From Gemmatimonadota bacterium (GTDB lineage: Bacteria; Gemmatimonadota; Gemmatimonadetes; Longimicrobiales; Gaopeijiaceae): a stretch of DNA of 64,000 nt. The notes below the pieces were generated by a model. That model was not told the DNA's origin, made no database searches, and was given only the letters and a program-made list of their open reading frames with translations. The position numbers and the translations under genes were made by a program. Location: contig JAJDYN010000038.1 of assembly GCA_022825135.1 (NCBI GenBank), positions 1 to 64,000 on the forward strand, given 5' to 3'. Position 1 is the stretch's first letter. Every line of letters starts with the position of its first letter. Positions 1 to 64,000 of the stretch are shown one piece after another.

Positions 1-180
1 CGTACAAATATAACGCCACTGAAATCGGCCTCTCAGGATGCCCTGCAGTGGCCGAAACGGGGTTGAGAGACCTTCGGCGGAGGCAGCCGCCTGCGAATGG
101 CGTCAGCGAGCCCGCCAGCGCCTCTGGCGGGTCAGGGAAGATGGGGTCTCGGGGTCCGCCACATCGCGGAGCCCAAATTC

Positions 181-199
181 GTCAATGGCAGAATGGGAC
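181..199. repeat. Direct repeat copy 1, IS21-like terminal repeat
   Basis: GTCAATGGCAGAATGGGAC, identical to the copy at 262-280. The similarity continues downstream: both copies are followed a few bases later by ATGTGA and then by GGG, so the real unit is nearer 38 bp. Several same-strand repeats of about 20 bp near an end are typical of IS21-family elements; the assignment is inference. Confidence 0.6.
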
Positions 200-261
200 G
201 GCCGAATGTGACTTTGGGCCATCGTGGTTCCTGCCAGCGGGGAGTTGCGAGATCCGGGCGT

Positions 262-280
262 GTCAATGGCAGAATGGGAC
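262..280. repeat. Direct repeat copy 2
   Basis: Identical 19-mer to copy 1, starting 81 bp further on, in the same orientation and with a partly conserved 3' extension containing ATGTGA. Confidence 0.6.
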
Positions 281-433
281 ACGCGCATGTGAATCCGGGA
301 CGCGGCGCGGACATGCCGCCGATCCCTGGCGCGCAACCCGCCAATGGCGCGAGCGACCTTTCCTCGATGGGGAAGGCGAAATGCCCGTCAACGGGCGGAA
401 GCCACTGCCCGCTAATGGGCAGGGGATCGCCGG

Positions 434-451
434 CCAATGGCAGAATGGGAC
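434..451. repeat. Direct repeat copy 3
   Basis: CCAATGGCAGAATGGGAC matches the other copies over CAATGGCAGAATGGGAC; the first base of the unit differs. Its 3' flank does not keep the ATGTGA extension. Shorter partial matches (CCAATGGC at 341, CTAATGGG at 412) lie between copies 2 and 3 and may be decayed units. Confidence 0.5.
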
Positions 452-567
452 TGCGGGTCGCGTAGCTCTTGACGGTCTGGGGGCGGACTCTCGACGTCGA
501 ACTCTCCGTTGACCCACACAGCCACTTCCGAGCCGTTCGCCAGACCCGGCGAGACAGCAAGGTCAGC

Positions 568-1491
568 CTACCGGCCGATCACGGCGCCGGGCGCGCCCGG
601 GTCGGCCGACATCGGCTCGTCACGGCTCACCACGACCGTGGCCGACTCCGCGATCAGCGGGTCCGGACCGGTCACGACGTCGTGGTCCTTGTCCGGATAG
701 TCGAGCCGGGAGAGGAAAAACTGCAACGCGGCGATGCGCGCGCGCTTCTTGTCGTCCGACTTGATCACCGTCCACGGCGCGTCCGCCGTGTCCGTATAGA
801 AGAACATCGCCTCCTTGGCCTGCGTGTAGCTGTCCCACTTGTCCAGCGACGCCAGGTCGACCGGAGAGATCTTCCATTGCTTGAGCGGGTCTGTGCTGCG
901 GCGCTCGAAGCGGTAGGCCTGTTCGTCCTGCGACACCGAGAAATAGAACTTGAAGAGCAGGATGCCGCTGTTGACCAGCATGCGTTCCAGCTCCGGGCAC
1001 TGGCGCAGGAACTCGAGGTACTCCTGGCCGGTGCAGAATCCCATGACCCGCTCGACCCCGGCGCGGTTGTACCAAGAGCGGTCGAAGAGCACCATTTCCC
1101 CGGCTGTAGGCAGGTGTCGGATGTAGCGCTGGAAGTACCACTGGCCCCGTTCCACGTCGCTCGGCTTGTCGAGCGCGACCACGCGCGCGCCACGCGGATT
1201 CAGATGCTCCATGAACCGCTTGATGGTGCCGCCCTTGCCCGCGGCATCCCGCCCCTCGAACAGGATGACCACCTTCCTCCCGGACCGCCTGACCCAGCGC
1301 TGGACCTTCAGCAGCTCGACCTGCAGCCCGGCCTTCTGCCGCTCGTATTGCTTCCGCTTCATCTTGTCGCTGTAGGGATAGACGCCATCGCGGAAGACGC
1401 GCTCGGTAGTGACCCGGCCCCGCGAGTCCCCGGTACGCTCACCAGCTTCGCGGGCATGGTCGCTGTTTCCTCCGATCATGTTGCCGGCCAT
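568..1491 (-). CDS. ppk2: Polyphosphate kinase 2
   Basis: PPK2 transfers phosphate between polyphosphate and nucleoside diphosphates in the cytoplasm, usually acting to regenerate NTPs. At 307 residues it has the size of a single-domain (class I-like) enzyme. The P-loop GRDAAGKGGTI is at about residues 80-90 and the second nucleotide motif FDRSWYNRAGVE at about 136-147; both are family hallmarks. I chose the ATG at 1491 because it follows GGGAGAG at good spacing. A longer frame to 1590 would overlap the upstream TPR gene and adds only low-complexity sequence. It is probably cotranscribed with that TPR gene, 35 bp upstream. Which nucleotide it prefers cannot be read from the sequence. Confidence 0.93.
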   Translation of the reverse strand: MAGNMIGGNSDHAREAGERTGDSRGRVTTERVFRDGVYPYSDKMKRKQYERQKAGLQVELLKVQRWVRRSGRKVVILFEGRDAAGKGGTIKRFMEHLNPRGARVVALDKPSDVERGQWYFQRYIRHLPTAGEMVLFDRSWYNRAGVERVMGFCTGQEYLEFLRQCPELERMLVNSGILLFKFYFSVSQDEQAYRFERRSTDPLKQWKISPVDLASLDKWDSYTQAKEAMFFYTDTADAPWTVIKSDDKKRARIAALQFFLSRLDYPDKDHDVVTGPDPLIAESATVVVSRDEPMSADPGAPGAVIGR

Positions 1492-1526
1492 GATACTCTC
1501 TCCCGTGTCCTGAGCGGGTCCCTCTG

Positions 1527-3101
1527 CTACCGCGAACCCCCGGCGCGCGCTTCCACCAGCCCGGGAACCTCTTCGTCGGCTGCGGACCACGCCTGCGCCA
1601 GGGCGGCGTAGGCTTCGCGCGCGGCGGCTTCATCTCCGAGGGCCGTGGCGGTGCGCGCGAGCCCCAGCAGCGACTGGGTGCGCCGGGGCGTGCGGGCAAG
1701 CTGGTCGCGCCAGGCCGGGAGCGCTTCTCGCTGGCGACCGAGAGCGGCGAGTTCCACCGCGAGCAGTTCATGGGGCGGCATGGGCGTGGCCGGGGGGCCG
1801 AACTCGTAGGGAAGCGTCTCCTCGCGCCGGGCCGCGTCCGCGAGCAGCGCGATGCCCGTCTCGGAGTCGCCCGCGGCCAGCGCGAGGAGGGCGTCCAGCT
1901 CCAGCAGGAGGATGGCGTGCCTCGGGTTGCCCTCGTCGCCCGGTGTTCCGTGGCGCGCCCGGAGCTGCCGCGCGCGCTCCGCGTTCCCCGTGCGCAGCGC
2001 GGCGAGGGCGTCTGTGAAGTCATTGGGAAGCGCCAGCCCGGGGAACGCGGTCAGGTCGGCCGAGATCTCTCCAGCCCGCTCCCAGTCTCCGGGGTCGATC
2101 ACGGCGCGCGCCTTCATCTGCACGAAGTACGCGGCCTCGTCCGGGGCCGGCGCATCCGCCATGCGCGCCATGCACGCGGCCATCCCGGCGGCAGCGTCCT
2201 CGAGGCGCCCCAGCTGCAGGTAGCCGTAGTGGAGCCAGGACGTATAGTGACCGCACACGTTCGCCCGCTGGCCCCGCCGGGCCCTCGCCGCGTTCTGCAC
2301 GTCGCGCGCGCGCACGTTCGCCGACACCACGTCCTCCCACAGGCCCATGGCCACGAAGATGTGGGACGTCATGTGCTGGGCGTGGCCCGCATCCGGCGCG
2401 ATTCCCGAGTATGCCCGTGCGGCGGGAAGGCCCAGAGGGGCGTGGATGGGGTCGTCAAAGGCATGGATGATGTAGTGGGCGGCCCCCGGGTGCATCGGGT
2501 TCTCTTCGAGCACCGGCCGGGCCACGGCGGCCGCCTTCATGTAGATCGCGAAGTCGCGCCCGCCATGTGCGGTGCCGAGCAGCGATAGCGCGTAGAAGGC
2601 GCGCGCGTCCTCATCCTCGGGGTACCTCTCGGCCAGCCGCCTCATGGCGTCCCGGTAACGGAAATCCCGCTCCTCCTTGGAGCCCTCGCCGTAGAGGATC
2701 TCCACCGTCTCCAGCCAGTCCCTCTCGCGCCGGGTGGGAACGCGGGCCAGCCTGTCGCCGCGGGTCGGCGCGAAGGCGGCGAGCACGGCCAGCGCCGCTT
2801 CCCGGTCCTGCTCCATCCAGATCGGATGGTTGAAGGTCTGGGCTTCGCCCCAGTACGCCATCGCGAAATCCGGGTCGACCTCGCGTGCGCTCCTGAAGCT
2901 GGCCGCGGCATCCTCGTATTCGAAGTTGTGCAGGAACAGCAGCCCGGCTTCGAAGTGCGGCTGAGCCTCGGGGGACCCCGACGTCGGGAAGTTCACGGTT
3001 CCGAGTTCCTGGGCGCCTGCCGGAACCGGGGCGACGAGGTGGAAGAGGGCACCGAGAACCAGGATGGTCTTCCCGGAAACGGTCCAGGTATGAGCGTTCA
3101 T
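1527..3101 (-). CDS. Secreted TPR-repeat protein, function unknown
   Basis: This 524-residue protein has an N-terminal signal sequence (hydrophobic residues about 11-28, cleavage after PAGAQ). Helical TPR-like repeats start near residue 48 (HFEAGLLFLHNFEYEDAAASF). A conserved core has HPGAAHYIIHAFDDP and HAQHMTSHIF, a histidine-rich pattern I associate with a TPR family common in secreted proteomes, though no activity is established to my knowledge. It is divergent from the GNAT/MFS pair and directly upstream of ppk2. The histidines could bind a metal; that is speculation. Confidence 0.8.
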   Translation of the reverse strand: MNAHTWTVSGKTILVLGALFHLVAPVPAGAQELGTVNFPTSGSPEAQPHFEAGLLFLHNFEYEDAAASFRSAREVDPDFAMAYWGEAQTFNHPIWMEQDREAALAVLAAFAPTRGDRLARVPTRRERDWLETVEILYGEGSKEERDFRYRDAMRRLAERYPEDEDARAFYALSLLGTAHGGRDFAIYMKAAAVARPVLEENPMHPGAAHYIIHAFDDPIHAPLGLPAARAYSGIAPDAGHAQHMTSHIFVAMGLWEDVVSANVRARDVQNAARARRGQRANVCGHYTSWLHYGYLQLGRLEDAAAGMAACMARMADAPAPDEAAYFVQMKARAVIDPGDWERAGEISADLTAFPGLALPNDFTDALAALRTGNAERARQLRARHGTPGDEGNPRHAILLLELDALLALAAGDSETGIALLADAARREETLPYEFGPPATPMPPHELLAVELAALGRQREALPAWRDQLARTPRRTQSLLGLARTATALGDEAAAREAYAALAQAWSAADEEVPGLVEARAGGSR

Positions 3102-3189
3102 CTGCTGATTCCTTCGATGGTTGAGGATCTGGCTTCATCTAATGTCTGCCGACCGCGGGAGAGGCGCCAGAGCGCGCCATTGCGCGGGT

Positions 3190-3218
3190 TTGGTCGATAC
3201 CGCCGGCGGGCTTAGGTT
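3190..3218 (+). promoter_or_regulatory. Candidate promoter for the GNAT-MFS pair
   Basis: TTGGTC at 3190-3195, a 17-bp spacer, then TAGGTT at 3213-3218. The same TTGnnn / TAnnTT arrangement occurs ahead of several other units in this window. It would leave a 5' leader of about 65 nt before the start codon at 3291. Confidence 0.45.
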
Positions 3219-3290
3219 CCTGACGCCCGCGATGGACGCAGCCGATGCCGGTCAACCTGCGGAGAGCCCGATGCCCGACGTATCTCCGGG

Positions 3291-3818
3291 TTGTTTCCCG
3301 TGACGCGCCCCGCCTCCGCGGAGGTCACCTTTCGTCCCCTGGTGCCGGCGGATTGGCCGGAGGTGGCCGAGATCTTTCGGCAGGGAATCGAATCCGGCAA
3401 CGCCACCTTCGAGACCGAAGTCCCGACCTGGGATGCGTGGAACGCGGGCCGCAGCCCTGACTGCCGGATCGTGGCGGAGATGGACGGCCGGACCGTTGGG
3501 TTCGCCGCGCTCAGCCCCCTGTCGGGCCGCTGCGTCTACGACGGCGTGCGCGAGGTGACGATCTACATTGCGGAATCGGCCCGGGGCCGGGGTGTCGGCA
3601 GCGCACTGCTGCGCGAACTCGTCGCCGACACCGAAGCACTGGGCATCTGGACCCTCGAAGCGGGCATTTTCCCGGAGAACGGGGCTTCGATCCGGATTTT
3701 CGAGCGGTGCGGATTCCGCATTCTCGGCACGCACGAGCGCCTGGGCCGGTTTCATGACGGCCGCTGGCGCGATGTCGTGCTCATGGAGCGGCGGAGCCGG
3801 GTCGCGGGAGTGGACTGA
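3291..3818 (+). CDS. GNAT N-acetyltransferase, phosphinothricin acetyltransferase-like
   Basis: A 175-residue acetyl-CoA-dependent N-acyltransferase. The Pat/MnaT-type fold is recognisable from FRPLVPADWPEVAEIFRQGIESGNATFE at the N terminus, the motif A loop ARGRGVGSALLRELV, and the C-terminal IFPENGASIRIFERCGFRILGTHERLG. Members acetylate amino groups of small molecules such as phosphinothricin or methionine sulfoximine; the substrate here is unknown. No ATG is in frame. TTG at 3291 is used, with GTG at 3300 as the alternative, and neither has a clear ribosome-binding site. It ends 8 bp before the MFS gene, so an export-plus-modification pair is possible. Confidence 0.85.
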   Translation: MFPVTRPASAEVTFRPLVPADWPEVAEIFRQGIESGNATFETEVPTWDAWNAGRSPDCRIVAEMDGRTVGFAALSPLSGRCVYDGVREVTIYIAESARGRGVGSALLRELVADTEALGIWTLEAGIFPENGASIRIFERCGFRILGTHERLGRFHDGRWRDVVLMERRSRVAGVD

Positions 3819-3826
3819 CGATTCCC

Positions 3827-5053
3827 GTGCCAGCCTCCGCCCCGGCGCCGTCCCGGTCGCCCGCGAGCCGCCCGAGCGCGCTTACCATCGCGGTGACGCT
3901 GACCGTGGCACACCTGGCCAACGACGCCTACGTCGCCTTCCTGCACCCGCTCCTGCCGCGTCTCATGGACAAGCTGGGCCTGTCCATCGCGCTCGCGGCC
4001 GTCCTGAGCATGGTCCTTTCGCTGGCCTCGTCCCTGCCTCAACCGGTCATGGGATACCTCGCCGACCGGGTGGGCCGGCGCTGGCTGGTGGCGCTCGGGC
4101 CGATCGTATCCGGCCTGTTCCTGAGCCTCATCGGACTCGCGCCCTCGTTCGGCGTCCTCGTCGTGCTGCTGGCGCTGGGCGGGCTCGGAAGCGCCTTCTT
4201 CCATCCGCCCGCGGTGTCGCTTGCCGGACGAGTGTCGGAGGGGAAGGGGAGCGGTCTGCGCGTGTCCATCTTTTCCTTCGGCGGACACCTGGGCTTCGCG
4301 CTCGGACCGGTCACCGCGGTGGCCATCGTCGGCTCCTTCACCCTGGAAGGCCTCTGGGTGGCGATGTTCCCCGGCATCCTGATCGGGCTCGCTACCCTGG
4401 CCCTTCTGCCCCGCCCCGTGCGTGGTCGCGTACCCGTGCCGCCGCCTTCGCCGCGACAGGTGCTGCGCGCGCTCGCGGGCCCGCTCGGCCTGGTCTTCGG
4501 CATCAGCGCGCTGGGGGCGTTCGTCCAGCGGACCTTCCTGACCCTTTACCCCATCGTGGTCGACCAGGCCGGCGGCTCGGAGGCTCTCGGGGCCGCTTCG
4601 CTCAGCGTCTATCTGGGACTCCAGGCGGGCGGAACCATCTTCGCCGGTCTCCTGACCGACCGCATCGACCGCACCCGGCTGCTGGCCGGGATCTGCATCC
4701 TCGCCGCGCCCGCGCACTTTCTGGCGGTCTACCTGCCACCAGGGAGCGCCCTGGCCTTCGCGGCGCTGGGGTGTGCGGGGCTGCTCAACATGGCGCTGCT
4801 CCCCCCTACCGTCGTCATCGCCCAGGAAATCCTCCCCACGGGGGCCAGCATAGGCTCCGGAATCGTCATGGGGCTGGCGTGGGGCGCGGGCACGCTGGGT
4901 GTGGGAGTTGTAGGCGTCGTCGGGGATCTGGTCGGACCGCAGCCGGCGGCGCTCGCCGCCATGCCGGTGTTCCTGTTCGGAGCGGCGCTGGCCCTCCATC
5001 CCGCGCTCCGGCCCCACGCCCTCTCGGGTACGTCCGGCGCGGCAAGACATTAG
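3827..5053 (+). CDS. MFS transporter, fosmidomycin-resistance (Fsr)-like
   Basis: A 408-residue major facilitator with about 12 predicted membrane segments. HLANDAYVAFLHPLLPRLMDKLGLS, GYLADRVGRRW (the loop 2-3 motif) and GGLGSAFFHPPAVSL are close to the Fsr subgroup of drug exporters. The start is GTG at 3827, 8 bp after the GNAT stop, so the two are probably translated from one message. The substrate is not readable from sequence; Fsr family members export fosmidomycin and other small molecules. Confidence 0.85.
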   Translation: MPASAPAPSRSPASRPSALTIAVTLTVAHLANDAYVAFLHPLLPRLMDKLGLSIALAAVLSMVLSLASSLPQPVMGYLADRVGRRWLVALGPIVSGLFLSLIGLAPSFGVLVVLLALGGLGSAFFHPPAVSLAGRVSEGKGSGLRVSIFSFGGHLGFALGPVTAVAIVGSFTLEGLWVAMFPGILIGLATLALLPRPVRGRVPVPPPSPRQVLRALAGPLGLVFGISALGAFVQRTFLTLYPIVVDQAGGSEALGAASLSVYLGLQAGGTIFAGLLTDRIDRTRLLAGICILAAPAHFLAVYLPPGSALAFAALGCAGLLNMALLPPTVVIAQEILPTGASIGSGIVMGLAWGAGTLGVGVVGVVGDLVGPQPAALAAMPVFLFGAALALHPALRPHALSGTSGAARH

Positions 5054-5077
5054 TCTAGCTTAGCCAGGCTAAAAGAC
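5053..5077 (+). terminator. Stem-loop after the MFS gene
   Basis: Near-perfect inverted repeat: TTAGCC-A-GGCTAA at 5060-5072 inside an outer GTCT/AGAC pair (5053-5056, 5074-5077). It overlaps the end of the MFS stop codon. There is no T-tract, so it could equally be an operator for the downstream creatininase gene. Confidence 0.3.
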
Positions 5078-5190
5078 GTTCCTGCTGCGGATCGATAACC
5101 GCGTGCAGACGCGATAGGTTGGCAGGAGGCTCGTCTCATCGGCCCCGCCCATCCTCCCGCCCAACCCCCAGCCCCAGGAGGGAATGCCCC

Positions 5191-6126
5191 ATGCGTCGCC
5201 CCGCCTCGATCCTCGCCCTCTGGTTCGCGCTCTCACCCTGCATCGTCGCCGCGCAGGAACCCGAACAGCCACCCATCCACAAGGTCCGCAACTATCTCCC
5301 GCACATGACCCGGCCCGAGGTGGAGGATCTCCTCACCCGAACGGACATGGTCATCTTCGCGGTGGGCGCGCTCGAGCAGCACGGCACCCACCTGCCGATC
5401 GGCACCGACTATCTGAACGGAGTGGAACGGGCCAAGAGGGTGGCCCAGCGAGCCGATGTGCTGGTGGCGCCGATCCTGCTGCCCGGGCAGTCACCGTACC
5501 ACATGGAATTCGCGGGCACGGTGACCCTGCCGTCGACGCTCGTTCAAGAGGTTTATGTCGAGTCTGCCAAGAGTCTTATGAAGCATGGATTCAAGCGTTT
5601 TCTAGTACTGAACGCGCATGGCGGCAACCGGGCCATCACGACCTTCATCGTGGACCGCATCAATCAGGAAACCGAGGGGATCGCGGTCGATCTGGGCGCG
5701 GTCGCCGGCCCGTTCACCGTTCGCGACGCGGATCCGCAGCCGGCTCCATCGACTCCTGTGCTGGACCGCCACGGCGGCACGGGTGAGACCTCCAACTCCC
5801 TCTATCTGATTCCCCACCTGGTGGATCTGGAGGCCGCCGAGGTCGCGGAGTTGACCTTGCCTCGCCACCTGGAAGCGATGGTGCCCGATGTGCTCGCCGG
5901 CGACCCGACCGCGCTTGCGGTGTTCCTGGCGGAGGGGTTGAAGGACGAGGCGACCGGGAAGGGTACATCGGCCGCACAGATGTCGACCACGGGGGTGTGG
6001 GGAGAGCGCGACCCCGCCCTGGCGACCGCGGAACGGGGGCGGGCGACCACCGAATCGTTCGTCGACGCGGCCGTGGCATTCATCGAGCGATGGAACGAGC
6101 TGAGGCCGCCGGGCACCGGGCGGTAG
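5191..6126 (+). CDS. Secreted creatininase-family amidohydrolase
   Basis: A 311-residue protein of the creatininase superfamily, metal-dependent enzymes that cleave cyclic or linear amides. Family signatures are GALEQHGTHLPIGTD at about residues 58-72 (Glu, His and Asp metal ligands), NAHGGN at about 143-148 and GGTGETS at about 193-199. The start at 5191 is set by AGGAGGGA with 7-nt spacing. A signal peptide (hydrophobic residues about 8-18, cleavage near VAAQ) is unusual because well-studied family members are cytoplasmic. The physiological substrate cannot be told from sequence. Confidence 0.85.
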   Translation: MRRPASILALWFALSPCIVAAQEPEQPPIHKVRNYLPHMTRPEVEDLLTRTDMVIFAVGALEQHGTHLPIGTDYLNGVERAKRVAQRADVLVAPILLPGQSPYHMEFAGTVTLPSTLVQEVYVESAKSLMKHGFKRFLVLNAHGGNRAITTFIVDRINQETEGIAVDLGAVAGPFTVRDADPQPAPSTPVLDRHGGTGETSNSLYLIPHLVDLEAAEVAELTLPRHLEAMVPDVLAGDPTALAVFLAEGLKDEATGKGTSAAQMSTTGVWGERDPALATAERGRATTESFVDAAVAFIERWNELRPPGTGR

Positions 6127-6212
6127 CGCCCGGCGTCACAGGGCACCCGTCGCGCCGCGACCATTTCGCCCGCGACGAATCGCCAGGCGACTCCGGGCCG
6201 TTTGTGCTCCCG

Positions 6213-6242
6213 TTGACCCGGATGGAGCGCAAGGATTAGGTT
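6213..6242 (+). promoter_or_regulatory. Candidate promoter for the membrane TPR gene
   Basis: TTGACC at 6213-6218, an 18-bp spacer, then TAGGTT at 6237-6242. It is one of the clearest examples of the TTGnnn / TAnnTT pattern here, about 80 bp upstream of the ATG at 6329. Confidence 0.5.
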
Positions 6243-6328
6243 TTGCCGCCCTCATCGAGTTCGCCGGGTTCCGTGCGAGCCAGGGATGAGCCCCACCGGT
6301 TTCCGCACCATCCCCACACATTCGCTTC

Positions 6329-7039
6329 ATGTCCAAGTATTCCCGACGTCCAGTCCCGGGAGGGCCGGCCTCCAGCGCGCCCGACGAGGACGACCTTTTT
6401 ACCAGCCGGGTCCTCGAGTTCACGGTCTGGGCTCAGAACAACGCCCAGACGCTGATCTTCGCGGGCATCGTGGTCGCCCTCGCCCTGGCCGCCACCGTCT
6501 ACTACTTCAATTTCAGCGAGACGCGCGAGAACCAGAGCGCTCTCGAACTCGAGCAGATTCATCAGGTCGTCGGGGTGGTCAGCACCGAAGAGACCCTCGC
6601 CGAACTGAACCGGTTCCTGGAACGCTTCGAGGACGCCGCCAGTACGGCCGAAGCCCGGCTTCTCCTGGGTCAGGTCCAGCTCGAGAACGGAAATGCCCAG
6701 GGCGCCATCGACGCGCTGCAGCCGCTCCGCGGCCGCCTCGGGGAGCCGGTGGCGCTGCAGGCCGGCTTCCTTCTGGGCGCGGCCTACGAGCAGCAGGGCC
6801 TGTGGGACGAAGCGGTGGCGACCTATCTGGATATCGCCGACGAGACCGACCTTGGCTTCCAGTTGCGCAATGCCCTCTCCGACGCGGCCCGCGTGCGCGC
6901 GGCACAGGGTCGTTACGCCGACGCGGAGGCTCTGCTGGGCGATCTCCTGGACGAACTGGACGCGACCGACCCCGGCCGCGGCGTCATCGAGATGCGCCTG
7001 GCTGAGATGCGCGCTCGTCGGATGTCGTCCGGGGGCTGA
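6329..7039 (+). CDS. Membrane-anchored TPR protein, YfgM-like
   Basis: A 236-residue protein with a short cytoplasmic N terminus, one membrane segment (about residues 42-61, IFAGIVVALALAATVYYF) and a C-terminal TPR-like helical domain rich in Ala, Leu and Glu. This is the layout of YfgM, the SecYEG-associated periplasmic chaperone partner, but similarity is architectural and the role is inferred. YfgM is often next to bamB/der; neither is here. The final 56 bp overlap the 3' end of the convergent M23 peptidase gene. Confidence 0.7.
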   Translation: MSKYSRRPVPGGPASSAPDEDDLFTSRVLEFTVWAQNNAQTLIFAGIVVALALAATVYYFNFSETRENQSALELEQIHQVVGVVSTEETLAELNRFLERFEDAASTAEARLLLGQVQLENGNAQGAIDALQPLRGRLGEPVALQAGFLLGAAYEQQGLWDEAVATYLDIADETDLGFQLRNALSDAARVRAAQGRYADAEALLGDLLDELDATDPGRGVIEMRLAEMRARRMSSGG

Positions 7040-8480
7040 ATTCCCGAAGCGACTCCGCGAGCGCCCGCCCGGGCACGAGCCAGCCACTCCGTCCGCTTTC
7101 CGTCCGCACGTACAGGTAGTCCCCGAAGCGGCCGAGCACCGGTACCTCGGTTCCCGCGTCCAGTCGAGCCAGCACGGGCGAGTCGTCCGCGGGCGCCGTG
7201 CGCACCGCCCGCGCCGCCGGCACGGTTTCCCGCGCGAAGGGAGCCTCGACCGGTTCGGTGAGGCGCGCGGCCACGTAACCTGTCGTGCCGTCGGGCAGCC
7301 GCGCCCTGAAGAAGCTGCCTGAGCCGGCGAGAACCCGGAGCGGCGTGTGCCGGTCCAGCTCACGCACCACATCGCCCCGCGACCCCGGCACCGCCCGCAG
7401 CCGGACCCCTCCGTTGCGCACCCGGTTCCACGCGCCCAGGCGTTCGGTGTCGACCGTGAGTTCCGGAACGGTGGCGCGCACCGGATCGATGAACGGGAAG
7501 GGATCCACCGCGCCCTCGCCGCGCCGATAGAGGCCCAGGTGCAGGTGGGGCGGGGTGGTGCGCGCGTTCCCGGTGTTGCCGACGAAGCCGACCGTGTCGC
7601 CGGGTTCGACGAACTGTCCGTCACGGACGTACTGGCTGTCCAGATGGGCGTAGTAGACGCTGGCGTTTCGCACCGGGTCGCGCACCCACACCACCTTGCC
7701 GCCGATGCGGGTGTCCCGCACGCGGCTGACCCTTCCGGCCGAGGCCGCGAGCACGGGCGTTCCGCGGCGTGCGAAGATGTCGACGCCCCGGTGGATGCGC
7801 GCACCTCCGTCCCGCGGCGCTCCAAACCAGCTGTAAATGTACTCTGAGCCGCGCCCTTCGACGGGGAACACCAGCTGGGCCTGGATCTCCAGGCTGACCG
7901 AGTAGCTGCCGCCCCGCAGGAGCTCCGGCTGAAGCCGAAGAACGAACTCGCCGCCGCGCCAGGGCTCGTGCGAGAACACGTCGACCGGCGACTCGGACGA
8001 GAAGACCGGCCTCATGGGGTCGGCGGCATCGGCGGGGACGCGAAAGAGGTCCACGAATACCCGCGCCGGCTCGCCGGAATCGACCGCAACCTCGACCGTC
8101 AGTTTTCTGCCGCGCTCAAGGCGAAATCGGTAGCCGGTCGCTTCCGGGGCATCCGGGCTGATGTAGCCTTCCTCGGCATAAGGCAGCGTCACCGAGAGCG
8201 GCTCCGCGAGTGCGAGACGCCCCGCCGTTTCCCAGTCCCTCGCGAGCGCCGATTCTCCGAGTCCGGCGACGTTCAGCCGGGCCTGGTAGGTCTCGTGCGG
8301 CGTCAGGTCGCGAAAATGGTCCCGGGCCTGCTCGATCTGCTCGCAGCCGGATACGACCAGGAGTCCGGCGACGACGAGAGGGAGGCCGATGGAGCTGCGA
8401 CGTGGCTGCCTCCATGCGTGCGGCCCGGGCGCGGCACCGGAGCAGCTCCCGGTGATGCTCGAGCGCAATCGTGCCGACAT
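6984..8480 (-). CDS. M23 (LytM) endopeptidase lipoprotein with SH3-like tail
   Basis: A 498-residue putative peptidoglycan endopeptidase or its activator. The lipobox VVSGC places the acylated cysteine at residue 46. The LytM zinc motifs are HRGVDIFARRGTPV and PPHLHLGLYRRG, so the HxxxD and HxH ligands are intact and catalysis is plausible. The C-terminal third contains two SH3-like segments (GVRLRAVPGSRG and AVRTAPADDSPV) that could bind cell wall. The ATG at 8480 is chosen for the AGGTGG box just upstream; a longer frame to 8846 is in unlikely coding sequence. It is convergent with, and overlaps by 56 bp, the membrane TPR gene. Confidence 0.88.
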   Translation of the reverse strand: MSARLRSSITGSCSGAAPGPHAWRQPRRSSIGLPLVVAGLLVVSGCEQIEQARDHFRDLTPHETYQARLNVAGLGESALARDWETAGRLALAEPLSVTLPYAEEGYISPDAPEATGYRFRLERGRKLTVEVAVDSGEPARVFVDLFRVPADAADPMRPVFSSESPVDVFSHEPWRGGEFVLRLQPELLRGGSYSVSLEIQAQLVFPVEGRGSEYIYSWFGAPRDGGARIHRGVDIFARRGTPVLAASAGRVSRVRDTRIGGKVVWVRDPVRNASVYYAHLDSQYVRDGQFVEPGDTVGFVGNTGNARTTPPHLHLGLYRRGEGAVDPFPFIDPVRATVPELTVDTERLGAWNRVRNGGVRLRAVPGSRGDVVRELDRHTPLRVLAGSGSFFRARLPDGTTGYVAARLTEPVEAPFARETVPAARAVRTAPADDSPVLARLDAGTEVPVLGRFGDYLYVRTESGRSGWLVPGRALAESLREFSPRTTSDERASQPGASR

Positions 8481-8806
8481 GAATCCACCTCTCCCGCATC
8501 CCGAAAACGCCTCCATCTTACCCCATCCCGCAGCCATTCTAGCGGGCCGAAGCCGAAGAGGGAAACCGCGCGGGCGCGGAATCCTGCAACCCGCATCGTC
8601 GCCCAGGGCTCGGAGCGGGCTCAAAGGCGCCCCAAATCTGCGCATAATATGTATTATGTATAGTCTCGGAATCTCGCTGTCCCCTTTCAGAAATCTGTGG
8701 CGGCAAAACTCGCCGATGACGCCCGCAGAATTCCGTGATTCCAGCAGTCGGAATTCTGATGTGAGAGGGCTTGGGCCTTCGGTCCCTGGATCCTGACGAG
8801 AGGTCG
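8481..8806. other. 326-bp intergenic region upstream of the M23 gene
   Basis: Separates the glycosyltransferase gene (3' end at 8807) from the M23 peptidase start. It must hold the M23 promoter. The striking element is an A+T-rich perfect palindrome at 8643-8658. Otherwise I see no gene, RNA or clear terminator. Confidence 0.6.
8643..8658. promoter_or_regulatory. A+T-rich perfect inverted repeat, operator candidate
   Basis: CATAATA-TG-TATTATG, 7-bp arms around 2 bp, in otherwise GC-rich DNA. It lies about 160 bp upstream of the M23 peptidase start. Its symmetry suits a dimeric regulator; it also contains -10-like sequence on the minus strand. Confidence 0.4.
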
Positions 8807-9532
8807 TCACAGGCGGCCGATCAGGTCGAGGATTCGGAGCATCCACACGCGCCAGACCGCTTCCCGAACGATCTTCCCCGACATCTTCGACTCTCCGGAG
8901 TCGCGCTCGGTGAAGACGATCGGGACCTCGACCAGACGGAAACCCTTGCGCGCTGCCCGGAACTTCAACTCGATCTGGAAGGCGTATCCGTTGGAGACGA
9001 TGCGATCGAGGTCGAGAGCCTCCAGGACCTCCCTGCGCCAGCAGTTGAAGCCGCCGGTGGCGTCTGCGACCGGAAGACCGGTGATGGTCCGCGCGTACCA
9101 GCAGCCGAAGTAGCTGATCAGCAGCCGGCTCATGGGCCAGTCGACCACGGTGACCCGGCCGTGGAGGTAGCGGGAACCGATGACGACGTCCGCGTGCCGC
9201 GTCTGTTCGATGAACGCGGGCAGCATTTCAGGGGAATGCGACAGGTCGGCGTCCATCTCGCAAAGCAGCGGGTAGCCGCGCGCGAGGCCCCACCTGAACC
9301 CTGCAAGGTACGCGGGACCGAGACCGAGCTTTTCGGTTCGATGGAGAACGTGGAGGCGGGGTTCGTCGCCGGCCAATTCATCGGCCAGCCGCCCGGTGCC
9401 GTCCGGCGACCCGTCGTCGATGACCAGAATCTCGATGCCTGGATGCTGCTTCAGAACCAGCGGCACGATCCTGGGGAGGTTCTCCCGCTCGTTATAGGTC
9501 GGAATGAGGACGAGGAGCCGCTGGTCAGCCAT
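8807..9532 (-). CDS. GT2 glycosyltransferase, polyprenol-phosphate mannosyltransferase (Dpm1)-like
   Basis: A 241-residue family 2 glycosyltransferase that should transfer a sugar (mannose in Dpm1) from a nucleotide donor to polyprenyl phosphate on the cytoplasmic membrane face. Motifs are IPTYNERENLPRIV, VIDDGSPDGTG and CEMDADLSHSPE, followed by the Dpm1-type GGFNCWRREVLEAL and the acceptor-side ERDSGESKMSG. There is no C-terminal membrane domain, as in single-domain bacterial Dpm1. The start at 9532 follows GGAG at 7-nt spacing and overlaps the preceding glycosyltransferase by 8 bp; ATG at 9544 is possible. It is last in the large envelope operon. Confidence 0.88.
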   Translation of the reverse strand: MADQRLLVLIPTYNERENLPRIVPLVLKQHPGIEILVIDDGSPDGTGRLADELAGDEPRLHVLHRTEKLGLGPAYLAGFRWGLARGYPLLCEMDADLSHSPEMLPAFIEQTRHADVVIGSRYLHGRVTVVDWPMSRLLISYFGCWYARTITGLPVADATGGFNCWRREVLEALDLDRIVSNGYAFQIELKFRAARKGFRLVEVPIVFTERDSGESKMSGKIVREAVWRVWMLRILDLIGRL

Positions 9533-10646
9533 GGGGCGCTCCATTCTCCGCTCTCAGAGCCTCGTAGACCTCCAGGTGCCGTTCCACGAGCCGATCGTTG
9601 CTCCAGCGGGTGGCGACGCGCTCCCGCCCCCGGCGTCCGGCCTCCCGCAGGTCGGTTCGGCGCAGGAGGGCAACAAGCCGTCTGGCGAGATCGGCGGGAT
9701 CCCCCGGCTCGAAGAGGGTCCCAACGGATTCGTCCACGATCTCGGGCAGTCCTCCTACCCTGGAAGCGGCCACCGGAAGCTCGCACGCCATGGCTTCCAG
9801 CGCCGCGATCGAAGTTGCCTCCATGAGCGAGGGCACGACCGCGACGGTGGCTGACGAAAGGATGCCCGGCATCTCGGCGTTTGGCCGTGCGCCGAGGAAG
9901 CGGATTCGTTCGGCCACGCCCAACTGCGTGCTCAGGCCCTCCAGCTCCTCCCGCTCCGGTCCGTCGCCCACCAGAATCGCCTCCACTCCGGGAACCACCG
10001 CGGCGATTTGGGGCATCGCCTGCACGAAGAACCGCACTCCGTTCTTGGGAAACAGACGGCGCGGCACGACCAGCAGAGGCCCGGACACCGGCGGAAGCGA
10101 GGGCGCACAGCGACGAAAAACCGATGTGTCCACCCCGTTGGTCACGGGTTCGGTGGACAGGCCCGGGAGCAGGCCGTCGGCGACGTCGGCGATCTCGACG
10201 CTGGTGGCGAAGGTATGGTCGGATGCGCGCAGGAGGGTGCGCAGCCCCGGCCGCCAACGCGCCTTCCCCGCCAGCCGAAGGAAATGGGAGGTGTGCAGGG
10301 TGGTAATCACCGGCCGGGCGCGGATCCGGCCGGCAATCCAGGCCGGCGGGATGGAGGCGATGGCCTGTGCGTGCACCACGTCGACGCGGGCGCTCGCCCG
10401 GGTGGTGCGCGGTGTCGAGCACATCGAGTGCAGGAACCACCCTCCCGGGTTGCGCGCCGGGAGCCATGTCCGCGAGACGTGGATGTCGCCCATGAGCTGC
10501 TCGCGCGGAAGACTCGGCTGCGACCGCGAGGTGACCACGCCCACCCGGTGTCCCCGGGCCACGAGTCCCCGGCACAGGTTGAAGACGTGGCTCTCCAGTC
10601 CGCCCACCTCCGGCGGGAAGTAGATGCAGTGCATCAGGATGTTCAT
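9525..10646 (-). CDS. GT4 family glycosyltransferase
   Basis: A 373-residue GT-B enzyme. The N-terminal acceptor side has YFPPEVGGLESHVFNL. The C-terminal donor domain has VPRRLFPKNGVRFFVQAMP, VGDGPEREELE and the sugar-nucleotide motif EATSIAALEAMACELPVAAS. The final acceptor and donor sugars are not predictable. It is coupled to wecB by a 4-bp overlap and to the Dpm1-like gene by 8 bp, so it probably uses the UDP-ManNAc made by WecB, or acts on the same surface glycan (inference). Confidence 0.88.
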   Translation of the reverse strand: MNILMHCIYFPPEVGGLESHVFNLCRGLVARGHRVGVVTSRSQPSLPREQLMGDIHVSRTWLPARNPGGWFLHSMCSTPRTTRASARVDVVHAQAIASIPPAWIAGRIRARPVITTLHTSHFLRLAGKARWRPGLRTLLRASDHTFATSVEIADVADGLLPGLSTEPVTNGVDTSVFRRCAPSLPPVSGPLLVVPRRLFPKNGVRFFVQAMPQIAAVVPGVEAILVGDGPEREELEGLSTQLGVAERIRFLGARPNAEMPGILSSATVAVVPSLMEATSIAALEAMACELPVAASRVGGLPEIVDESVGTLFEPGDPADLARRLVALLRRTDLREAGRRGRERVATRWSNDRLVERHLEVYEALRAENGAPHG

Positions 10647-11809
10647 GGCGTTTCCGGAAGCCAGTCACGGGTCCGGCGGGTGACTCCGGTGAGCCGGTGC
10701 GCCACGATGTCGGCGATCCGCGCCGCCGCGTCGCCATCGCCGTAGGGGTTGGCGGAACCGGCCTCCCGGTCCCCTTCCCCGTCTCGATTCGCCAGCGCGG
10801 CCAGGGCCTCGGCGACGATGCGGTCCCGGTCGGTTCCCACCAGCCTGGCAACCCCCGCCGCCACGCCTTCCGGGCGCTCGGTGACCTCCCGCAGCACGAG
10901 GACCGGCGTGCCGAAGGTGGGGGCTTCCTCCTGGATTCCCCCCGAGTCGGTGAGCACGACGCGCGCCCGGGCCAGCGCCCGCAGGAGATCCGGGTACGAA
11001 AGCGGGTCCGTCAGGTGAATCCGGGGATGGTCGGCGAGGTGCTCGCGCGCCGGGCGGACGACCCGCGGATTCGGGTGCACGGGATAGATGACCCGGACAT
11101 CCGGACAACGGTCCGCAATCTCGCGGACGGCCCGGAAAACCCGACCCAGAGGATCTCCGAACGACTCGCGCCGATGGGCCGTGAGCAGCACCAGGGAGCC
11201 ACTTCCCCTCAGGAGTTCCGCCAGCACCGGGTCTCCGATTTCGGCTTCGTGGCGGGCCAGCCGCAGGAGAGCGTCGACCACGGTATTGCCGGTGACGTGA
11301 ATCGAATCCCCGGAGATCCCTTCGTTCAGCAGGTTCTGCCGCGCCAGCGCGGTGGGCGCGAAGTGAAGTTCGGCGAGCGTGTCCGTCATCTGCCGGAACA
11401 GCTCCTCGGGATACGGGGCCCATCGGTTGCGGCTGCGCAATCCGGCCTCCACGTGACCTACCTGGACGCGTTCGAAGAACCCCACCAGTGAACCGAAGAA
11501 GACGCTGGCCGTGTCGCCCTGCACCAGCATCATGGCGGGCGCGAACTCGCGGATCATGTCCCTCAGCCCTTCCATGCAGCCCCGCCCGACGTCATAGAGG
11601 GTCTGGCCGGACTTCATGATGTCCAGGTCGAAGTCGGGGAGGATGGAGAAGGCTTCCAGCGCCTGGTCGACCATGTCGGTGTGCTGGCCGGTCAGCGCGA
11701 CCGCGCTCTCCACCAGGTCGGCGCGACCGCGAAGCGCCTCCGCCACCGGGGCCATCTTGATCGCCTCCGGCCGGGTGCCGATCACGACGAGGACGCGCGG
11801 ACGCGTCAT
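10643..11809 (-). CDS. wecB: UDP-N-acetylglucosamine 2-epimerase
   Basis: A 388-residue non-hydrolysing epimerase interconverting UDP-GlcNAc and UDP-ManNAc for surface polysaccharides. Diagnostic segments are GTRPEAIKMAPV at the N terminus, HVEAGLRSRNRWAPYPEE, LTAHRRESFG and TDSGGIQEEAP. The ATG at 11809 gives the canonical short N terminus (MTRPRVLVVIGTRPE); the frame stays open to 11956 but that part is low-complexity. It lies 61 bp after rpoN and overlaps the GT4 gene by 4 bp. No dehydrogenase (wecC) is seen beside it. Confidence 0.94.
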   Translation of the reverse strand: MTRPRVLVVIGTRPEAIKMAPVAEALRGRADLVESAVALTGQHTDMVDQALEAFSILPDFDLDIMKSGQTLYDVGRGCMEGLRDMIREFAPAMMLVQGDTASVFFGSLVGFFERVQVGHVEAGLRSRNRWAPYPEELFRQMTDTLAELHFAPTALARQNLLNEGISGDSIHVTGNTVVDALLRLARHEAEIGDPVLAELLRGSGSLVLLTAHRRESFGDPLGRVFRAVREIADRCPDVRVIYPVHPNPRVVRPAREHLADHPRIHLTDPLSYPDLLRALARARVVLTDSGGIQEEAPTFGTPVLVLREVTERPEGVAAGVARLVGTDRDRIVAEALAALANRDGEGDREAGSANPYGDGDAAARIADIVAHRLTGVTRRTRDWLPETP

Positions 11810-11870
11810 TCCCGGCGCAGGTCGAGGTGTGAATGGATTGCGTCGGCGCGGCCGACGCCGGGCGCGCCGC

Positions 11871-13349
11871 TCACAGGCGCTTGCGCATGCGCGCCGGGAG
11901 GATGCCGAGCTGGTCGCGGTACTTGGCCACCGTGCGGCGCGCGATCCGGACGCCATCGGCGCGCAGGAGCTTGACGAGAGCCATGTCGGTGAGGGGTTTG
12001 CGGGTGTTCTCCCCGGAGATGAGCGCCTCCATCTTCGCCTTGACTCCGCGAGCGGAAATGTCTGTGCCGCTTGTGGTTGAGAGCCCGCTCGAGAAGAAGT
12101 ACTTGAGGCTGAATACGCCGCGCGGCGTCTGGACGAATTTCTCGTTGGTCACGCGCGACACGGTCGATTCGTGCATCTCGATATGGTCGGCCACCTCGCG
12201 GAGGGTGAGCGGCCGCAGATGCTGAACCCCCTTTTCGAAGAACCCGTGCTGACGCTCGACGATGTACTGCATCACCTTGAGCATCGTCTGGCGCCGCTGC
12301 TCGATGGCCTGGATCATCCAGCTGGCGGAATTCAACTTGTCCTTGATGAACGTCTTGTTCTCTCCCTGGAACAGGCGCTTGTCCCGGGCGACCTCCTGGT
12401 ACGAGCGCGCCAGCCTCAGCTGAGGCATGCTGGTGTCGTTGGCGAACACCATGTATTCGCCGGAGATCTTCTCTACGATCAGATCCGGGACGATGTAGTG
12501 CTCCGGTTCGGGCGAGTACCTGAGTCCCGGCTTCGGGTCGAGCCTGGCGAGTTCGTCGGCGGCATCCTGGACCACCCTGGGCGCCACCCCGAGGGCGCGG
12601 GCGATGTTGGCCCAGCGGTGACTCAGGAGGTTGTCGAAGTGCTCGTCGACCATGGTCCGGATGAGTTCATTCTCCTCCCCCGATTCGCGCAGCTGGATAA
12701 GGAGGCTTTCGCGCAGATCGCGTGCCCCCACGCCCGGGGGGTCCATGTCCTGCACGATCTCGAGCATCGCCTCCACTTCGCCCACCCCGAACGGGGCGAG
12801 CATGATGGCCAGTTCCTCCGGAGATTCGTCCCCGGCGGCTTCGAGGGCGAGGTCCCGCACGTCCTCGAGCCACCTGTTGAGGTGTTCGGCGATGGTTTCC
12901 AGCGGACAGCGCAGGAGGCCGTCGTCGTCGATGTTGCCGATGATCTCCTGCGCGATCCTCTGCTCGCGGCCGGAGAGCGTCAGCAGCTGAGTCTGGTTCT
13001 CCAGGTGATCGCGGAGGTCGGGAGCTCTGGACGGCGTGGGGATGTCGAAGTCACGGGGCTCGTACTGGGCGCGGTGTCCGCCGGCGTCGAATCCGTCGAG
13101 CAGGATGGATTCCCAGTCGACTTCGTCCCCGTCTTCGTCCGCGCCGTCCTGGTCGAGTTCCACTTCCTGCTCAGTGTCGCCCTCGACCACCTCCAGGAAC
13201 GGATTCTCCGTCATCTCCTGCTTCAGACGTTGCTGGAGGTCGAGCAGCGGAAGATGAAGCAGCTCCATCGCCTGGTACAGGCGCGGGTTGATCTTCATCT
13301 CCTGCCTGAGCTCCGGGCTCTGGATGAGCCGCGCGCCGAGACCGGTCAT
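11871..13349 (-). CDS. rpoN: RNA polymerase sigma-54 factor
   Basis: A 492-residue sigma-54. Region I (glutamine- and leucine-rich, TGLGARLIQSPELRQEMKINPRLYQAMELL) is followed by an acidic region II, the core-binding domain, a helix-turn-helix (TLREVADHIEMHESTVSRVTN) and the RpoN box ARRTVAKYR at about residues 470-478, which reads the -24 element. The ATG at 13349 overlaps the lptB stop as ATGA. The lptB-rpoN adjacency is an old synteny also known from Proteobacteria, where hpf usually follows; here wecB follows instead. No enhancer-binding protein is present in the window. Confidence 0.96.
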   Translation of the reverse strand: MTGLGARLIQSPELRQEMKINPRLYQAMELLHLPLLDLQQRLKQEMTENPFLEVVEGDTEQEVELDQDGADEDGDEVDWESILLDGFDAGGHRAQYEPRDFDIPTPSRAPDLRDHLENQTQLLTLSGREQRIAQEIIGNIDDDGLLRCPLETIAEHLNRWLEDVRDLALEAAGDESPEELAIMLAPFGVGEVEAMLEIVQDMDPPGVGARDLRESLLIQLRESGEENELIRTMVDEHFDNLLSHRWANIARALGVAPRVVQDAADELARLDPKPGLRYSPEPEHYIVPDLIVEKISGEYMVFANDTSMPQLRLARSYQEVARDKRLFQGENKTFIKDKLNSASWMIQAIEQRRQTMLKVMQYIVERQHGFFEKGVQHLRPLTLREVADHIEMHESTVSRVTNEKFVQTPRGVFSLKYFFSSGLSTTSGTDISARGVKAKMEALISGENTRKPLTDMALVKLLRADGVRIARRTVAKYRDQLGILPARMRKRL

Positions 13350-14539
13350 GCCGCCACTGGGGGATTGAAGCGCTTGCGCATGCGATCGGTCAGAACGGGG
13401 CCAAGATAGATCTCCGCGACCTCGTCGTTCCAGACCAGTTCGGAGACGGTGCCGACCACCCGGATGCGGCCCTCGTGCATGATGTACGCGCGGTCGACGA
13501 TCTCGAGCGTCTGTTCCACGCTGTGGTCCGAGATGATCACCCCGATGCCGCGGTGCCGCAGCCCCGCCACGATCTGCTGGATGTCGTTGACCGCGATGGG
13601 ATCGATTCCGGCGAAAGGTTCGTCGAGGAGCATGAACTTGGGACGCTGAACGAGCGCCCGGGTGATCTCCAGGCGACGCCGTTCCCCGCCGGAGAGCGAA
13701 AAGGCCTTCGAATGGCGAAGGTGGCCGATGGAGAGCTCCGACAGCAACTCGTCGAGGCGCTGTCTGCGCTTCGCCTTCGGCAGCGGGAGCGTCTCCAGGA
13801 TCGCCATTACGTTCTGTTCGACGGTCAGGCGCCTGAAGACGGAAGGCTCCTGGGCGAGATAACCGACCCCGAGGCGCGCGCGCCTGTACATGGGAATGCC
13901 GGTCAGCACCCGGTCGTCCAGCCGCACCTCCCCGGCCTGGGGTGAGATCAGCCCGACCATCATGTAGAAGGTCGTGGTCTTGCCGGCGCCGTTCGGCCCG
14001 AGCAGCCCTACGATCTCGCCCTGCTCCACCTCGATGTCGACGTCGTTCACTACCTTGCGGCCGCCGTAGCTCTTGGTCAGCCCGGTCGCGACCAGCCGGC
14101 TGGTGGGCGCCGACGCGCCGTTGTCCGCGGATTCGCTGGCAAGGACTCCGAACTTGTGTTGCAGCACCACCGCCATGGCCTCGATGTTCTCGACCAGCGG
14201 ATCGCGGTCGACGGAAATCTCGTCCCACAGCCCGGCGTCGAGGGAAAGCCGTTCCCAGGCGTCGTCGCGGGGATCGCGGCCGGCGATGCCGACCGCCTCC
14301 AGGCGCCCGATCACCTGTTCCTCCAGGTAGCCGCCGAGTTCGCCGCCGCGCTCGCGCCAGGATGCCTTCAGGTGGAGTTCGAGTTCCTCGTACTGGCGGC
14401 GCACCGACGACACCCAGCCGTCCCGGCTCACGGATCCCGAATCGTCCGCGCCCCGGATCAACTCGAGCACCGCGACCGCCACCGAGACGTCGTGCGGCTC
14501 GAGTTCCTGCATCAGTTCCAGAAAGCGTTCCAGCGTCAT
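13346..14539 (-). CDS. lptB: LptB ABC ATPase with a 146-residue N-terminal extension
   Basis: The C-terminal 250 residues are a canonical LptB, the ATPase that powers LPS extraction from the inner membrane with LptFG: Walker A GPNGAGKTT at about 181-189, LSGGERRRLEITRAL, Walker B FMLLDEPFAGID and ISDHSVEQTLEIVDRAYIM. Ahead of it lie about 146 extra residues (FLELMQELEPHDVSVAVAVLE and an amphipathic Glu/Arg-rich helix-like stretch) that I cannot match to a family. Normal LptB is about 240 residues. The start at 14539 follows GGAG; one base separates it from the preceding stop. No lptF or lptG is nearby. Confidence 0.93.
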   Translation of the reverse strand: MTLERFLELMQELEPHDVSVAVAVLELIRGADDSGSVSRDGWVSSVRRQYEELELHLKASWRERGGELGGYLEEQVIGRLEAVGIAGRDPRDDAWERLSLDAGLWDEISVDRDPLVENIEAMAVVLQHKFGVLASESADNGASAPTSRLVATGLTKSYGGRKVVNDVDIEVEQGEIVGLLGPNGAGKTTTFYMMVGLISPQAGEVRLDDRVLTGIPMYRRARLGVGYLAQEPSVFRRLTVEQNVMAILETLPLPKAKRRQRLDELLSELSIGHLRHSKAFSLSGGERRRLEITRALVQRPKFMLLDEPFAGIDPIAVNDIQQIVAGLRHRGIGVIISDHSVEQTLEIVDRAYIMHEGRIRVVGTVSELVWNDEVAEIYLGPVLTDRMRKRFNPPVAA

Positions 14540-14540
14540 T

Positions 14541-16646
14541 TCATCTCCGTGTGGCAGGGGGCGCCGCGGTCGTGTCGGCGGGCGCCGCGGCCGTATCGGG
14601 CGGCGCCACAAGGGGCTCGAGCTGCACGCCGCGGGCGTTGCCTTCCACGATGACCGAGGTCACTTCGCCGTCCTGCATGAAGATAGTGATCAGGTTTCCC
14701 CGGACGTAGTGAAGGGCGAGCCGGCTGTCCGGCTCCGGCTCCGCGGCCGCGTCTTCTCCCCCGCCCGCTCCCGCGGGTTCCTGCGCGTCGGGGTCGTCCT
14801 CCGTGGCGGCTTCCCGCGTGGGCTCCGAGGAGACCTCGTCCCCGGCGGGAGCTTCCTGCGCGCCCTGCTCCCCGGCCTCCTGTCCCGCCGCGGCCTGCTG
14901 CGGGGGCTCGTCGACGGCCTCTTCCTCCCCTTCTCCCGCCTCGTCGCCTTCACCTTCTCCTTCCGCGGCGCCGCCGGAGGGAGTCATGCGGTAGAGGCTC
15001 GCCGCCTCGCCGCGAGCTTCCAGCCGATCGAGCTGGTAGCCGCCGGTTGCCTCGCTCGAGGTCGTTTCGGTGCCTGTCCCGGTCGACGTATCGGCGGCTA
15101 CGGGACGGAAGACGGCGATGATGGTGTCGCCGGAAACCCAGTCCGAGCGCGCGATGTCCGGCGTGTCGTCGGCATTGAGGGAATCGCGTGCGAGCGACTC
15201 GCCCCGCGCGCCGCCCACGGCGACCACGCGCTCCAGCACCTCGTTGGGGGCCAGAACGTCGATGGAGTCCCCCTCCAGTTCGAACGTTTCGGCCACGGCG
15301 CGCGGCCGGGCGGGAGGAAGCGCCGCAGCCGTGTCCCCGTTCTCGCCGGCGGTGTCGCGCAGGGCGTCCGCGTCTGCGGGGACCGGTTCTTCGCCGAGCG
15401 GGATCGCTTCGCCCAACGCCGGTTCGGCGGCCTCGACCGGGGCGTCGTCGGTGGCCTGCTCTTCCGCAGCAGCAGCGGTGGCCGCCGCCGAATCCCCGGA
15501 TGGGCCGCCGCCATCCCCGGGCGGCCCGGGAAGTTCGGTCTCCGGCGGGCGTTCGTTCATGGCCACGATGCGATCCAGCACCCCGTCCTGCATCAACACC
15601 CGGATCTCGGGCGCGGTCAGGTCGATCTCGCTTGCGGCGAGTGCGGCGTCACCCCGCGCCGCGACCTGGTTGCCGTTCATGTCCAGATCCACCGCGTCGC
15701 CGCTCAGGACGTATTCGGCACCGGATCCGAAGACGCGGGGCGCCGTCCCCCGCAGAAAGAGCCTGCCGGCAGCTTCCCGGTACTCGATGGAATCCGCGAG
15801 CGCTCGAAACTCATCGTTGTAGAGCTCCGCGTTGCCGGTGGCCAGCATGTAGTCCGCGCCGCTCAGGTAGATGCGCTCGGCATCGACGTCGTAGGGGACG
15901 GGCGTGGTGTCGGGGGGTGGCGGGTCGGGGGGCGCGACCTCTTCCTCGCCGGCCTCGACAGCCGCCGGGTCAACCGGAGGGACAGGGGTATCCGCGGCGA
16001 CCAGGGTGGAGTCGGTCGGGGCGGTCGAATCCACCGGGTCGTCCGCGGCGGCACCGGCTGCCGCGCCGGTGGAATCCCCGGCGAGCACCGAGTCGCCCGC
16101 CGGCGCCGCGTCGCCGGCCGGAGTTTCCGCCGCGTCCACGACCCCGGCCGAATCCGGCGCCGCCGCCCGGGGCGATATCAGGATGACCGCATGCGCCCGC
16201 CGTCCGTCCAGGCCGAGGATGGTCATCTCCCCGTCCTCGCGCCGGGAGCCGGAGCCGACCAGAACGGTGCTGTCGCCCTCGAAGGTGGCGCCCGAGGCCC
16301 CATCGGTGATGTGGATGTTGCCGACTCCGATCAGCCGGCCCTCGGAGGAGTAGTGGTCGGCGCGGTCCGCGGTCATGAACGCCGTCGAGTCGCGGTACTC
16401 GAAGTTGCCGATGAAGCGGGTGTAGCCCGAGACGTCGTCGAGGACGGCGCTGTCTGCCCGGATGATGACGCCCTCGCCGCAGCCGAACACGGGGTCGGAG
16501 ATGAAGTTGTAGAAGCCGTCCCCCGTCAGCTGGACGGCGGAGGAGCGCGACTGGAGCAGGTCGCAGGTGTCCTGCGCCACGACGCCCGTCGCCGGGCACA
16601 GAGCCGAGCCCGCCAGCAGGGCGGCCAGAACCGGGGAGCGGCGCAA
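14541..16646 (-). CDS. OstA/LptA-like periplasmic LPS-transport protein with acidic linkers
   Basis: A 701-residue exported protein (signal peptide ending near VVAQ, residue 25). Three stretches resemble the beta-strand repeats of OstA/LptA: about 35-155 (GEGVIIRADSAVLDD, MTADRADHYSSEGRLIGVGNI), about 253-375 (VDAERIYLSGADYMLATGNAEL) and a split third from about 455 to the C terminus (SRLALHYVRGNLITIFMQDGEV). They are joined by long linkers very rich in Ala, Asp, Glu and Pro. It sits between lptC and lptB, so the LptA bridge role is likely. LptA is normally about 180 residues. Linker lengths and disorder are judged by eye. Confidence 0.75.
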   Translation of the reverse strand: MRRSPVLAALLAGSALCPATGVVAQDTCDLLQSRSSAVQLTGDGFYNFISDPVFGCGEGVIIRADSAVLDDVSGYTRFIGNFEYRDSTAFMTADRADHYSSEGRLIGVGNIHITDGASGATFEGDSTVLVGSGSRREDGEMTILGLDGRRAHAVILISPRAAAPDSAGVVDAAETPAGDAAPAGDSVLAGDSTGAAAGAAADDPVDSTAPTDSTLVAADTPVPPVDPAAVEAGEEEVAPPDPPPPDTTPVPYDVDAERIYLSGADYMLATGNAELYNDEFRALADSIEYREAAGRLFLRGTAPRVFGSGAEYVLSGDAVDLDMNGNQVAARGDAALAASEIDLTAPEIRVLMQDGVLDRIVAMNERPPETELPGPPGDGGGPSGDSAAATAAAAEEQATDDAPVEAAEPALGEAIPLGEEPVPADADALRDTAGENGDTAAALPPARPRAVAETFELEGDSIDVLAPNEVLERVVAVGGARGESLARDSLNADDTPDIARSDWVSGDTIIAVFRPVAADTSTGTGTETTSSEATGGYQLDRLEARGEAASLYRMTPSGGAAEGEGEGDEAGEGEEEAVDEPPQQAAAGQEAGEQGAQEAPAGDEVSSEPTREAATEDDPDAQEPAGAGGGEDAAAEPEPDSRLALHYVRGNLITIFMQDGEVTSVIVEGNARGVQLEPLVAPPDTAAAPADTTAAPPATRR

Positions 16647-16647
16647 T

Positions 16648-17193
16648 TCAGGGTCCTCCGCCGCTCCGCGTTCGCTGGTTCTGGATGAAGATGTTCTCGA
16701 AATTGGCGTCGGACAGGAACGCGGATCCCTCGACCACCCGGCCTCCCTCCGTCATGGTCATGACCGTGGTCGAGTCGCTCCAGATGCGGTCCCTCTGGGG
16801 CTCGTAGTGGATCTCCGCGCTCTCGATGCGCCGGTCCGCCATGACGAGAACGGCGTCGCCGCGCGCGACCATGTGCTGGGTGTCCTCGTTCATCAGCCCG
16901 GTCCGGGAGGTCACGCGCGCCCGCTCCTCCCCGCCTTCGTCGTACATGATCAGGTTCAGCGTACGCAGCGCCACGGACGTGGAGTCCTGCCAGATGTAGG
17001 CGGTGTCGGCCTGGATGCGGGCCTCCCGGATGCCGTCCACCGTCACATGGGTCACGATGTCGAAGAGAACCTGGTCGGCCTGGAGCGCGCGCAGTTCTTC
17101 GGGGAGCGGCGTCGTCGCCACCTGCTCTTCGCACCCCGCGACCGCCATCGCAGCGACCGACAGAAGTACCGACATCCTCTTGCTTTTCAACAT
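16648..17193 (-). CDS. lptC: LptC, LPS export membrane protein
   Basis: A 181-residue LptC/YrbK-type protein that would receive LPS from LptBFG and pass it to the OstA-like bridge. Instead of the usual uncleaved membrane anchor it has a lipobox (MAVAGC), so it is probably a lipoprotein. The OstA-like strands DGIREARIQADTAYIWQDS and RTGLMNEDTQHMVARGDAVL follow. The ATG at 17193 shares a base with the kdsD stop (TGATG); a GTG one codon earlier is possible. The OstA-like gene follows after 1 bp. Confidence 0.85.
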   Translation of the reverse strand: MLKSKRMSVLLSVAAMAVAGCEEQVATTPLPEELRALQADQVLFDIVTHVTVDGIREARIQADTAYIWQDSTSVALRTLNLIMYDEGGEERARVTSRTGLMNEDTQHMVARGDAVLVMADRRIESAEIHYEPQRDRIWSDSTTVMTMTEGGRVVEGSAFLSDANFENIFIQNQRTRSGGGP

Positions 17194-18260
17194 CACAGGA
17201 CTCCCGATCTCATCAGGTCGTGGAGGTGCACGACGCCGCGCAGCCTGTCTTTTCCGTCCACCACGGGCAATGCCATGACCCCGTGCTGCTCCATCTCCCG
17301 GGCGGACGCCGAGGCCAGGGTTCCGAGGCGGGCCAGCCGGGGCTCGGGGCTCATGATGGCGCGGATCGGAATATGCAGAAAGTCCGCTTCGCGCTCCATG
17401 AGGCGCGTGAGATCGCCGGCGGTCACGACGCCCACGACGCGGTCCTGCCCGTCCACGATGGGCACGGTGCCGCGCATGTGCGCAAGCGGCACGATGCAGT
17501 CGCGCACGAGCGCGTCCTGGAGCAGCGACGGGTACCCCTCCCCCACCATCACCTCCTCGACCAGAAGCGTGAGCCTGCGTCCGAGAGCGCCCCCCGGGTG
17601 CAGGCGGGCGAAGTCCGCGGGCTCGAAGCCCCTCCGGCGCAGAAGAACGATCGCCAGCGCATCGCCCATCGCCATGGCGGCGGTGGTGGAGGTGGTGGGC
17701 GCCAGGTCCAGGGGGCAGGCCTCCCCGGCCACCGAACAGTCCAGGAGCGCGGTCGCATGCCGGGCCAGGGGCGAGCGCGGACTGCCGGTCATCAGCACGA
17801 TGGGCACTCCGAAGCGCAGCAGGTACGCGGCGAGTTCGGCGAGTTCCCCGGTGTCGCCGCTCTTCGAAACCAGGACCGCGACGTCCTCGCGCGAGACGAT
17901 GCCCAGGTCCCCGTGAAGCCCTTCGACCGGGTGGAGGAAGAAGGCGGAGGTGCCTGTGGAAGTGAGCGTGGCCGCGATCTTGCGCGCGACGATGCCGCTC
18001 TTGCCGATCCCCGAGACGATGACCCGGCCCGAAGCGGCCAGAACGACTTCGACCGCTTCGACGAAGGTCTGGTCGATGCGGTCGGCGAGATGGACGAGTG
18101 CGCCGCCCTCGGCGCGGAGCACCCGGGCCGCTTCGGCAATGACGGAGGCGTCCGCGCCGGCGTCTCTGCCGGGCAACGACGGCGCACGCGTACGGATCGC
18201 GTCCGCGTCAGCCTCTCCGGCCGCCCGTGTCTTCGGCGGGGACGTCATCGCTCCTTGCAT
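17193..18260 (-). CDS. kdsD: D-arabinose 5-phosphate isomerase
   Basis: A 355-residue KdsD/KpsF enzyme converting ribulose 5-phosphate to arabinose 5-phosphate, the first KDO step. A SIS domain at about 45-190 carries the sugar-phosphate loops SGIGKSGIVARKIAATL and SKSGDTGELAELAAYL; two CBS domains occupy about 215-350 (MSPEPRLARLGTLASASAREM). ATG at 18260 is used; ATG at 18248 has AAGGAG too close to it. The gene overlaps kdsC by 53 bp and abuts lptC. Confidence 0.95.
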   Translation of the reverse strand: MQGAMTSPPKTRAAGEADADAIRTRAPSLPGRDAGADASVIAEAARVLRAEGGALVHLADRIDQTFVEAVEVVLAASGRVIVSGIGKSGIVARKIAATLTSTGTSAFFLHPVEGLHGDLGIVSREDVAVLVSKSGDTGELAELAAYLLRFGVPIVLMTGSPRSPLARHATALLDCSVAGEACPLDLAPTTSTTAAMAMGDALAIVLLRRRGFEPADFARLHPGGALGRRLTLLVEEVMVGEGYPSLLQDALVRDCIVPLAHMRGTVPIVDGQDRVVGVVTAGDLTRLMEREADFLHIPIRAIMSPEPRLARLGTLASASAREMEQHGVMALPVVDGKDRLRGVVHLHDLMRSGVL

Positions 18261-18810
18261 CGCAATAGCCCTGGACCACGTTTTCCCATTCCCCCCGCGC
18301 CATCAGCAGGGCGCGCACGAATTCCCGAACCGCTCCCCTGCCCCCCTGCGCACGCGTCTGCCAGACCGCTTCCCGCACCAGCTCCGGAGTGGCGTTCCCG
18401 ACCGCCACCGGCAGTCCCACACGCCGAAAGACGGGAAGGTCGGGCAGGTCGTCGGCAAGCATGGCGACTTCGTCCCATGAAACCCCGTTGCGGGCCAGCA
18501 AGTTTCGTACCACGGGCATCTTCATCGCGCCGGGCACCTGATGACACTCCTCGATGCCGAGTTCACGGGCGCGCACCGTGGTCGCTGCCGAGACCCGGCC
18601 CGACACCAGCGCCACGGGCATCCCGGTTCCCACGAGGAGCTTGATGGCCAGGCCGTCCTGGATGTCGAAACGCTTGAGCTCCACGGGCGACCCGTCCGGC
18701 AGCTCGCCCATGTATACGCCGGAGTCGGTGAGCACCCCGTCCACGTCGAAGATGACGAGTCGGATCCGGCGCGCGGCCTCGTCGGGGAATCTCCCGTCCG
18801 GCCCGTTCAT
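18208..18810 (-). CDS. kdsC: KDO 8-phosphate phosphatase
   Basis: A 200-residue HAD-family phosphatase that releases KDO from KDO-8-P. The catalytic motif FDVDGVLTDSG places the nucleophile at Asp22 and the acid/base at Asp24; the second motif is VSGRVS and the metal-binding motif ADDLPDLPVF. It is the small capless KdsC type. It starts in a 4-bp overlap with kdsA and ends inside kdsD. Confidence 0.95.
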   Translation of the reverse strand: MNGPDGRFPDEAARRIRLVIFDVDGVLTDSGVYMGELPDGSPVELKRFDIQDGLAIKLLVGTGMPVALVSGRVSAATTVRARELGIEECHQVPGAMKMPVVRNLLARNGVSWDEVAMLADDLPDLPVFRRVGLPVAVGNATPELVREAVWQTRAQGGRGAVREFVRALLMARGEWENVVQGYCDARSDDVPAEDTGGRRG

Positions 18811-19589
18811 GGGAGCGCCCGCCGGATGGCGAGAACATCCTCCAGAAGCGGTGCAAGCGCCGTGAGCTCGAGCATGTTGGAGGAATCCGAAGGAGCCGTG
18901 GCGGGAGCCGGATGCACTTCGAGGAAGAGCCCGTCGCAACCGGCGGCGACGGCCGCGCGCACCAGGCATGCGATGAACTCGGGGTTCCCGCCCGTGCCTC
19001 CGGCGGCGTGTCCCTGGCGCTGGACGGAATGGGTGCCGTCGAACACCACCGGAGCGCCGCAAGCGCTTCGCACCCGGGCGAAGGAGCGCATGTCGACGAT
19101 CTGGTCGCCGTAGCCGAAGAAGGTGCCCCGCTCGGTCACGGCCACCTCCCCGGCCCCCGCGGCGCGCGCCTTGTGCACGGCGTGCGCCATCTGCTCCGGG
19201 GACATCCACTGCCCCTTCTTGATGTTGATCGCGGCGCCGGTGCGCCCGGCCGCGGTGAGCAGGTCCGTCTGCCGGCAGAGGAAGGCCGGGATCTGGACAA
19301 CATCCGCCACCTCGGCGGCGGGCCCCGCCTGTGCGGGCTCATGGATGTCGGTCAGCACCGGGAGGCCGCAGTGTGCCTTGACCCGCTCCAGCGCCCGCAG
19401 GCCCTCCTCAAGCCCCGGTCCCCTGGCCGAAGCCAGCTTCGAGCGGTTGGCCTTGTCGAACGAGGACTTGAAGAACACCGGAAGACCGTGGCGGGCGGAG
19501 AGTGACGCCAGGGCCTCCCCGACCGCGAGGTTCACGTCGTCGCCTTCGAGCACGCAGGGTCCGGCGATGAGGAAGAAGTTCTCAAACAC
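18807..19589 (-). CDS. kdsA: KDO 8-phosphate synthase
   Basis: A 260-residue aldolase condensing arabinose 5-phosphate with phosphoenolpyruvate. Hallmarks are IAGPCVLEG, FFKSSFDKANRSK, LTDIHEP and ITERGTFFGY-like ERGTFFGYGD, with the late segment GTHSVQRQG. The start is GTG at 19589, 12 bp after the pyrG stop. It is translationally coupled to kdsC. Whether it is of the metal-dependent type cannot be settled by eye. Confidence 0.95.
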   Translation of the reverse strand: MFENFFLIAGPCVLEGDDVNLAVGEALASLSARHGLPVFFKSSFDKANRSKLASARGPGLEEGLRALERVKAHCGLPVLTDIHEPAQAGPAAEVADVVQIPAFLCRQTDLLTAAGRTGAAINIKKGQWMSPEQMAHAVHKARAAGAGEVAVTERGTFFGYGDQIVDMRSFARVRSACGAPVVFDGTHSVQRQGHAAGGTGGNPEFIACLVRAAVAAGCDGLFLEVHPAPATAPSDSSNMLELTALAPLLEDVLAIRRALP

Positions 19590-19601
19590 CGCTGGCGTCC
19601 C

Positions 19602-22064
<2,463 letters not shown>

Positions 22065-22225
22065 TCATGCTTGAGGGACGGCCTCCACGTTCACGTCGGT
22101 TCCATCCGTTTTGCCGGACATCGCTCGTTCAGCGTCCGGCCCCTCCGCCAACAGGAAGCAAGATAGCGCGCGGCGCGGGATAACTCCAGAAGAGGAGCGC
22201 GAGCGGATCGGCCTGCCGATGCCAT

Positions 22226-22244
22226 GATGACATCTAGTGTCATC
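22226..22244. promoter_or_regulatory. Inverted repeat GATGACA-TCTAG-TGTCATC
   Basis: Perfect 7-bp arms around 5 bp. It lies about 170 bp upstream of kdsB and 46 bp beyond the 3' end of the propeller gene. Operator-like symmetry; no regulator can be named. Confidence 0.35.
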
Positions 22245-22266
22245 TACTGACGAGTTAGTCCCGGGT

Positions 22267-22282
22267 CCCCGATTTCTCGGGG
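22267..22282 (-). terminator. Hairpin after the propeller lipoprotein gene
   Basis: CCCCGA-4 nt-TCGGGG, starting 7 bp after the stop codon at 22290. The stem is GC-rich and the loop is ideal, but there is no U-tract, so termination is only suggested. Confidence 0.35.
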
Positions 22283-22289
22283 TCGCGAA

Positions 22290-23510
22290 TCAGGTTTCAG
22301 AGGCGACCAGGCGATAGGCCTGGATGGAGGGCACGTCCATCTCGTCGTGGAAGAGCACGTAGATCCTGCCGTCCCTCACGTGCTGCAACAGATGCTCTGC
22401 CGGAAGAAGGATGGACCCCATGTGCGTGCCGTCGGGCGCAAACGCGGCCCATTCCCACATTGCGGTCTCTCCGGGTGCGCGGATCCCCGCCCAGATCCGC
22501 TCTTCGTCATCGGTCACGAGTCCGACGAGAGCCGGCCAGGTGTAGGGGGCGCCCGACCGGAGCATGCCCGCCATCGGCTCGGTCATGTCTTCGCTCGCGG
22601 TACGCAGCTCCCCCGCCGTCACGGGGATCGGGGTTGTCGGATAGGAGAAGGCGTGAGCCGTGGCTCCCTCGAAATCGAGAACCGTGATGTCGAGCGCTCC
22701 CGAGTTGGCATGCGCGATTCGGCTCCCGCCGAGAGCCTGGACGAACGACTCACGGCCGAATGGATGCTCTCCCACGCTCAGGTACCCTTCCCCCCGCATG
22801 ACCAGGCGCTCGCTGTCGGCGATGATCGCGAGCGTGTCGGCGATCGTCTCGGCGGACTCGTCGAACGCGAGGATCACTTGCGTCCGGCCCTGGTCGGCGG
22901 CCTCGCCCTCACCGGCGGTGTAAGGTGCCCGATCCAGCGCGAAGTAGCGCCCCGGCTCCGGGACACTCCACAGGTGGGATACAACGTCCCGTTCCCGATT
23001 CGGCGGAGGCCGGGTCGCGAGGAGCTCCAGATTGACCGGATCGAAGAGCGTAATCCGCCCCAGCGAAGAGTCGTATACAAGCAGGGTGTCGCCCGGAAGG
23101 ATCTGCACCTCCTTCGCAATGAACTCGCCGGGACCCTCCCCTTCCCGCCCCACAGTCTGCAGGTATGCGAGATCCGGGGTCAGCACGGTGATGCCGCCCG
23201 CCGGCCGGTCGACCAGAAAGACGCGGCCTCTGGAGTCCGCGTCCACGTCGTAAACGGAGGTCAGATACAGGTCGGGCCGGGTGGTAGCCTCCAGCGTGGC
23301 CTCCCACCACGATTCCGACGTGGCCCATGGGCGCGAGCCGGTCACGGCCGGTGTATCTCCCGTTCCGCCCCGATCGGGTGAATCGCCGGCGCATCCGGCC
23401 AGTGCCACGGTGGCCAGCAGGCCGACGGTCAGCCGGTGCGCGGGCCGCCGGCCGTGAGCGCGTTTGGGATAGGGCAAGCTGCCGGAGGAGCCGGGTGGGA
23501 GCGTAGTCAT
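22290..23510 (-). CDS. Six-bladed beta-propeller lipoprotein
   Basis: A 406-residue lipoprotein (lipobox VALAGC, Cys at about 40). The body has NHL/6-bladed-propeller features: DVDADSRGRVFLVDRPAGGITVL, LQTVGREGEGPGEF (a strong signature of this group) and LLVYDSSLGRITLFD. Start ATG at 23510 follows GAGGGAA. Such proteins are abundant in some soil and marine phyla; their ligands are unknown to me. It is divergent from the large Asp-box protein, and the two may share regulation. Confidence 0.8.
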   Translation of the reverse strand: MTTLPPGSSGSLPYPKRAHGRRPAHRLTVGLLATVALAGCAGDSPDRGGTGDTPAVTGSRPWATSESWWEATLEATTRPDLYLTSVYDVDADSRGRVFLVDRPAGGITVLTPDLAYLQTVGREGEGPGEFIAKEVQILPGDTLLVYDSSLGRITLFDPVNLELLATRPPPNRERDVVSHLWSVPEPGRYFALDRAPYTAGEGEAADQGRTQVILAFDESAETIADTLAIIADSERLVMRGEGYLSVGEHPFGRESFVQALGGSRIAHANSGALDITVLDFEGATAHAFSYPTTPIPVTAGELRTASEDMTEPMAGMLRSGAPYTWPALVGLVTDDEERIWAGIRAPGETAMWEWAAFAPDGTHMGSILLPAEHLLQHVRDGRIYVLFHDEMDVPSIQAYRLVASET

Positions 23511-23541
23511 GGTTCCCTCGCTTGAATGGCGTTCCGAGGTT

Positions 23542-23575
23542 TCTGCGTGCTGCCACAAGTTGAACACCACGCAGA
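23542..23575. promoter_or_regulatory. Inverted repeat upstream of the propeller gene
   Basis: TCTGCGTG at 23542-23549 pairs with CACGCAGA at 23568-23575 (8/8) across 18 bp. It lies 32-65 bp upstream of the propeller start, in its likely 5' leader or promoter. Confidence 0.35.
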
Positions 23576-23598
23576 GGGGAAGAGTTTGCGCCTTTGTT

Positions 23599-23612
23599 GT
23601 TGAAAAATCAAC
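23599..23612. promoter_or_regulatory. Inverted repeat GTTGA-AAAA-TCAAC
   Basis: Small A-rich palindrome between the two divergent genes, about 90-100 bp from each start; could be an operator. Confidence 0.3.
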
Positions 23613-23638
23613 GTGCGGCTATCGCCCACCCGGGGAGA

Positions 23639-23666
23639 TTGCCCGATGCGGCCCCCGACCTACCTT
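23639..23666 (+). promoter_or_regulatory. Candidate promoter for the Asp-box protein
   Basis: TTGCCC at 23639-23644, a 16-bp spacer, then TACCTT at 23661-23666, followed by TG. The -10 reads TACCTTTG, close to the TAnnTTTG element known in Bacteroidota. The start codon is 38 bp downstream. Confidence 0.4.
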
Positions 23667-23703
23667 TGTGGCGTCCCTTCGGTAGCCCTCCGCGGAGTAT
23701 TCC

Positions 23704-26700
23704 ATGACTGTCAGCCACCCCATGCGGGCGTTCGCCCGCGCGTTCATCCCCTCTCTTCTCGCAACCGGCGTCGCGGCCGGCGGGCTCGCTGCCCAGCTGA
23801 CCGCTCCCGGCGAGCTTCCGGCCGACTTCTTCGCCGACGCCGACTTCCGCCACGTGGGCCCGGTGGGCAACCGGGTGAGCGCGGTGGTGGGTGAACCCGG
23901 CAACCGCAACGTCTACTACCTCGGGGCCGCGTCGGGGGGCGTCTTCAAGAGCGAGGACGGCGGGCACACCTGGAGCCCCGTCTTCGACGACCAGCCCGCG
24001 CAGTCGATCGGCGCGCTGGCGATCGCGCCCTCCGACGCCAACGTGGTGTGGGCGGGGACGGGCGAGTCGTTCATCCGCTCCAACGTCTCGATCGGCAACG
24101 GCGTGTACCGCTCCACCGACGCCGGCCGCACCTGGCGGCACATGGGGCTCGACGAGACGGGAAGGATCGGGCGCATCGTCATCCATCCCGACGACCCGGA
24201 CATCGTGTACGTCGCAGCGGCCGGCCACCTCTACGGCCCCCAGCAGGAGCGGGGGCTGTTCCGCACCACCGACGGCGGGGAGAACTGGGAGCGGGTGCTC
24301 TTTTCCGGCGAGAACTCCGGCGCGATCGACGTGGTGATGGATCCCACCAACCCGCGCATCCTCTTCGCCGCCACCTGGCAGATGCAGATCTGGACCTGGG
24401 GACGCGAGAGCGGAGGCCCGGAGAGCGGGCTCTGGACCAGCCGCGACGGGGGCGACAGCTGGACCCGGCTCGAGGGCGCGGGACTGCCCCGCGGCACCAT
24501 GGGCCGGATCGGCCTCGCCATGACCGCGGCGGACCCGGATCGGGTCTACGCGCTCATCGAAACCAACTCCAACCGGGAGTACGAGGAGCTGGAGGAGCAC
24601 GAGGGCACGCTGTGGCGGTCCGACGACGGAGGGCGCTCCTGGACGATGGTCAACGCCGATCACGCGCTGGCGCAGCGGCCCCTTTACTACTCGCGCATGG
24701 CGGTCGCGCCCGACGACCCCGACGAGGTGCACTTCATGTCCACGCTGCACACGCGCTCGCTCGACGGAGGCGTGTCCTTCGAGGTCATCTCCGGAGGCGA
24801 CAACCACGACATGTGGATCGACCCGCTCGACCCCGCGCGCATGATCATCGGCAACGACCAGGGGGTGCGCATCGCCACCAACCGGGGGCGCAACTGGTAC
24901 CGGCCGCTCCTGCCCATCGCCCAGATGTACCATGTCCACACCGACACCCGGGTCCCCTACAACCTGTACGGCAACCGCCAGGACGGGCCCTCGACCGGCG
25001 GGCCCTCCAACACCCTCACCGGGGGCGCGATCCCTGTGGGGGCGTGGCGTTCGGTGGGCGGCTGCGAGGTCGGATTCGCCATCCCCGACACCGTCACCAA
25101 CGACGTCATCTGGTCGGGGTGCTACGAGGGCATCCTCGAGCGTCACCAGCTCTCCACGGGGATCACCCGGACGGTGAGCGTGTGGCCCGACAACCCCGAG
25201 GGCTGGGCGGCCGCGGACGTGCGCTACCGCTTCCAGTGGACCTTTCCCGTGCACATCTCGCCGCACGACAACAACGTGGTCTACGCAGGCAGCCAGCACG
25301 TCCACCGAACCACCGACGGCGGGCACAGCTGGAGCGTGATCAGCCCCGATCTCACACGCGCCGACACCACCCGCATGCAGAAGACGGGCGGGCTCACCAC
25401 CGAGGACGTGAGCCCCACCTACGCCTCGGTGCTCTTCGCGCTCGCCGAATCCCCCATCGAGCCCGGCACCATCTGGACGGGATCGAACGATGGTCTCGTG
25501 CACGTGACGCGCGACGGCGGCGAGAGCTGGGTCGAGGTGGCCCGCAACATATCCGGGCTCCCCGAGTGGGGCACGGTGAGCAACATCGAACCCTCCCGCT
25601 ACAGCCCCGCGGCGGCGTACATCACCGTCGACTTCCACCAGTTGGGCGGCACCGATCCGTTCGTCTACAAGACGGAGGACTACGGGGCGTCCTGGCGCTC
25701 GCTCGCCGGCGACATCCCGCGCAGCGTGTTCAGCTACGCCCACGTCGTACGCGAGGACCCGGTGCGTCCCGGGCTCCTCTACCTCGGAACCGAGAACTCG
25801 CTCTTCGTCTCCTTCGACGACGGGGTGACCTGGAGCTCGCTGCAGGGCGATCTGCCGCATGCGCCCGTGCACTGGCTGGAGATCCAGCCGCACTTCAACG
25901 ACCTGGTGGTCGGCACCTATGGGCGGGGATTCTGGATCCTGGACGACATCACGCCGCTGCAGCAGCTGAGCGCGGAGGCGGTTGCGGACGGCGTACATCT
26001 GTTCGCGCCGCGTCCGGCGTACCGTTTCCTGCCCCGGGAAGCCCGCAACGCCCAGCCGGACGATCCGGCCGCCGGGGAGAATCCCGATTACGGGGCCTCG
26101 ATCAACTTCCACCTTGGCGAGAATCTGGCCGGACCCGTCACCATCGAGGTGGAGACGATGGATGGAGCACCGGTCCGCACCCTCTCCGGCAACTTCGGCG
26201 CCGGAATGAACCGGGTGATGTGGGACCTGCGCTACACGGCCTCGACGACCCCGCGACTGCGCACGCCGCCGCTCGAGCACGCGCATCGCGGCGTGGGCCA
26301 GGAGGGGTGGCGGCCTCCGCCGGACGGTGGTCCGGTTCGGCCCCTCGCCATCCCCGGGCGCTACCGGGTGCGGCTCACCGCGGGCGCCGAGGAGCGCATC
26401 GCCGAGCTCGAGATCCTGCAGGATCCGGCCTCCCCGGCGTCCGCCGAAGACATGCGCGCACAGCTGGCCCTTCAGCTCGAACTGCGCGAAATGAGCGATT
26501 CAACGGCTGAGCTCATCAACCGCATCGAATGGACCCGCCGGGGGTTGGCGGACCTGGAGGAACGGGTGCGTGGAAACCCGCTCTACGCCGAGATCGCGGA
26601 AGTGGGAGAGGAGCTCGCGCTGGCGCTCATCGAGCTCGAAATGGAGCTCTTCGACCTGAGGCTCACGGGCGGGTCGGCCCGGCAGGACACCATCCGCTGG

Positions 26701-26910
26701 CCCAGGCGGCTATGGGCGAAGATCGCTAGCCTCGCGGGGTATTCCGCGGGCTCGGACGATCCGCCGACGGAGTCGATGAGCGAGGTCGGAGGGATCTACC
26801 GGGTCCAGCTGGAGGAGTACCTGAGACGCTGGGCGGAGTTGGCCTCGGACGACATCACCGACTTCAACCGCCTTCTGGCGGAACGGGGGCTGCCGCCGAT
26901 CATCTCGTAG
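23704..26910 (+). CDS. Secreted sortilin/BNR-type Asp-box protein
   Basis: A 1,068-residue exported protein (signal peptide ending near GGLAAQ). At least nine Asp-box-like motifs are visible, for example SEDGGHTW, STDAGRTW, TTDGGENW, SRDGGDSW, SDDGGRSW, TTDGGHSW and TRDGGESW. These mark two seven- to ten-bladed propellers of the sortilin/VPS10-like or exo-xyloglucanase-like type. Near residue 770 there is a switch to a beta-sandwich-like region (VTIEVETMDGAPVRTLSGNFGAGMNRVMWDLRY). Start ATG at 23704 has GGAG 6 nt upstream. Annotated relatives are called glycosyl hydrolases, but catalytic residues cannot be assigned here. Confidence 0.85.
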   Translation: MTVSHPMRAFARAFIPSLLATGVAAGGLAAQLTAPGELPADFFADADFRHVGPVGNRVSAVVGEPGNRNVYYLGAASGGVFKSEDGGHTWSPVFDDQPAQSIGALAIAPSDANVVWAGTGESFIRSNVSIGNGVYRSTDAGRTWRHMGLDETGRIGRIVIHPDDPDIVYVAAAGHLYGPQQERGLFRTTDGGENWERVLFSGENSGAIDVVMDPTNPRILFAATWQMQIWTWGRESGGPESGLWTSRDGGDSWTRLEGAGLPRGTMGRIGLAMTAADPDRVYALIETNSNREYEELEEHEGTLWRSDDGGRSWTMVNADHALAQRPLYYSRMAVAPDDPDEVHFMSTLHTRSLDGGVSFEVISGGDNHDMWIDPLDPARMIIGNDQGVRIATNRGRNWYRPLLPIAQMYHVHTDTRVPYNLYGNRQDGPSTGGPSNTLTGGAIPVGAWRSVGGCEVGFAIPDTVTNDVIWSGCYEGILERHQLSTGITRTVSVWPDNPEGWAAADVRYRFQWTFPVHISPHDNNVVYAGSQHVHRTTDGGHSWSVISPDLTRADTTRMQKTGGLTTEDVSPTYASVLFALAESPIEPGTIWTGSNDGLVHVTRDGGESWVEVARNISGLPEWGTVSNIEPSRYSPAAAYITVDFHQLGGTDPFVYKTEDYGASWRSLAGDIPRSVFSYAHVVREDPVRPGLLYLGTENSLFVSFDDGVTWSSLQGDLPHAPVHWLEIQPHFNDLVVGTYGRGFWILDDITPLQQLSAEAVADGVHLFAPRPAYRFLPREARNAQPDDPAAGENPDYGASINFHLGENLAGPVTIEVETMDGAPVRTLSGNFGAGMNRVMWDLRYTASTTPRLRTPPLEHAHRGVGQEGWRPPPDGGPVRPLAIPGRYRVRLTAGAEERIAELEILQDPASPASAEDMRAQLALQLELREMSDSTAELINRIEWTRRGLADLEERVRGNPLYAEIAEVGEELALALIELEMELFDLRLTGGSARQDTIRWPRRLWAKIASLAGYSAGSDDPPTESMSEVGGIYRVQLEEYLRRWAELASDDITDFNRLLAERGLPPIIS

Positions 26911-26987
26911 AGCAACGCGCACCGACGGGAGGGCGGAGGGCGAGGTCGACGGGTGAGAAGTGCGTGGCCTCTTCATCGCGGGTTACG

Positions 26988-27073
26988 CCTCTGCACAACC
27001 CCTCCGCACAGTGTTGCATTTTTGGAAAAGCAACAATTTGTTGCATCCGCGCATATGCAACACGCTGCAGAGG
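26988..27073. repeat. Nested inverted-repeat cluster between convergent genes
   Basis: An 86-bp structure. Outer arms CCTCTGCA (26988-26995) and TGCAGAGG (27066-27073) match 8/8. Inside, GTGTTGCAT (27011-27019) pairs 9/9 with ATGCAACAC (27055-27063). At the centre GCAACAA-T-TTGTTGC (27030-27044) is a perfect palindrome. Four TGTTGC half-sites thus alternate in orientation, and alternative pairings are possible. Position between two gene 3' ends allows a bidirectional terminator or a small mobile element. Confidence 0.5.
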
Positions 27074-27092
27074 GCCCCATGGACAGTAGTAG

Positions 27093-27674
27093 CTATAGCG
27101 GGAGGCGCAGGAAGTGCTCGAGCAGCCGCGGGCCCGCGTCGGAGAAGTAGGACTCCGGATGGAACTGTACCCCCCAGACGGGCATCGTCCGATGGCGCAT
27201 GGCCTGGATTTCGTCCTCCTCGCCGGGAAGATCGGTCCAGGCCACCGGCTCGAGTTCGCGCGGGAGCGCCGCCGGGTCCGTGACGAGGGAGTGATAGCGG
27301 GCCACGGTCATCGGCGAGGAAAGCCCCTGGAAGACCCCGAGGCCGTTGTGGCGGATGGGTGCGGTCTTGCCATGCATGACGCGCCGGGCCCGGACGGTCG
27401 CGCCCCCGAACGCTTCCCCGATGGCCTGGTGTCCCAGGCAGACCCCCAGAATCGGTGTGCCCGGACCCAGGGCCCGCACCAGTTCAGTGCTGATGCCCGC
27501 TTCCCCCGGCGTGCAGGGTCCGGGAGAGATGACGATGCGTTCGGGAGCCTGCCGCTCGATCTCCTCGACGGTGCGCTCGTCGTTGCGCACCACCTCGGTC
27601 CGGGCGCCCAGGGCCTCCAGCATCTGGACCAGGTTCCAGGTGAACGAGTCGTAGTTGTCGAGAACCAGGATCAT
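27093..27674 (-). CDS. trpG: Anthranilate / aminodeoxychorismate synthase glutaminase subunit
   Basis: A 193-residue class I glutamine amidotransferase supplying ammonia to TrpE or PabB. The pattern is MILVLDNYDSFTWNLVQ at the N terminus, the oxyanion segment ISPGPCTPGEAG, the nucleophile elbow GVCLGHQAIGEAFGG and the His/Glu pair GVQFHPES. No trpE, pabB or other trp gene is adjacent, so TrpG and PabA cannot be told apart; a shared subunit is common. No clear ribosome-binding site precedes the ATG. Confidence 0.9.
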   Translation of the reverse strand: MILVLDNYDSFTWNLVQMLEALGARTEVVRNDERTVEEIERQAPERIVISPGPCTPGEAGISTELVRALGPGTPILGVCLGHQAIGEAFGGATVRARRVMHGKTAPIRHNGLGVFQGLSSPMTVARYHSLVTDPAALPRELEPVAWTDLPGEEDEIQAMRHRTMPVWGVQFHPESYFSDAGPRLLEHFLRLPL

Positions 27675-27864
27675 CGCGCGCGGAGGTTTGGTAGGATGAA
27701 GTCGGGTGGCGGGGCGCATGCCCGCGATGCACGGCTCGTGTCCCGAGGTGCTTCCGGCTGCGGGGGCGGTGCGGGTGCCGGGAATGTGCCGCCCCCGAGC
27801 ACATTCGCCAAGCCCCGTCCCCTCGCCCCGGGATAACGTAGAATCCAGCCGGAGTGTCGCGCCG

Positions 27865-28893
27865 GTGTACACACGCTGCCTGGTCTGCCAGGCCCCCTTC
27901 CCCGAGAACGACGTGCTGGAGCATCTGCCGCGCGGGCGACGCGTGGCGTTCGATGCCGACCGGGGCCGGCTGTGGATGGTCTGCGGCGCCTGCAAGCGGT
28001 GGTCGCTGGTGCCCCTGGTCGATCGCTGGGAGGCGCTCGAGGAACTCGAGAGGGTCTCGGTCGACCGGGGGCGCCTGCTGTCCCGCACCGACAACATCGC
28101 CCTGCTCGCAGCCGGTCCGCTCGAGATCGTGCGCGTCGGACGGTGCGAGCGCCGGGAGGAGGCGTGGTGGCGCTACGGCCGCGAACTGCGCGCCCGCAGG
28201 AAGCGGTTCAAGCAGGTGTCGCTCGCCGGCACGGCCGTGGGAGCCGCGGCGGTTGGTGGCTGGCTTACCGGCGGCATCGGCCTGCTGGGCGCCTGGGTGC
28301 TCTGGGAGCACGCGCCCAGGTGGACGACCCGGGGCGCCCGGTGGCTCCGATTCGGTTCGGCGGCGTGGCGGGGCCGCCGCGAGTGCGGCCGCTGCGGATA
28401 CGTCATGCGCGTGCTCTCCTACGACGCACGGGCCGGGCTGACGATCCGTCCCACCGAGGGCGACGCGCCTCTGGTGGTGTCGCGCGCCTGTCCGGCCTGC
28501 GGGGCGGCCCCGAATGACGACGAAGGCCTGCGGCTGACGGGACCGGACGCGGAGCGCACCCTGCGCCGGGTCCTCGCCTACCATCACTTCGAGGGAGCTT
28601 CCGAGAGGCGGATCGCCTCGGCAACCCGGCTGATCGAGGAAGTCGGGGGCACGGGCGGCCTTTCGCGGGTGCTGGTCAAGAAGGGCGCGCGCTTCGGGAA
28701 TCTGCCGCGCACGGGCACCATCGCCCTGGAGATCGCAGCCGCCGAGGACGGCGAGCGGCGGCTTCTGGAGCTGGAGCTCGCGAGCCTGGAGGCGCACTGG
28801 AAGCGGGAGGAGGAACTCGCCGCCATCATCGACGGCGAGCTGACCCCGGTGCCTCTGCTGGAGACGCTGCGGCGCAAGGTGGCCGGGTTATGA
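27865..28893 (+). CDS. Hypothetical protein with two zinc ribbons and a membrane hairpin
   Basis: A 342-residue protein I do not recognise. An N-terminal zinc-ribbon-like module has Cys5/Cys8 and Cys40/Cys43. A hydrophobic glycine/alanine-rich hairpin follows at about 115-150 (VSLAGTAVGAAAVGGWL, IGLLGAWVLWEH). A second ribbon has CGRC and CPAC, then a charged helical C terminus. GTG at 27865 is chosen because GGAG lies 10 nt upstream and the first cysteine pair follows at once; frame-compatible sequence reaches back to 27706 but looks non-coding. It is convergent with nadE. Confidence 0.7.
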   Translation: MYTRCLVCQAPFPENDVLEHLPRGRRVAFDADRGRLWMVCGACKRWSLVPLVDRWEALEELERVSVDRGRLLSRTDNIALLAAGPLEIVRVGRCERREEAWWRYGRELRARRKRFKQVSLAGTAVGAAAVGGWLTGGIGLLGAWVLWEHAPRWTTRGARWLRFGSAAWRGRRECGRCGYVMRVLSYDARAGLTIRPTEGDAPLVVSRACPACGAAPNDDEGLRLTGPDAERTLRRVLAYHHFEGASERRIASATRLIEEVGGTGGLSRVLVKKGARFGNLPRTGTIALEIAAAEDGERRLLELELASLEAHWKREEELAAIIDGELTPVPLLETLRRKVAGL

Positions 28894-28913
28894 AGGGCGC
28901 GGCCCGCTCATCC

Positions 28914-28926
28914 GGACTAATAGTCC
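28914..28926. terminator. Short hairpin between convergent genes
   Basis: GGACT-AAT-AGTCC, spanning the nadE stop codon and 20 bp after the stop of the zinc-ribbon gene. Only 5 bp of stem and no U-tract; weak bidirectional candidate. Confidence 0.25.
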
Positions 28927-30722
28927 ACCGGCCTCAGGTACGATTCCCCGATCGCCGTGGACGAGAGCACGGCCACCGTCGGCAGTTCCCGCTTCCAGTG
29001 GGTCGCGTTCAGACGGCTCCAGACGATGTCCACCTGCGCTTCCTCGAAGCCCCGCAGCACCAGGTCGGAGGGGGAGTAGCCCCGCAGCAGCCAGTGCAGG
29101 ATGGGGTCGGCATCGTGATAGGAGATGCCCAGCTCGTCGTGATCGTGGATCCCCTGCACCAGATCGGCGCTGGCCGGCTTCTCGACGATCTCGGCAGGGA
29201 CGCCGAGATGGCGCGCGAGCGCCCACACCTGGGTCTTGAACAGGTCTCCGAGCGGGTTGACCGGGGGCGAGTCGTCGGCGTGCCAGGTGTAGTAGCCGAA
29301 CAGCCGTTCGCTCTTGTTGCCGGTGCCGAGGGGGAGCGCCCTCAGGAGCGCCGACTGGTCGAAGATGGTTAGGGCGCGGAAGCGGGCGGCGAGGTTTCCG
29401 CGGCGCAACGGGCTGATGTCCGGCTCGTGGCGCGCGATGTAGCCGTCCACCGAAGCCGTGATGTCCAGGGTGCGGCCGACGGCGCCGGTCGCCTCCAGCA
29501 CCATCGCCGCGTGCTCCAGGCTCTCCGGTGACGAGGTGGCGTACGGCAATCGCAGCCCGGTGACGTTCTCCGGGCCGAGCGCGCGCACCGCGAGGCAGAG
29601 CGACACCGCGGAATCGACGCCTCCCGACACGCCGATCACGACCTTTTCGAAGCCGCGTCGGCGCACGATCTCCTCGCGGATGAACTCCACCAGGGCGCGT
29701 TCGGCGAGCTCGAGGTTGAGGTCGAGCATCGAGGCGTCGCCCGGAATCGGGCCGTGGGTCGCGGCTCGCTGGCGCCGTGCCGGAACCGCGCCGCCGCCTG
29801 CCCGGGAATCCTCGTCAACCGCGGGCGCGGGCGCTGCGTCCCTTCCCCGCCTGCGGCCGGCCCGCGCCAGTGCATCGCGCAGGTGCGGCAGCTGCTGCTC
29901 GAGATCGGAGAGCAGCGGCGACTCGAAGCGATGCCGGTCGATGGCGGTGCGGTCGAGGACGGCGGTCACCACGCCTTCCTCGAAAAGCGGAGCGCGCGCC
30001 AGCGTGGTGCCGTCGGGCGCGATCGCCACCGAACCGCCCGCGAACAGCTTGCCGCCCTCCGAACCCACCAGCTGGCTGACCAGGACGAAGACGCCGTGTT
30101 CCATCGCCGGTCCCTCCAGGATGGGGTCCCAGCGCCTGATGCTGGCGGGACGGTCGCTTCCGGCGAGGAACCCCCGCGCCGGCGAGGCGCTGGGCACCAG
30201 CACGACCTCGGCGCCGTCCAGGGCGAGCACGGCCGTGGTCAGCGAGTGCCAGACGTCTTCGCAGATCAGCATCCCCATGCGGCCGAGGGGCGTGTCGAAG
30301 GCGCGCAGGTCGCGACCCGGCTCCACGAAGCGGGCCTCGTCGAAGAGCCCGTAGGTGGGCAGGAACATCTTGCGGTGGACGTGCAGCGGCAGATAGCGGC
30401 CGCCGCTCGCGGAAAAGTAGACGACGCTGTTGTAGATCTGGCGGCGATGCCGCTCGTAGAAGCCGACGACCAGGTCGGGTCCGCCAGGGGGCGCCGCGCC
30501 CAGCATGTCGGCCACCTCGCCCGCGCTGAAGGCGAGCTCCGCGACCGCCCCCTGCAGGAAGTATCCGGTCAGGCAGGTTTCCGGAAAGACGAGCAGGTCG
30601 TGGTCGCCGCCGGCGTCGGCGACCAGCGAGCCGATCCTGTCGAGGTTCGCGCGCACGTCTCCCTTGCGCGGCTTCATCTGGACCAGTCCCGCGACGAGGG
30701 GGGACGAATGTCTCAGGCTCAT
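28917..30722 (-). CDS. nadE: Glutamine-dependent NAD+ synthetase
   Basis: A 601-residue two-domain enzyme for the last step of NAD+ synthesis. The N-terminal nitrilase-fold glutaminase has an intact Glu-Lys-Cys triad: FPETCLTGY, HRKMFLPTYG and LICEDVWHS. The C-terminal synthetase has the ATP-pyrophosphatase P-loop VIGVSGGVDSAVSLCLA and GTGNKSERLFGYYT. Domains are joined by a charged linker (about 295-335). Start ATG at 30722 is chosen from the family N terminus (SPLVAGLVQMKPRKGDV); no ribosome-binding site is evident. Confidence 0.95.
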   Translation of the reverse strand: MSLRHSSPLVAGLVQMKPRKGDVRANLDRIGSLVADAGGDHDLLVFPETCLTGYFLQGAVAELAFSAGEVADMLGAAPPGGPDLVVGFYERHRRQIYNSVVYFSASGGRYLPLHVHRKMFLPTYGLFDEARFVEPGRDLRAFDTPLGRMGMLICEDVWHSLTTAVLALDGAEVVLVPSASPARGFLAGSDRPASIRRWDPILEGPAMEHGVFVLVSQLVGSEGGKLFAGGSVAIAPDGTTLARAPLFEEGVVTAVLDRTAIDRHRFESPLLSDLEQQLPHLRDALARAGRRRGRDAAPAPAVDEDSRAGGGAVPARRQRAATHGPIPGDASMLDLNLELAERALVEFIREEIVRRRGFEKVVIGVSGGVDSAVSLCLAVRALGPENVTGLRLPYATSSPESLEHAAMVLEATGAVGRTLDITASVDGYIARHEPDISPLRRGNLAARFRALTIFDQSALLRALPLGTGNKSERLFGYYTWHADDSPPVNPLGDLFKTQVWALARHLGVPAEIVEKPASADLVQGIHDHDELGISYHDADPILHWLLRGYSPSDLVLRGFEEAQVDIVWSRLNATHWKRELPTVAVLSSTAIGESYLRPVDY

Positions 30723-30786
30723 GAGCGGCGCGTCGTCATGGGAGCAGGTTCCGGTTCGCAGTGCGGCAAGCAGGATGCCTCCCGAC

Positions 30787-30814
30787 AAGGTATGATAACC
30801 GTGCGGTCCGCCAA
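30787..30814 (-). promoter_or_regulatory. Candidate nadE promoter
   Basis: On the minus strand TTGGCG (30809-30814), 16 bp, then TACCTT (30787-30792), followed by G. It would give a leader of about 60 nt. It fits the pattern seen elsewhere in the window. Confidence 0.4.
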
Positions 30815-30959
30815 ACGCCGCGCCGGTTGCCGGATGATCGATCCGATTGCACGATAACTGGTCGCACGACGCCGATGCGGGTCGAACCGGCTCCGGGAAC
30901 GAGTCCGTGACCTCCGGGGTCTACCCTTCAGCCATGGACATTTCCTCACACGAGTCGCC

Positions 30960-32756
30960 ATGACCCGCACGAGATTCATCCTCGCAGCGTTCCTGCTCCT
31001 TCTGCCGTTCCGGGCACTGGACCTCGCGGGCCAGGACAGGGGAGCGGCCGGCCAGCCGGATGCGGAAGCCTCGGCAGCGCTGGACGGCCAGCACTTCCTG
31101 CGCGCCTTCGAGGTCATCAAGCGCTACAGCTGGAGCACTCCCGCGGACTCGACGCTCTGGAGAGGGGCTCTCGACGGGCTGCTGGGGGCGGCGACCCTGT
31201 TGGCGCTGCGCACCGACTCGGCCGACTCCGTCCCGGGTTCGGATCCGATTCCCGCGGAGGCCGAAGTCCCCTCGAGCCTCGGCACGGTGAACGATCAGCG
31301 TTTCCTCAGCACCTTCGACAGCATCCGACGGTCCGGTGTGGATGAGCCCGGCGATCCGATGCTGTGGCGCGGCGCGGTGTGGGGGTTGATCGCGGCTCTG
31401 GACGACCCCTATGGCCAGGTGCTCAGCCCGCGGCGGGTGGACGAGTTCCAGGAAGCCACCACCGGCAACTACGCGGGCATCGGGGTGGCGATCCAGCTGC
31501 TGAACGAACGGATCACGGTCACCGCGGTCTTCCGCGGGTTTCCGGCGGAGCGGGTGGGAATCCAGGTGGGTGACGTGATCGTGGGCGTGGACGGCGAGAG
31601 CGCCGCGGAGTGGACGACCGGTGAGGCCTCGCAGCGCATTCGCGGCACGCCCGGCACCATGGTCGCCGTGTCGGTCGAGCGCGACGGGTTTTCCAGTCCC
31701 ATTCGCCACGACATCGAGCGCGACAACATTCACGTCTCGTCGGTCCACGCCGGGTACGTGGAGGAGGACATCGGCTACATACAGCTGGACCGGGTGGCCC
31801 GCGGCTCCACCGCCGAGATGGACTCCGCATTCGCTCTGCTCGCTGACGCGAGGGGGATCGTCCTGGATCTGCGCCGCAATCCCGGGGGATATCTGGACGA
31901 ATCTCTCACCCTGACGGACCTCTTCCTCGACCGCGGCAAGCGCGTCGTCAGCACCCGCGGCCGCAATCCCAGGCGCGGGCCCGGCGATCACGAAGATGCG
32001 GCGTACACCCGGGACGGGGCGAGCCTGGGGGACAAGTCGCTGGTGGTGCTGGTCGACGGCTTTACGGCCTCGGCCGGGGAAATCCTCTCCGGAGCCCTCC
32101 AGGACCACGACCGCGCGCTGGTGGTGGGCGAGCGCACCTTCGGAAAGGGGGTGGTGCAGTCCGTCGTACCGCTCCCGGAGGGCTGGCAGTTGCAGCTGAC
32201 CACCGGCGAATGGTACACCCCGCTGGGCCGTTCGCTGCACCGCCAGCGGGACGCGCACGGGACTCCGCTGCCCGAGGACTCCACCGCCTTTCCGGTCTTC
32301 ACCACCGAAACGGGGCGCGAACTGAAGGGTGGCGGCGGGGTCTTCCCGGATCTGGAGATCGACGGCGATACGCTTCTGGCCATCGAGCGCCGGCTTCTGG
32401 AGGAAGCCACGGCCGCCGAATTCCCGCTAGGGCTGAGGCTGGCCGAAATCGGGTTCGACCGCGCCCAGGCCGTCGGCAATGACGGCGCCGAGGCGGCGAT
32501 CACCGGGGAGATCCTCGAGGCGTTCATCGCCGAACTGCGCGATGCGGGTGTGCCCGACGCCACCCTCGACGATGCCGCCGCGCGGAGCTACCTGCTCTGG
32601 CGGCTCGAGATCAACCTGTCTCAACGCATGGAAGACGACGCGCGCCTGCTGCGGTTCCGGATCCAGCGCGATCCTGTCCTGGCGGAAGCGGTCCGGCTTC
32701 TGCGCGAAGCGGACAACCAGGCGGACCTCTTCAGGCTCACCGGGAGCGGAAGCTAG
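30960..32756 (+). CDS. S41 (C-terminal processing) protease with duplicated N-terminal module
   Basis: A 598-residue exported serine protease (signal peptide about 1-25). A PDZ domain lies at about 165-250. The S41 core follows with VLDLRRNPGGYLDE, the catalytic Ser371 in GFTASAGEI and the catalytic Lys396 in ERTFGKGVVQ, so it should be active on periplasmic substrates. Residues 41-78 and 109-155 share the pattern FL..F..I.R....P.D..LWRGA..GL, so the helical module ahead of the PDZ looks duplicated. The C-terminal 170 residues are helical and unassigned. Confidence 0.9.
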   Translation: MTRTRFILAAFLLLLPFRALDLAGQDRGAAGQPDAEASAALDGQHFLRAFEVIKRYSWSTPADSTLWRGALDGLLGAATLLALRTDSADSVPGSDPIPAEAEVPSSLGTVNDQRFLSTFDSIRRSGVDEPGDPMLWRGAVWGLIAALDDPYGQVLSPRRVDEFQEATTGNYAGIGVAIQLLNERITVTAVFRGFPAERVGIQVGDVIVGVDGESAAEWTTGEASQRIRGTPGTMVAVSVERDGFSSPIRHDIERDNIHVSSVHAGYVEEDIGYIQLDRVARGSTAEMDSAFALLADARGIVLDLRRNPGGYLDESLTLTDLFLDRGKRVVSTRGRNPRRGPGDHEDAAYTRDGASLGDKSLVVLVDGFTASAGEILSGALQDHDRALVVGERTFGKGVVQSVVPLPEGWQLQLTTGEWYTPLGRSLHRQRDAHGTPLPEDSTAFPVFTTETGRELKGGGGVFPDLEIDGDTLLAIERRLLEEATAAEFPLGLRLAEIGFDRAQAVGNDGAEAAITGEILEAFIAELRDAGVPDATLDDAAARSYLLWRLEINLSQRMEDDARLLRFRIQRDPVLAEAVRLLREADNQADLFRLTGSGS

Positions 32757-32817
32757 CGGGCGTCGCGCCCGCGCGGCCCCTCCGCCGGGGCTGCCGCCCG
32801 GGCTCGCTCTGCCCGAG
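32756..32817. terminator. Hairpin-rich gap between convergent S41 and xerD genes
   Basis: GCGGGCG-TCG-CGCCCGC (32756-32772) begins at the last base of the S41 stop codon. A second GC-rich repeat (GCCCC/GGGGC) follows. No T-tract is present, so this is a candidate bidirectional terminator. Confidence 0.4.
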
Positions 32818-33735
32818 TCATCCCCTGGGATGGTGGGTCCGGTGCATCTCGTGCACGTATTCCCGGTCCACGTGCGTATAGATCTCGGTGGTGGCGATGT
32901 CGACGTGGCCGAGCAGTTCCTGAACCGCGGCCAGGTCCGCGCCTCCCTCCAGCAGATGGGTCGCGCAGCTGTGTCGGAGGGTGTGCGGGGAGACAGGCCT
33001 CTCGATCGCTGCACGGTCGCGCGCCTTGCGCACGATGGTCCAGACCGCCATGCGGGTGAGCGGCCGGCCTCTGGCGCTCAGGAAGAACATCCCTTCGCCC
33101 CTGCCGCGCTCCAGCTCCGGCCGCACGTCCCGCAGATAGCGCGTCAGCGCACGCCGGGCGGCGCGGCCGAAGGGTAGCATGCGCTCCTTCGCGCCCTTCC
33201 CGTACACCAGACAGGTGCGCTCCTCGAGGTCGAGGCTGTGCAGGGGAAGCCCGGTGAGTTCCGAGACGCGCATGCCGGTCGCGTACAGGAGTTCCAGGAC
33301 CGCCCGGTTGCGCCAGCACAGCGGATCGGACAGCTCCGGCGCCTCCAGCAGGCGTTCCGTTTCCCGCAAGCTCAGCACTCCGGGGAGGGTCCGCCACACG
33401 CGCGGCGACTCGATCTGCTCGGTGGGGTCCGCTTCGATGGCCTCTTCTTCCAGAAGGAAGGCGAAGTACGCCCGCATCGACGACAGGGCGCGCCGGATCG
33501 AGGTAGGCGCCAGGCCCCTGTCCTTGAGCGAGTACACATAGTCCCGGAGCTCGAGGCGGGTGACGTCCCGCGGGCGGACGATGCCCCGGCCCGACAGGTA
33601 CCGGATCAGCCGTGCGACGTCGCGACCGTATGCCTCCAGCGTCCTCGCCGAGAGCCCCCGCTCGAAGGCCAGGTAGTCCGCGAAGAGCTCCTCACGGAAA
33701 GCCCTCGCGACCGGCTCGTCCCGTTCCCCGCTCAT
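32818..33735 (-). CDS. xerD: Tyrosine recombinase XerC/XerD
   Basis: A 305-residue chromosome-dimer resolvase. The N-terminal SAM-like core-binding domain (YLAFERGLSARTLEAYGRDVARLI) is followed by the catalytic domain with Arg in ATGMRVSELTGL, HTLRHSCATHLL (His-x-x-Arg), GHVDIATTEIYTHV and the tyrosine nucleophile within IYTHV. Length and motifs are those of housekeeping Xer proteins, not phage integrases; XerC and XerD cannot be separated with certainty by eye. It is coupled to dedA by a 4-bp overlap. Confidence 0.9.
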   Translation of the reverse strand: MSGERDEPVARAFREELFADYLAFERGLSARTLEAYGRDVARLIRYLSGRGIVRPRDVTRLELRDYVYSLKDRGLAPTSIRRALSSMRAYFAFLLEEEAIEADPTEQIESPRVWRTLPGVLSLRETERLLEAPELSDPLCWRNRAVLELLYATGMRVSELTGLPLHSLDLEERTCLVYGKGAKERMLPFGRAARRALTRYLRDVRPELERGRGEGMFFLSARGRPLTRMAVWTIVRKARDRAAIERPVSPHTLRHSCATHLLEGGADLAAVQELLGHVDIATTEIYTHVDREYVHEMHRTHHPRG

Positions 33736-34352
33736 TGCCCGGAATCGGATGCCCGCCGCCGGGTGCGACGCCAGGCCAACAGGATCACGGCGACGACCGC
33801 CGTCGCGACGACCAGCAGGAGGCGGTTGGCGGTCGCGTACCACTCGAGCATGGTGTCGACGTTCTCCCCGGCGATGGACCCCAGCCGGACCAGCCCGCCG
33901 TACCAGATGGCGGACGCCACCGCTACCGGCACGGCGACGGAGGCAAACGACAGCCGGGCGACGCCCGCGAAGGCGGGCACCACCGCGCGCAGCCCGGGGA
34001 GAAAGCGGGCGAGGAAGATGGCGGGCGTTCCCCGCCGCCGGTAGAAGCGCCGCAGGCGGGAAAGCTGCTCCGGCTGAAGCAGCAGCCGGCCGAACCGGGT
34101 GTCGAAGAAGGGCGGACCGAAGCGGCGCCCCGCCCCGTAGACCAGCAGGGCCCCCGAGGTGTTGGCCAGCCAGGTCACCAGGAAGACCACCACCACATCC
34201 GCCGGGCCGCGCACGGCCAGGAAGCCTCCCAGCAGGATGAACGTGTCGGCGGGAACCGGGGGCACGATGTTTTCGAGGGCTGCTCCCGCTCCCAGCAACA
34301 GGTAGGTCAGCCCGGCGGGGAGCGACGCGAGGAAGTCGAGCGTCGCGTCCAT
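33732..34352 (-). CDS. DedA-family membrane protein
   Basis: A 206-residue polytopic inner-membrane protein. The family motifs are ENIVPPVPADTF near residue 27 and FLARFLPGLRAVVPAFAGV near 115. Several DedA proteins work as lipid scramblases or undecaprenyl-phosphate flippases; the role here is inferred only from the family. The N terminus overlaps ispF by 46 bp and the C terminus overlaps xerD by 4 bp. Confidence 0.9.
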   Translation of the reverse strand: MDATLDFLASLPAGLTYLLLGAGAALENIVPPVPADTFILLGGFLAVRGPADVVVVFLVTWLANTSGALLVYGAGRRFGPPFFDTRFGRLLLQPEQLSRLRRFYRRRGTPAIFLARFLPGLRAVVPAFAGVARLSFASVAVPVAVASAIWYGGLVRLGSIAGENVDTMLEWYATANRLLLVVATAVVAVILLAWRRTRRRASDSGQ

Positions 34353-34828
34353 GTTGCCTCCTCCCCGATGAGCGCAACGGCGTGCACGGCGATCCCTTCG
34401 CCGGCCCCGATCCAGCCCATTCCCTCGTTCGTCTTTCCCTTGATCGAAACCGCGTCCGACCCGACCTCGAGCACATCGGCGATGCGTGCGCGCATTCCGG
34501 CGGCGTGCGGTCCGATGCGGGGTGCTTCGCAGATCACGGTCACGTCCACGTTGATCGTCCGCAGTCCGCGCTGCCGGAGGAGAGCGGCCACCCGGCCGAG
34601 CAGATCCATGGAGTCGGCGTCGCGCCAGCGCGGATCTCCCGGGGGAAAGTGGCTTCCAATGTCGCCTTCGGCCGCGGCTCCCAGCAGGGCGTCGGTAACG
34701 GCATGGGCCACTGCATCGCCGTCGGAATGGCCGGCCAGGCCCGCAACCCCGGGGATCTCGACGCCTCCCAGAATCAGCTTCCGGTCCGGATCGAAGCGGT
34801 GGGAGTCGTAGCCCGTGCCCACTCTCAT
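34307..34828 (-). CDS. ispF: 2-C-methyl-D-erythritol 2,4-cyclodiphosphate synthase
   Basis: A 173-residue MEP-pathway enzyme. Zinc ligands come from GYDSHRF (Asp8, His10) and the loop GHSDGDAVAHAV; the C-terminal signature SIKGKTNEGMGWIGAGEGI is complete. The protein is some 15 residues longer than usual, and the extra tail (WTRRSTSSRRSPPG) is encoded inside the start of dedA. IspD is not next to it. It follows fabF after 31 bp. Confidence 0.95.
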   Translation of the reverse strand: MRVGTGYDSHRFDPDRKLILGGVEIPGVAGLAGHSDGDAVAHAVTDALLGAAAEGDIGSHFPPGDPRWRDADSMDLLGRVAALLRQRGLRTINVDVTVICEAPRIGPHAAGMRARIADVLEVGSDAVSIKGKTNEGMGWIGAGEGIAVHAVALIGEEATWTRRSTSSRRSPPG

Positions 34829-34859
34829 GGCGAGCCCCGGGAGGCGCGGAAGGCCTCGC

Positions 34860-36146
34860 TCAGGCGTGCCAGCGCCGGAAGGCGAGACATACGTTGTGCC
34901 CTCCGAAACCAAACGAGTTGGAGAGGGCGGCCTCGACGGGTCTTTCGACCATGCCGTCGGTGGCGTAGTCGAGGTCGCACTCGGGGTCGGGGTGCTCGTA
35001 GTTGGTCGTGGGGGGGATTCGGCCCTCCCTCAGCACCATCACCGAGATGACCGACTCGATGGCGCCCGCCGCGCCCAGCGTGTGCCCGGTCATCGACTTG
35101 GTGCCGCCCACGATGGCCGCCCGGGCCGCTTCTTCCCCCAGCACCGCCTTGATGGCGGCCGTCTCGACTTCGTCGTTGTAGGGCGTCGACGTGCCGTGCG
35201 CGTTGATGTAGCCGACCTCCTCCGGAGCGATTCCCCCGTCTTCCAGCGCCAGCCGCATGGCCTGCTGGGCTCCCGCGCCTCCCGGGACCGGCGCGGTGAT
35301 GTGGTAGGCGTCCGCGGTGGCGCCGCAGCCCGCGACCTCCCCCAGAATGCGTGCCCCCCGCGCCTCGGCGGTGTCGAGTGACTCGAGCACCAGGCAGCCC
35401 GCGCCCTCTCCGATGACGAAGCCGTCACGGGTGGCGTCGAAGGGGCGGCTCGCGGTCTCCGGGGTGTCGTTCCGTCTGGACATCGCCTTCATGGAGGCGA
35501 AGCCGGCGATGGAGATGGGCACGATGGCGGCTTCGGCGCCCCCTGCCACCATCACGTCGGCGTCCCCTCGCTGGATGACGCGGAGGGCGTCGCCGATGGC
35601 ATGCGCCCCGGAGGAACACGCGGACACGGTGGAGTGGTTGGGGCCCTGGGCGCCGTAACGAATCGAGACCAGCCCCGAGCCGATGTTGGGAATGAACATC
35701 GGGACGAAGAAGGGACTGATGCGGCGTGGCCCGAACTTCACCAGCTTCCGCACCTGGCTCTCGTACGTGTCGACGCCCCCGATCCCGCTGCCGATGATCA
35801 CGCCGAAGCGCTCCGGGCGCACACCGGGCGGGCAGCCCTCCAGCCCTGCGGAGGCCATGGCCTCCACAGCTGCGACCACGGCGAACTGCGCGAAGCGGTC
35901 GTAGCGCCGCATCTCCCGCTTGCTCAGGTGCCCGGAGGGATCGAAGTCCTTGACTTCGCACGCGATCCGGGTCGCGAAGCGGTCGTCGGGGTCGAAGTGG
36001 GTGATCGGGCCGCCGCCGTTCGTACCGGCCAGCAGGGCGTTCCAGGAAGACGGGACGTCGTTGCCGAGGGGAGTGATCATCCCGATGCCGGTCACGACAA
36101 CCCGCCGGCCTGCCCGGGCGGTACCGTTGTCCGAAGGGCCGTTCAT
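34860..36146 (-). CDS. fabF: 3-oxoacyl-[ACP] synthase II
   Basis: A 428-residue elongating condensing enzyme of type II fatty acid synthesis. The Cys-His-His triad is in VSACSSGAHAI, NAHGTSTPYND and KSMTGHTLGAAGA, with GFGGHN near the C terminus. The N-terminal RRVVVTGIGMITPLG is canonical. It is 40 bp after acpP in the fab operon. Confidence 0.96.
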   Translation of the reverse strand: MNGPSDNGTARAGRRVVVTGIGMITPLGNDVPSSWNALLAGTNGGGPITHFDPDDRFATRIACEVKDFDPSGHLSKREMRRYDRFAQFAVVAAVEAMASAGLEGCPPGVRPERFGVIIGSGIGGVDTYESQVRKLVKFGPRRISPFFVPMFIPNIGSGLVSIRYGAQGPNHSTVSACSSGAHAIGDALRVIQRGDADVMVAGGAEAAIVPISIAGFASMKAMSRRNDTPETASRPFDATRDGFVIGEGAGCLVLESLDTAEARGARILGEVAGCGATADAYHITAPVPGGAGAQQAMRLALEDGGIAPEEVGYINAHGTSTPYNDEVETAAIKAVLGEEAARAAIVGGTKSMTGHTLGAAGAIESVISVMVLREGRIPPTTNYEHPDPECDLDYATDGMVERPVEAALSNSFGFGGHNVCLAFRRWHA

Positions 36147-36186
36147 GTGTCTTCGCGCCGCCCGGCGCCTCTCCCGCGCAAAGGGG

Positions 36187-36429
36187 TCAGGATGCGGCGG
36201 CCTTGCGAATGTAGTCGATGGCGTCTTCCACCGTCCGCATCTGCTCGGCATCGGAGTCGGGAATGTCGATTCCGAACTCCTCCTCAAAGGCCATCACCAG
36301 CTCCACGGTGTCCAGCGAATCGGCTCCGAGATCCTCCATGAACGAAGCGCCCTTCGTGACCTGATCCTCCTCGACGCCGAGTTCAGTGACGATGATGTCC
36401 TTGACCCGGCCTTCGATGCTGTCCGCCAT
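36187..36429 (-). CDS. acpP: Acyl carrier protein
   Basis: An 80-residue acidic protein carrying acyl chains on 4'-phosphopantetheine. The attachment serine is Ser38 in [12 protein letters not shown]. Length and helix pattern are standard. A GGGAGG sequence lies about 12-18 nt upstream of the ATG, with AGGGAG closer still, which should give strong translation. It lies between fabG and fabF, the usual order. Confidence 0.97.
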
Positions 36430-36485
36430 CTCCCTGTTCCTCCCTTGTGTTGCGGTGTTTCGCCGCTAATGAGTGATCATCGAGG

Positions 36486-37226
36486 CTACATCGCCATGCC
36501 GCCGTCCACGGCCAGGACCTGACCGGTAACGTACCGGGCTTCCGGTCCAGCGAGAAACCGCGCGACGTCGGCGACGTCGGAGGGCTCTCCCAGCCTGCCC
36601 ATCGGGATGCGCGCTCCGAGCTCTCCAGTGGTGCGTTCGTCCAGACCGGCGGTCATGTCGGTGGCGATGTAGCCGGGAGCGACCGCGTTGCAGCGCACTC
36701 CGCGCCTGGCAAGCTCGCGCGCGACGCTCTTGGTAAGCCCCACCAGCCCTGCCTTGGAGGCCCCGTAGTTGGTCTGACCGGCATTGCCCATCAGGCCGAT
36801 CACCGAGCTGATGTTGACGATGGACCCGGATCGGCGCTTCATCATGCCTCTGCACGCGGCGCGGGTCATGTTGAAGGCGCCCGTGAGGTTGACCCTGATC
36901 ACCGCATCCCAGTCCTCGTCCTTCATGCGCAGGAGAAGATTGTCCCGGGTGATCCCCGCGTTGTTGATCAGAATCGTCGCGATGCCCTGTGCTTTGGTCA
37001 CCGCGGCGACGGTAGCGCTGCACTGCCCCGGATCTCCGACATCGCAGAAGTAGCCGGCGTGACCGGCGCCCTCGAGTCGAGCGGCGGCTGAGGCGGCCCC
37101 TTCCTCGTCGATGTCCACGATGGCCACCCGGGCCCCGTCGCGCGCGAGGACCTGTGATATCGCGTACCCTATGCCCCGCGATCCGCCGGTCACCAGGGCG
37201 GTCTGCCCGGCCAGAGCGCCGCTCAT
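36486..37226 (-). CDS. fabG: 3-oxoacyl-[ACP] reductase
   Basis: A 246-residue short-chain dehydrogenase. It has the NADPH loop VTGGSRGIGYAIS, NNAGITRDNLLLRM, the catalytic Ser in NISSVIGLMGN and YGASKAG with the Tyr-x-x-x-Lys pair. A 4-bp overlap joins it to fabD. Confidence 0.96.
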   Translation of the reverse strand: MSGALAGQTALVTGGSRGIGYAISQVLARDGARVAIVDIDEEGAASAAARLEGAGHAGYFCDVGDPGQCSATVAAVTKAQGIATILINNAGITRDNLLLRMKDEDWDAVIRVNLTGAFNMTRAACRGMMKRRSGSIVNISSVIGLMGNAGQTNYGASKAGLVGLTKSVARELARRGVRCNAVAPGYIATDMTAGLDERTTGELGARIPMGRLGEPSDVADVARFLAGPEARYVTGQVLAVDGGMAM

Positions 37227-38173
37227 GGCGTGCTCCCGGCCGCGACGGGGTCGGGGAACAGCTTGCGGACACCGCCTGCCGTGCCCACGCAGACGGCCTT
37301 GACGCCCCGGGCGTTGCGCCGGCTCAATCCGCACAGCACGGACCCGGGACCGATTTCGACGAACCGCTCCACACCGCTTTCGACCATGGACCTGACCGAT
37401 TGGGACCACAATACCGGAGAAGTGAGCTGCCGGACCAGCAGCCGACGCGCGAGGCCGGGATCCCGGACGGCCCCGGCGGTCACGTTCGAAAAGACCGGAA
37501 AACCGGGCGGTCCGAAAGATAGGCTGCGAAAACACTTCCGCAAACCCTCCTCCGCCCCGGCCATGAGTGGCGAGTGAAATGCGCCGGACACGGCCAGGCG
37601 CACGGCCCGCCGGGCACCGGCTTGCCTGGCGCGCACCAGGACCTCGTCGATCGCCTCGGCATCCCCGCTGACCACGATCTGTGCGGGGGCGTTGAAGTTG
37701 GCTGGAACACAGACCAGCCCCTTCATGGACACGGCCTGACACACTTCGCGCACCTCGGGCTCCCCCAGGCCCAGGATGGCGGCCATGGACCCGGGCCGGG
37801 CGTGTCCCGCTTCCCGCATCAGCTCGCCTCTGCGCCGCACGGCGTGCACGGCGTCCTCGAAACGGAGCGTACCCGCGGCGGCGTGGGCGGAGAGTTCGCC
37901 CAGCGAATGCCCCGCGGCGCAGGCGATGGGGCCCAGCCGCAGCCTCAGGACCGCGAGCGCGGCGAGGGAGTGGACCAGGATCGCGGGCTGCGCGTTGTGC
38001 GTCTGCAGCAGCTGGTCCTCGGGGCCTTCCCAGGCGAGGCGCGAGAGGGAGAATCCGAGGATGTCATCTGCGCGCTCAAACACCCGTGCGGCTTCCGGAT
38101 AGGCGGCTGCCAGGTCGCGTCCCATCCCGGGAAACTGCGACCCCTGTCCGGGGAAGAGGAGAGCCAGTGACAC
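37223..38173 (-). CDS. fabD: Malonyl-CoA:ACP transacylase
   Basis: A 316-residue transacylase loading malonate onto ACP. The N terminus LALLFPGQGSQFPGMG is canonical; the catalytic Ser is in GHSLGELSAHAA and the His in SGAFHSPLM. The start is GTG at 38173, chosen because the family signature begins three residues later; a clear ribosome-binding site is lacking and the frame stays open far upstream inside fabH. Confidence 0.94.
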   Translation of the reverse strand: MSLALLFPGQGSQFPGMGRDLAAAYPEAARVFERADDILGFSLSRLAWEGPEDQLLQTHNAQPAILVHSLAALAVLRLRLGPIACAAGHSLGELSAHAAAGTLRFEDAVHAVRRRGELMREAGHARPGSMAAILGLGEPEVREVCQAVSMKGLVCVPANFNAPAQIVVSGDAEAIDEVLVRARQAGARRAVRLAVSGAFHSPLMAGAEEGLRKCFRSLSFGPPGFPVFSNVTAGAVRDPGLARRLLVRQLTSPVLWSQSVRSMVESGVERFVEIGPGSVLCGLSRRNARGVKAVCVGTAGGVRKLFPDPVAAGSTP

Positions 38174-38199
38174 CTGACGACGATCGACGGCAGCGGCCG

Positions 38200-39186
38200 C
38201 TACACGCGGAGGGCCGTGGCGCCCCAGGTGAGGCCGGCCCCGAAGGCGACCAGCAGGACGTTGGATCCGGGTCCGATGCGGCCCCGCTCCAGCGCTTCGT
38301 CGAGTGCGACCGGGACGGTCGCCGAGCTGATGTTGCCATAGCGGTGGACGTTGACGTACACCTTTTCCATGGGAACGCGGGCGTAGCGGGCGGTCGCCTC
38401 GATGATGCGGATGTTGGCCTGGTGGGGGATCAGGAGGTCGACGTCGTCCGCCGTCCAGCCGGCCTGCCGGATCGCGAGGCGGGACGACCTGGACATCGCC
38501 CGCACCGCGTTCTTGAACACCTCCCGGCCTTCCATGAGCAGCAGGTGGGACCGATCCGCGAGGACGGATTCGTCGAAGGGCCGGATGGCGCCTCCGCCCG
38601 GCCTCTGAAGCAGGTCCGCGAGCTTCCCGTCGGACCGGATGTCGTTGGCGAGAATCCCCCGGTCGCCGGTCGCGCGGCGGATCACGCTGGCGCCCGCCCC
38701 GTCCCCGAACAGCACCGCCGTGGACCGGTCCTCCCAGTCCATGATCGATGTCATCTTCTCCGTGGACACCACCAGGACCACCTCGCCCATGCCGCTCGCG
38801 ATGTAGCCCTCCGCCAGGGCCAGGATGTAGAGGTAGCCCGTGCAGGCCGCGGAGATGTCCATGGCCGCCGCCCCGTTCGCGCCCAGCCGAGCCTGAATGT
38901 CGCACGCGGTGGAGGGCAACAGCCTGTCGGGCGTGGCTGTGGACACCAGCAGCAGGTCCACGTCCCCGGCGCCGACCCCGGCCCGCTCGAGAGCCTGCTC
39001 CGCCGCGGCAACGCCCATGTCGCACACGGAGGTGCACGAGTTCGCGACGCGGCGCTCGTGAATGCCGGTGCGCTCCACGATCCACTGCTCGGTCGTGTCC
39101 ACCATGCGCGTCCAGTCCTCGTTGGTGAGGACGCGATCCGGGAGGAACCGTCCCGTGCTGGCGACTTCGCTGATGGGTCGGGTCAT
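38200..39186 (-). CDS. fabH: 3-oxoacyl-[ACP] synthase III
   Basis: A 328-residue initiating condensing enzyme that joins acyl-CoA to malonyl-ACP. The Cys-His-Asn triad is in SAACTGYLYIL, IPHQANIRII and HRYGNISSATVP. Primer preference (straight or branched) cannot be read. It overlaps plsX by 4 bp. Confidence 0.96.
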   Translation of the reverse strand: MTRPISEVASTGRFLPDRVLTNEDWTRMVDTTEQWIVERTGIHERRVANSCTSVCDMGVAAAEQALERAGVGAGDVDLLLVSTATPDRLLPSTACDIQARLGANGAAAMDISAACTGYLYILALAEGYIASGMGEVVLVVSTEKMTSIMDWEDRSTAVLFGDGAGASVIRRATGDRGILANDIRSDGKLADLLQRPGGGAIRPFDESVLADRSHLLLMEGREVFKNAVRAMSRSSRLAIRQAGWTADDVDLLIPHQANIRIIEATARYARVPMEKVYVNVHRYGNISSATVPVALDEALERGRIGPGSNVLLVAFGAGLTWGATALRV

Positions 39187-40172
39187 GGGATGCGGGCCGC
39201 GGTTTCGGCCAGGTAGCGGGCGATATGCCCGATCATGGAAGTCCTGACGGCCCTGGCCGCCACGCCGATGGCCTTGCCGATGGCCTTGGGCGGCGATCTG
39301 CCGTGGCAGATGACGGACACGCCGTTAACCCCCAGGAGGGGAGCGCCCCCGTATTCGGCGTAGTCGAGGATCTCGATGGTCGAGCGGTCCAGTGGTGTGC
39401 GGATGCGCTCCTGCTCGCGGTCCATCACCCGGATCACGAACCCGGCCACCGACTCGTAGAACTTCAGAAGTACGTTGCCGGCGAATCCGTCGGTGACCAG
39501 TACGTCGCAGCGGCCGTGGATGATGTCGCGCCCTTCGACATTTCCGATGAAGTTCAGCCCGCTCTGGCTGAGCAGCCGGTATGCTTCCACCGTGCGTTCG
39601 TTACCCTTCTCCGGCTCGGAGCCGATGTTAAGCAGACCGATGCGGGGCTTCGATCTCCCCATCAGGTCTTGTGCGTAGACGTGGCCGAGAAACGCAAACT
39701 GCAGGAGGTGGCGGGGCCGGCAGTCGACATTGGCCCCGGCGTCCAGCATCAGCATGTGCGCCCGGCTGGTGGTGGGCATGAGGGTTCCGACGGCCGGCCG
39801 GTCCACTCCCGGCAGCCGCTTGAGCAGAAACACCGACGCCGCCATCACCGCACCCGTGGGTCCGGCGCTGACGAAGGCGTCCACCCGGCCCCTGCGATGG
39901 AGTCCGACTCCGGTCACGAGGGACGAGCCGGGCTTGCGGCGCACGATGGCAGCGGGGGACTCGTTGGGGGAAACCCGCTCCGCGGCATGGACGATCTCCA
40001 GCCGCCCGCCCTCGGAGGCGCCGTGGCGCTCCAGTTGCGCCGCGATCCGCGCGCGGTCTCCCACCAGCACGACGGTCACATCGCCGGCTTCGTGGGAAAG
40101 GGCGTGCAGCGCTCCGGCGACTTCGGTCGCGGGGGCGCCGTCGCTGCCCATGGCGTCGAGCGCGATTCTCAT
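39183..40172 (-). CDS. plsX: Phosphate acyltransferase PlsX
   Basis: A 329-residue enzyme making acyl-phosphate from acyl-ACP, the donor for PlsY in phospholipid synthesis. Signatures are IALDAMGSDGAP, FVSAGPTGAVMA, IGLLNIGSEPEKGNE and VTDGFAGNVLLK, then YGGAPLLGVNG. It follows rpmF at 25 bp; the yceD-rpmF-plsX-fab order is widely conserved. Confidence 0.96.
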   Translation of the reverse strand: MRIALDAMGSDGAPATEVAGALHALSHEAGDVTVVLVGDRARIAAQLERHGASEGGRLEIVHAAERVSPNESPAAIVRRKPGSSLVTGVGLHRRGRVDAFVSAGPTGAVMAASVFLLKRLPGVDRPAVGTLMPTTSRAHMLMLDAGANVDCRPRHLLQFAFLGHVYAQDLMGRSKPRIGLLNIGSEPEKGNERTVEAYRLLSQSGLNFIGNVEGRDIIHGRCDVLVTDGFAGNVLLKFYESVAGFVIRVMDREQERIRTPLDRSTIEILDYAEYGGAPLLGVNGVSVICHGRSPPKAIGKAIGVAARAVRTSMIGHIARYLAETAARIP

Positions 40173-40197
40173 CGTGGACCGGTCGCCGCCGGCGTGG

Positions 40198-40380
40198 TCA
40201 GTCCAGCTCGACTTCGATGACCGGACGATCCCGGTAGTAGCCGCAGGTGGGACACACGCGGTGCGGGATCTGCGGGTCGTCACAGCGCGGACAGTTCCAC
40301 ACCACGACGGGTTCGGCTCGATGGTGGGTGCGGCGCTTGCGCTGCCGCTGCTTGGATGTACGACGCTTCGGTACGGCCAT
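40198..40380 (-). CDS. rpmF: Ribosomal protein L32
   Basis: A 60-residue basic ribosomal protein with the usual MAVPKRRTSKQRQRKRR start and a four-cysteine zinc ribbon (CPRC and CPTC). It is a C+ form, so it should bind zinc. It sits between yceD and plsX as in most bacteria. Confidence 0.97.
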   Translation of the reverse strand: MAVPKRRTSKQRQRKRRTHHRAEPVVVWNCPRCDDPQIPHRVCPTCGYYRDRPVIEVELD

Positions 40381-40392
40381 GGTTTCTTCGTC

Positions 40393-40905
40393 TCAGTGAT
40401 TCGTGAGAGCCCGCAGCTTCTCCCATCGGGCATCGACATCCGGCGGCGAGCAATCGCACCGGGCCGTGTTTCGGTCTGAGCCGCACGCCGGACACAGTCC
40501 CCGGCAATCGGGGCGGCATTCCACGTACATCGGTGCCGCCAGCGCGAACTCCTCCCGCAGCGGGCCGGCGATGTCGAGTTCGGCCAGGTGCGCGGGGAAG
40601 GTGTGCACCTCCCCGTCGTCCCGGCAGTCCCATTCATCGTCGGGAACGAAAACGAACCGGACCGGCAGCGCAAACGCCTGCGCGACGGGTTCCAGACAGC
40701 GCCGGCACACTTGCGCCAGGGTGGTCGACATCCTTCCCTGGACCATCACTTGGCCTGCCGCCATGGACCTCGCGGTCAGAGTCACGCTGACGGGCCCGGA
40801 AAGCTCCGGACCCCGTTCCCCGAGGACGAAATCGGCGGCCGGGCACGCCGCTCGCAACTGGAGCCTGCCCGTACGTTCGAGCGCGTTCAAGTTCAAGTGC
40901 AGCAT
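40393..40905 (-). CDS. yceD: YceD/DUF177 protein
   Basis: A 170-residue member of the DUF177 family, always found with rpmF and linked to 23S rRNA/ribosome biogenesis. It has the conserved CRRCLEPV and a C-terminal cysteine cluster (CRPDCRGLCPACG). The start is ATG at 40905. No ribosome-binding site precedes it, and the candidate promoter lies so close that the message may be nearly leaderless. Confidence 0.88.
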   Translation of the reverse strand: MLHLNLNALERTGRLQLRAACPAADFVLGERGPELSGPVSVTLTARSMAAGQVMVQGRMSTTLAQVCRRCLEPVAQAFALPVRFVFVPDDEWDCRDDGEVHTFPAHLAELDIAGPLREEFALAAPMYVECRPDCRGLCPACGSDRNTARCDCSPPDVDARWEKLRALTNH

Positions 40906-40913
40906 AGCATAAA

Positions 40914-40943
40914 AAGCTAGCGTTGCCCACGGTCCTGCGTCAA
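40914..40943 (-). promoter_or_regulatory. Candidate promoter for yceD-rpmF-fab
   Basis: Minus strand TTGACG (40938-40943), 18 bp, then TAGCTT (40914-40919). Transcription would start about 2 nt before the yceD ATG. Confidence 0.45.
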
Positions 40944-40997
40944 CGCGCTGCGATGCCGGACAGCCTCCGGACGAACTGCCGCGGCATTCGGGCGGAG

Positions 40998-41423
40998 TCA
41001 TCCACCGACTGCCAGCCTTTCGTGGCGCGAAAAGAAGAAGTCGATTTCCAGCGCGGCGTTGGCGTCCGAATCGGACCCGTGGACGGCGTTGCGCTCCTTC
41101 GATTCCGCGTAGAGCGCGCGGACGGTTCCGGGAGCGGCCTCGGCGGGGTCCGTGGCTCCGATGGCCTCGCGAAACCGGGCCACGGCGTCCTCGGCCTCCA
41201 GCACCAGGGGCACTATGGGGCCGGAGGTCATGAAGGCGACCAGCGAGTCGAAGAAAGGCCGCGCCCGATGAACCGCGTAGAAGGCCGCCGCCTGTGTCCG
41301 GGAGAGCTGCGTCATGCGCAGGCAGCGAATGCGGAAACCCGCTCCCTCCAGATGGGCGAGGATGGCCCCGGTCTTTCCCGAAGCCACCGCGTCGGGCTTG
41401 ATGATCGCGAGTGTCAGGCTCAT
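40998..41423 (-). CDS. ndk: Nucleoside diphosphate kinase
   Basis: A 141-residue Ndk that equilibrates NTP pools. The active-site histidine is in [16 protein letters not shown]; the N terminus [11 protein letters not shown] is canonical. It overlaps sucD by 4 bp, a sensible pairing because succinyl-CoA synthetase makes ATP or GTP. Confidence 0.96.
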
Positions 41424-42304
41424 CGCAGAGCTTCCCGGGTGAGGTGTACGATGTCGACCGGCCGCCGTGCGACGCCGATCCCGTTCTCGCGGAAGGCCCT
41501 GATCTTCTCTTCCGCGGTTCCGGAGGAACCACTGATGATGGCTCCCGCGTGTCCCATGCGGCGGCCCGGAGGCGCGGTCTGGCCCGCGATGAAGCCGACG
41601 ATCGGCAAGTCGAGGCTGCGGCCGGCATACTCGGCCGCCTCCTGCTCGTCCGTGCCCCCGATCTCGCCGATCATCACGACCGCCCTCGTCTCCCCGTCTT
41701 CGGCGAAGGCCCTGAGGCAGTCGATGAAGGTGGTGCCGATGATGGGGTCTCCCCCGATGCCGACGCAGGTGGTCTGGCCGATGCCCGCTCCGGTGAGCTG
41801 CCCGACCGCCTCGTAGGTGAGCGTGCCCGAGCGCGACACCACGCCCACGGGACCGGGTGTCACGATGTCGCCGGAGATGATGCCCACCGTGGCCTTGCCC
41901 GGCGAGATCAACCCCGGGCAATTGGGGCCCAGCAGCCGGACGCCATGGTCGGCGACGAAGGCGTAGGCGCGCGTCATGTCGAGCACCGGAACGCCCTCGG
42001 TAATGCAGACGATGAACTCGACGCCCGATTCCGCGGCCTCCATGATCGCGCTCGCGGCGAAGGGCGGCGGCACATAGATCGCGGAGGCGTTCGCCCCCGA
42101 TTCCGCAACCGCCTCGTTCATCGTGTCGAAAACCGGCACGCAAGCGCCTCCCGGACCCTTGACGACGCGACCTCCCTTCCCCGGCGTAACCCCCGCGACC
42201 ACGCGCGTGCCGTATTCGATCATCCTGGCGGTGTGGAAGGATCCGTCGCGGCCGGTGATGCCCTGGACCACCACGCGCGTGGATTCGTCAACGAAGATCG
42301 ACAT
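41420..42304 (-). CDS. sucD: Succinyl-CoA synthetase, alpha subunit
   Basis: A 294-residue subunit with the CoA-binding Rossmann domain ([22 protein letters not shown]) and the phosphohistidine in [18 protein letters not shown]. It acts with SucC in the TCA cycle. It starts 60 bp after sucC; ndk is coupled behind it. Confidence 0.96.
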
Positions 42305-42364
42305 GGGGCGGGACCGTGTGCTGTGGGAGGGAGTCCGCGAGGGGCTGTTGCGGAATGAAGAGCG

Positions 42365-43498
42365 TCACGCCGCGGCCCTCTTCACCGCCGCCCGCACGAC
42401 CTCGTCCATCGAAGTGAAGGCGGAGAAGCCCTCGGCCGCGAGGATGTCCCTGGCTTTGGCTTCGTTGGTGCCCGTAAGGCGGATGAGGATGGGTGCGCGG
42501 ATGTCGGCGCGTTGCGTCGCCTCGACGATCCCGCGCGCCACGTCGTCGCAGCGCGTGATGCCGCCGAAGATGTTGACCAGGATCACCTGAACGCTGGGAT
42601 CGGCCGTGATGATCTCCAGCGCGGCCACGACCTTTTCGGGGTTGGACGATCCGCCGATGTCGAGGAAGTTGGCCGGCTCGCCGCCGTAGTACTTGACCAG
42701 GTCCATGGTGGCCATCGCCAGCCCGGCTCCGTTGACGCAGCACCCCACGTTGCCGTCGAGCTTCACGAAGCTGAGGCCGGCGGCGCGCGCGCGCGTTTCC
42801 GCGGCGGGTTCGGCGTCCGGATCGCGCATGGACTCCAGGGCCGGCCGGCGGAAGAGCTCGTTGCCGTCGATGGTGACCTTGGCGTCGATGGCCTTCACCT
42901 CCCCGGTCTCCGTGGCGATGAGAGGGTTCACCTCGCAGAGGGATGCGCCGTTCTGCATGAAGACCTGGTAGAGCTGCGAAAGCACCGTCGCGCACTGCCG
43001 CGACAGCGCCGGTTCGTCGAAGAGCGCTCTCCCCAGCCGGTACGCCTGATGGGGCAGGAGGCCGAAGCGCGGGTCGACCCGCAGCCTGGTGATGGCGGCC
43101 GGATTGGTGGCCGCCACTTCCTCGATGTCCACGCCCCCTTCCCGCGACACCATGAAGAGCGGCGCCTGCACGGCCCGGTCGACCAGAATGCCGACATAGC
43201 GCTCGCTGGCGATATTCTCGAGAGGCACGAGCAGGACCTTGTGCACCGTGAGCCCGCGGATCTTCATCCCCAGGATGGCGCGCGCGTGTGCCTCGGCTTC
43301 CCCGGGGGTGCCGGCGAGCTTGACGCCCCCCGCCTTGCCCCGGCCGCCGGAATGCACCTGGGCCTTGACCACAGCCGCGCCGCCCATGTCGGCGGCGATC
43401 GTGCCGGCTTCTTCGGGCGTGGTGGCGACGCGGCCCCGTGGTACCGGCATGCCCGCGTCACGAAAGAGTTCCCTTGCCTGGAACTCGTGCAGGTTCAT
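42365..43498 (-). CDS. sucC: Succinyl-CoA synthetase, beta subunit
   Basis: A 377-residue ATP-grasp subunit. The N terminus [36 protein letters not shown] and [20 protein letters not shown] are characteristic, with the C-terminal [18 protein letters not shown]. Preference for ATP or GTP is not settled by eye. First gene of the sucC-sucD-ndk unit. Confidence 0.96.
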
Positions 43499-43588
43499 TC
43501 GCTCTGCTCCGCGAGGAAGAAGGACATCGGCGCGACGGTGTGGCCGTCGAGGACGCTCTGGCGAGGTGGCCGGAAGAGGCGACCGGCC

Positions 43589-43617
43589 AAGTTACCCGGG
43601 CATCGGCTCACGATCAA
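43589..43617 (-). promoter_or_regulatory. Candidate sucC promoter
   Basis: Minus strand TTGATC (43612-43617), 17 bp, TAACTT (43589-43594). It falls exactly in the gap between the UPF0182 stop and the sucC start, with a leader of about 85 nt. Confidence 0.45.
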
Positions 43618-43634
43618 GAATCCGGCGCGACTCA

Positions 43635-46400
43635 TTAACCTGCCTGGTTTTCGAAGCGCTCCAGGAGGTCGCGCAATTCGCGCAGGTGCGCGCCGAAACC
43701 GGCGAAATCCCCGGCCCGGAGCGCCTCCTCCGCGCGGTCGAGCAGATCCAGGGCGTCGCCCGGCCAGGTCGACGTGTCGGTGGCCAGTTCCCGCAGTTCC
43801 TCCAGATCGCGGGTGTCGACCACCTCCTCCGGTGCGGCCACCGCCGCGAGCGCGGCCACGGTGGCGTCCAGGGTCGGCTGCATCGCCACCCGGCGGCCGT
43901 CGCTGACGACGAACTGGCGGAGCTCGGGAATCGCGTCCGACTCGGCCGCGAGGAAGATCGGCTCCATGTACATGAGCGTGCCGTCCACGGGCACGATATG
44001 CAGGTGACCGGTCCAGACGTCGCTTCCCCCCTGTCGCCAGAGCGAGAGCTGCTGGGAGATGAAGGGATCCTGCTCCACGAGCGCCTCCACCAGGCGGGGA
44101 CCGGGGACCTGATCCTCGACCGGAATGTCGTAGAGAAGGAGCTCGCCATAGTTGTCTCCGTCGCTGCGCGCGACCAGCAGGGCAGTCAGATTCTGCCGGC
44201 CGGCGGGGACGAAGGCGGTGCTCAGCAGGTACTCCGGCTCCTGCGCGCCGGGCAGCCGGTAGATGGCGTACTCGGGCCTGTAGGGGACGGGATTGGTTCC
44301 CTGGGCGAGTTCCGTGGCGGGTGCCCACACGTCTTCCTGGCCGTGGAAGGAGGGGGCGGTCTCCAGATGATACTGGAACAGCACCCGGCCCTGGAGGCTG
44401 AGAAGCGCGCGCGGATAGCGGATGTGCTCGCGGAGCCCCCGAGGCATCTCGTCAATGGGTTGGAAGAGGCCGGGAAGGGTGCGCCGGTAGCCTTCGAGCA
44501 GCGGATCGTTTTCGTCGGCAACATAGAAGGCGACGCGCCCGGTCACCCCGTCCACCGTGACCTTGACGCTGTTGCGCACATAGCTCACGGTGGAACGCGC
44601 TTCCAGGTCGTAGGCGCTCGCCAGCGGGAAATGGCGGGTTGCGGTGAAGGCGTCGAGCATCCATACCACCCGGCCCTCGTGCACCACCGGATAGGGCGAT
44701 TCCGGAAAGCGCAGGAAGGGCGCGATATCGCGCGCGCGCGCCGTCACCTGGCGCCGAAAGACGAAGCGGCTCCGGGGTGAGACCTCGGAGGCGAACAGCA
44801 GGTTCGTGTCGCGGAAGCGGAGCGCCAGCAGGACCTTTCGCAGCCACGAGCCCAGCAGGATGCCCTCCGGGTAGTCCACTCCGGCCTGGCCGGGTCCGCC
44901 CTCGGGGTCGAGAAAGGCTTCGGTGGTCGGATTGATGATGGCGTAGGCCTGGGGGCGGAGGCCGAAGAACACCGACGGGCGCACCAGGCGCAGTCGCTCG
45001 GGCGCCGCCACGCCTTCCGCAAACTCGGGCGGGATCGCGGACAGGATGGTCGACGGCCGTCCCTCGGGGGTGTGTTCCCCCGCCGCGCTGGCAACCGCGC
45101 CCATGCCCGCGATGTAGCGCTCGCGAATGTGGAGGTTCTGCCAGTTGCGGTCCTCGATCCCCCCGGGCTCGATCTCGCGCACCGCCAGCGCGACCGGCAC
45201 CAGGCCTTCCGGGCCCCGATAGCGATCGATGGTGACGTCGCTGAACTCGTAGTAGCGGAAACGGGCCTCCAGCTGCCGATACGTGGTCAGGAGCGCGCCC
45301 GGGGTCCAGACCGGGAGCCCGGCAAACTGGCTCGCGACGGCCATCGCGCGCGGTTCCCGGGTCGTTCCGCGGTAGTCGAATCGTTCACGTTGCAACTGGT
45401 CGAGCCCGAAGCCAATGCGCGTGAACTCCAGATTATGCTCGATATAAGGGGTTTCGCTCTCGAGCTCGTTGGGCTCGACGCGAAAGCGCTGCACGGTCGC
45501 CGGGTAGAGCTGAGCCAGCACGAGCGTGCCCACCACGATGGCGCCCAGCCCGGCCGCGGTCGGGACGGCCTTGCGCCGCGAGCCGCCCCAGGCCACCAGG
45601 GCCGCCGAACCCAGTGCGACCACGGCGAGCGCCGTCAACGCGGGCAGGCGGGCGACATCATCGGTGAACCCGAACAGCCCCTGCACGCCGGAGTTGCCGT
45701 CGAGCAGGAGGATGTAGCGCGCGACCTGGAAGCGTACGGCCAGCAGGACCAGAAACGTCGCTACCAGGAGGGTGAGGTGCCGGCGAGCCAGGTCTTCCAG
45801 CCCGACCCCCTTGCGCGTCAGACGGAGGGCGCCGGTGGCTGCGTAGACGGCGATGGACAGGCTGAACAGGAAGAAGACCAGCAGGAGCGCGAAGGCGACG
45901 ATCCCGCTCACCACAGGCAGGGCGAAGATGTAGAACGAAACGTCGTGCCCGAGGATCGGTTCGCTCAGTCCCCACTGGGGGGCTCGCAACAGGAGCAGCA
46001 GCGCCAGCCCCGCGTCGGGGGGGACCACGGCGCTGAACCAGAGCGCCGCCAGCACCGAGATCACGAGCGTGCCGCGCGAGATCCAGACGCCGGGGATTCG
46101 CTCGGATATCTCCAGATTGGCGAAACGCCTGCGGATCCTGAGCGCGCGTACCGCGACCGCGAACAGGCGCACGTTGGCGTAGACCATCGCGCCGACGGCC
46201 AGCATGACCAGGATGCGCACCCCCCAGCGCGCGAGCACGCGGGTCCAGAACACGTCGAGATAGCCGGCGGACCCGAACCAGAGCACTTCGACGTAGAGGT
46301 CGATGGCTTCACGGGCCAGAATGAGCACCGCGGCCCCGGCCACGATCGAGGCGACCAGCACGCGCCCGCCGCGCCACGGACGAGAGCGCGCCTCAGACAT
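43635..46400 (-). CDS. UPF0182 family membrane protein
   Basis: A 921-residue protein of the UPF0182/COG1615 family, function unknown. About seven hydrophobic helices lie in the first 300 residues, followed by a large soluble region with YIEHNLEFTRIGFGLD, RWGLSEPILG-like QWGLSEPILGHDVSFYIFALP and VDGTLMYMEPIFLAAE. An acidic helical tail closes the protein. The ATG at 46400 lies inside the last codons of the phosphomannomutase gene (8-bp overlap). Confidence 0.9.
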   Translation of the reverse strand: MSEARSRPWRGGRVLVASIVAGAAVLILAREAIDLYVEVLWFGSAGYLDVFWTRVLARWGVRILVMLAVGAMVYANVRLFAVAVRALRIRRRFANLEISERIPGVWISRGTLVISVLAALWFSAVVPPDAGLALLLLLRAPQWGLSEPILGHDVSFYIFALPVVSGIVAFALLLVFFLFSLSIAVYAATGALRLTRKGVGLEDLARRHLTLLVATFLVLLAVRFQVARYILLLDGNSGVQGLFGFTDDVARLPALTALAVVALGSAALVAWGGSRRKAVPTAAGLGAIVVGTLVLAQLYPATVQRFRVEPNELESETPYIEHNLEFTRIGFGLDQLQRERFDYRGTTREPRAMAVASQFAGLPVWTPGALLTTYRQLEARFRYYEFSDVTIDRYRGPEGLVPVALAVREIEPGGIEDRNWQNLHIRERYIAGMGAVASAAGEHTPEGRPSTILSAIPPEFAEGVAAPERLRLVRPSVFFGLRPQAYAIINPTTEAFLDPEGGPGQAGVDYPEGILLGSWLRKVLLALRFRDTNLLFASEVSPRSRFVFRRQVTARARDIAPFLRFPESPYPVVHEGRVVWMLDAFTATRHFPLASAYDLEARSTVSYVRNSVKVTVDGVTGRVAFYVADENDPLLEGYRRTLPGLFQPIDEMPRGLREHIRYPRALLSLQGRVLFQYHLETAPSFHGQEDVWAPATELAQGTNPVPYRPEYAIYRLPGAQEPEYLLSTAFVPAGRQNLTALLVARSDGDNYGELLLYDIPVEDQVPGPRLVEALVEQDPFISQQLSLWRQGGSDVWTGHLHIVPVDGTLMYMEPIFLAAESDAIPELRQFVVSDGRRVAMQPTLDATVAALAAVAAPEEVVDTRDLEELRELATDTSTWPGDALDLLDRAEEALRAGDFAGFGAHLRELRDLLERFENQAG

Positions 46401-47763
46401 CGACGCCCCTGGCCCGAAGCCAGTCCTCGACCTCGCGCTGGATCTCCCCCAGGCGGACATCGGTGTCGGCTTCGTAGCGGGTCGCGAGGACGGGCTGCGT
46501 ATTGGACGCCCTCAACAGACCCCAGCCTCCGTCGAAGAGGATGCGTGCACCGTCCACCGCGATCACCTCGTAGCTCCTGGAGAAGTGTTCCCGCGCGGCG
46601 TCGGCGAGGTCGCGCTTGATGTGCTCGGCCACCTCGATCCGGTATTCCGGGGTGGCTGCATAGCGCGGCAGATCCGCCACCAGCGCCGAGAGGGAGCGTC
46701 CGGACGCGGCCAGCAGGCGCAGAAGCCGGCACGCGGCGTAGACGGCGTCGTCCACTCCGATGTACTCGTCGGCGAAACAAATGTGTCCGGAGAGTTCGCC
46801 ACCGATGACCGCTCCGGTGGCGTGCATCTTCTCCTTGATGAGGGAGTGCCCGGTCGCCCACATCACGGGGACGCCCCCGGCCGCCGCGAACGCATGCGGC
46901 AGCGCCTGCGAACACTTCACGTCGAAAACCATCTTCTCGCCCGGCCCCCGGCGTTCGAGCACCTCCAGGCCGAAGAGGAGAAGCAGGATGTCGCCGCGGA
47001 CCACCGTGCCGGTCTCGTCCACGACCCCGATGCGGTCGGCGTCGCCGTCGAAGCCGACGCCCAGGGCGGCTTCGGTCTCGCGAACCCGCGCGGCCAGGTC
47101 CACAATGTTCTCGTCGACCGTGGGATCGGGGTGATGGTTCGGGAAGGTCCCGTCGAGTTCGCAGTAGAGAGGGATCACCTCGGCTCCGACCGCCTCCAGC
47201 ACCGGAACCGCGGTGAGCGCCCCGGAAGCATTGCCGCAGTCCACGACCACCCTCAGCGGCGCGATCACCTCGAACCGGCCGGCGACATCGGCGACGTACC
47301 GGTCGAGAACGTCGACGCATTCCAGGGTGCCCGGTCCCCGGCTCGCCGTTCCCCCGTCGATACGCCGGCGCAGTTCCTGAATCCCGTCGCCGTAGAGCGG
47401 GCGGCCGCCCACGGTCATCTTGATCCCGTTCCATTCGGGGGGGTTGTGGCTGCCGGTGACCTGAGCGCTTCCGTCCGCCGCCAGTTCGCGCTCGGCCCAG
47501 TACGTCACCGGGGTCGGTACCGTGCCGAGCCTGATGACGTGCCCTCCTGCGGAGCGGATGCCCTCCGAAAGCGCGTCGGCCAGCCCGTCCGAGCTGGGAC
47601 GGTTGTCGCTCCCGAGCACGATGCGCGGCCGGGCATCGCCCGTCCGTTCGCCCACCACCGTGGCGAGGGCGCTCCCGGTGCCGCGGGCCACGTCGCTGTC
47701 GATGGTCTCGCCAACGATGCCCCGGATGTCGTATTGCCGGAAGATCTCGGAAGAAAAACTCAA
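46393..47763 (-). CDS. Phosphomannomutase/phosphoglucomutase
   Basis: A 456-residue alpha-D-phosphohexomutase (AlgC/ManB-type). The phosphoserine loop is TGSHNPPEWNG, the metal loop is DGDADRIGV, the sugar-binding loop GGELSGH and the C-terminal phosphate loop is near LRASNTQPVL. It would make mannose 1-phosphate or glucose 1-phosphate for surface sugars. The best start is TTG at 47763 (SFSSEIFRQYDIRG); no ATG fits. It follows nuoN by 98 bp. Confidence 0.93.
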   Translation of the reverse strand: MSFSSEIFRQYDIRGIVGETIDSDVARGTGSALATVVGERTGDARPRIVLGSDNRPSSDGLADALSEGIRSAGGHVIRLGTVPTPVTYWAERELAADGSAQVTGSHNPPEWNGIKMTVGGRPLYGDGIQELRRRIDGGTASRGPGTLECVDVLDRYVADVAGRFEVIAPLRVVVDCGNASGALTAVPVLEAVGAEVIPLYCELDGTFPNHHPDPTVDENIVDLAARVRETEAALGVGFDGDADRIGVVDETGTVVRGDILLLLFGLEVLERRGPGEKMVFDVKCSQALPHAFAAAGGVPVMWATGHSLIKEKMHATGAVIGGELSGHICFADEYIGVDDAVYAACRLLRLLAASGRSLSALVADLPRYAATPEYRIEVAEHIKRDLADAAREHFSRSYEVIAVDGARILFDGGWGLLRASNTQPVLATRYEADTDVRLGEIQREVEDWLRARGVDV

Positions 47764-47861
47764 AGCCGGTACCGGTCAGAAGTGGTCGCGTGCCGTCTGC
47801 AGGTGCGAGGATGGCGGGCGATCCGCTCTCGCCCGCGAACGCGGAAGCCGCGCATCCGTCG

Positions 47862-49376
47862 CTAGGGAGCGGCGCCCAGGAGGAGTGCTCCTGCCGTCAG
47901 CAGTCCTTCCGCACCCGCGCGGGCGAACCCCACGCCCCCGCCCGGGAACACGCCCAGACCGATCACCACCGCCACCGCCGCCCCCATGGCGAAGCGCATG
48001 GTCAGGGGCACCGTCACGGGGTCCGGCTCGTCGGACTCCGCCGCTTCCCGCATCCACATGTACCATGCGATCCGCAGGTAGTAATAGTACGACACCACGG
48101 TCGTGAGGACGAAAATGACGGAAAGGGTCCAGAGTCCGGCTTCGGCCGCTCCCTGCAGAATGAAGATCTTGCCCATGAACCCGCCCGTGCCGGGAAAGCC
48201 GGCAAGGGAGAGGAGAAAGATCGTCAGGCAGACGGCCAGAGCGGGATGCCTGGCCCCGAGCCCCGCGTACCGGTGGATCCCGAGCCGCTCCTCGCCATGC
48301 CCCGAGACACACAGGATCACGGCGAAGGCGCCGATGTTCATCGCGGTGTAGACCAGCAGGTAGAACAGCAGTCCCGCGGTGGCGTTCTGATTCAGGGCCA
48401 CGATGGCCACCAGCAGGTAGCCGGCGTGAGCGATGCTGGAATAGGCCAGCAGCCGCTTGACGTTGGTCTGGGCCAGGGCGATGACGTTGGCGATCACCAT
48501 GGTGAGCGCCGCGAGCCACCACCCGATGGCGTACCAGCTCCCGGGGATGCCTCCGAAGCCGACCAGGAAGACGCGCGCGAAGGCGACGAACGCCGCCGCC
48601 TTCACGCTCGCCGACATGAAGGCCGTGACCGGGGAAGGGGCGCCCTCGTAGACGTCGGGCGTCCACATGTGGAAGGGGATCGCCGAGACCTTGAACGCGA
48701 AGCCGATGGCCAGCAGGGCGATGCCGACGTGGAGCAGCCCCGCCACGGCCGCATCCGAGCCGATGGCCAGCGCGATCAGCCCCAGGTTGGTGCTTCCGGT
48801 GGCTCCATATACCAGCGCGATCCCGTAGAGCAGGAATCCGGTCGAGAAGGCTCCCAGCAGGAAGTACTTGAGCCCGGACTCCGCCGACTTCGGATCGCGC
48901 CGATTGAAGCCGGACAGCACGTAGGCGCTGATCGACATCACCTCCAGGGCCAGGAAGATGACGATCAGGTCGCGCGTGCCTCCCATGAGCATCATGCCCA
49001 CCGTGGCGAAGAGCACCAGCGCGTGGAACTCGCCCTCCTGCAACCGCTGGCGGCGCACGTAGGCGGGCGAGATGGCAAGCGCGAGCATGGCCGCGAGCAG
49101 GAAGATCCAGTTGGCGAAGAGGTGGAAGCGGTCGACCGCGATCATCGTGCTTCCCTGCCCCGGTGTCAGCCCGTACAGCCACCCGTTGGCGAAGGCCGCC
49201 GCGAGCACGCCCACCATCGCCAGAACCGCGAGATTCCCGGAGCCGGCGCGCGGCGCCGAAGTCGCGCCGCCCTTCCAGACGCCGGCCAGCAGCACCACGG
49301 TCCCCCAGACCGAAAGCACGATCTCGGGAAGCAGCGCCAGCAGGTAGTGCGCGGGGGTGGAGAAGTCGAGCGTCAT
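47862..49376 (-). CDS. nuoN: NADH-quinone oxidoreductase subunit N
   Basis: A 504-residue antiporter-like membrane subunit of complex I, about 14 helices. The proton-channel residues appear in FLALEVMSISAYVLSGF and KVSAIPFHMWTPDVYEGAP. Last of the 14 nuo genes; coupled to nuoM by a 4-bp overlap. Confidence 0.96.
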   Translation of the reverse strand: MTLDFSTPAHYLLALLPEIVLSVWGTVVLLAGVWKGGATSAPRAGSGNLAVLAMVGVLAAAFANGWLYGLTPGQGSTMIAVDRFHLFANWIFLLAAMLALAISPAYVRRQRLQEGEFHALVLFATVGMMLMGGTRDLIVIFLALEVMSISAYVLSGFNRRDPKSAESGLKYFLLGAFSTGFLLYGIALVYGATGSTNLGLIALAIGSDAAVAGLLHVGIALLAIGFAFKVSAIPFHMWTPDVYEGAPSPVTAFMSASVKAAAFVAFARVFLVGFGGIPGSWYAIGWWLAALTMVIANVIALAQTNVKRLLAYSSIAHAGYLLVAIVALNQNATAGLLFYLLVYTAMNIGAFAVILCVSGHGEERLGIHRYAGLGARHPALAVCLTIFLLSLAGFPGTGGFMGKIFILQGAAEAGLWTLSVIFVLTTVVSYYYYLRIAWYMWMREAAESDEPDPVTVPLTMRFAMGAAVAVVIGLGVFPGGGVGFARAGAEGLLTAGALLLGAAP

Positions 49377-50905
49377 GAGTCGGCCGGCTCCTCGGCGGGC
49401 GGAGTCGTGTGGACGCGCTCCAGGATGGCTTCCACGCTCGGCTCCATGCGCTCGAGAATCGGCGTGGGCGCGACTCCGATCACGATCATGAGCGCGACCA
49501 TGGGCGACAGGATGAAGATCTCCCGGCGGGAGAGATCGGGCATCGACCGGTTCTCCTCCCGGTCCAGCTCGTTGAAGAGAACCCGCTGCACCATGGGCAG
49601 CATGTAGTAGGCGGCGAAGATGACGCCGCTGGTGGCGATGACGGCGGTGACGGGGTGCGTCTCGAAGGTGCCCAGAAGCGCCAGGAACTCGCCGACGAAG
49701 CCGCTTGTGCCGGGGAGGCCGATCGAGGCCAAGGCGGTGATCACGAGCGCCAGTGCGAGCATGGGCGCGACGCGTGCCAGGCCGCCGAACTCTCCGGTCA
49801 GCCGGGTGTGGCGGCGCTCGTACAGCATGCCCAGGATGAGGAAGAGCGCCCCGGTGGAGATGCCGTGCGAGATCATCACCACCAGCCCTCCCTGAATTCC
49901 GTTCAGCGTCAGGGCGAAAATGCCGATCACCACGAAGCCCATGTGCGCCACCGAGGTGTAGGCCACCAGCTTCTTGGCGTCCGGCTGCACGGCGGCCACC
50001 CAGGCGGCGTACACGATGCCCGCCGTGCCGAGCACCAGCATCACGGTCACCACCGAGGGGTGCTGCGAGGCCGCCGGGAAGAACGGCAGCAGGAAGCGCA
50101 GGAACCCGTAGGTGCCCATCTTCAGCAGGATCGCGGCCAGCACCACCGAGCCCGGCGTGGGAGCTTCGACGTGCGCGTCCGGCAGCCAGGTGTGGAAGGG
50201 GAAGAGCGGCACCTTGATCGAGAACGCGAGCGCGAAGGCGGCGAACAGCCAGAGTTGCTCGCGCATCGAGAGCGACACCCCGAGGATGTCCAGGTAGGCG
50301 AAGGATCCGTCTCCGGCGCCGGCGGTCGCCGCGTAGAGGTAGAGAATCCCGACCAGCATCAGCAGCGACCCCACCGCCGTGTACAGGAAGAACTTCACCG
50401 CGGCGTAGATGCGGCGCTTGCCTCCCCAGACCCCGACGATGAAGTACATCGGCACCAGGGTAAGCTCGAAGAAGACGTAGAACAGCATCAGATCCAGCGC
50501 CGTGAAGACGCCGATAATGCCCGTCTGCAACAGGAGCATGAGGGCGTAGAAGGACTTCCGGCGGCGGGTGATGTAGCGGAACGAGCCGAGAATGGTGATC
50601 GGGGCCGTGAAGCAGGACAGCAGCACCATGAACAGCGAGATGCCGTCGATGCCGAGCGCGTAGTGCACGCCCCACGCTTCGATCCAGGGCACGCTCGACG
50701 CCATCTGAAAGCCCGGATCCCCTACCGTGAAGGACCACCAGAGGCCGAGGCTCACGACGAAGAGCGCGAGCGTCCAGCCGAAGGCGATGTGCCCGGACCG
50801 CTCCTCGTCCTCGAGCAGCACGTGCAGCATCGCAGCCATCGGACCCCACACCAGCACGTGCAGGATCCAGGAGTCGAACGCGACCGCTTGCAGCAGGCTC
50901 GTCAT
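49373..50905 (-). CDS. nuoM: NADH-quinone oxidoreductase subunit M
   Basis: A 510-residue antiporter-like subunit. Key stretches are FYVFFELTLVPMYFIVGVWGG (the conserved Glu of helix 5), KVPLFPFHTWLPDAHVEAPT and SVAHMGFV. The ATG at 50905 follows GGGAG and lies 10 bp after nuoL. It ends in ATGA overlap with nuoN. Confidence 0.96.
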   Translation of the reverse strand: MTSLLQAVAFDSWILHVLVWGPMAAMLHVLLEDEERSGHIAFGWTLALFVVSLGLWWSFTVGDPGFQMASSVPWIEAWGVHYALGIDGISLFMVLLSCFTAPITILGSFRYITRRRKSFYALMLLLQTGIIGVFTALDLMLFYVFFELTLVPMYFIVGVWGGKRRIYAAVKFFLYTAVGSLLMLVGILYLYAATAGAGDGSFAYLDILGVSLSMREQLWLFAAFALAFSIKVPLFPFHTWLPDAHVEAPTPGSVVLAAILLKMGTYGFLRFLLPFFPAASQHPSVVTVMLVLGTAGIVYAAWVAAVQPDAKKLVAYTSVAHMGFVVIGIFALTLNGIQGGLVVMISHGISTGALFLILGMLYERRHTRLTGEFGGLARVAPMLALALVITALASIGLPGTSGFVGEFLALLGTFETHPVTAVIATSGVIFAAYYMLPMVQRVLFNELDREENRSMPDLSRREIFILSPMVALMIVIGVAPTPILERMEPSVEAILERVHTTPPAEEPADS

Positions 50906-50915
50906 GACCGGCTCC

Positions 50916-53051
50916 CTAGAAGACCACGAAGCCCAGGATCGCGAGGACCCCGAGCGTGAGGACGAGGGCGTAGGTGTTGACCTGGCCGGTCTGGAACAGG
51001 CTGACGAAGGCACCTCCGGCCCGCGTCACCAGCCCGAGCCCGTTCACCGCGCCGTCGATCAGGACGGCGTCGATGACGCGCCAGGAGAAGCGCGAGGCCG
51101 CGAGGACCGGCTGGACCACGAAGCGGTCGTAGAACTCGTCGACGTACCACTTGTTGAAGAGCAGGCTCTTGAATCCCGTGGGCGCGGCAGCCCGGGCGGC
51201 GGGCACCACCTTCCAGCGGGCCGCGGCGCGCGCGGTGAACAGCACCAGCGCCAGCGCAGCCAGCGTGGACAGTCCCGCCCACAGCACCTCGCCGCCGCCG
51301 AAGGGGGCGGCGTGGGCGGGCTCTCCCAGATGCTCGTAGCGGATGGCCGCCGCGCCGGCCGTGATGGGTTCCAGCCAGTGGTGCAGCCATTCCGAGGTGG
51401 GCAGCGCCCCTGCCAGCCCGAGCACCGATGCGGCCACCTCCTCCGGGACGTTGACCCACCCGCCCACGACGGAGAGGACCGCCAGCACAACTAGCGGGAT
51501 CGTCATGACCCGGGGCGCCTCGTGCAGGTGGCGCGCCTCCTCGCGTCCCGTGCGGTTGGCGCCGTGGAAGGTCATCACCATGAGGCGGGTCATGTAGATG
51601 GCGGTGAGCAGCGCCGTCGCCAGGGCAAGCACCCAGAGCACCGTGAAGAGCGCCGGGTAGCTCGAGGAGGCGGCCAGGCCGGCGTACCAGATGATCTCGT
51701 CCTTGGAGAAGAACCCGGCCAGCGGCCAGACGCCCGCGATGGCCAGGGTCGCGATCCACATGGTGATCCAGGTGACCGGCATCGAGGCGCGCAGACCGCC
51801 CATGTTGCGCATGTCCTGCGGGTCGGCGTGGCTGTGGGTGCGGTGCAGCGCGTGATGCATGGCGTGGATCACCGCCCCCGACCCCAGGAAGAGGAGCGCC
51901 TTGAAGAAGGCGTGGGTCATGAGGTGGAAGATGCCGACGTAGTACGCCCCCACCCCGACGGCCAGGAACATGTAGCCGAGCTGGGAAATGGTGGAGTAGG
52001 CGAGCACCTTCTTGATGTCGTACTGCGCGAGCGCGATAGTCGCGGCGAGCAGCGCGGTGAGCACGCCCACCGTGGCCACGACCGCGCTGCTCACCGGTGC
52101 GAGCGCGAAGAGCACCGCCATGCGAGCCACCATGTAGACGCCCGCGGTCACCATGGTCGCGGCGTGGATCAGCGCGGAGACCGGTGTGGGGCCGGCCATC
52201 GCGTCGGGCAGCCAGACGTAGAGCGGGATCTGGGCGCTCTTGCCCGCCGCCCCCAGGAAGAAGAACAGCGTGATCGCGGTGACGGTGGCGCCCCCGTACT
52301 CGAGCAGCGCCGGAGCCTCGGGGAAGACTTCCGCGAAGGCCAGCGTGCCGAAGGTCGTGAACACCAGGAACATCGCCACCAGGAAACCGAAGTCGCCGAT
52401 GCGGTTGACGATGAAGGCCTTCTTGCCGGCGTCGGCCTTCTCGCGGTCCTGGAACCAGAAGCCGATGAGCAGGTAGCTGCACAGCCCCACGCCCTCCCAG
52501 CCCACGAACATGACCGGGAAGCTCGCCCCCAGCACGAGCACCAGCATGAAGAAGACGAAGAGGTTGAGGTAGGAGAAGTAGCGCGCGTAGCCGGGGTCGT
52601 CGTGCATGTAGCCGACGCTGAACACGTGGATCAGGAAGCCCACGCCGGTCACCACCAGCATCATGATCATGCTGAGCTGGTCCAGCTGGAGCGCCGCGTC
52701 CACCTCCAGCGCCCCGGTGACCATCCAGCTCCAGTAGCTGACGACCACGGGGTCGTGCAGATCCGCGTGGAACATCCCCGCGAAGTTGAGCAGCACGAGC
52801 ACGAAGGAGAGTCCGACCACCCCCGGCCCCACCAGGGTGACCCAGCGCTTGTGCCCGTCGTCCTGGTGCTCCGCCCCGTCGGCGCCCGCGCGCACTGCCG
52901 CCGCCGCCCGCGCGCCCACCCGCATCGCCAGAACGCCGTTGACCAGGAAGCCCAGCAGGGGCAGCAGGACGATGAGCCCGGGCAGCACCGGCTCGTACGC
53001 TGCCGGCTGGGCGCCTTCCTGGAGGAGGCTCGGGAACGGCGCGAGCGTCAT
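50916..53051 (-). CDS. nuoL: NADH-quinone oxidoreductase subunit L
   Basis: A 711-residue subunit with the antiporter core (GWEGVGLCSYLLIGFWFQ, KSAQIPLYVWLPDAMAGPTPVSALIHAATMVTAGVY) and a C-terminal part that should form the long lateral helix. A short insertion near residue 45 (GARAAAAVRAGADGAEHQDDGHKR) is charged and lies in a loop. It starts 4 bp after nuoK. Confidence 0.96.
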   Translation of the reverse strand: MTLAPFPSLLQEGAQPAAYEPVLPGLIVLLPLLGFLVNGVLAMRVGARAAAAVRAGADGAEHQDDGHKRWVTLVGPGVVGLSFVLVLLNFAGMFHADLHDPVVVSYWSWMVTGALEVDAALQLDQLSMIMMLVVTGVGFLIHVFSVGYMHDDPGYARYFSYLNLFVFFMLVLVLGASFPVMFVGWEGVGLCSYLLIGFWFQDREKADAGKKAFIVNRIGDFGFLVAMFLVFTTFGTLAFAEVFPEAPALLEYGGATVTAITLFFFLGAAGKSAQIPLYVWLPDAMAGPTPVSALIHAATMVTAGVYMVARMAVLFALAPVSSAVVATVGVLTALLAATIALAQYDIKKVLAYSTISQLGYMFLAVGVGAYYVGIFHLMTHAFFKALLFLGSGAVIHAMHHALHRTHSHADPQDMRNMGGLRASMPVTWITMWIATLAIAGVWPLAGFFSKDEIIWYAGLAASSSYPALFTVLWVLALATALLTAIYMTRLMVMTFHGANRTGREEARHLHEAPRVMTIPLVVLAVLSVVGGWVNVPEEVAASVLGLAGALPTSEWLHHWLEPITAGAAAIRYEHLGEPAHAAPFGGGEVLWAGLSTLAALALVLFTARAAARWKVVPAARAAAPTGFKSLLFNKWYVDEFYDRFVVQPVLAASRFSWRVIDAVLIDGAVNGLGLVTRAGGAFVSLFQTGQVNTYALVLTLGVLAILGFVVF

Positions 53052-53055
53052 CCAG

Positions 53056-53349
53056 CTACCACTTGAGCAGGTTGAAATTGTCCACGTTGACGGTCCGGTA
53101 GTGCCGGAAGATGGAGATGATGATCGCCAGCCCGACCGCGGCTTCCGCCGCCGCCACCGTCATGACGAAGAAGACGAAGACCTGCCCCTCCACGCCCACG
53201 TACCGGGAAAACGCCACCAGGGCCAGGTTCACCGCGTTCAGCTGGAGTTCGATGCAGAGGAACATGATGATGGCGTTGCGGCGCACCAGCACCCCGAACG
53301 TGCCGATCACGAACAGCAGGGCGCTGGTGGTCAGGGCTTCGGTCAGCAC
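53056..53349 (-). CDS. nuoK: NADH-quinone oxidoreductase subunit K
   Basis: A 97-residue three-helix subunit; the conserved Glu in [13 protein letters not shown] and the second in AEAAVGLAI are present. It begins with GTG at 53349, 10 bp after nuoJ. Confidence 0.95.
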
Positions 53350-53359
53350 GCGGCGCTCC

Positions 53360-53884
53360 TCATACCCGCTTCTTCGCCAGCGCGACGGCCCCCACCACGG
53401 CGACCAGCAGCAGGATGCCGGTGATCTCGAAGGGAACCACGTACTCCTGGAAGAGGGGCCGCGCGATCAGCGACACCGCGCCCCGCTCGGCCAGCTCCAG
53501 ATCCATCGCCGCGGCGCCCGGGAAGCTCTCGTACAGCGCGCTCGACTCCGCTCCGCCGAACCGGGTCGCCAGAATCCCGCAGATCGCGCCGGAGACGACG
53601 AAGGCGCACACGGCGTAGAGCCCGCGCACCAGGTCGTCCCGGTAGTCGTGTCCCAGGTTCAGGAGCATGATCACGAACAGGAAGAGCACCATGATGGCGC
53701 CGGCGTAGACCATCACCTGGATGGCGGCCAGGAAGTGCGCCTCGAGCAGCACGTAGATCCCGGCTACGCTCGCCAGCGACACCACCATGAACATGAGGCT
53801 GGCCACCGGATTCCGGCTCGCCACCACCCCGATGCCTCCGCCCACCACGGTCACGGCGAAGACATAGAAGAGGATCAGCTCCAT
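53360..53884 (-). CDS. nuoJ: NADH-quinone oxidoreductase subunit J
   Basis: A 174-residue membrane subunit with five predicted helices. [19 protein letters not shown] contains the pi-bulge helix of this subunit. It starts 4 bp after nuoI. Confidence 0.95.
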
Positions 53885-53888
53885 CCGC

Positions 53889-54389
53889 TCACTCCGATGC
53901 GGGGTCGGAGGGGTCCCAGAGCGCGGTGACCGGGTGCTCCTGCTCCATCAGCCGGTCGAGGTCGTAGACGAAGCGCTCGCGCGTGTACTCGGCGTTCTCG
54001 AAGTGCTGGCCCACGTGGATCGCCTCGACCGGGCACACTTCCTGGCACATGCCGCAGAAGATGCAGCGGAACTCGTCGATCTCGTAGACGATGGGGTAGC
54101 GGTTGCCCTGGTCGTCCTCCCCGCCGACCAGGCGGATGCAGTTGGCCGGGCAGACCGTGGGACACAGGCCGCAGGCCACGCACTTGGGGCGCCCGTCGGC
54201 GTGCACCTCCATGCGGTGGGTGCCGCGCCAGCGGGGGTGGAGTTCCGTGGGCTCCTCCGGATAGCTGCGCGTCACCTTGCGGGGGTTCACCATGTGCCGG
54301 AAGGTCAGCGACATCCCCTTGAGGGCGGCTCTCAGATACGAGCTCCGGGCCGCTTCGGGCCGGCGTATCACTTTTACCGATATGGCCAT
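53889..54389 (-). CDS. nuoI: NADH-quinone oxidoreductase subunit I
   Basis: A 166-residue ferredoxin-like subunit carrying clusters N6a and N6b: CVACGLCPTVCPANC and CIFCGMCQEVCPVEA. The N-terminal amphipathic part lies on the membrane. Gap of 16 bp after nuoH. Confidence 0.97.
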   Translation of the reverse strand: MAISVKVIRRPEAARSSYLRAALKGMSLTFRHMVNPRKVTRSYPEEPTELHPRWRGTHRMEVHADGRPKCVACGLCPTVCPANCIRLVGGEDDQGNRYPIVYEIDEFRCIFCGMCQEVCPVEAIHVGQHFENAEYTRERFVYDLDRLMEQEHPVTALWDPSDPASE

Positions 54390-54405
54390 GGCGACTCCCG
54401 CGGGA

Positions 54406-55665
54406 TCATGGGTGGGCGGCCGGCGCCGCGCGGGCGGCCCGTCCGGCTGGCGCGGCCCCGGTGATGATGCGGCCGCGGTCGAGGTAGAGGGCGAACATGC
54501 CGGTGGCGACGAGGCTCACTGCGGTCAGCGCCAGGGCGAAGCCCGGTCCGCCGGTCACCCCCAATTGATCCAGCACCAGGATGGTGGCGCCCACGAGCAT
54601 GACGTAGGCGAGCGCGGTGGGCAGCATCACCTTCCAGCCCAGGTGCATGACCTGGTCGTAGCGGAAGCGCGGCAGCGTCCAGCGCACCCAGATGTAGAGG
54701 ACCACGAAGAAGGTGGTCTTGAGCATGAAGGCGCCCAGGGTGAGCAGCGTGGTCCAGATCGACAACTGCGCCGGGATGGGGTCGCCCGCCGCGGTAAATC
54801 CGGAGATGAGCCCGCCCTCGTACGGGATGAAGTTGTCCCCCGTCCAGAATGGGATGTCCCAGCCGCCCAGGAAGAGCGTGGCCATGAGCGCCGAGGCGGT
54901 GATCACGTGCGCGTATTCGGCGATGAAGAACATGCTGAACTTCATGGACGAGTACTCGGTGTGGTATCCGGTCACGAGCTCGGATTCGGCCTCCGGCATG
55001 TCGAAGGGCAGCCGGTTGGTCTCCGCGAACGCCGAGATGAGGAAGAGCAGGAAGCCGAGCGACAGGGGAAGAATGTACCACAGCCCCAGCTGCTGATCGG
55101 CGACCATCCGGGTGAGGGTGACGTTGCCCGCAAGCATCATGACCGGTATCAGCGAGAGCCCCAGCCCGACCTCGTAGCTCACCATCTGGGCGGAGGCGCG
55201 CAGGCCGCCCAGAAGCGCGTACTTGTTGTTGGAGGACCATCCTCCCAGGAAGATGCCGTACACGCCGAGCGAACTGATGGCGAGGATGTAGAGCACCCCC
55301 ACCGGCAGGTCGGCGACGATCATGTCCACCGTCCCCCACGGGGTGGGAAGGGGGGCGGCGAAGGGAATCACGGCGAAGGTGACGAGCGCCGGCATGATCG
55401 ACAGCATCGGCCCCAGAACGAAGAAGAAGCGCGACGCGGTGGCCGGGCTGGTTTCTTCCTTGATGATGTTCTTGAGCCCGTCGGCGATGGGCTGCAGGAG
55501 CCCGAAGGGGCCCACCCGGTTCGGCCCCAGGCGATCCTGGATGAAGGCCGAGAGGCGCCGTTCGGCCCAGGTGGCGTACATGATCGCCACCATCAGCGCC
55601 GTGAAGACGGCCAGCACCTTGACGGCTGCCGCAATCAGGAAGACCGTGGGCGAAAGTTCGTTCAT
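54406..55665 (-). CDS. nuoH: NADH-quinone oxidoreductase subunit H
   Basis: A 419-residue membrane subunit that forms the quinone tunnel. Conserved loops are RLSAFIQDRLGPNRVGPFGLLQPIADGLK, ETNRLPFDMPEAESELVTGYHTEYS and the C-terminal FRYDQVMHLGWKVMLP. It overlaps nuoG by 4 bp. Confidence 0.97.
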   Translation of the reverse strand: MNELSPTVFLIAAAVKVLAVFTALMVAIMYATWAERRLSAFIQDRLGPNRVGPFGLLQPIADGLKNIIKEETSPATASRFFFVLGPMLSIMPALVTFAVIPFAAPLPTPWGTVDMIVADLPVGVLYILAISSLGVYGIFLGGWSSNNKYALLGGLRASAQMVSYEVGLGLSLIPVMMLAGNVTLTRMVADQQLGLWYILPLSLGFLLFLISAFAETNRLPFDMPEAESELVTGYHTEYSSMKFSMFFIAEYAHVITASALMATLFLGGWDIPFWTGDNFIPYEGGLISGFTAAGDPIPAQLSIWTTLLTLGAFMLKTTFFVVLYIWVRWTLPRFRYDQVMHLGWKVMLPTALAYVMLVGATILVLDQLGVTGGPGFALALTAVSLVATGMFALYLDRGRIITGAAPAGRAARAAPAAHP

Positions 55666-57254
55666 CGTTCTCCCGCGACGGCCGCGGGACGATTCGCGGG
55701 CGCACCGTGTACGCCCAACCTGTCGTAGCCGAGACCCTCAAACTCCGGCACGCCTGCCGCGAGCCGCCCGAATGCCTCCGCCGCACTCGCCGGCACCGGC
55801 TCTCCCGCGAGGGAGGCCGTCAGCGAACCGAGCACCTGCCATGCGGGCTGGGCGTCCCCGGCGGCCCTGAGCGCGGGCTCGAAGCGCTGCACCCGGGTCT
55901 GCACGTTGGTGAAGGTCCCTTCCTGCTCCGCGAAAGTGGTGACCGGGAGCACGAAGTGCGCGCTGCGAGCCGCCTGCGCCGGGTGGGCTCCGAGATAGAC
56001 GAAGAGTTCCGCCCGGGAGCCGAAATCCTCCGGCTGGTCGGCCAGCTCGTCGCCCAGCACGATAAGCGCGCCGGTGGCGGCCGCCGCCTCGTCCAGCCCC
56101 CCGGTGGCGTCGTCGCTTCCCACTCGGCGCAGCCCAAGCAGTTCGGCGCCCCGCGTGTTGGGCGCCAGATCGCGACGGCGGGTCAGCACGGGGAAGCCGG
56201 GCATCGGGACTTCGTCCGGAGCTCTCGGCGACCGGTAGACGATGTCGCCTCCACCGAGGCGCTCCGCCAACTCCCGGAGGGCGCCCAGGTCCTCGTTGGA
56301 CGCGTGGGCCGAAGCGACGGCGTGGACGGGGCCCCGGCAACCCTCGAGCCGCTCCCGCAGCGAGGCGAGCGCTCCGTCCCAACCCGGTGCCGACCAGCCG
56401 CCCTCTCCTCGCACGAAGGGCTCCTCGAGACGGTCGCTCCGGTTCATCCACTCGTATTGGCCACGACCGTAGTCGCACATCCAGTGCCCGTTGACCTCCG
56501 GGTTTTCCCGGGGCTTGAGCCGGTGCACCACGTTGTCGCGGGTGTGGATGTCGATGTTGCATCCCTGAGAGCAGTTGGGGCACACCGACGGGGTGTGGTC
56601 GAGGTCCCAGGCGCGCGCCTTGTGCAGAAAGTCCTTGGAGACCAGCGCGCCCACCGGGCAGATGTCGACGATGTTGCCGGACCAGGGGGAGTCCTTCAGC
56701 CCCTGTTCGAAGAAGGTGTCGATGACCGCGCGGTCTCCCCGCTCCACCACCGTCAGCACGGGATCCTGCGCCATTTCCTCCATGAAGCGCACGCAGCGCG
56801 TGCACATGACGCAGCGGTCCCCGTAGAAGAGGACGTCGCCCCCGAAGTCGTCGCGGCCGAACACGCGCTTGGGCTCGACGCCGCGGCCGTGCGCCCGGCC
56901 TTCGGAGTGGACGTAGTCCTGCAGCTTGCACTCCCCGGACTGGTCGCAGATCGGGCAGTCCAGCGGGTGGTTGATGAGGTAGAACTCGAGCACGCCCTTG
57001 CGCATCTCGCGCGCCAGCCCCTCGTCGGTGCGCACCACCTGGCCGTCCTGGGCCTGGGTGACGCAGGAGGGCATGGGCTTGGGAGCGCCCTCCACGTCCA
57101 CCAGGCAGAGGCGGCACTGGGCGGGCGCGGACAGCGCGGGATGATAGCAGTAGTGCGGCACCTCCACGCCGATCTCTTCGGCCGCATGCAGCAGCGAGGT
57201 GCCCTCCGGGACCGTGACCCGGCGGCCGTCGATGGTCAGGGTGACCGTGCTCAC
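55662..57254 (-). CDS. nuoG: NADH-quinone oxidoreductase subunit G, short form
   Basis: A 530-residue iron-sulfur subunit. It has the [2Fe-2S] N1b site (YCYHPALSAPAQCRLCLVD), the His-ligated N5 cluster (HPLDCPICDQSGECKLQD), N4 (CVMCTRCVRF, CPVGAL) and a complete N7 motif, CPNCSQGC followed 27 residues later by Cys. The molybdopterin-like C-terminal part is much shorter than in E. coli NuoG (about 900 residues). Start is GTG at 57254, overlapping the nuoF stop as GTGA. Confidence 0.95.
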   Translation of the reverse strand: MSTVTLTIDGRRVTVPEGTSLLHAAEEIGVEVPHYCYHPALSAPAQCRLCLVDVEGAPKPMPSCVTQAQDGQVVRTDEGLAREMRKGVLEFYLINHPLDCPICDQSGECKLQDYVHSEGRAHGRGVEPKRVFGRDDFGGDVLFYGDRCVMCTRCVRFMEEMAQDPVLTVVERGDRAVIDTFFEQGLKDSPWSGNIVDICPVGALVSKDFLHKARAWDLDHTPSVCPNCSQGCNIDIHTRDNVVHRLKPRENPEVNGHWMCDYGRGQYEWMNRSDRLEEPFVRGEGGWSAPGWDGALASLRERLEGCRGPVHAVASAHASNEDLGALRELAERLGGGDIVYRSPRAPDEVPMPGFPVLTRRRDLAPNTRGAELLGLRRVGSDDATGGLDEAAAATGALIVLGDELADQPEDFGSRAELFVYLGAHPAQAARSAHFVLPVTTFAEQEGTFTNVQTRVQRFEPALRAAGDAQPAWQVLGSLTASLAGEPVPASAAEAFGRLAAGVPEFEGLGYDRLGVHGAPANRPAAVAGER

Positions 57255-58543
57255 GCGACCTCCGCGGTGGCGCCGCCGTGGATCAGGGCGAGGTATTCGT
57301 CCCTGAACTTCTCGATGGAGGAGACGACCGGCGCCGCCGCTGAATCGGAGAGCACGCAGATGGTGGTGCCGGTCATCTGGGCGCTCATGTCGAGCAGGGT
57401 GTCCAGGTCGGACTCGGCGCCCCTGCCCGCTTCGATGCGGCGAAGCACCTGCGTCATCCAGGAGGTGCCCTCGCGGCAGGGCGTGCACTGGCCGCACGAC
57501 TCGTGCGCGTAGAACTGCACCATGCGCCTTACCTCCCGCACGATGTTGGTGCGGTCGTCCATCACGATCACCGATGCGCAGCCGAGCATCGAACCGGCGG
57601 CCTCCACTCCCTCATAGCACAGCGTGCATTCCCGGCAATCCTCCACATCCATGAGCGGAACGGAACTGCCGCCCGGGATCACGGACTTGAGCGCCCGCCC
57701 TTCGGCCACGCCGCCGCACACGTCCTCGATCAGCTCCATCATCGGAAAGCCCAGCGGCAGCTCGTAGTTGCCGGGCTTCTCGACGTGGCCGCTCACGCAG
57801 AAGAGCTTGGTGCCGGGGGACTTGTCCGTGCCCCACTGCCGGTACCACTCCCCTCCGTACCGTACGATATGGGGCACGGCCGCCAGCGTTTCGACGTTGT
57901 TGATGGTGGTGGGCATGGAATACACGCCCACCGCGGCCGGGAACGGCGGCTTCACCCGCGGCTCCCCGCGCCGGCCTTCGAGGGAATTCATGAGCCCGGT
58001 CTCTTCACCGCAGATATAGGCGCCCGCGCCCACGTGGACGGTGACGTCGATGTGGGTCCCGGAGCCCAGGATGTCCTCGCCCGCGAATCCTCCCTCGTAC
58101 GCCTCCTCGACCGCGCGCGCAATGACCTGGCTGGCTTCGAAGAACTCGCCCCGCAGGTAGATGTATGCGTGCCGCGAACCCATCGCGTACGCGGCGATCA
58201 GGCATCCCTCGATGAGCTGATGGGGATCCCAGCGGATCAGTTCGCGGTCCTTGAAGGTGCCGGGCTCGGATTCATCGGCGTTGCACAGGAGGTAGTGCGG
58301 CTTGACCGCGGCCTTCGGCATGAAACTCCATTTGAGTCCCGTGGGGAAGCCGGCGCCTCCCCTGCCCCGCAGCCCCGATGCCTTCACCTCGTCGATCACC
58401 GCGGCCGGGCCGATTTCGAGGGCTCGCTCGAGTCCCCGGTAGCCGTCCCGTTCCCGGTATCCGTCGAGCGTTCGCGCCGCGGGGTCCCCGAAGTTGCGCG
58501 AGATCACGCGCACCTCGCGCTCATGCACGTACGGATAGGCCAT
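57251..58543 (-). CDS. nuoF: NADH-quinone oxidoreductase subunit F
   Basis: A 430-residue NADH-oxidising subunit. FMN/NADH loop GLRGRGGAGFPTG, CNADESEPGTFKDR, ICGEETGLMNSLEG and the N3 cluster ESCGQCTPCREG are intact. It begins immediately after the nuoE stop. Confidence 0.97.
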   Translation of the reverse strand: MAYPYVHEREVRVISRNFGDPAARTLDGYRERDGYRGLERALEIGPAAVIDEVKASGLRGRGGAGFPTGLKWSFMPKAAVKPHYLLCNADESEPGTFKDRELIRWDPHQLIEGCLIAAYAMGSRHAYIYLRGEFFEASQVIARAVEEAYEGGFAGEDILGSGTHIDVTVHVGAGAYICGEETGLMNSLEGRRGEPRVKPPFPAAVGVYSMPTTINNVETLAAVPHIVRYGGEWYRQWGTDKSPGTKLFCVSGHVEKPGNYELPLGFPMMELIEDVCGGVAEGRALKSVIPGGSSVPLMDVEDCRECTLCYEGVEAAGSMLGCASVIVMDDRTNIVREVRRMVQFYAHESCGQCTPCREGTSWMTQVLRRIEAGRGAESDLDTLLDMSAQMTGTTICVLSDSAAAPVVSSIEKFRDEYLALIHGGATAEVA

Positions 58544-59206
58544 CTACTCGCCGTGCTCCCTGAGACGCTGGAGGAGCGCGGACACATCGTCCGGCAGCAC
58601 GTTCTCGTAGTAGCGGGAGTTGATCTGAACGGCGACGGGGAAGCCGCACGCGGCCAGGCATTCCACCTCGATGACGGTGAAGTCGCCGTCCTCGGAGGTC
58701 TCTCCCAACTCGGTGTCCGTGTGTCGGAGAAAGGCGTCCAGCACCTCCTCGCCCTTGCACAGGCTGCAGCTGATGTTGGTGCAGACCTGGATGAGGAATC
58801 GCCCCACCGGCCGCTTGTTGTACATCGTGTAGAAGGTGACCGTGCCCCGCACCTCGGCCGACGCCAGGCCGAGAAGCGCCGCCACCTCGTCCATCGTCTC
58901 GGGGGAGATGTGACCGCGCAGCTCCTGAGCCAGATTCAGCGCGGGAATGAGGGCGCCGCGCGCGGTGGGGTAGCGCGAGCGAATCTTCTCGAACCGCTCC
59001 CTGTACGGACCCTCGAAGAGGACCGCTTCCGGATCCTTGTCGGGGAGCATGTAGGGATACGAGGGGGCGGCCGATTCGTGGCCCCCGTCGAGAGGCCGCT
59101 CGCCCACGAAGTCGGTGCCGCGCACGTCCGCTTCGGTGAGGTCGAACTCTCCCGTGTTGCCGGCCCAGCCGGGATTGCGGAACGGTACGTGGGTGGGGGC
59201 GCTCAT
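58544..59206 (-). CDS. nuoE: NADH-quinone oxidoreductase subunit E
   Basis: A 220-residue subunit with the N1a [2Fe-2S] ligands in CTNISCSLCKG and ECLAACGFP. The thioredoxin-like domain starts near residue 75 (RYPTARGALIPALNLAQE). The first 65 residues are an unusual extension (typical length about 160). It overlaps nuoD by 4 bp. Confidence 0.95.
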   Translation of the reverse strand: MSAPTHVPFRNPGWAGNTGEFDLTEADVRGTDFVGERPLDGGHESAAPSYPYMLPDKDPEAVLFEGPYRERFEKIRSRYPTARGALIPALNLAQELRGHISPETMDEVAALLGLASAEVRGTVTFYTMYNKRPVGRFLIQVCTNISCSLCKGEEVLDAFLRHTDTELGETSEDGDFTVIEVECLAACGFPVAVQINSRYYENVLPDDVSALLQRLREHGE

Positions 59207-60480
59207 CGGTCGATCTCGCCCAGGACGATGTCCAGACTCGCGTTGATCATGATGAGGTCGGCCACCAGGTGCCCCTCGGCCAGCTTCGCGATCGCGGACA
59301 GGTTGACGAAGGAGGGCGGGCGGATGCGCCAGCGCACGGGCTTGGGCCCACCGTCGCCCACCAGGTACATGCCCAGCTCCCCCTTGGAACCCTCCACGGC
59401 AAAGTAGCAGTCCTCGGCGGGCGCGTTGATGCCGTCCATGATGAGCTTGAAGTGGTGGATCATCGACTCCATGTCGCTCATGCAGTCGGTCTTGCTCGGC
59501 AGGCTGATGCGCGGGTCTTCCACGTTGATGGGACCGTCGGGGAGGCGGTCCAGCGCCTGATGCAGGATGGCCACGCTCTGTCGCATCTCCTCCATGCGCA
59601 CCAGGTAGCGGTCGTAGCAGTCGCCGTTCTCACCGACCGGGACCTCGAAGTCGTAGGTCTCGTAGTCGTAGTAGGGCCGGTCCTTGCGCACGTCGTAGTC
59701 GACCCCGCTGGCGCGCAGGTTGGGGCCGGTCAGGCCGCAGTCGACCGCGTCTTCCGGACCGATCGCGCCGATGTCGATGGTTCGGCCCTGATGGATCGCG
59801 TTGGTGGTGAGCAGCGAGTCGATCTCGTTCAGGGTGCGCGGGAAGGTGTCGATGAAGCCGCGCACGCCCTCCGCCCACCCGGGCGGCAGGTCCGACATCA
59901 TGCCCCCGATGCGGGTGGCGGAGGTCGTGATGCGGGCGCCGGTGAGCTCCTCGTGCAGCTGGTAGATGCGCTCACGTTCCTGGAACGCGTACAGGAAGGG
60001 TGTGAAGGCGCCGACGTCGATCGCGGTGGTTCCCAGCCAGAGCAGGTGCGAGAAGATGCGGTCCAGCTCCAGGCAGATTATGCGCACCACCTTGCAGCGC
60101 TCGGTGACCTCGATGCCCATCAGTTTCTCGACCGCCATCGCGTAGGCGCAGTTGTAGATCAGCGGCGCGAGGTAGTCCATGCGGTCGGTGAGCGGCACGA
60201 TCTGGTTGTACGTGCGGTACTCGCCCAGCTTCTCGAAGGAGGAGTGCAGGTACCCGATGTGCGGCGTGACCGACACCACGGTCTCTCCGTCCAGCTCGCA
60301 GATGAGCCTGAGCACGCCGTGCGTGGCGGGGTGCTGGGGCCCGATGTTGATGAGCATCTGCTCGGAGCCGATGTCGGGCTCCGCGACGTCGACGGGCGCC
60401 AGCGGCCCCATCGCGGGCCGGGCGTCCATCCCCATCTCCGCGCCCCGCGCCAGCGGGATCTCCACCGTCCGGCGCGTCAT
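59203..60480 (-). CDS. nuoD: NADH-quinone oxidoreductase subunit D
   Basis: A 425-residue 49-kDa-type subunit that lines the quinone site. Hallmarks are NIGPQHPATHGVLRL (with the quinone-contacting His), IGYLHSSFEKLGEYRTYNQ, RPAYYDY-like RPYYDYETYDF and the C-terminal MINASLDIVLGEIDR. It is separate from NuoC, not fused. ATGA overlap with nuoC. Confidence 0.97.
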   Translation of the reverse strand: MTRRTVEIPLARGAEMGMDARPAMGPLAPVDVAEPDIGSEQMLINIGPQHPATHGVLRLICELDGETVVSVTPHIGYLHSSFEKLGEYRTYNQIVPLTDRMDYLAPLIYNCAYAMAVEKLMGIEVTERCKVVRIICLELDRIFSHLLWLGTTAIDVGAFTPFLYAFQERERIYQLHEELTGARITTSATRIGGMMSDLPPGWAEGVRGFIDTFPRTLNEIDSLLTTNAIHQGRTIDIGAIGPEDAVDCGLTGPNLRASGVDYDVRKDRPYYDYETYDFEVPVGENGDCYDRYLVRMEEMRQSVAILHQALDRLPDGPINVEDPRISLPSKTDCMSDMESMIHHFKLIMDGINAPAEDCYFAVEGSKGELGMYLVGDGGPKPVRWRIRPPSFVNLSAIAKLAEGHLVADLIMINASLDIVLGEIDR

Positions 60481-61106
60481 CGGCCCGTGCTCCCCGGCGT
60501 GGAGGTCGGCGATTCCTCCGCCGGCACGATCTGGGGCGCGCCACGCCCCTCCATCTCCTCCGGCATGTAGTACTGCTCCATGTCCTGGGAGAGGGCGCGC
60601 CGGGTCTGTTCGGCGCGGGAGAAACGGCCGCGCAGCGGGAAGTCCTTCCGCAGGGGATGGCCCTCGGCGTAGTTCTCGGGCATGAGAATGCGGCGCAGGT
60701 CCGGGTGTCCCCGGAACTCGATCCCGAACAGATCGTAGACCTCGCGCTCGAGCCAGTCGGCCGCGCTCCAGAGAGCGGTCACGGAGGCGATCGCGAGGCG
60801 CGAAAGCGGGAGCTCGCACTTCACGCGAAGCGCCTTGCGGTGCGGGATGGACCAGAGCTGGTAGACCACCTCGAGGGGGCGTCCATCGCCGTAGTCAACG
60901 GCGGTAACATCGACCAGCAGGTTGAAGCGCTCGCCGGGGTCGGTGCGCAGCCAGTCCAGCACCTCCGTGTTGTGCTCGGGATCGATGTAGACCACGTGCT
61001 GGTCTCCCGACTGCACCAGGTCGCGCACGACCGCGCCGGGGAATGCCGCGCGCAGAGCGTCGACGGTGGCGGAAGCCTGCTTTCCGCGGCGGTGGGGTCG
61101 GGTCAC
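60477..61106 (-). CDS. nuoC: NADH-quinone oxidoreductase subunit C
   Basis: A 209-residue 30-kDa-type subunit. The signature [27 protein letters not shown] followed by [10 protein letters not shown] is complete. It starts with GTG at 61106 in a GTGA overlap with nuoB. The C-terminal tail beyond about residue 175 is Pro/Ser/Thr-rich and looks disordered. Confidence 0.95.
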
Positions 61107-61792
61107 GGAATGCGGTCGTCGGGCCGGTCGGAGGCGTCGGATCCGGTGGGTCCGCTCACGCGGTTCTGCCGGGTCGAGTTGCCGAAGGGTCCCGAGAGCG
61201 CCAGCACCTCGTCGGCGTCGGCGCGCGCGCGGGCCACCTCTGCCGGGTCCTCGGCGCGCAGCGTGCCGTGCTCGCTCAGACGCTCCTGCCGGATCTTCTC
61301 CTGAATCATCATGAGCCCGTAGATGAGCCCTTCCGGTCTTGGCGGACACCCCGGCACGTACACGTCCACTGGGATGATGGTGTCGATTCCCTGCACCATC
61401 GAGTACACGTCGAACACGCCCCCCGAAGAAGCGCAGGCGCCCATGGAGACGGCCCATTTCGGCTGGGGCATCTGGTCCCAGATGCGGCGCAGTACGGGCG
61501 CGAGCTTGTAGGGCACCCGCCCCGCGCAGATCAGGACATCGGCCTGGCGGGGGCTGAACGACATGCGCTCCATCCCGAAGCGGGCCAGGTCGAAGTTGCT
61601 GGCGGCCGCGGCCATCATCTCGATGGCGCAGCAGGCGGTGCCGAAGGGCATGGGCCAGAGCGAGTTGCGACGGGCCCAGTTGACGACGAAATCGAGGCGC
61701 GTGGTCAGCAAGGTCGGCGTTCCCGCGCCGAACACCCCGCCCGGCGCGGAGGCCACGGGAAGACGTTCAGCGGGCTTTTCGCTCAATCCCAA
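61103..61792 (-). CDS. nuoB: NADH-quinone oxidoreductase subunit B
   Basis: A 229-residue subunit carrying terminal cluster N2: [10 protein letters not shown] (tandem Cys), GACASSGG and [11 protein letters not shown] place the start at TTG 61792 because AAAGGAGG ends 6 nt upstream of it; the in-frame ATG at 61813 has no ribosome-binding site and would put that sequence inside the gene. Either start overlaps the end of nuoA. The C-terminal 60 residues after the core are charged and variable. Confidence 0.95.
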
Positions 61793-62139
61793 TCGAGGCC
61801 TCCTTTCTTCCATTCGTACACCAGCCCCGCGGTGAGCACCGCCACGAAGATCGAAGCGGCCACGAATCCGCTCCACCCCAGCGCGCGCATCTCCACCGCC
61901 CAGGGGATGAGGAAGACCGCTTCCAGGTCGAAGACGATGAAGCTGATGGCGACGAGGTAGAACTTCACCGAAAAGCGGGCCCGGGTGTCGCCCAGCGGGA
62001 TCATGCCGGACTCGTAAGGCATTGCCTTCTGGGGAGTTGGCCTGCGCGGGTTGAGGATGTGAGATAACGCAACCATGAACACTGCGTTGAGGGCGGAGAC
62101 CCCGAAGATGAGCAGGATCGGCAGGTAGGCGTCCGACAT
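61783..62139 (-). CDS. nuoA: NADH-quinone oxidoreductase subunit A
   Basis: A 118-residue three-helix subunit. [40 protein letters not shown] is the family core; the Cys of the usual YECG motif is Ser here. First gene of the nuo operon. Confidence 0.96.
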
Positions 62140-62715
62140 CGAGTCGCCCGCGTGTGGAGGAGGTTTCGCAGGAGTCCGGGTGGCAGAAAGCTACCCATGC
62201 GCCCCGACCCGGTCAAGCCGGCACGGGTGGCCCTGCGAGCCGATTCCGCGGGTGCGTCACGGGCCGGCAACACCCTCCGGAGGCGGCTCGCGAAACCTGT
62301 CCCCTGAAGGAAGATCGCCCGGGGCGGGAGATCGCTGGCTGCAGTTTCCTCGATTCGGGTTATCCCGACGCTACCGGACTCCCTGGAGCCGGGCGAGCGG
62401 CACGCACCGTGGCGAGGAACACCCGGGGGTGGCAGCAGCATGCGAGAGCCATGATTCGGCACGGCACTTGCACGGATTACCGGTGACAGGGCTCGGTCCC
62501 CGAGGCACTGAACCGACTGTGGAGGTACTCTCTGCCACACCTCCAGGGTTCGTACCCGGAATATTGCGCCCGAAACGGGGAGACAAGTCCACATTGGCAG
62601 GGTGGCATTTGGGAACTGATGAGGCTGACAGATGACAAAGCGAGCCCGAATCTTGACAATAGTGAGTCTGAAATACGGCTCCTTGACATCCCTGAACTAC
62701 GAGGAATGAACGCTG
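62140..62715. other. 576-bp non-coding region upstream of nuoA
   Basis: Holds the candidate nuo promoter at its left end. The rest shows no gene, RNA or strong repeat. Two CTTGACA copies 30 bp apart (62652, 62682) precede the transposase fragment without matching -10 boxes. Confidence 0.5.
62188..62216 (-). promoter_or_regulatory. Candidate nuo operon promoter
   Basis: Minus strand TTGACC (62211-62216), 17 bp, TAGCTT (62188-62193), giving a leader of about 42 nt before nuoA. The -10 hexamer is identical to the one proposed ahead of yceD. Confidence 0.5.
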
Positions 62716-63012
62716 ATGCGCCGCATTGCACGTATTCGCACACTAGAGCAGGTCCGACGGTTCCTGAAGGTTGCGGACGCCCCGATATTGCAGGCCGGCA
62801 GCCGCGAATCCATATACGAATTCATCCGCAAGACAATGGACAGATTCGAATACCACGATCTCAGGAAACGCGACAAGAGTCTGCTAAAGACCTTCCTGGC
62901 GAGAGTAACAGGTTTTTCGCGTGCCCAACTGACCCGACTGATTGCCCAGCATCGCGAGACCGGCACCATCCGGGACCGTCGCAGCACGCGCCGGAACTCA
63001 AGAGCCGCATAG
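62716..63012 (+). pseudogene. Transposase N-terminal remnant (integrase-core type)
   Basis: Ninety-eight codons resemble the start of a DDE/integrase-core transposase: a helical leader (LEQVRRFLKVADAPI, YEFIRKTMDRFEYHDLRKRDKSLLKTFLARVTGFSRAQLTRLIAQHRETGTIRDR) of a kind I know at the N terminus of ~400-residue transposases. The frame ends at 63012, well before any catalytic Asp-Asp-Glu region. A few related codons (PELKSRIADSQDLLRKL) continue in another frame to about 63050. Its A+T content is higher than that of its neighbours. Confidence 0.6.
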
Positions 63013-63187
63013 CGGACAGCCAGGACCTGCTGCGGAAACTCTGCCGGCCGTGGTGACTTCGGCGGCCGGCGGGGCGCAGAACGAGCCCGGCGCCCGCCGT
63101 GGCCTTGCCGCATTCCCGCGTCGTTTCCATCATGAGCCGTCAACGCGTCATCGGGACGCCGTTCACGCGCCCGTGCCGGAGGACACC

Positions 63188-64000
<813 letters not shown>

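Follow-up and report, generated by a model that had tools for sequence, protein, structure and literature searches.

The window analysed here, a stretch of 64,000 nucleotides at the start of contig JAJDYN010000038.1 (assembly GCA_022825135.1) of a Gemmatimonadota bacterium, carries on its minus strand a 701-aa open reading frame (ORF; 14541..16646) that an earlier note, made from the sequence alone, had described correctly in extent and length without giving its strand. According to the ORF listing the frame begins with a TTG codon at 16646, 1 nt past the stop of lptC, and is preceded by a ribosome-binding-like sequence, GGAGGA, 7 nt upstream of the start (16654..16659, minus strand). As the note had also proposed, the gene occupies the position of lptA, being located between lptC (16648..17196, minus strand; TIGR04409 55.2 bits, cut-off 38; PF06835 39.6 bits) and lptB (13346..14539, minus strand; TIGR04406 340.9 bits, cut-off 240). 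Read in the direction of transcription, this strand carries kdsB, pyrG, kdsA, kdsC, a KdsD-type isomerase gene (KpsF/GutQ family), lptC, the 701-aa gene, lptB and rpoN, and the neighbourhood is a classic LPS/Kdo-Lpt cluster. An LptD-type barrel gene (LptD_2, E 1.6e-26) is present on contig C26 of the same genome, and contig C19 has two LptF/G genes side by side.

The LptC of the window (...AMAVAGC) looks like a lipoprotein rather than a transmembrane-anchored protein, and in 50 of 52 LptC N-termini, by reading of the rows, the mature part follows a hydrophobic segment that terminates in Cys (a regular expression alone counted 40 of 52), with the remaining two cut by the contig start. In LptB the ATPase domain is preceded by about 145 aa of additional N-terminal sequence (14105-14539, minus strand), an extension that has no Pfam match and is matched by tblastn in 11 of the 57 named loci.

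Taken alone, the 701-aa protein scores 15.7 bits against PF03968 (cut-off 20.4) and 16.5 bits against TIGR03002, far under the cut-off of 71.7, and when it was used as a single phmmer query against solved structures there was no match up to E 10. Among the 52 aligned members of the family, almost all of which are from one phylum, PF03968 (LptD_N) is matched by 49 (E<=1, best 1e-9), TIGR03002 by 44 (E<=1, best 4.4e-9), PF06835 (LptC) by 11, and OstA_2 (PF13100), a mainly Bacteroidota family, by 26 (best 1.5e-7), the last without a match to the window protein itself. The family profile searched against the PDB matched LptH (1.6e-5), LptD (1.6e-4), and LptA (4.5e-4). The protein belongs, as far as sequence comparison can place it, to the LptA/LptD_N (OstA) superfamily, and this assignment is firm once its relatives are included. 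Since the TIGR03002 cut-off is missed, it is called LptA-type and is not placed in the TIGR03002 equivalog. An OstA profile built from a first alignment (A1, the window protein with 16 of 30 genome-search loci) also matched the LptC ORFs in 24 of the 57 loci (E<1e-3). Two later alignments, A2 and A3, contained the window protein and 51 of the 57 loci, the incomplete or split genes L039, L040, L062, L066, L079, and L091 being omitted.

Of the 198 genomes sampled from the class, 192 gave the fused form in the profile search, as did 172 of the 174 with a completeness of 90% or more and a contamination of 5% or less; single-sequence searching recovered 149 of the 198. Two of the six genomes with no match (G157 and G167) are 92-93% complete and are from the same family as the window, and the other four are 55-88% complete. 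LptC is upstream in 52 of the 57 named loci, the other five being truncated by the start of the contig, and LptB is downstream in 54, the sequence ending in the other three, such that the gene is between lptC and lptB in every locus long enough to judge. Gemmatimonadota MAGs account for almost all of the named relatives. The one with another name, L069, is titled Acidiferrobacteraceae and groups with Gemmatimonadales rows L055 and L057 (support 100/99), and it is probably a mislabelled MAG. In a MAG of the same genus (L039, 3896-6318) the gene is broken into two parts in different reading frames, either by an assembly error or by a real frameshift. A tblastn search of plasmids for a plasmid-borne relative gave no match.

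The 701-residue chain has a putative signal peptide (residues 1-24, 16575..16646, with cleavage predicted between GVVA and QD) followed by four conserved folded blocks, which were delimited using the alignment and the structural model and are all encoded on the minus strand. These are block N (residues 25-158, 16173..16574), which is modelled as a first beta-taco of LptA length, block M2 (245-366, 15549..15914), block M3 (446-556, 14979..15311), which is the most conserved (ARDSLN..DW..GDTII) and is interrupted by a 17-residue loop at 519-535, and block C (642-678, 14613..14723), the last three strands of the proposed slide. Between them are three low-complexity stretches of 86, 79, and 85 residues, linker 1 (159-244, 15915..16172), linker 2 (367-445, 15312..15548), and linker 4 (557-641, 14724..14978). 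They contain 17, 18, and 28 D/E residues, respectively (63 in total, linker 4 being the most acidic), and one K/R each (three in total). The chain ends in an A/P/T-rich tail predicted with low confidence (679-701, 14544..14612). The earlier description of OstA-like stretches with acidic separators in a multi-unit chain was therefore right about the separators and about an OstA chain of several units in the place of LptA, while its count of three stretches gives way to four conserved blocks. Comparison of the blocks by hhalign related N to M2 (prob 90.1) and M2 to M3 (prob 93.8), scores that suggest internal repeats, with 27.2 for M2-C and no similarity for N-M3 (1.2) or N-C (0.2); the M3-C pair was excluded because its columns are shared by construction. 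Block N contains two cysteines, C28 (codon 16563-16565) and C56 (codon 16479-16481), that are conserved without exception in the 52 rows of A2, and a disulfide between them is possible, close to the end expected to dock with LptC.

Block length hardly varies across the 57 loci (about 137, 122, 73 or 67, 21, and 37 residues), but the spacers range over 4-158, 0-103, 4-51, and 6-93 residues in the complete rows and the split L039 (figures that shift slightly with the alignment), or from 0 to about 158 when partial rows are also counted. Fixed block lengths with variable spacers, together with the profile matches in the PDB, indicate that the block pattern is more than chance. The Gemmatimonadaceae-type rows (L080-L093 except L090) have spacers of only 0-11 residues and keep all of the folded blocks, the sole exception being a 26-residue linker 4 in L093. 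With long linkers defined in the present analysis as at least 150 residues in total, 12 of the 52 members have them, and a tree built from the folded columns only requires at least four changes between the long and short states, with several long branches that make the placements uncertain. Since the blocks are constant and the linkers have shrunk and repeatedly expanded by lineage, the linkers are optional. Between the window protein and its closest relative the long linkers retain 78-88% aa identity compared with 93-100% for the blocks, with 34 gap columns in linker 1. Values of dN/dS against L037 are 0.63, 0.81, and 0.87 for the linkers and 0.23, 0.32, and 0.24 for N, M2, and M3, but against L038 they are 0.35, 0.35, and 0.86 for the linkers and 0.38, 0.21, and 0.11 for the blocks, and the contrast is not consistent. 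Judged by these comparisons, the linkers are acidic parts of a conserved open frame that appear to be loosely constrained and dispensable over evolution. The LptD of the same genome (L035, 1157-4180, minus strand) also carries acidic, proline-rich low-complexity stretches; hence the bridge protein is not alone in having such insertions, and their presence in both suggests a general compositional habit.

An AlphaFold model of the mature window protein, computed with the 52-sequence alignment, has a pLDDT of 73.7, a pTM of 0.67, and 32 strands, with 292 of 677 residues at pLDDT>=90 and the three long linkers mostly below 50. The model of a linker-free relative (L084) has 30 strands, a pLDDT of 87.5, and a pTM of 0.83. 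The top Foldseek matches for the models are chains of LptD, LptH, LptA, and LptC. The window model superposes on LptD (9ia0_A; Z 17.3, rmsd 3.6, 160 aligned, model 4..271), on LptC (4b54_B; Z 13.1, rmsd 2.1, 115 aligned, model 3..132), and on LptA (2r1a_C; Z 15.0, rmsd 2.3 Å, 127 aligned, model 62..285), and the last of these spans the N/M2 junction and linker 1. In the linker-free relative the counterpart of block N superposes on LptA (2r1a_H; Z 14.6, rmsd 1.7, 120 aligned, model 1..140) and the following stretch on the N-terminal domain of LptD (9kn3_A; Z 14.9, rmsd 3.0, 163 aligned, model 156..343), such that two successive LptA-length stretches are matched. As LptA superposes both on N and across N/M2, linker 1 would seem to leave a continuous beta-taco and not to join separate jellyrolls. 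The same fold lists contain MORN1 (Z 11.0-11.7) and junctophilin (Z 9.7-10.8), not far under LptA, and the MORN, junctophilin, radial-spoke, and CPAP rows (Z 8-11.7) were set aside as generic beta-repeat matches. Because unrelated beta-repeat proteins come this near to the LptA scores, Z alone is no proof of a taco, above all in the last third. The fold matches of the window model barely reach past residue 456, and a beta-taco (jellyroll) fold is predicted in this way for about the first two thirds only. The models thus point to a continuous taco about two LptA units long, with the last third less certain, and rigidity between the blocks is judged from pTM and superposition.

The reading that accounts best for these results, and that we regard as probable, is that in Gemmatimonadota the function of LptA is hard-wired as a fused slide of about double length. 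A single exported polypeptide would provide a folded core of about 370 residues, in which 30-32 beta-strands form a continuous beta-taco of approximately two LptA units, and fusion would give the bridge a fixed length in place of the head-to-tail oligomerisation of LptA. LPS extracted by LptB2FG would be handed to LptC, pass from there to the N-terminal block, move through a shared hydrophobic groove, and exit at block C to LptD; the cargo, the direction of transport, the contacts with LptC and LptD, and the rigidity of the whole rod are inferred. The acidic Ala/Pro/Asp/Glu stretches would be disordered loops that leave the taco at strand turns and that the core does not need.

A different arrangement, proposed in the earlier note, is one of three separate jellyrolls on flexible acidic tethers, which would form an extensible bridge adapting to the width of the periplasm. 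The long, acidic linkers that are disordered in the model and the full-chain pTM of only 0.67 are what such a bridge would be expected to show, but most Gemmatimonadaceae-type members retain every block with almost no linker, the linker-free relative is predicted as one body, the long linkers arose repeatedly, and LptA superposes straight across linker 1. Prediction of the whole chain gave, in place of three jellyrolls, a folded run of about two LptA lengths, and the final block, with 37 residues and three strands, is too short for a jellyroll. We therefore consider a tethered bridge improbable. The linkers might instead have a specific job, as a polyanionic brush that holds LPS in the groove, in binding divalent cations or basic partners, or in spacing the rod from peptidoglycan. 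Their large excess of acidic over basic residues, the identity they keep in a closer relative, and the repeated changes in the long-linker state would all be in line with such a role, which is itself compatible with a fused-slide core. Most members do without long linkers, however, constraint on them looks weaker by dN/dS against L037 and is inconsistent against L038, and the LptD of the same genome shares their composition, all of which makes a dedicated function rather unlikely, if less so than tethering.

The 701-aa protein could also be an accessory OstA protein and not the LPS bridge, with a divergent canonical LptA encoded elsewhere. No second LptA was found in the window's genome by PF03968, PF13100, TIGR03002, or the A2 family profile at E<=10, the last of which matched one gene only, the 701-aa gene itself. 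The genome is about 93% complete, and PF03968 is insensitive here, its genome scan having missed even the 701-aa protein, so that a divergent LptA could escape it. Against an accessory role are the result with the family's own profile, the flanking of the gene by lptC and lptB wherever a locus is long enough to tell, and the near-universal presence of the family in the class, and we regard it as very improbable, the most so of the readings discussed.

The fused slide can also be stated in a stronger form, in which two LptA units are fused as a rigid slide throughout the class, the invariant N-terminal Cys pair may act as a disulfide lock, and a lipid-anchored LptC replaces the transmembrane helix. 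This is a tentative proposal that we hold to be possible and somewhat short of an even chance. If it is correct, LptC, the two units, and LptD would make up the four-unit bridge predicted to span the periplasm, and the LptA 'dimer' would be the natural stoichiometry. A fused chain bears on the number of LptA molecules per bridge. In published accounts, a bridge is expected to require four OstA domains, with LptA as a dimer or a periplasm that is locally narrower (PMC3944529). Cells can grow with an LptA mutant that is monomeric, and a length of about 16 nm is given for a bridge containing one LptA, compared with 21 nm for the periplasm (PMC5575297). A second LptA unit would bring a bridge of about 16 nm near to that width. 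With the number of units set genetically at about two in a naturally fused chain, bridge length could be tested by changing the units in one gene, and the variable acidic loops mark where the beta-taco tolerates very long insertions.

Among the closest known systems is LptA/LptH of Proteobacteria (YhbN; TIGR03002, PF03968), which shares with the Gemmatimonadota protein the lptC-lptA-lptB gene order, export, an OstA beta-taco, and a weak but significant profile similarity. It differs in being a single unit, whereas the Gemmatimonadota chain is predicted to be about two LptA lengths, carries long acidic loops, and falls far under the TIGR03002 cut-off. LptA is described as having 16 strands in its one OstA unit (PMC6164715), compared with the 32 modelled here in one chain. 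Over the first 270 residues of the model, the structure that matches best is the N-terminal periplasmic domain of LptD (PF03968; Z about 17), but the window protein has no outer-membrane barrel, and LptD (LptD_2 type) is encoded elsewhere, on contig C26. No paper on a Gemmatimonadota LptA or its fused form was found in the open-licence PMC literature. Proteins with up to four OstA domains per polypeptide have been predicted (PMC3944529), and these share with the present protein the idea of several OstA units in one chain, although the accessible passages of that paper name no Gemmatimonadota and no acidic insertions. The kind of protein is therefore already known as a multi-OstA fusion, and what is added here is a fused form that is nearly universal in a class, its anatomy of blocks and loops, and the evidence concerning the loops.
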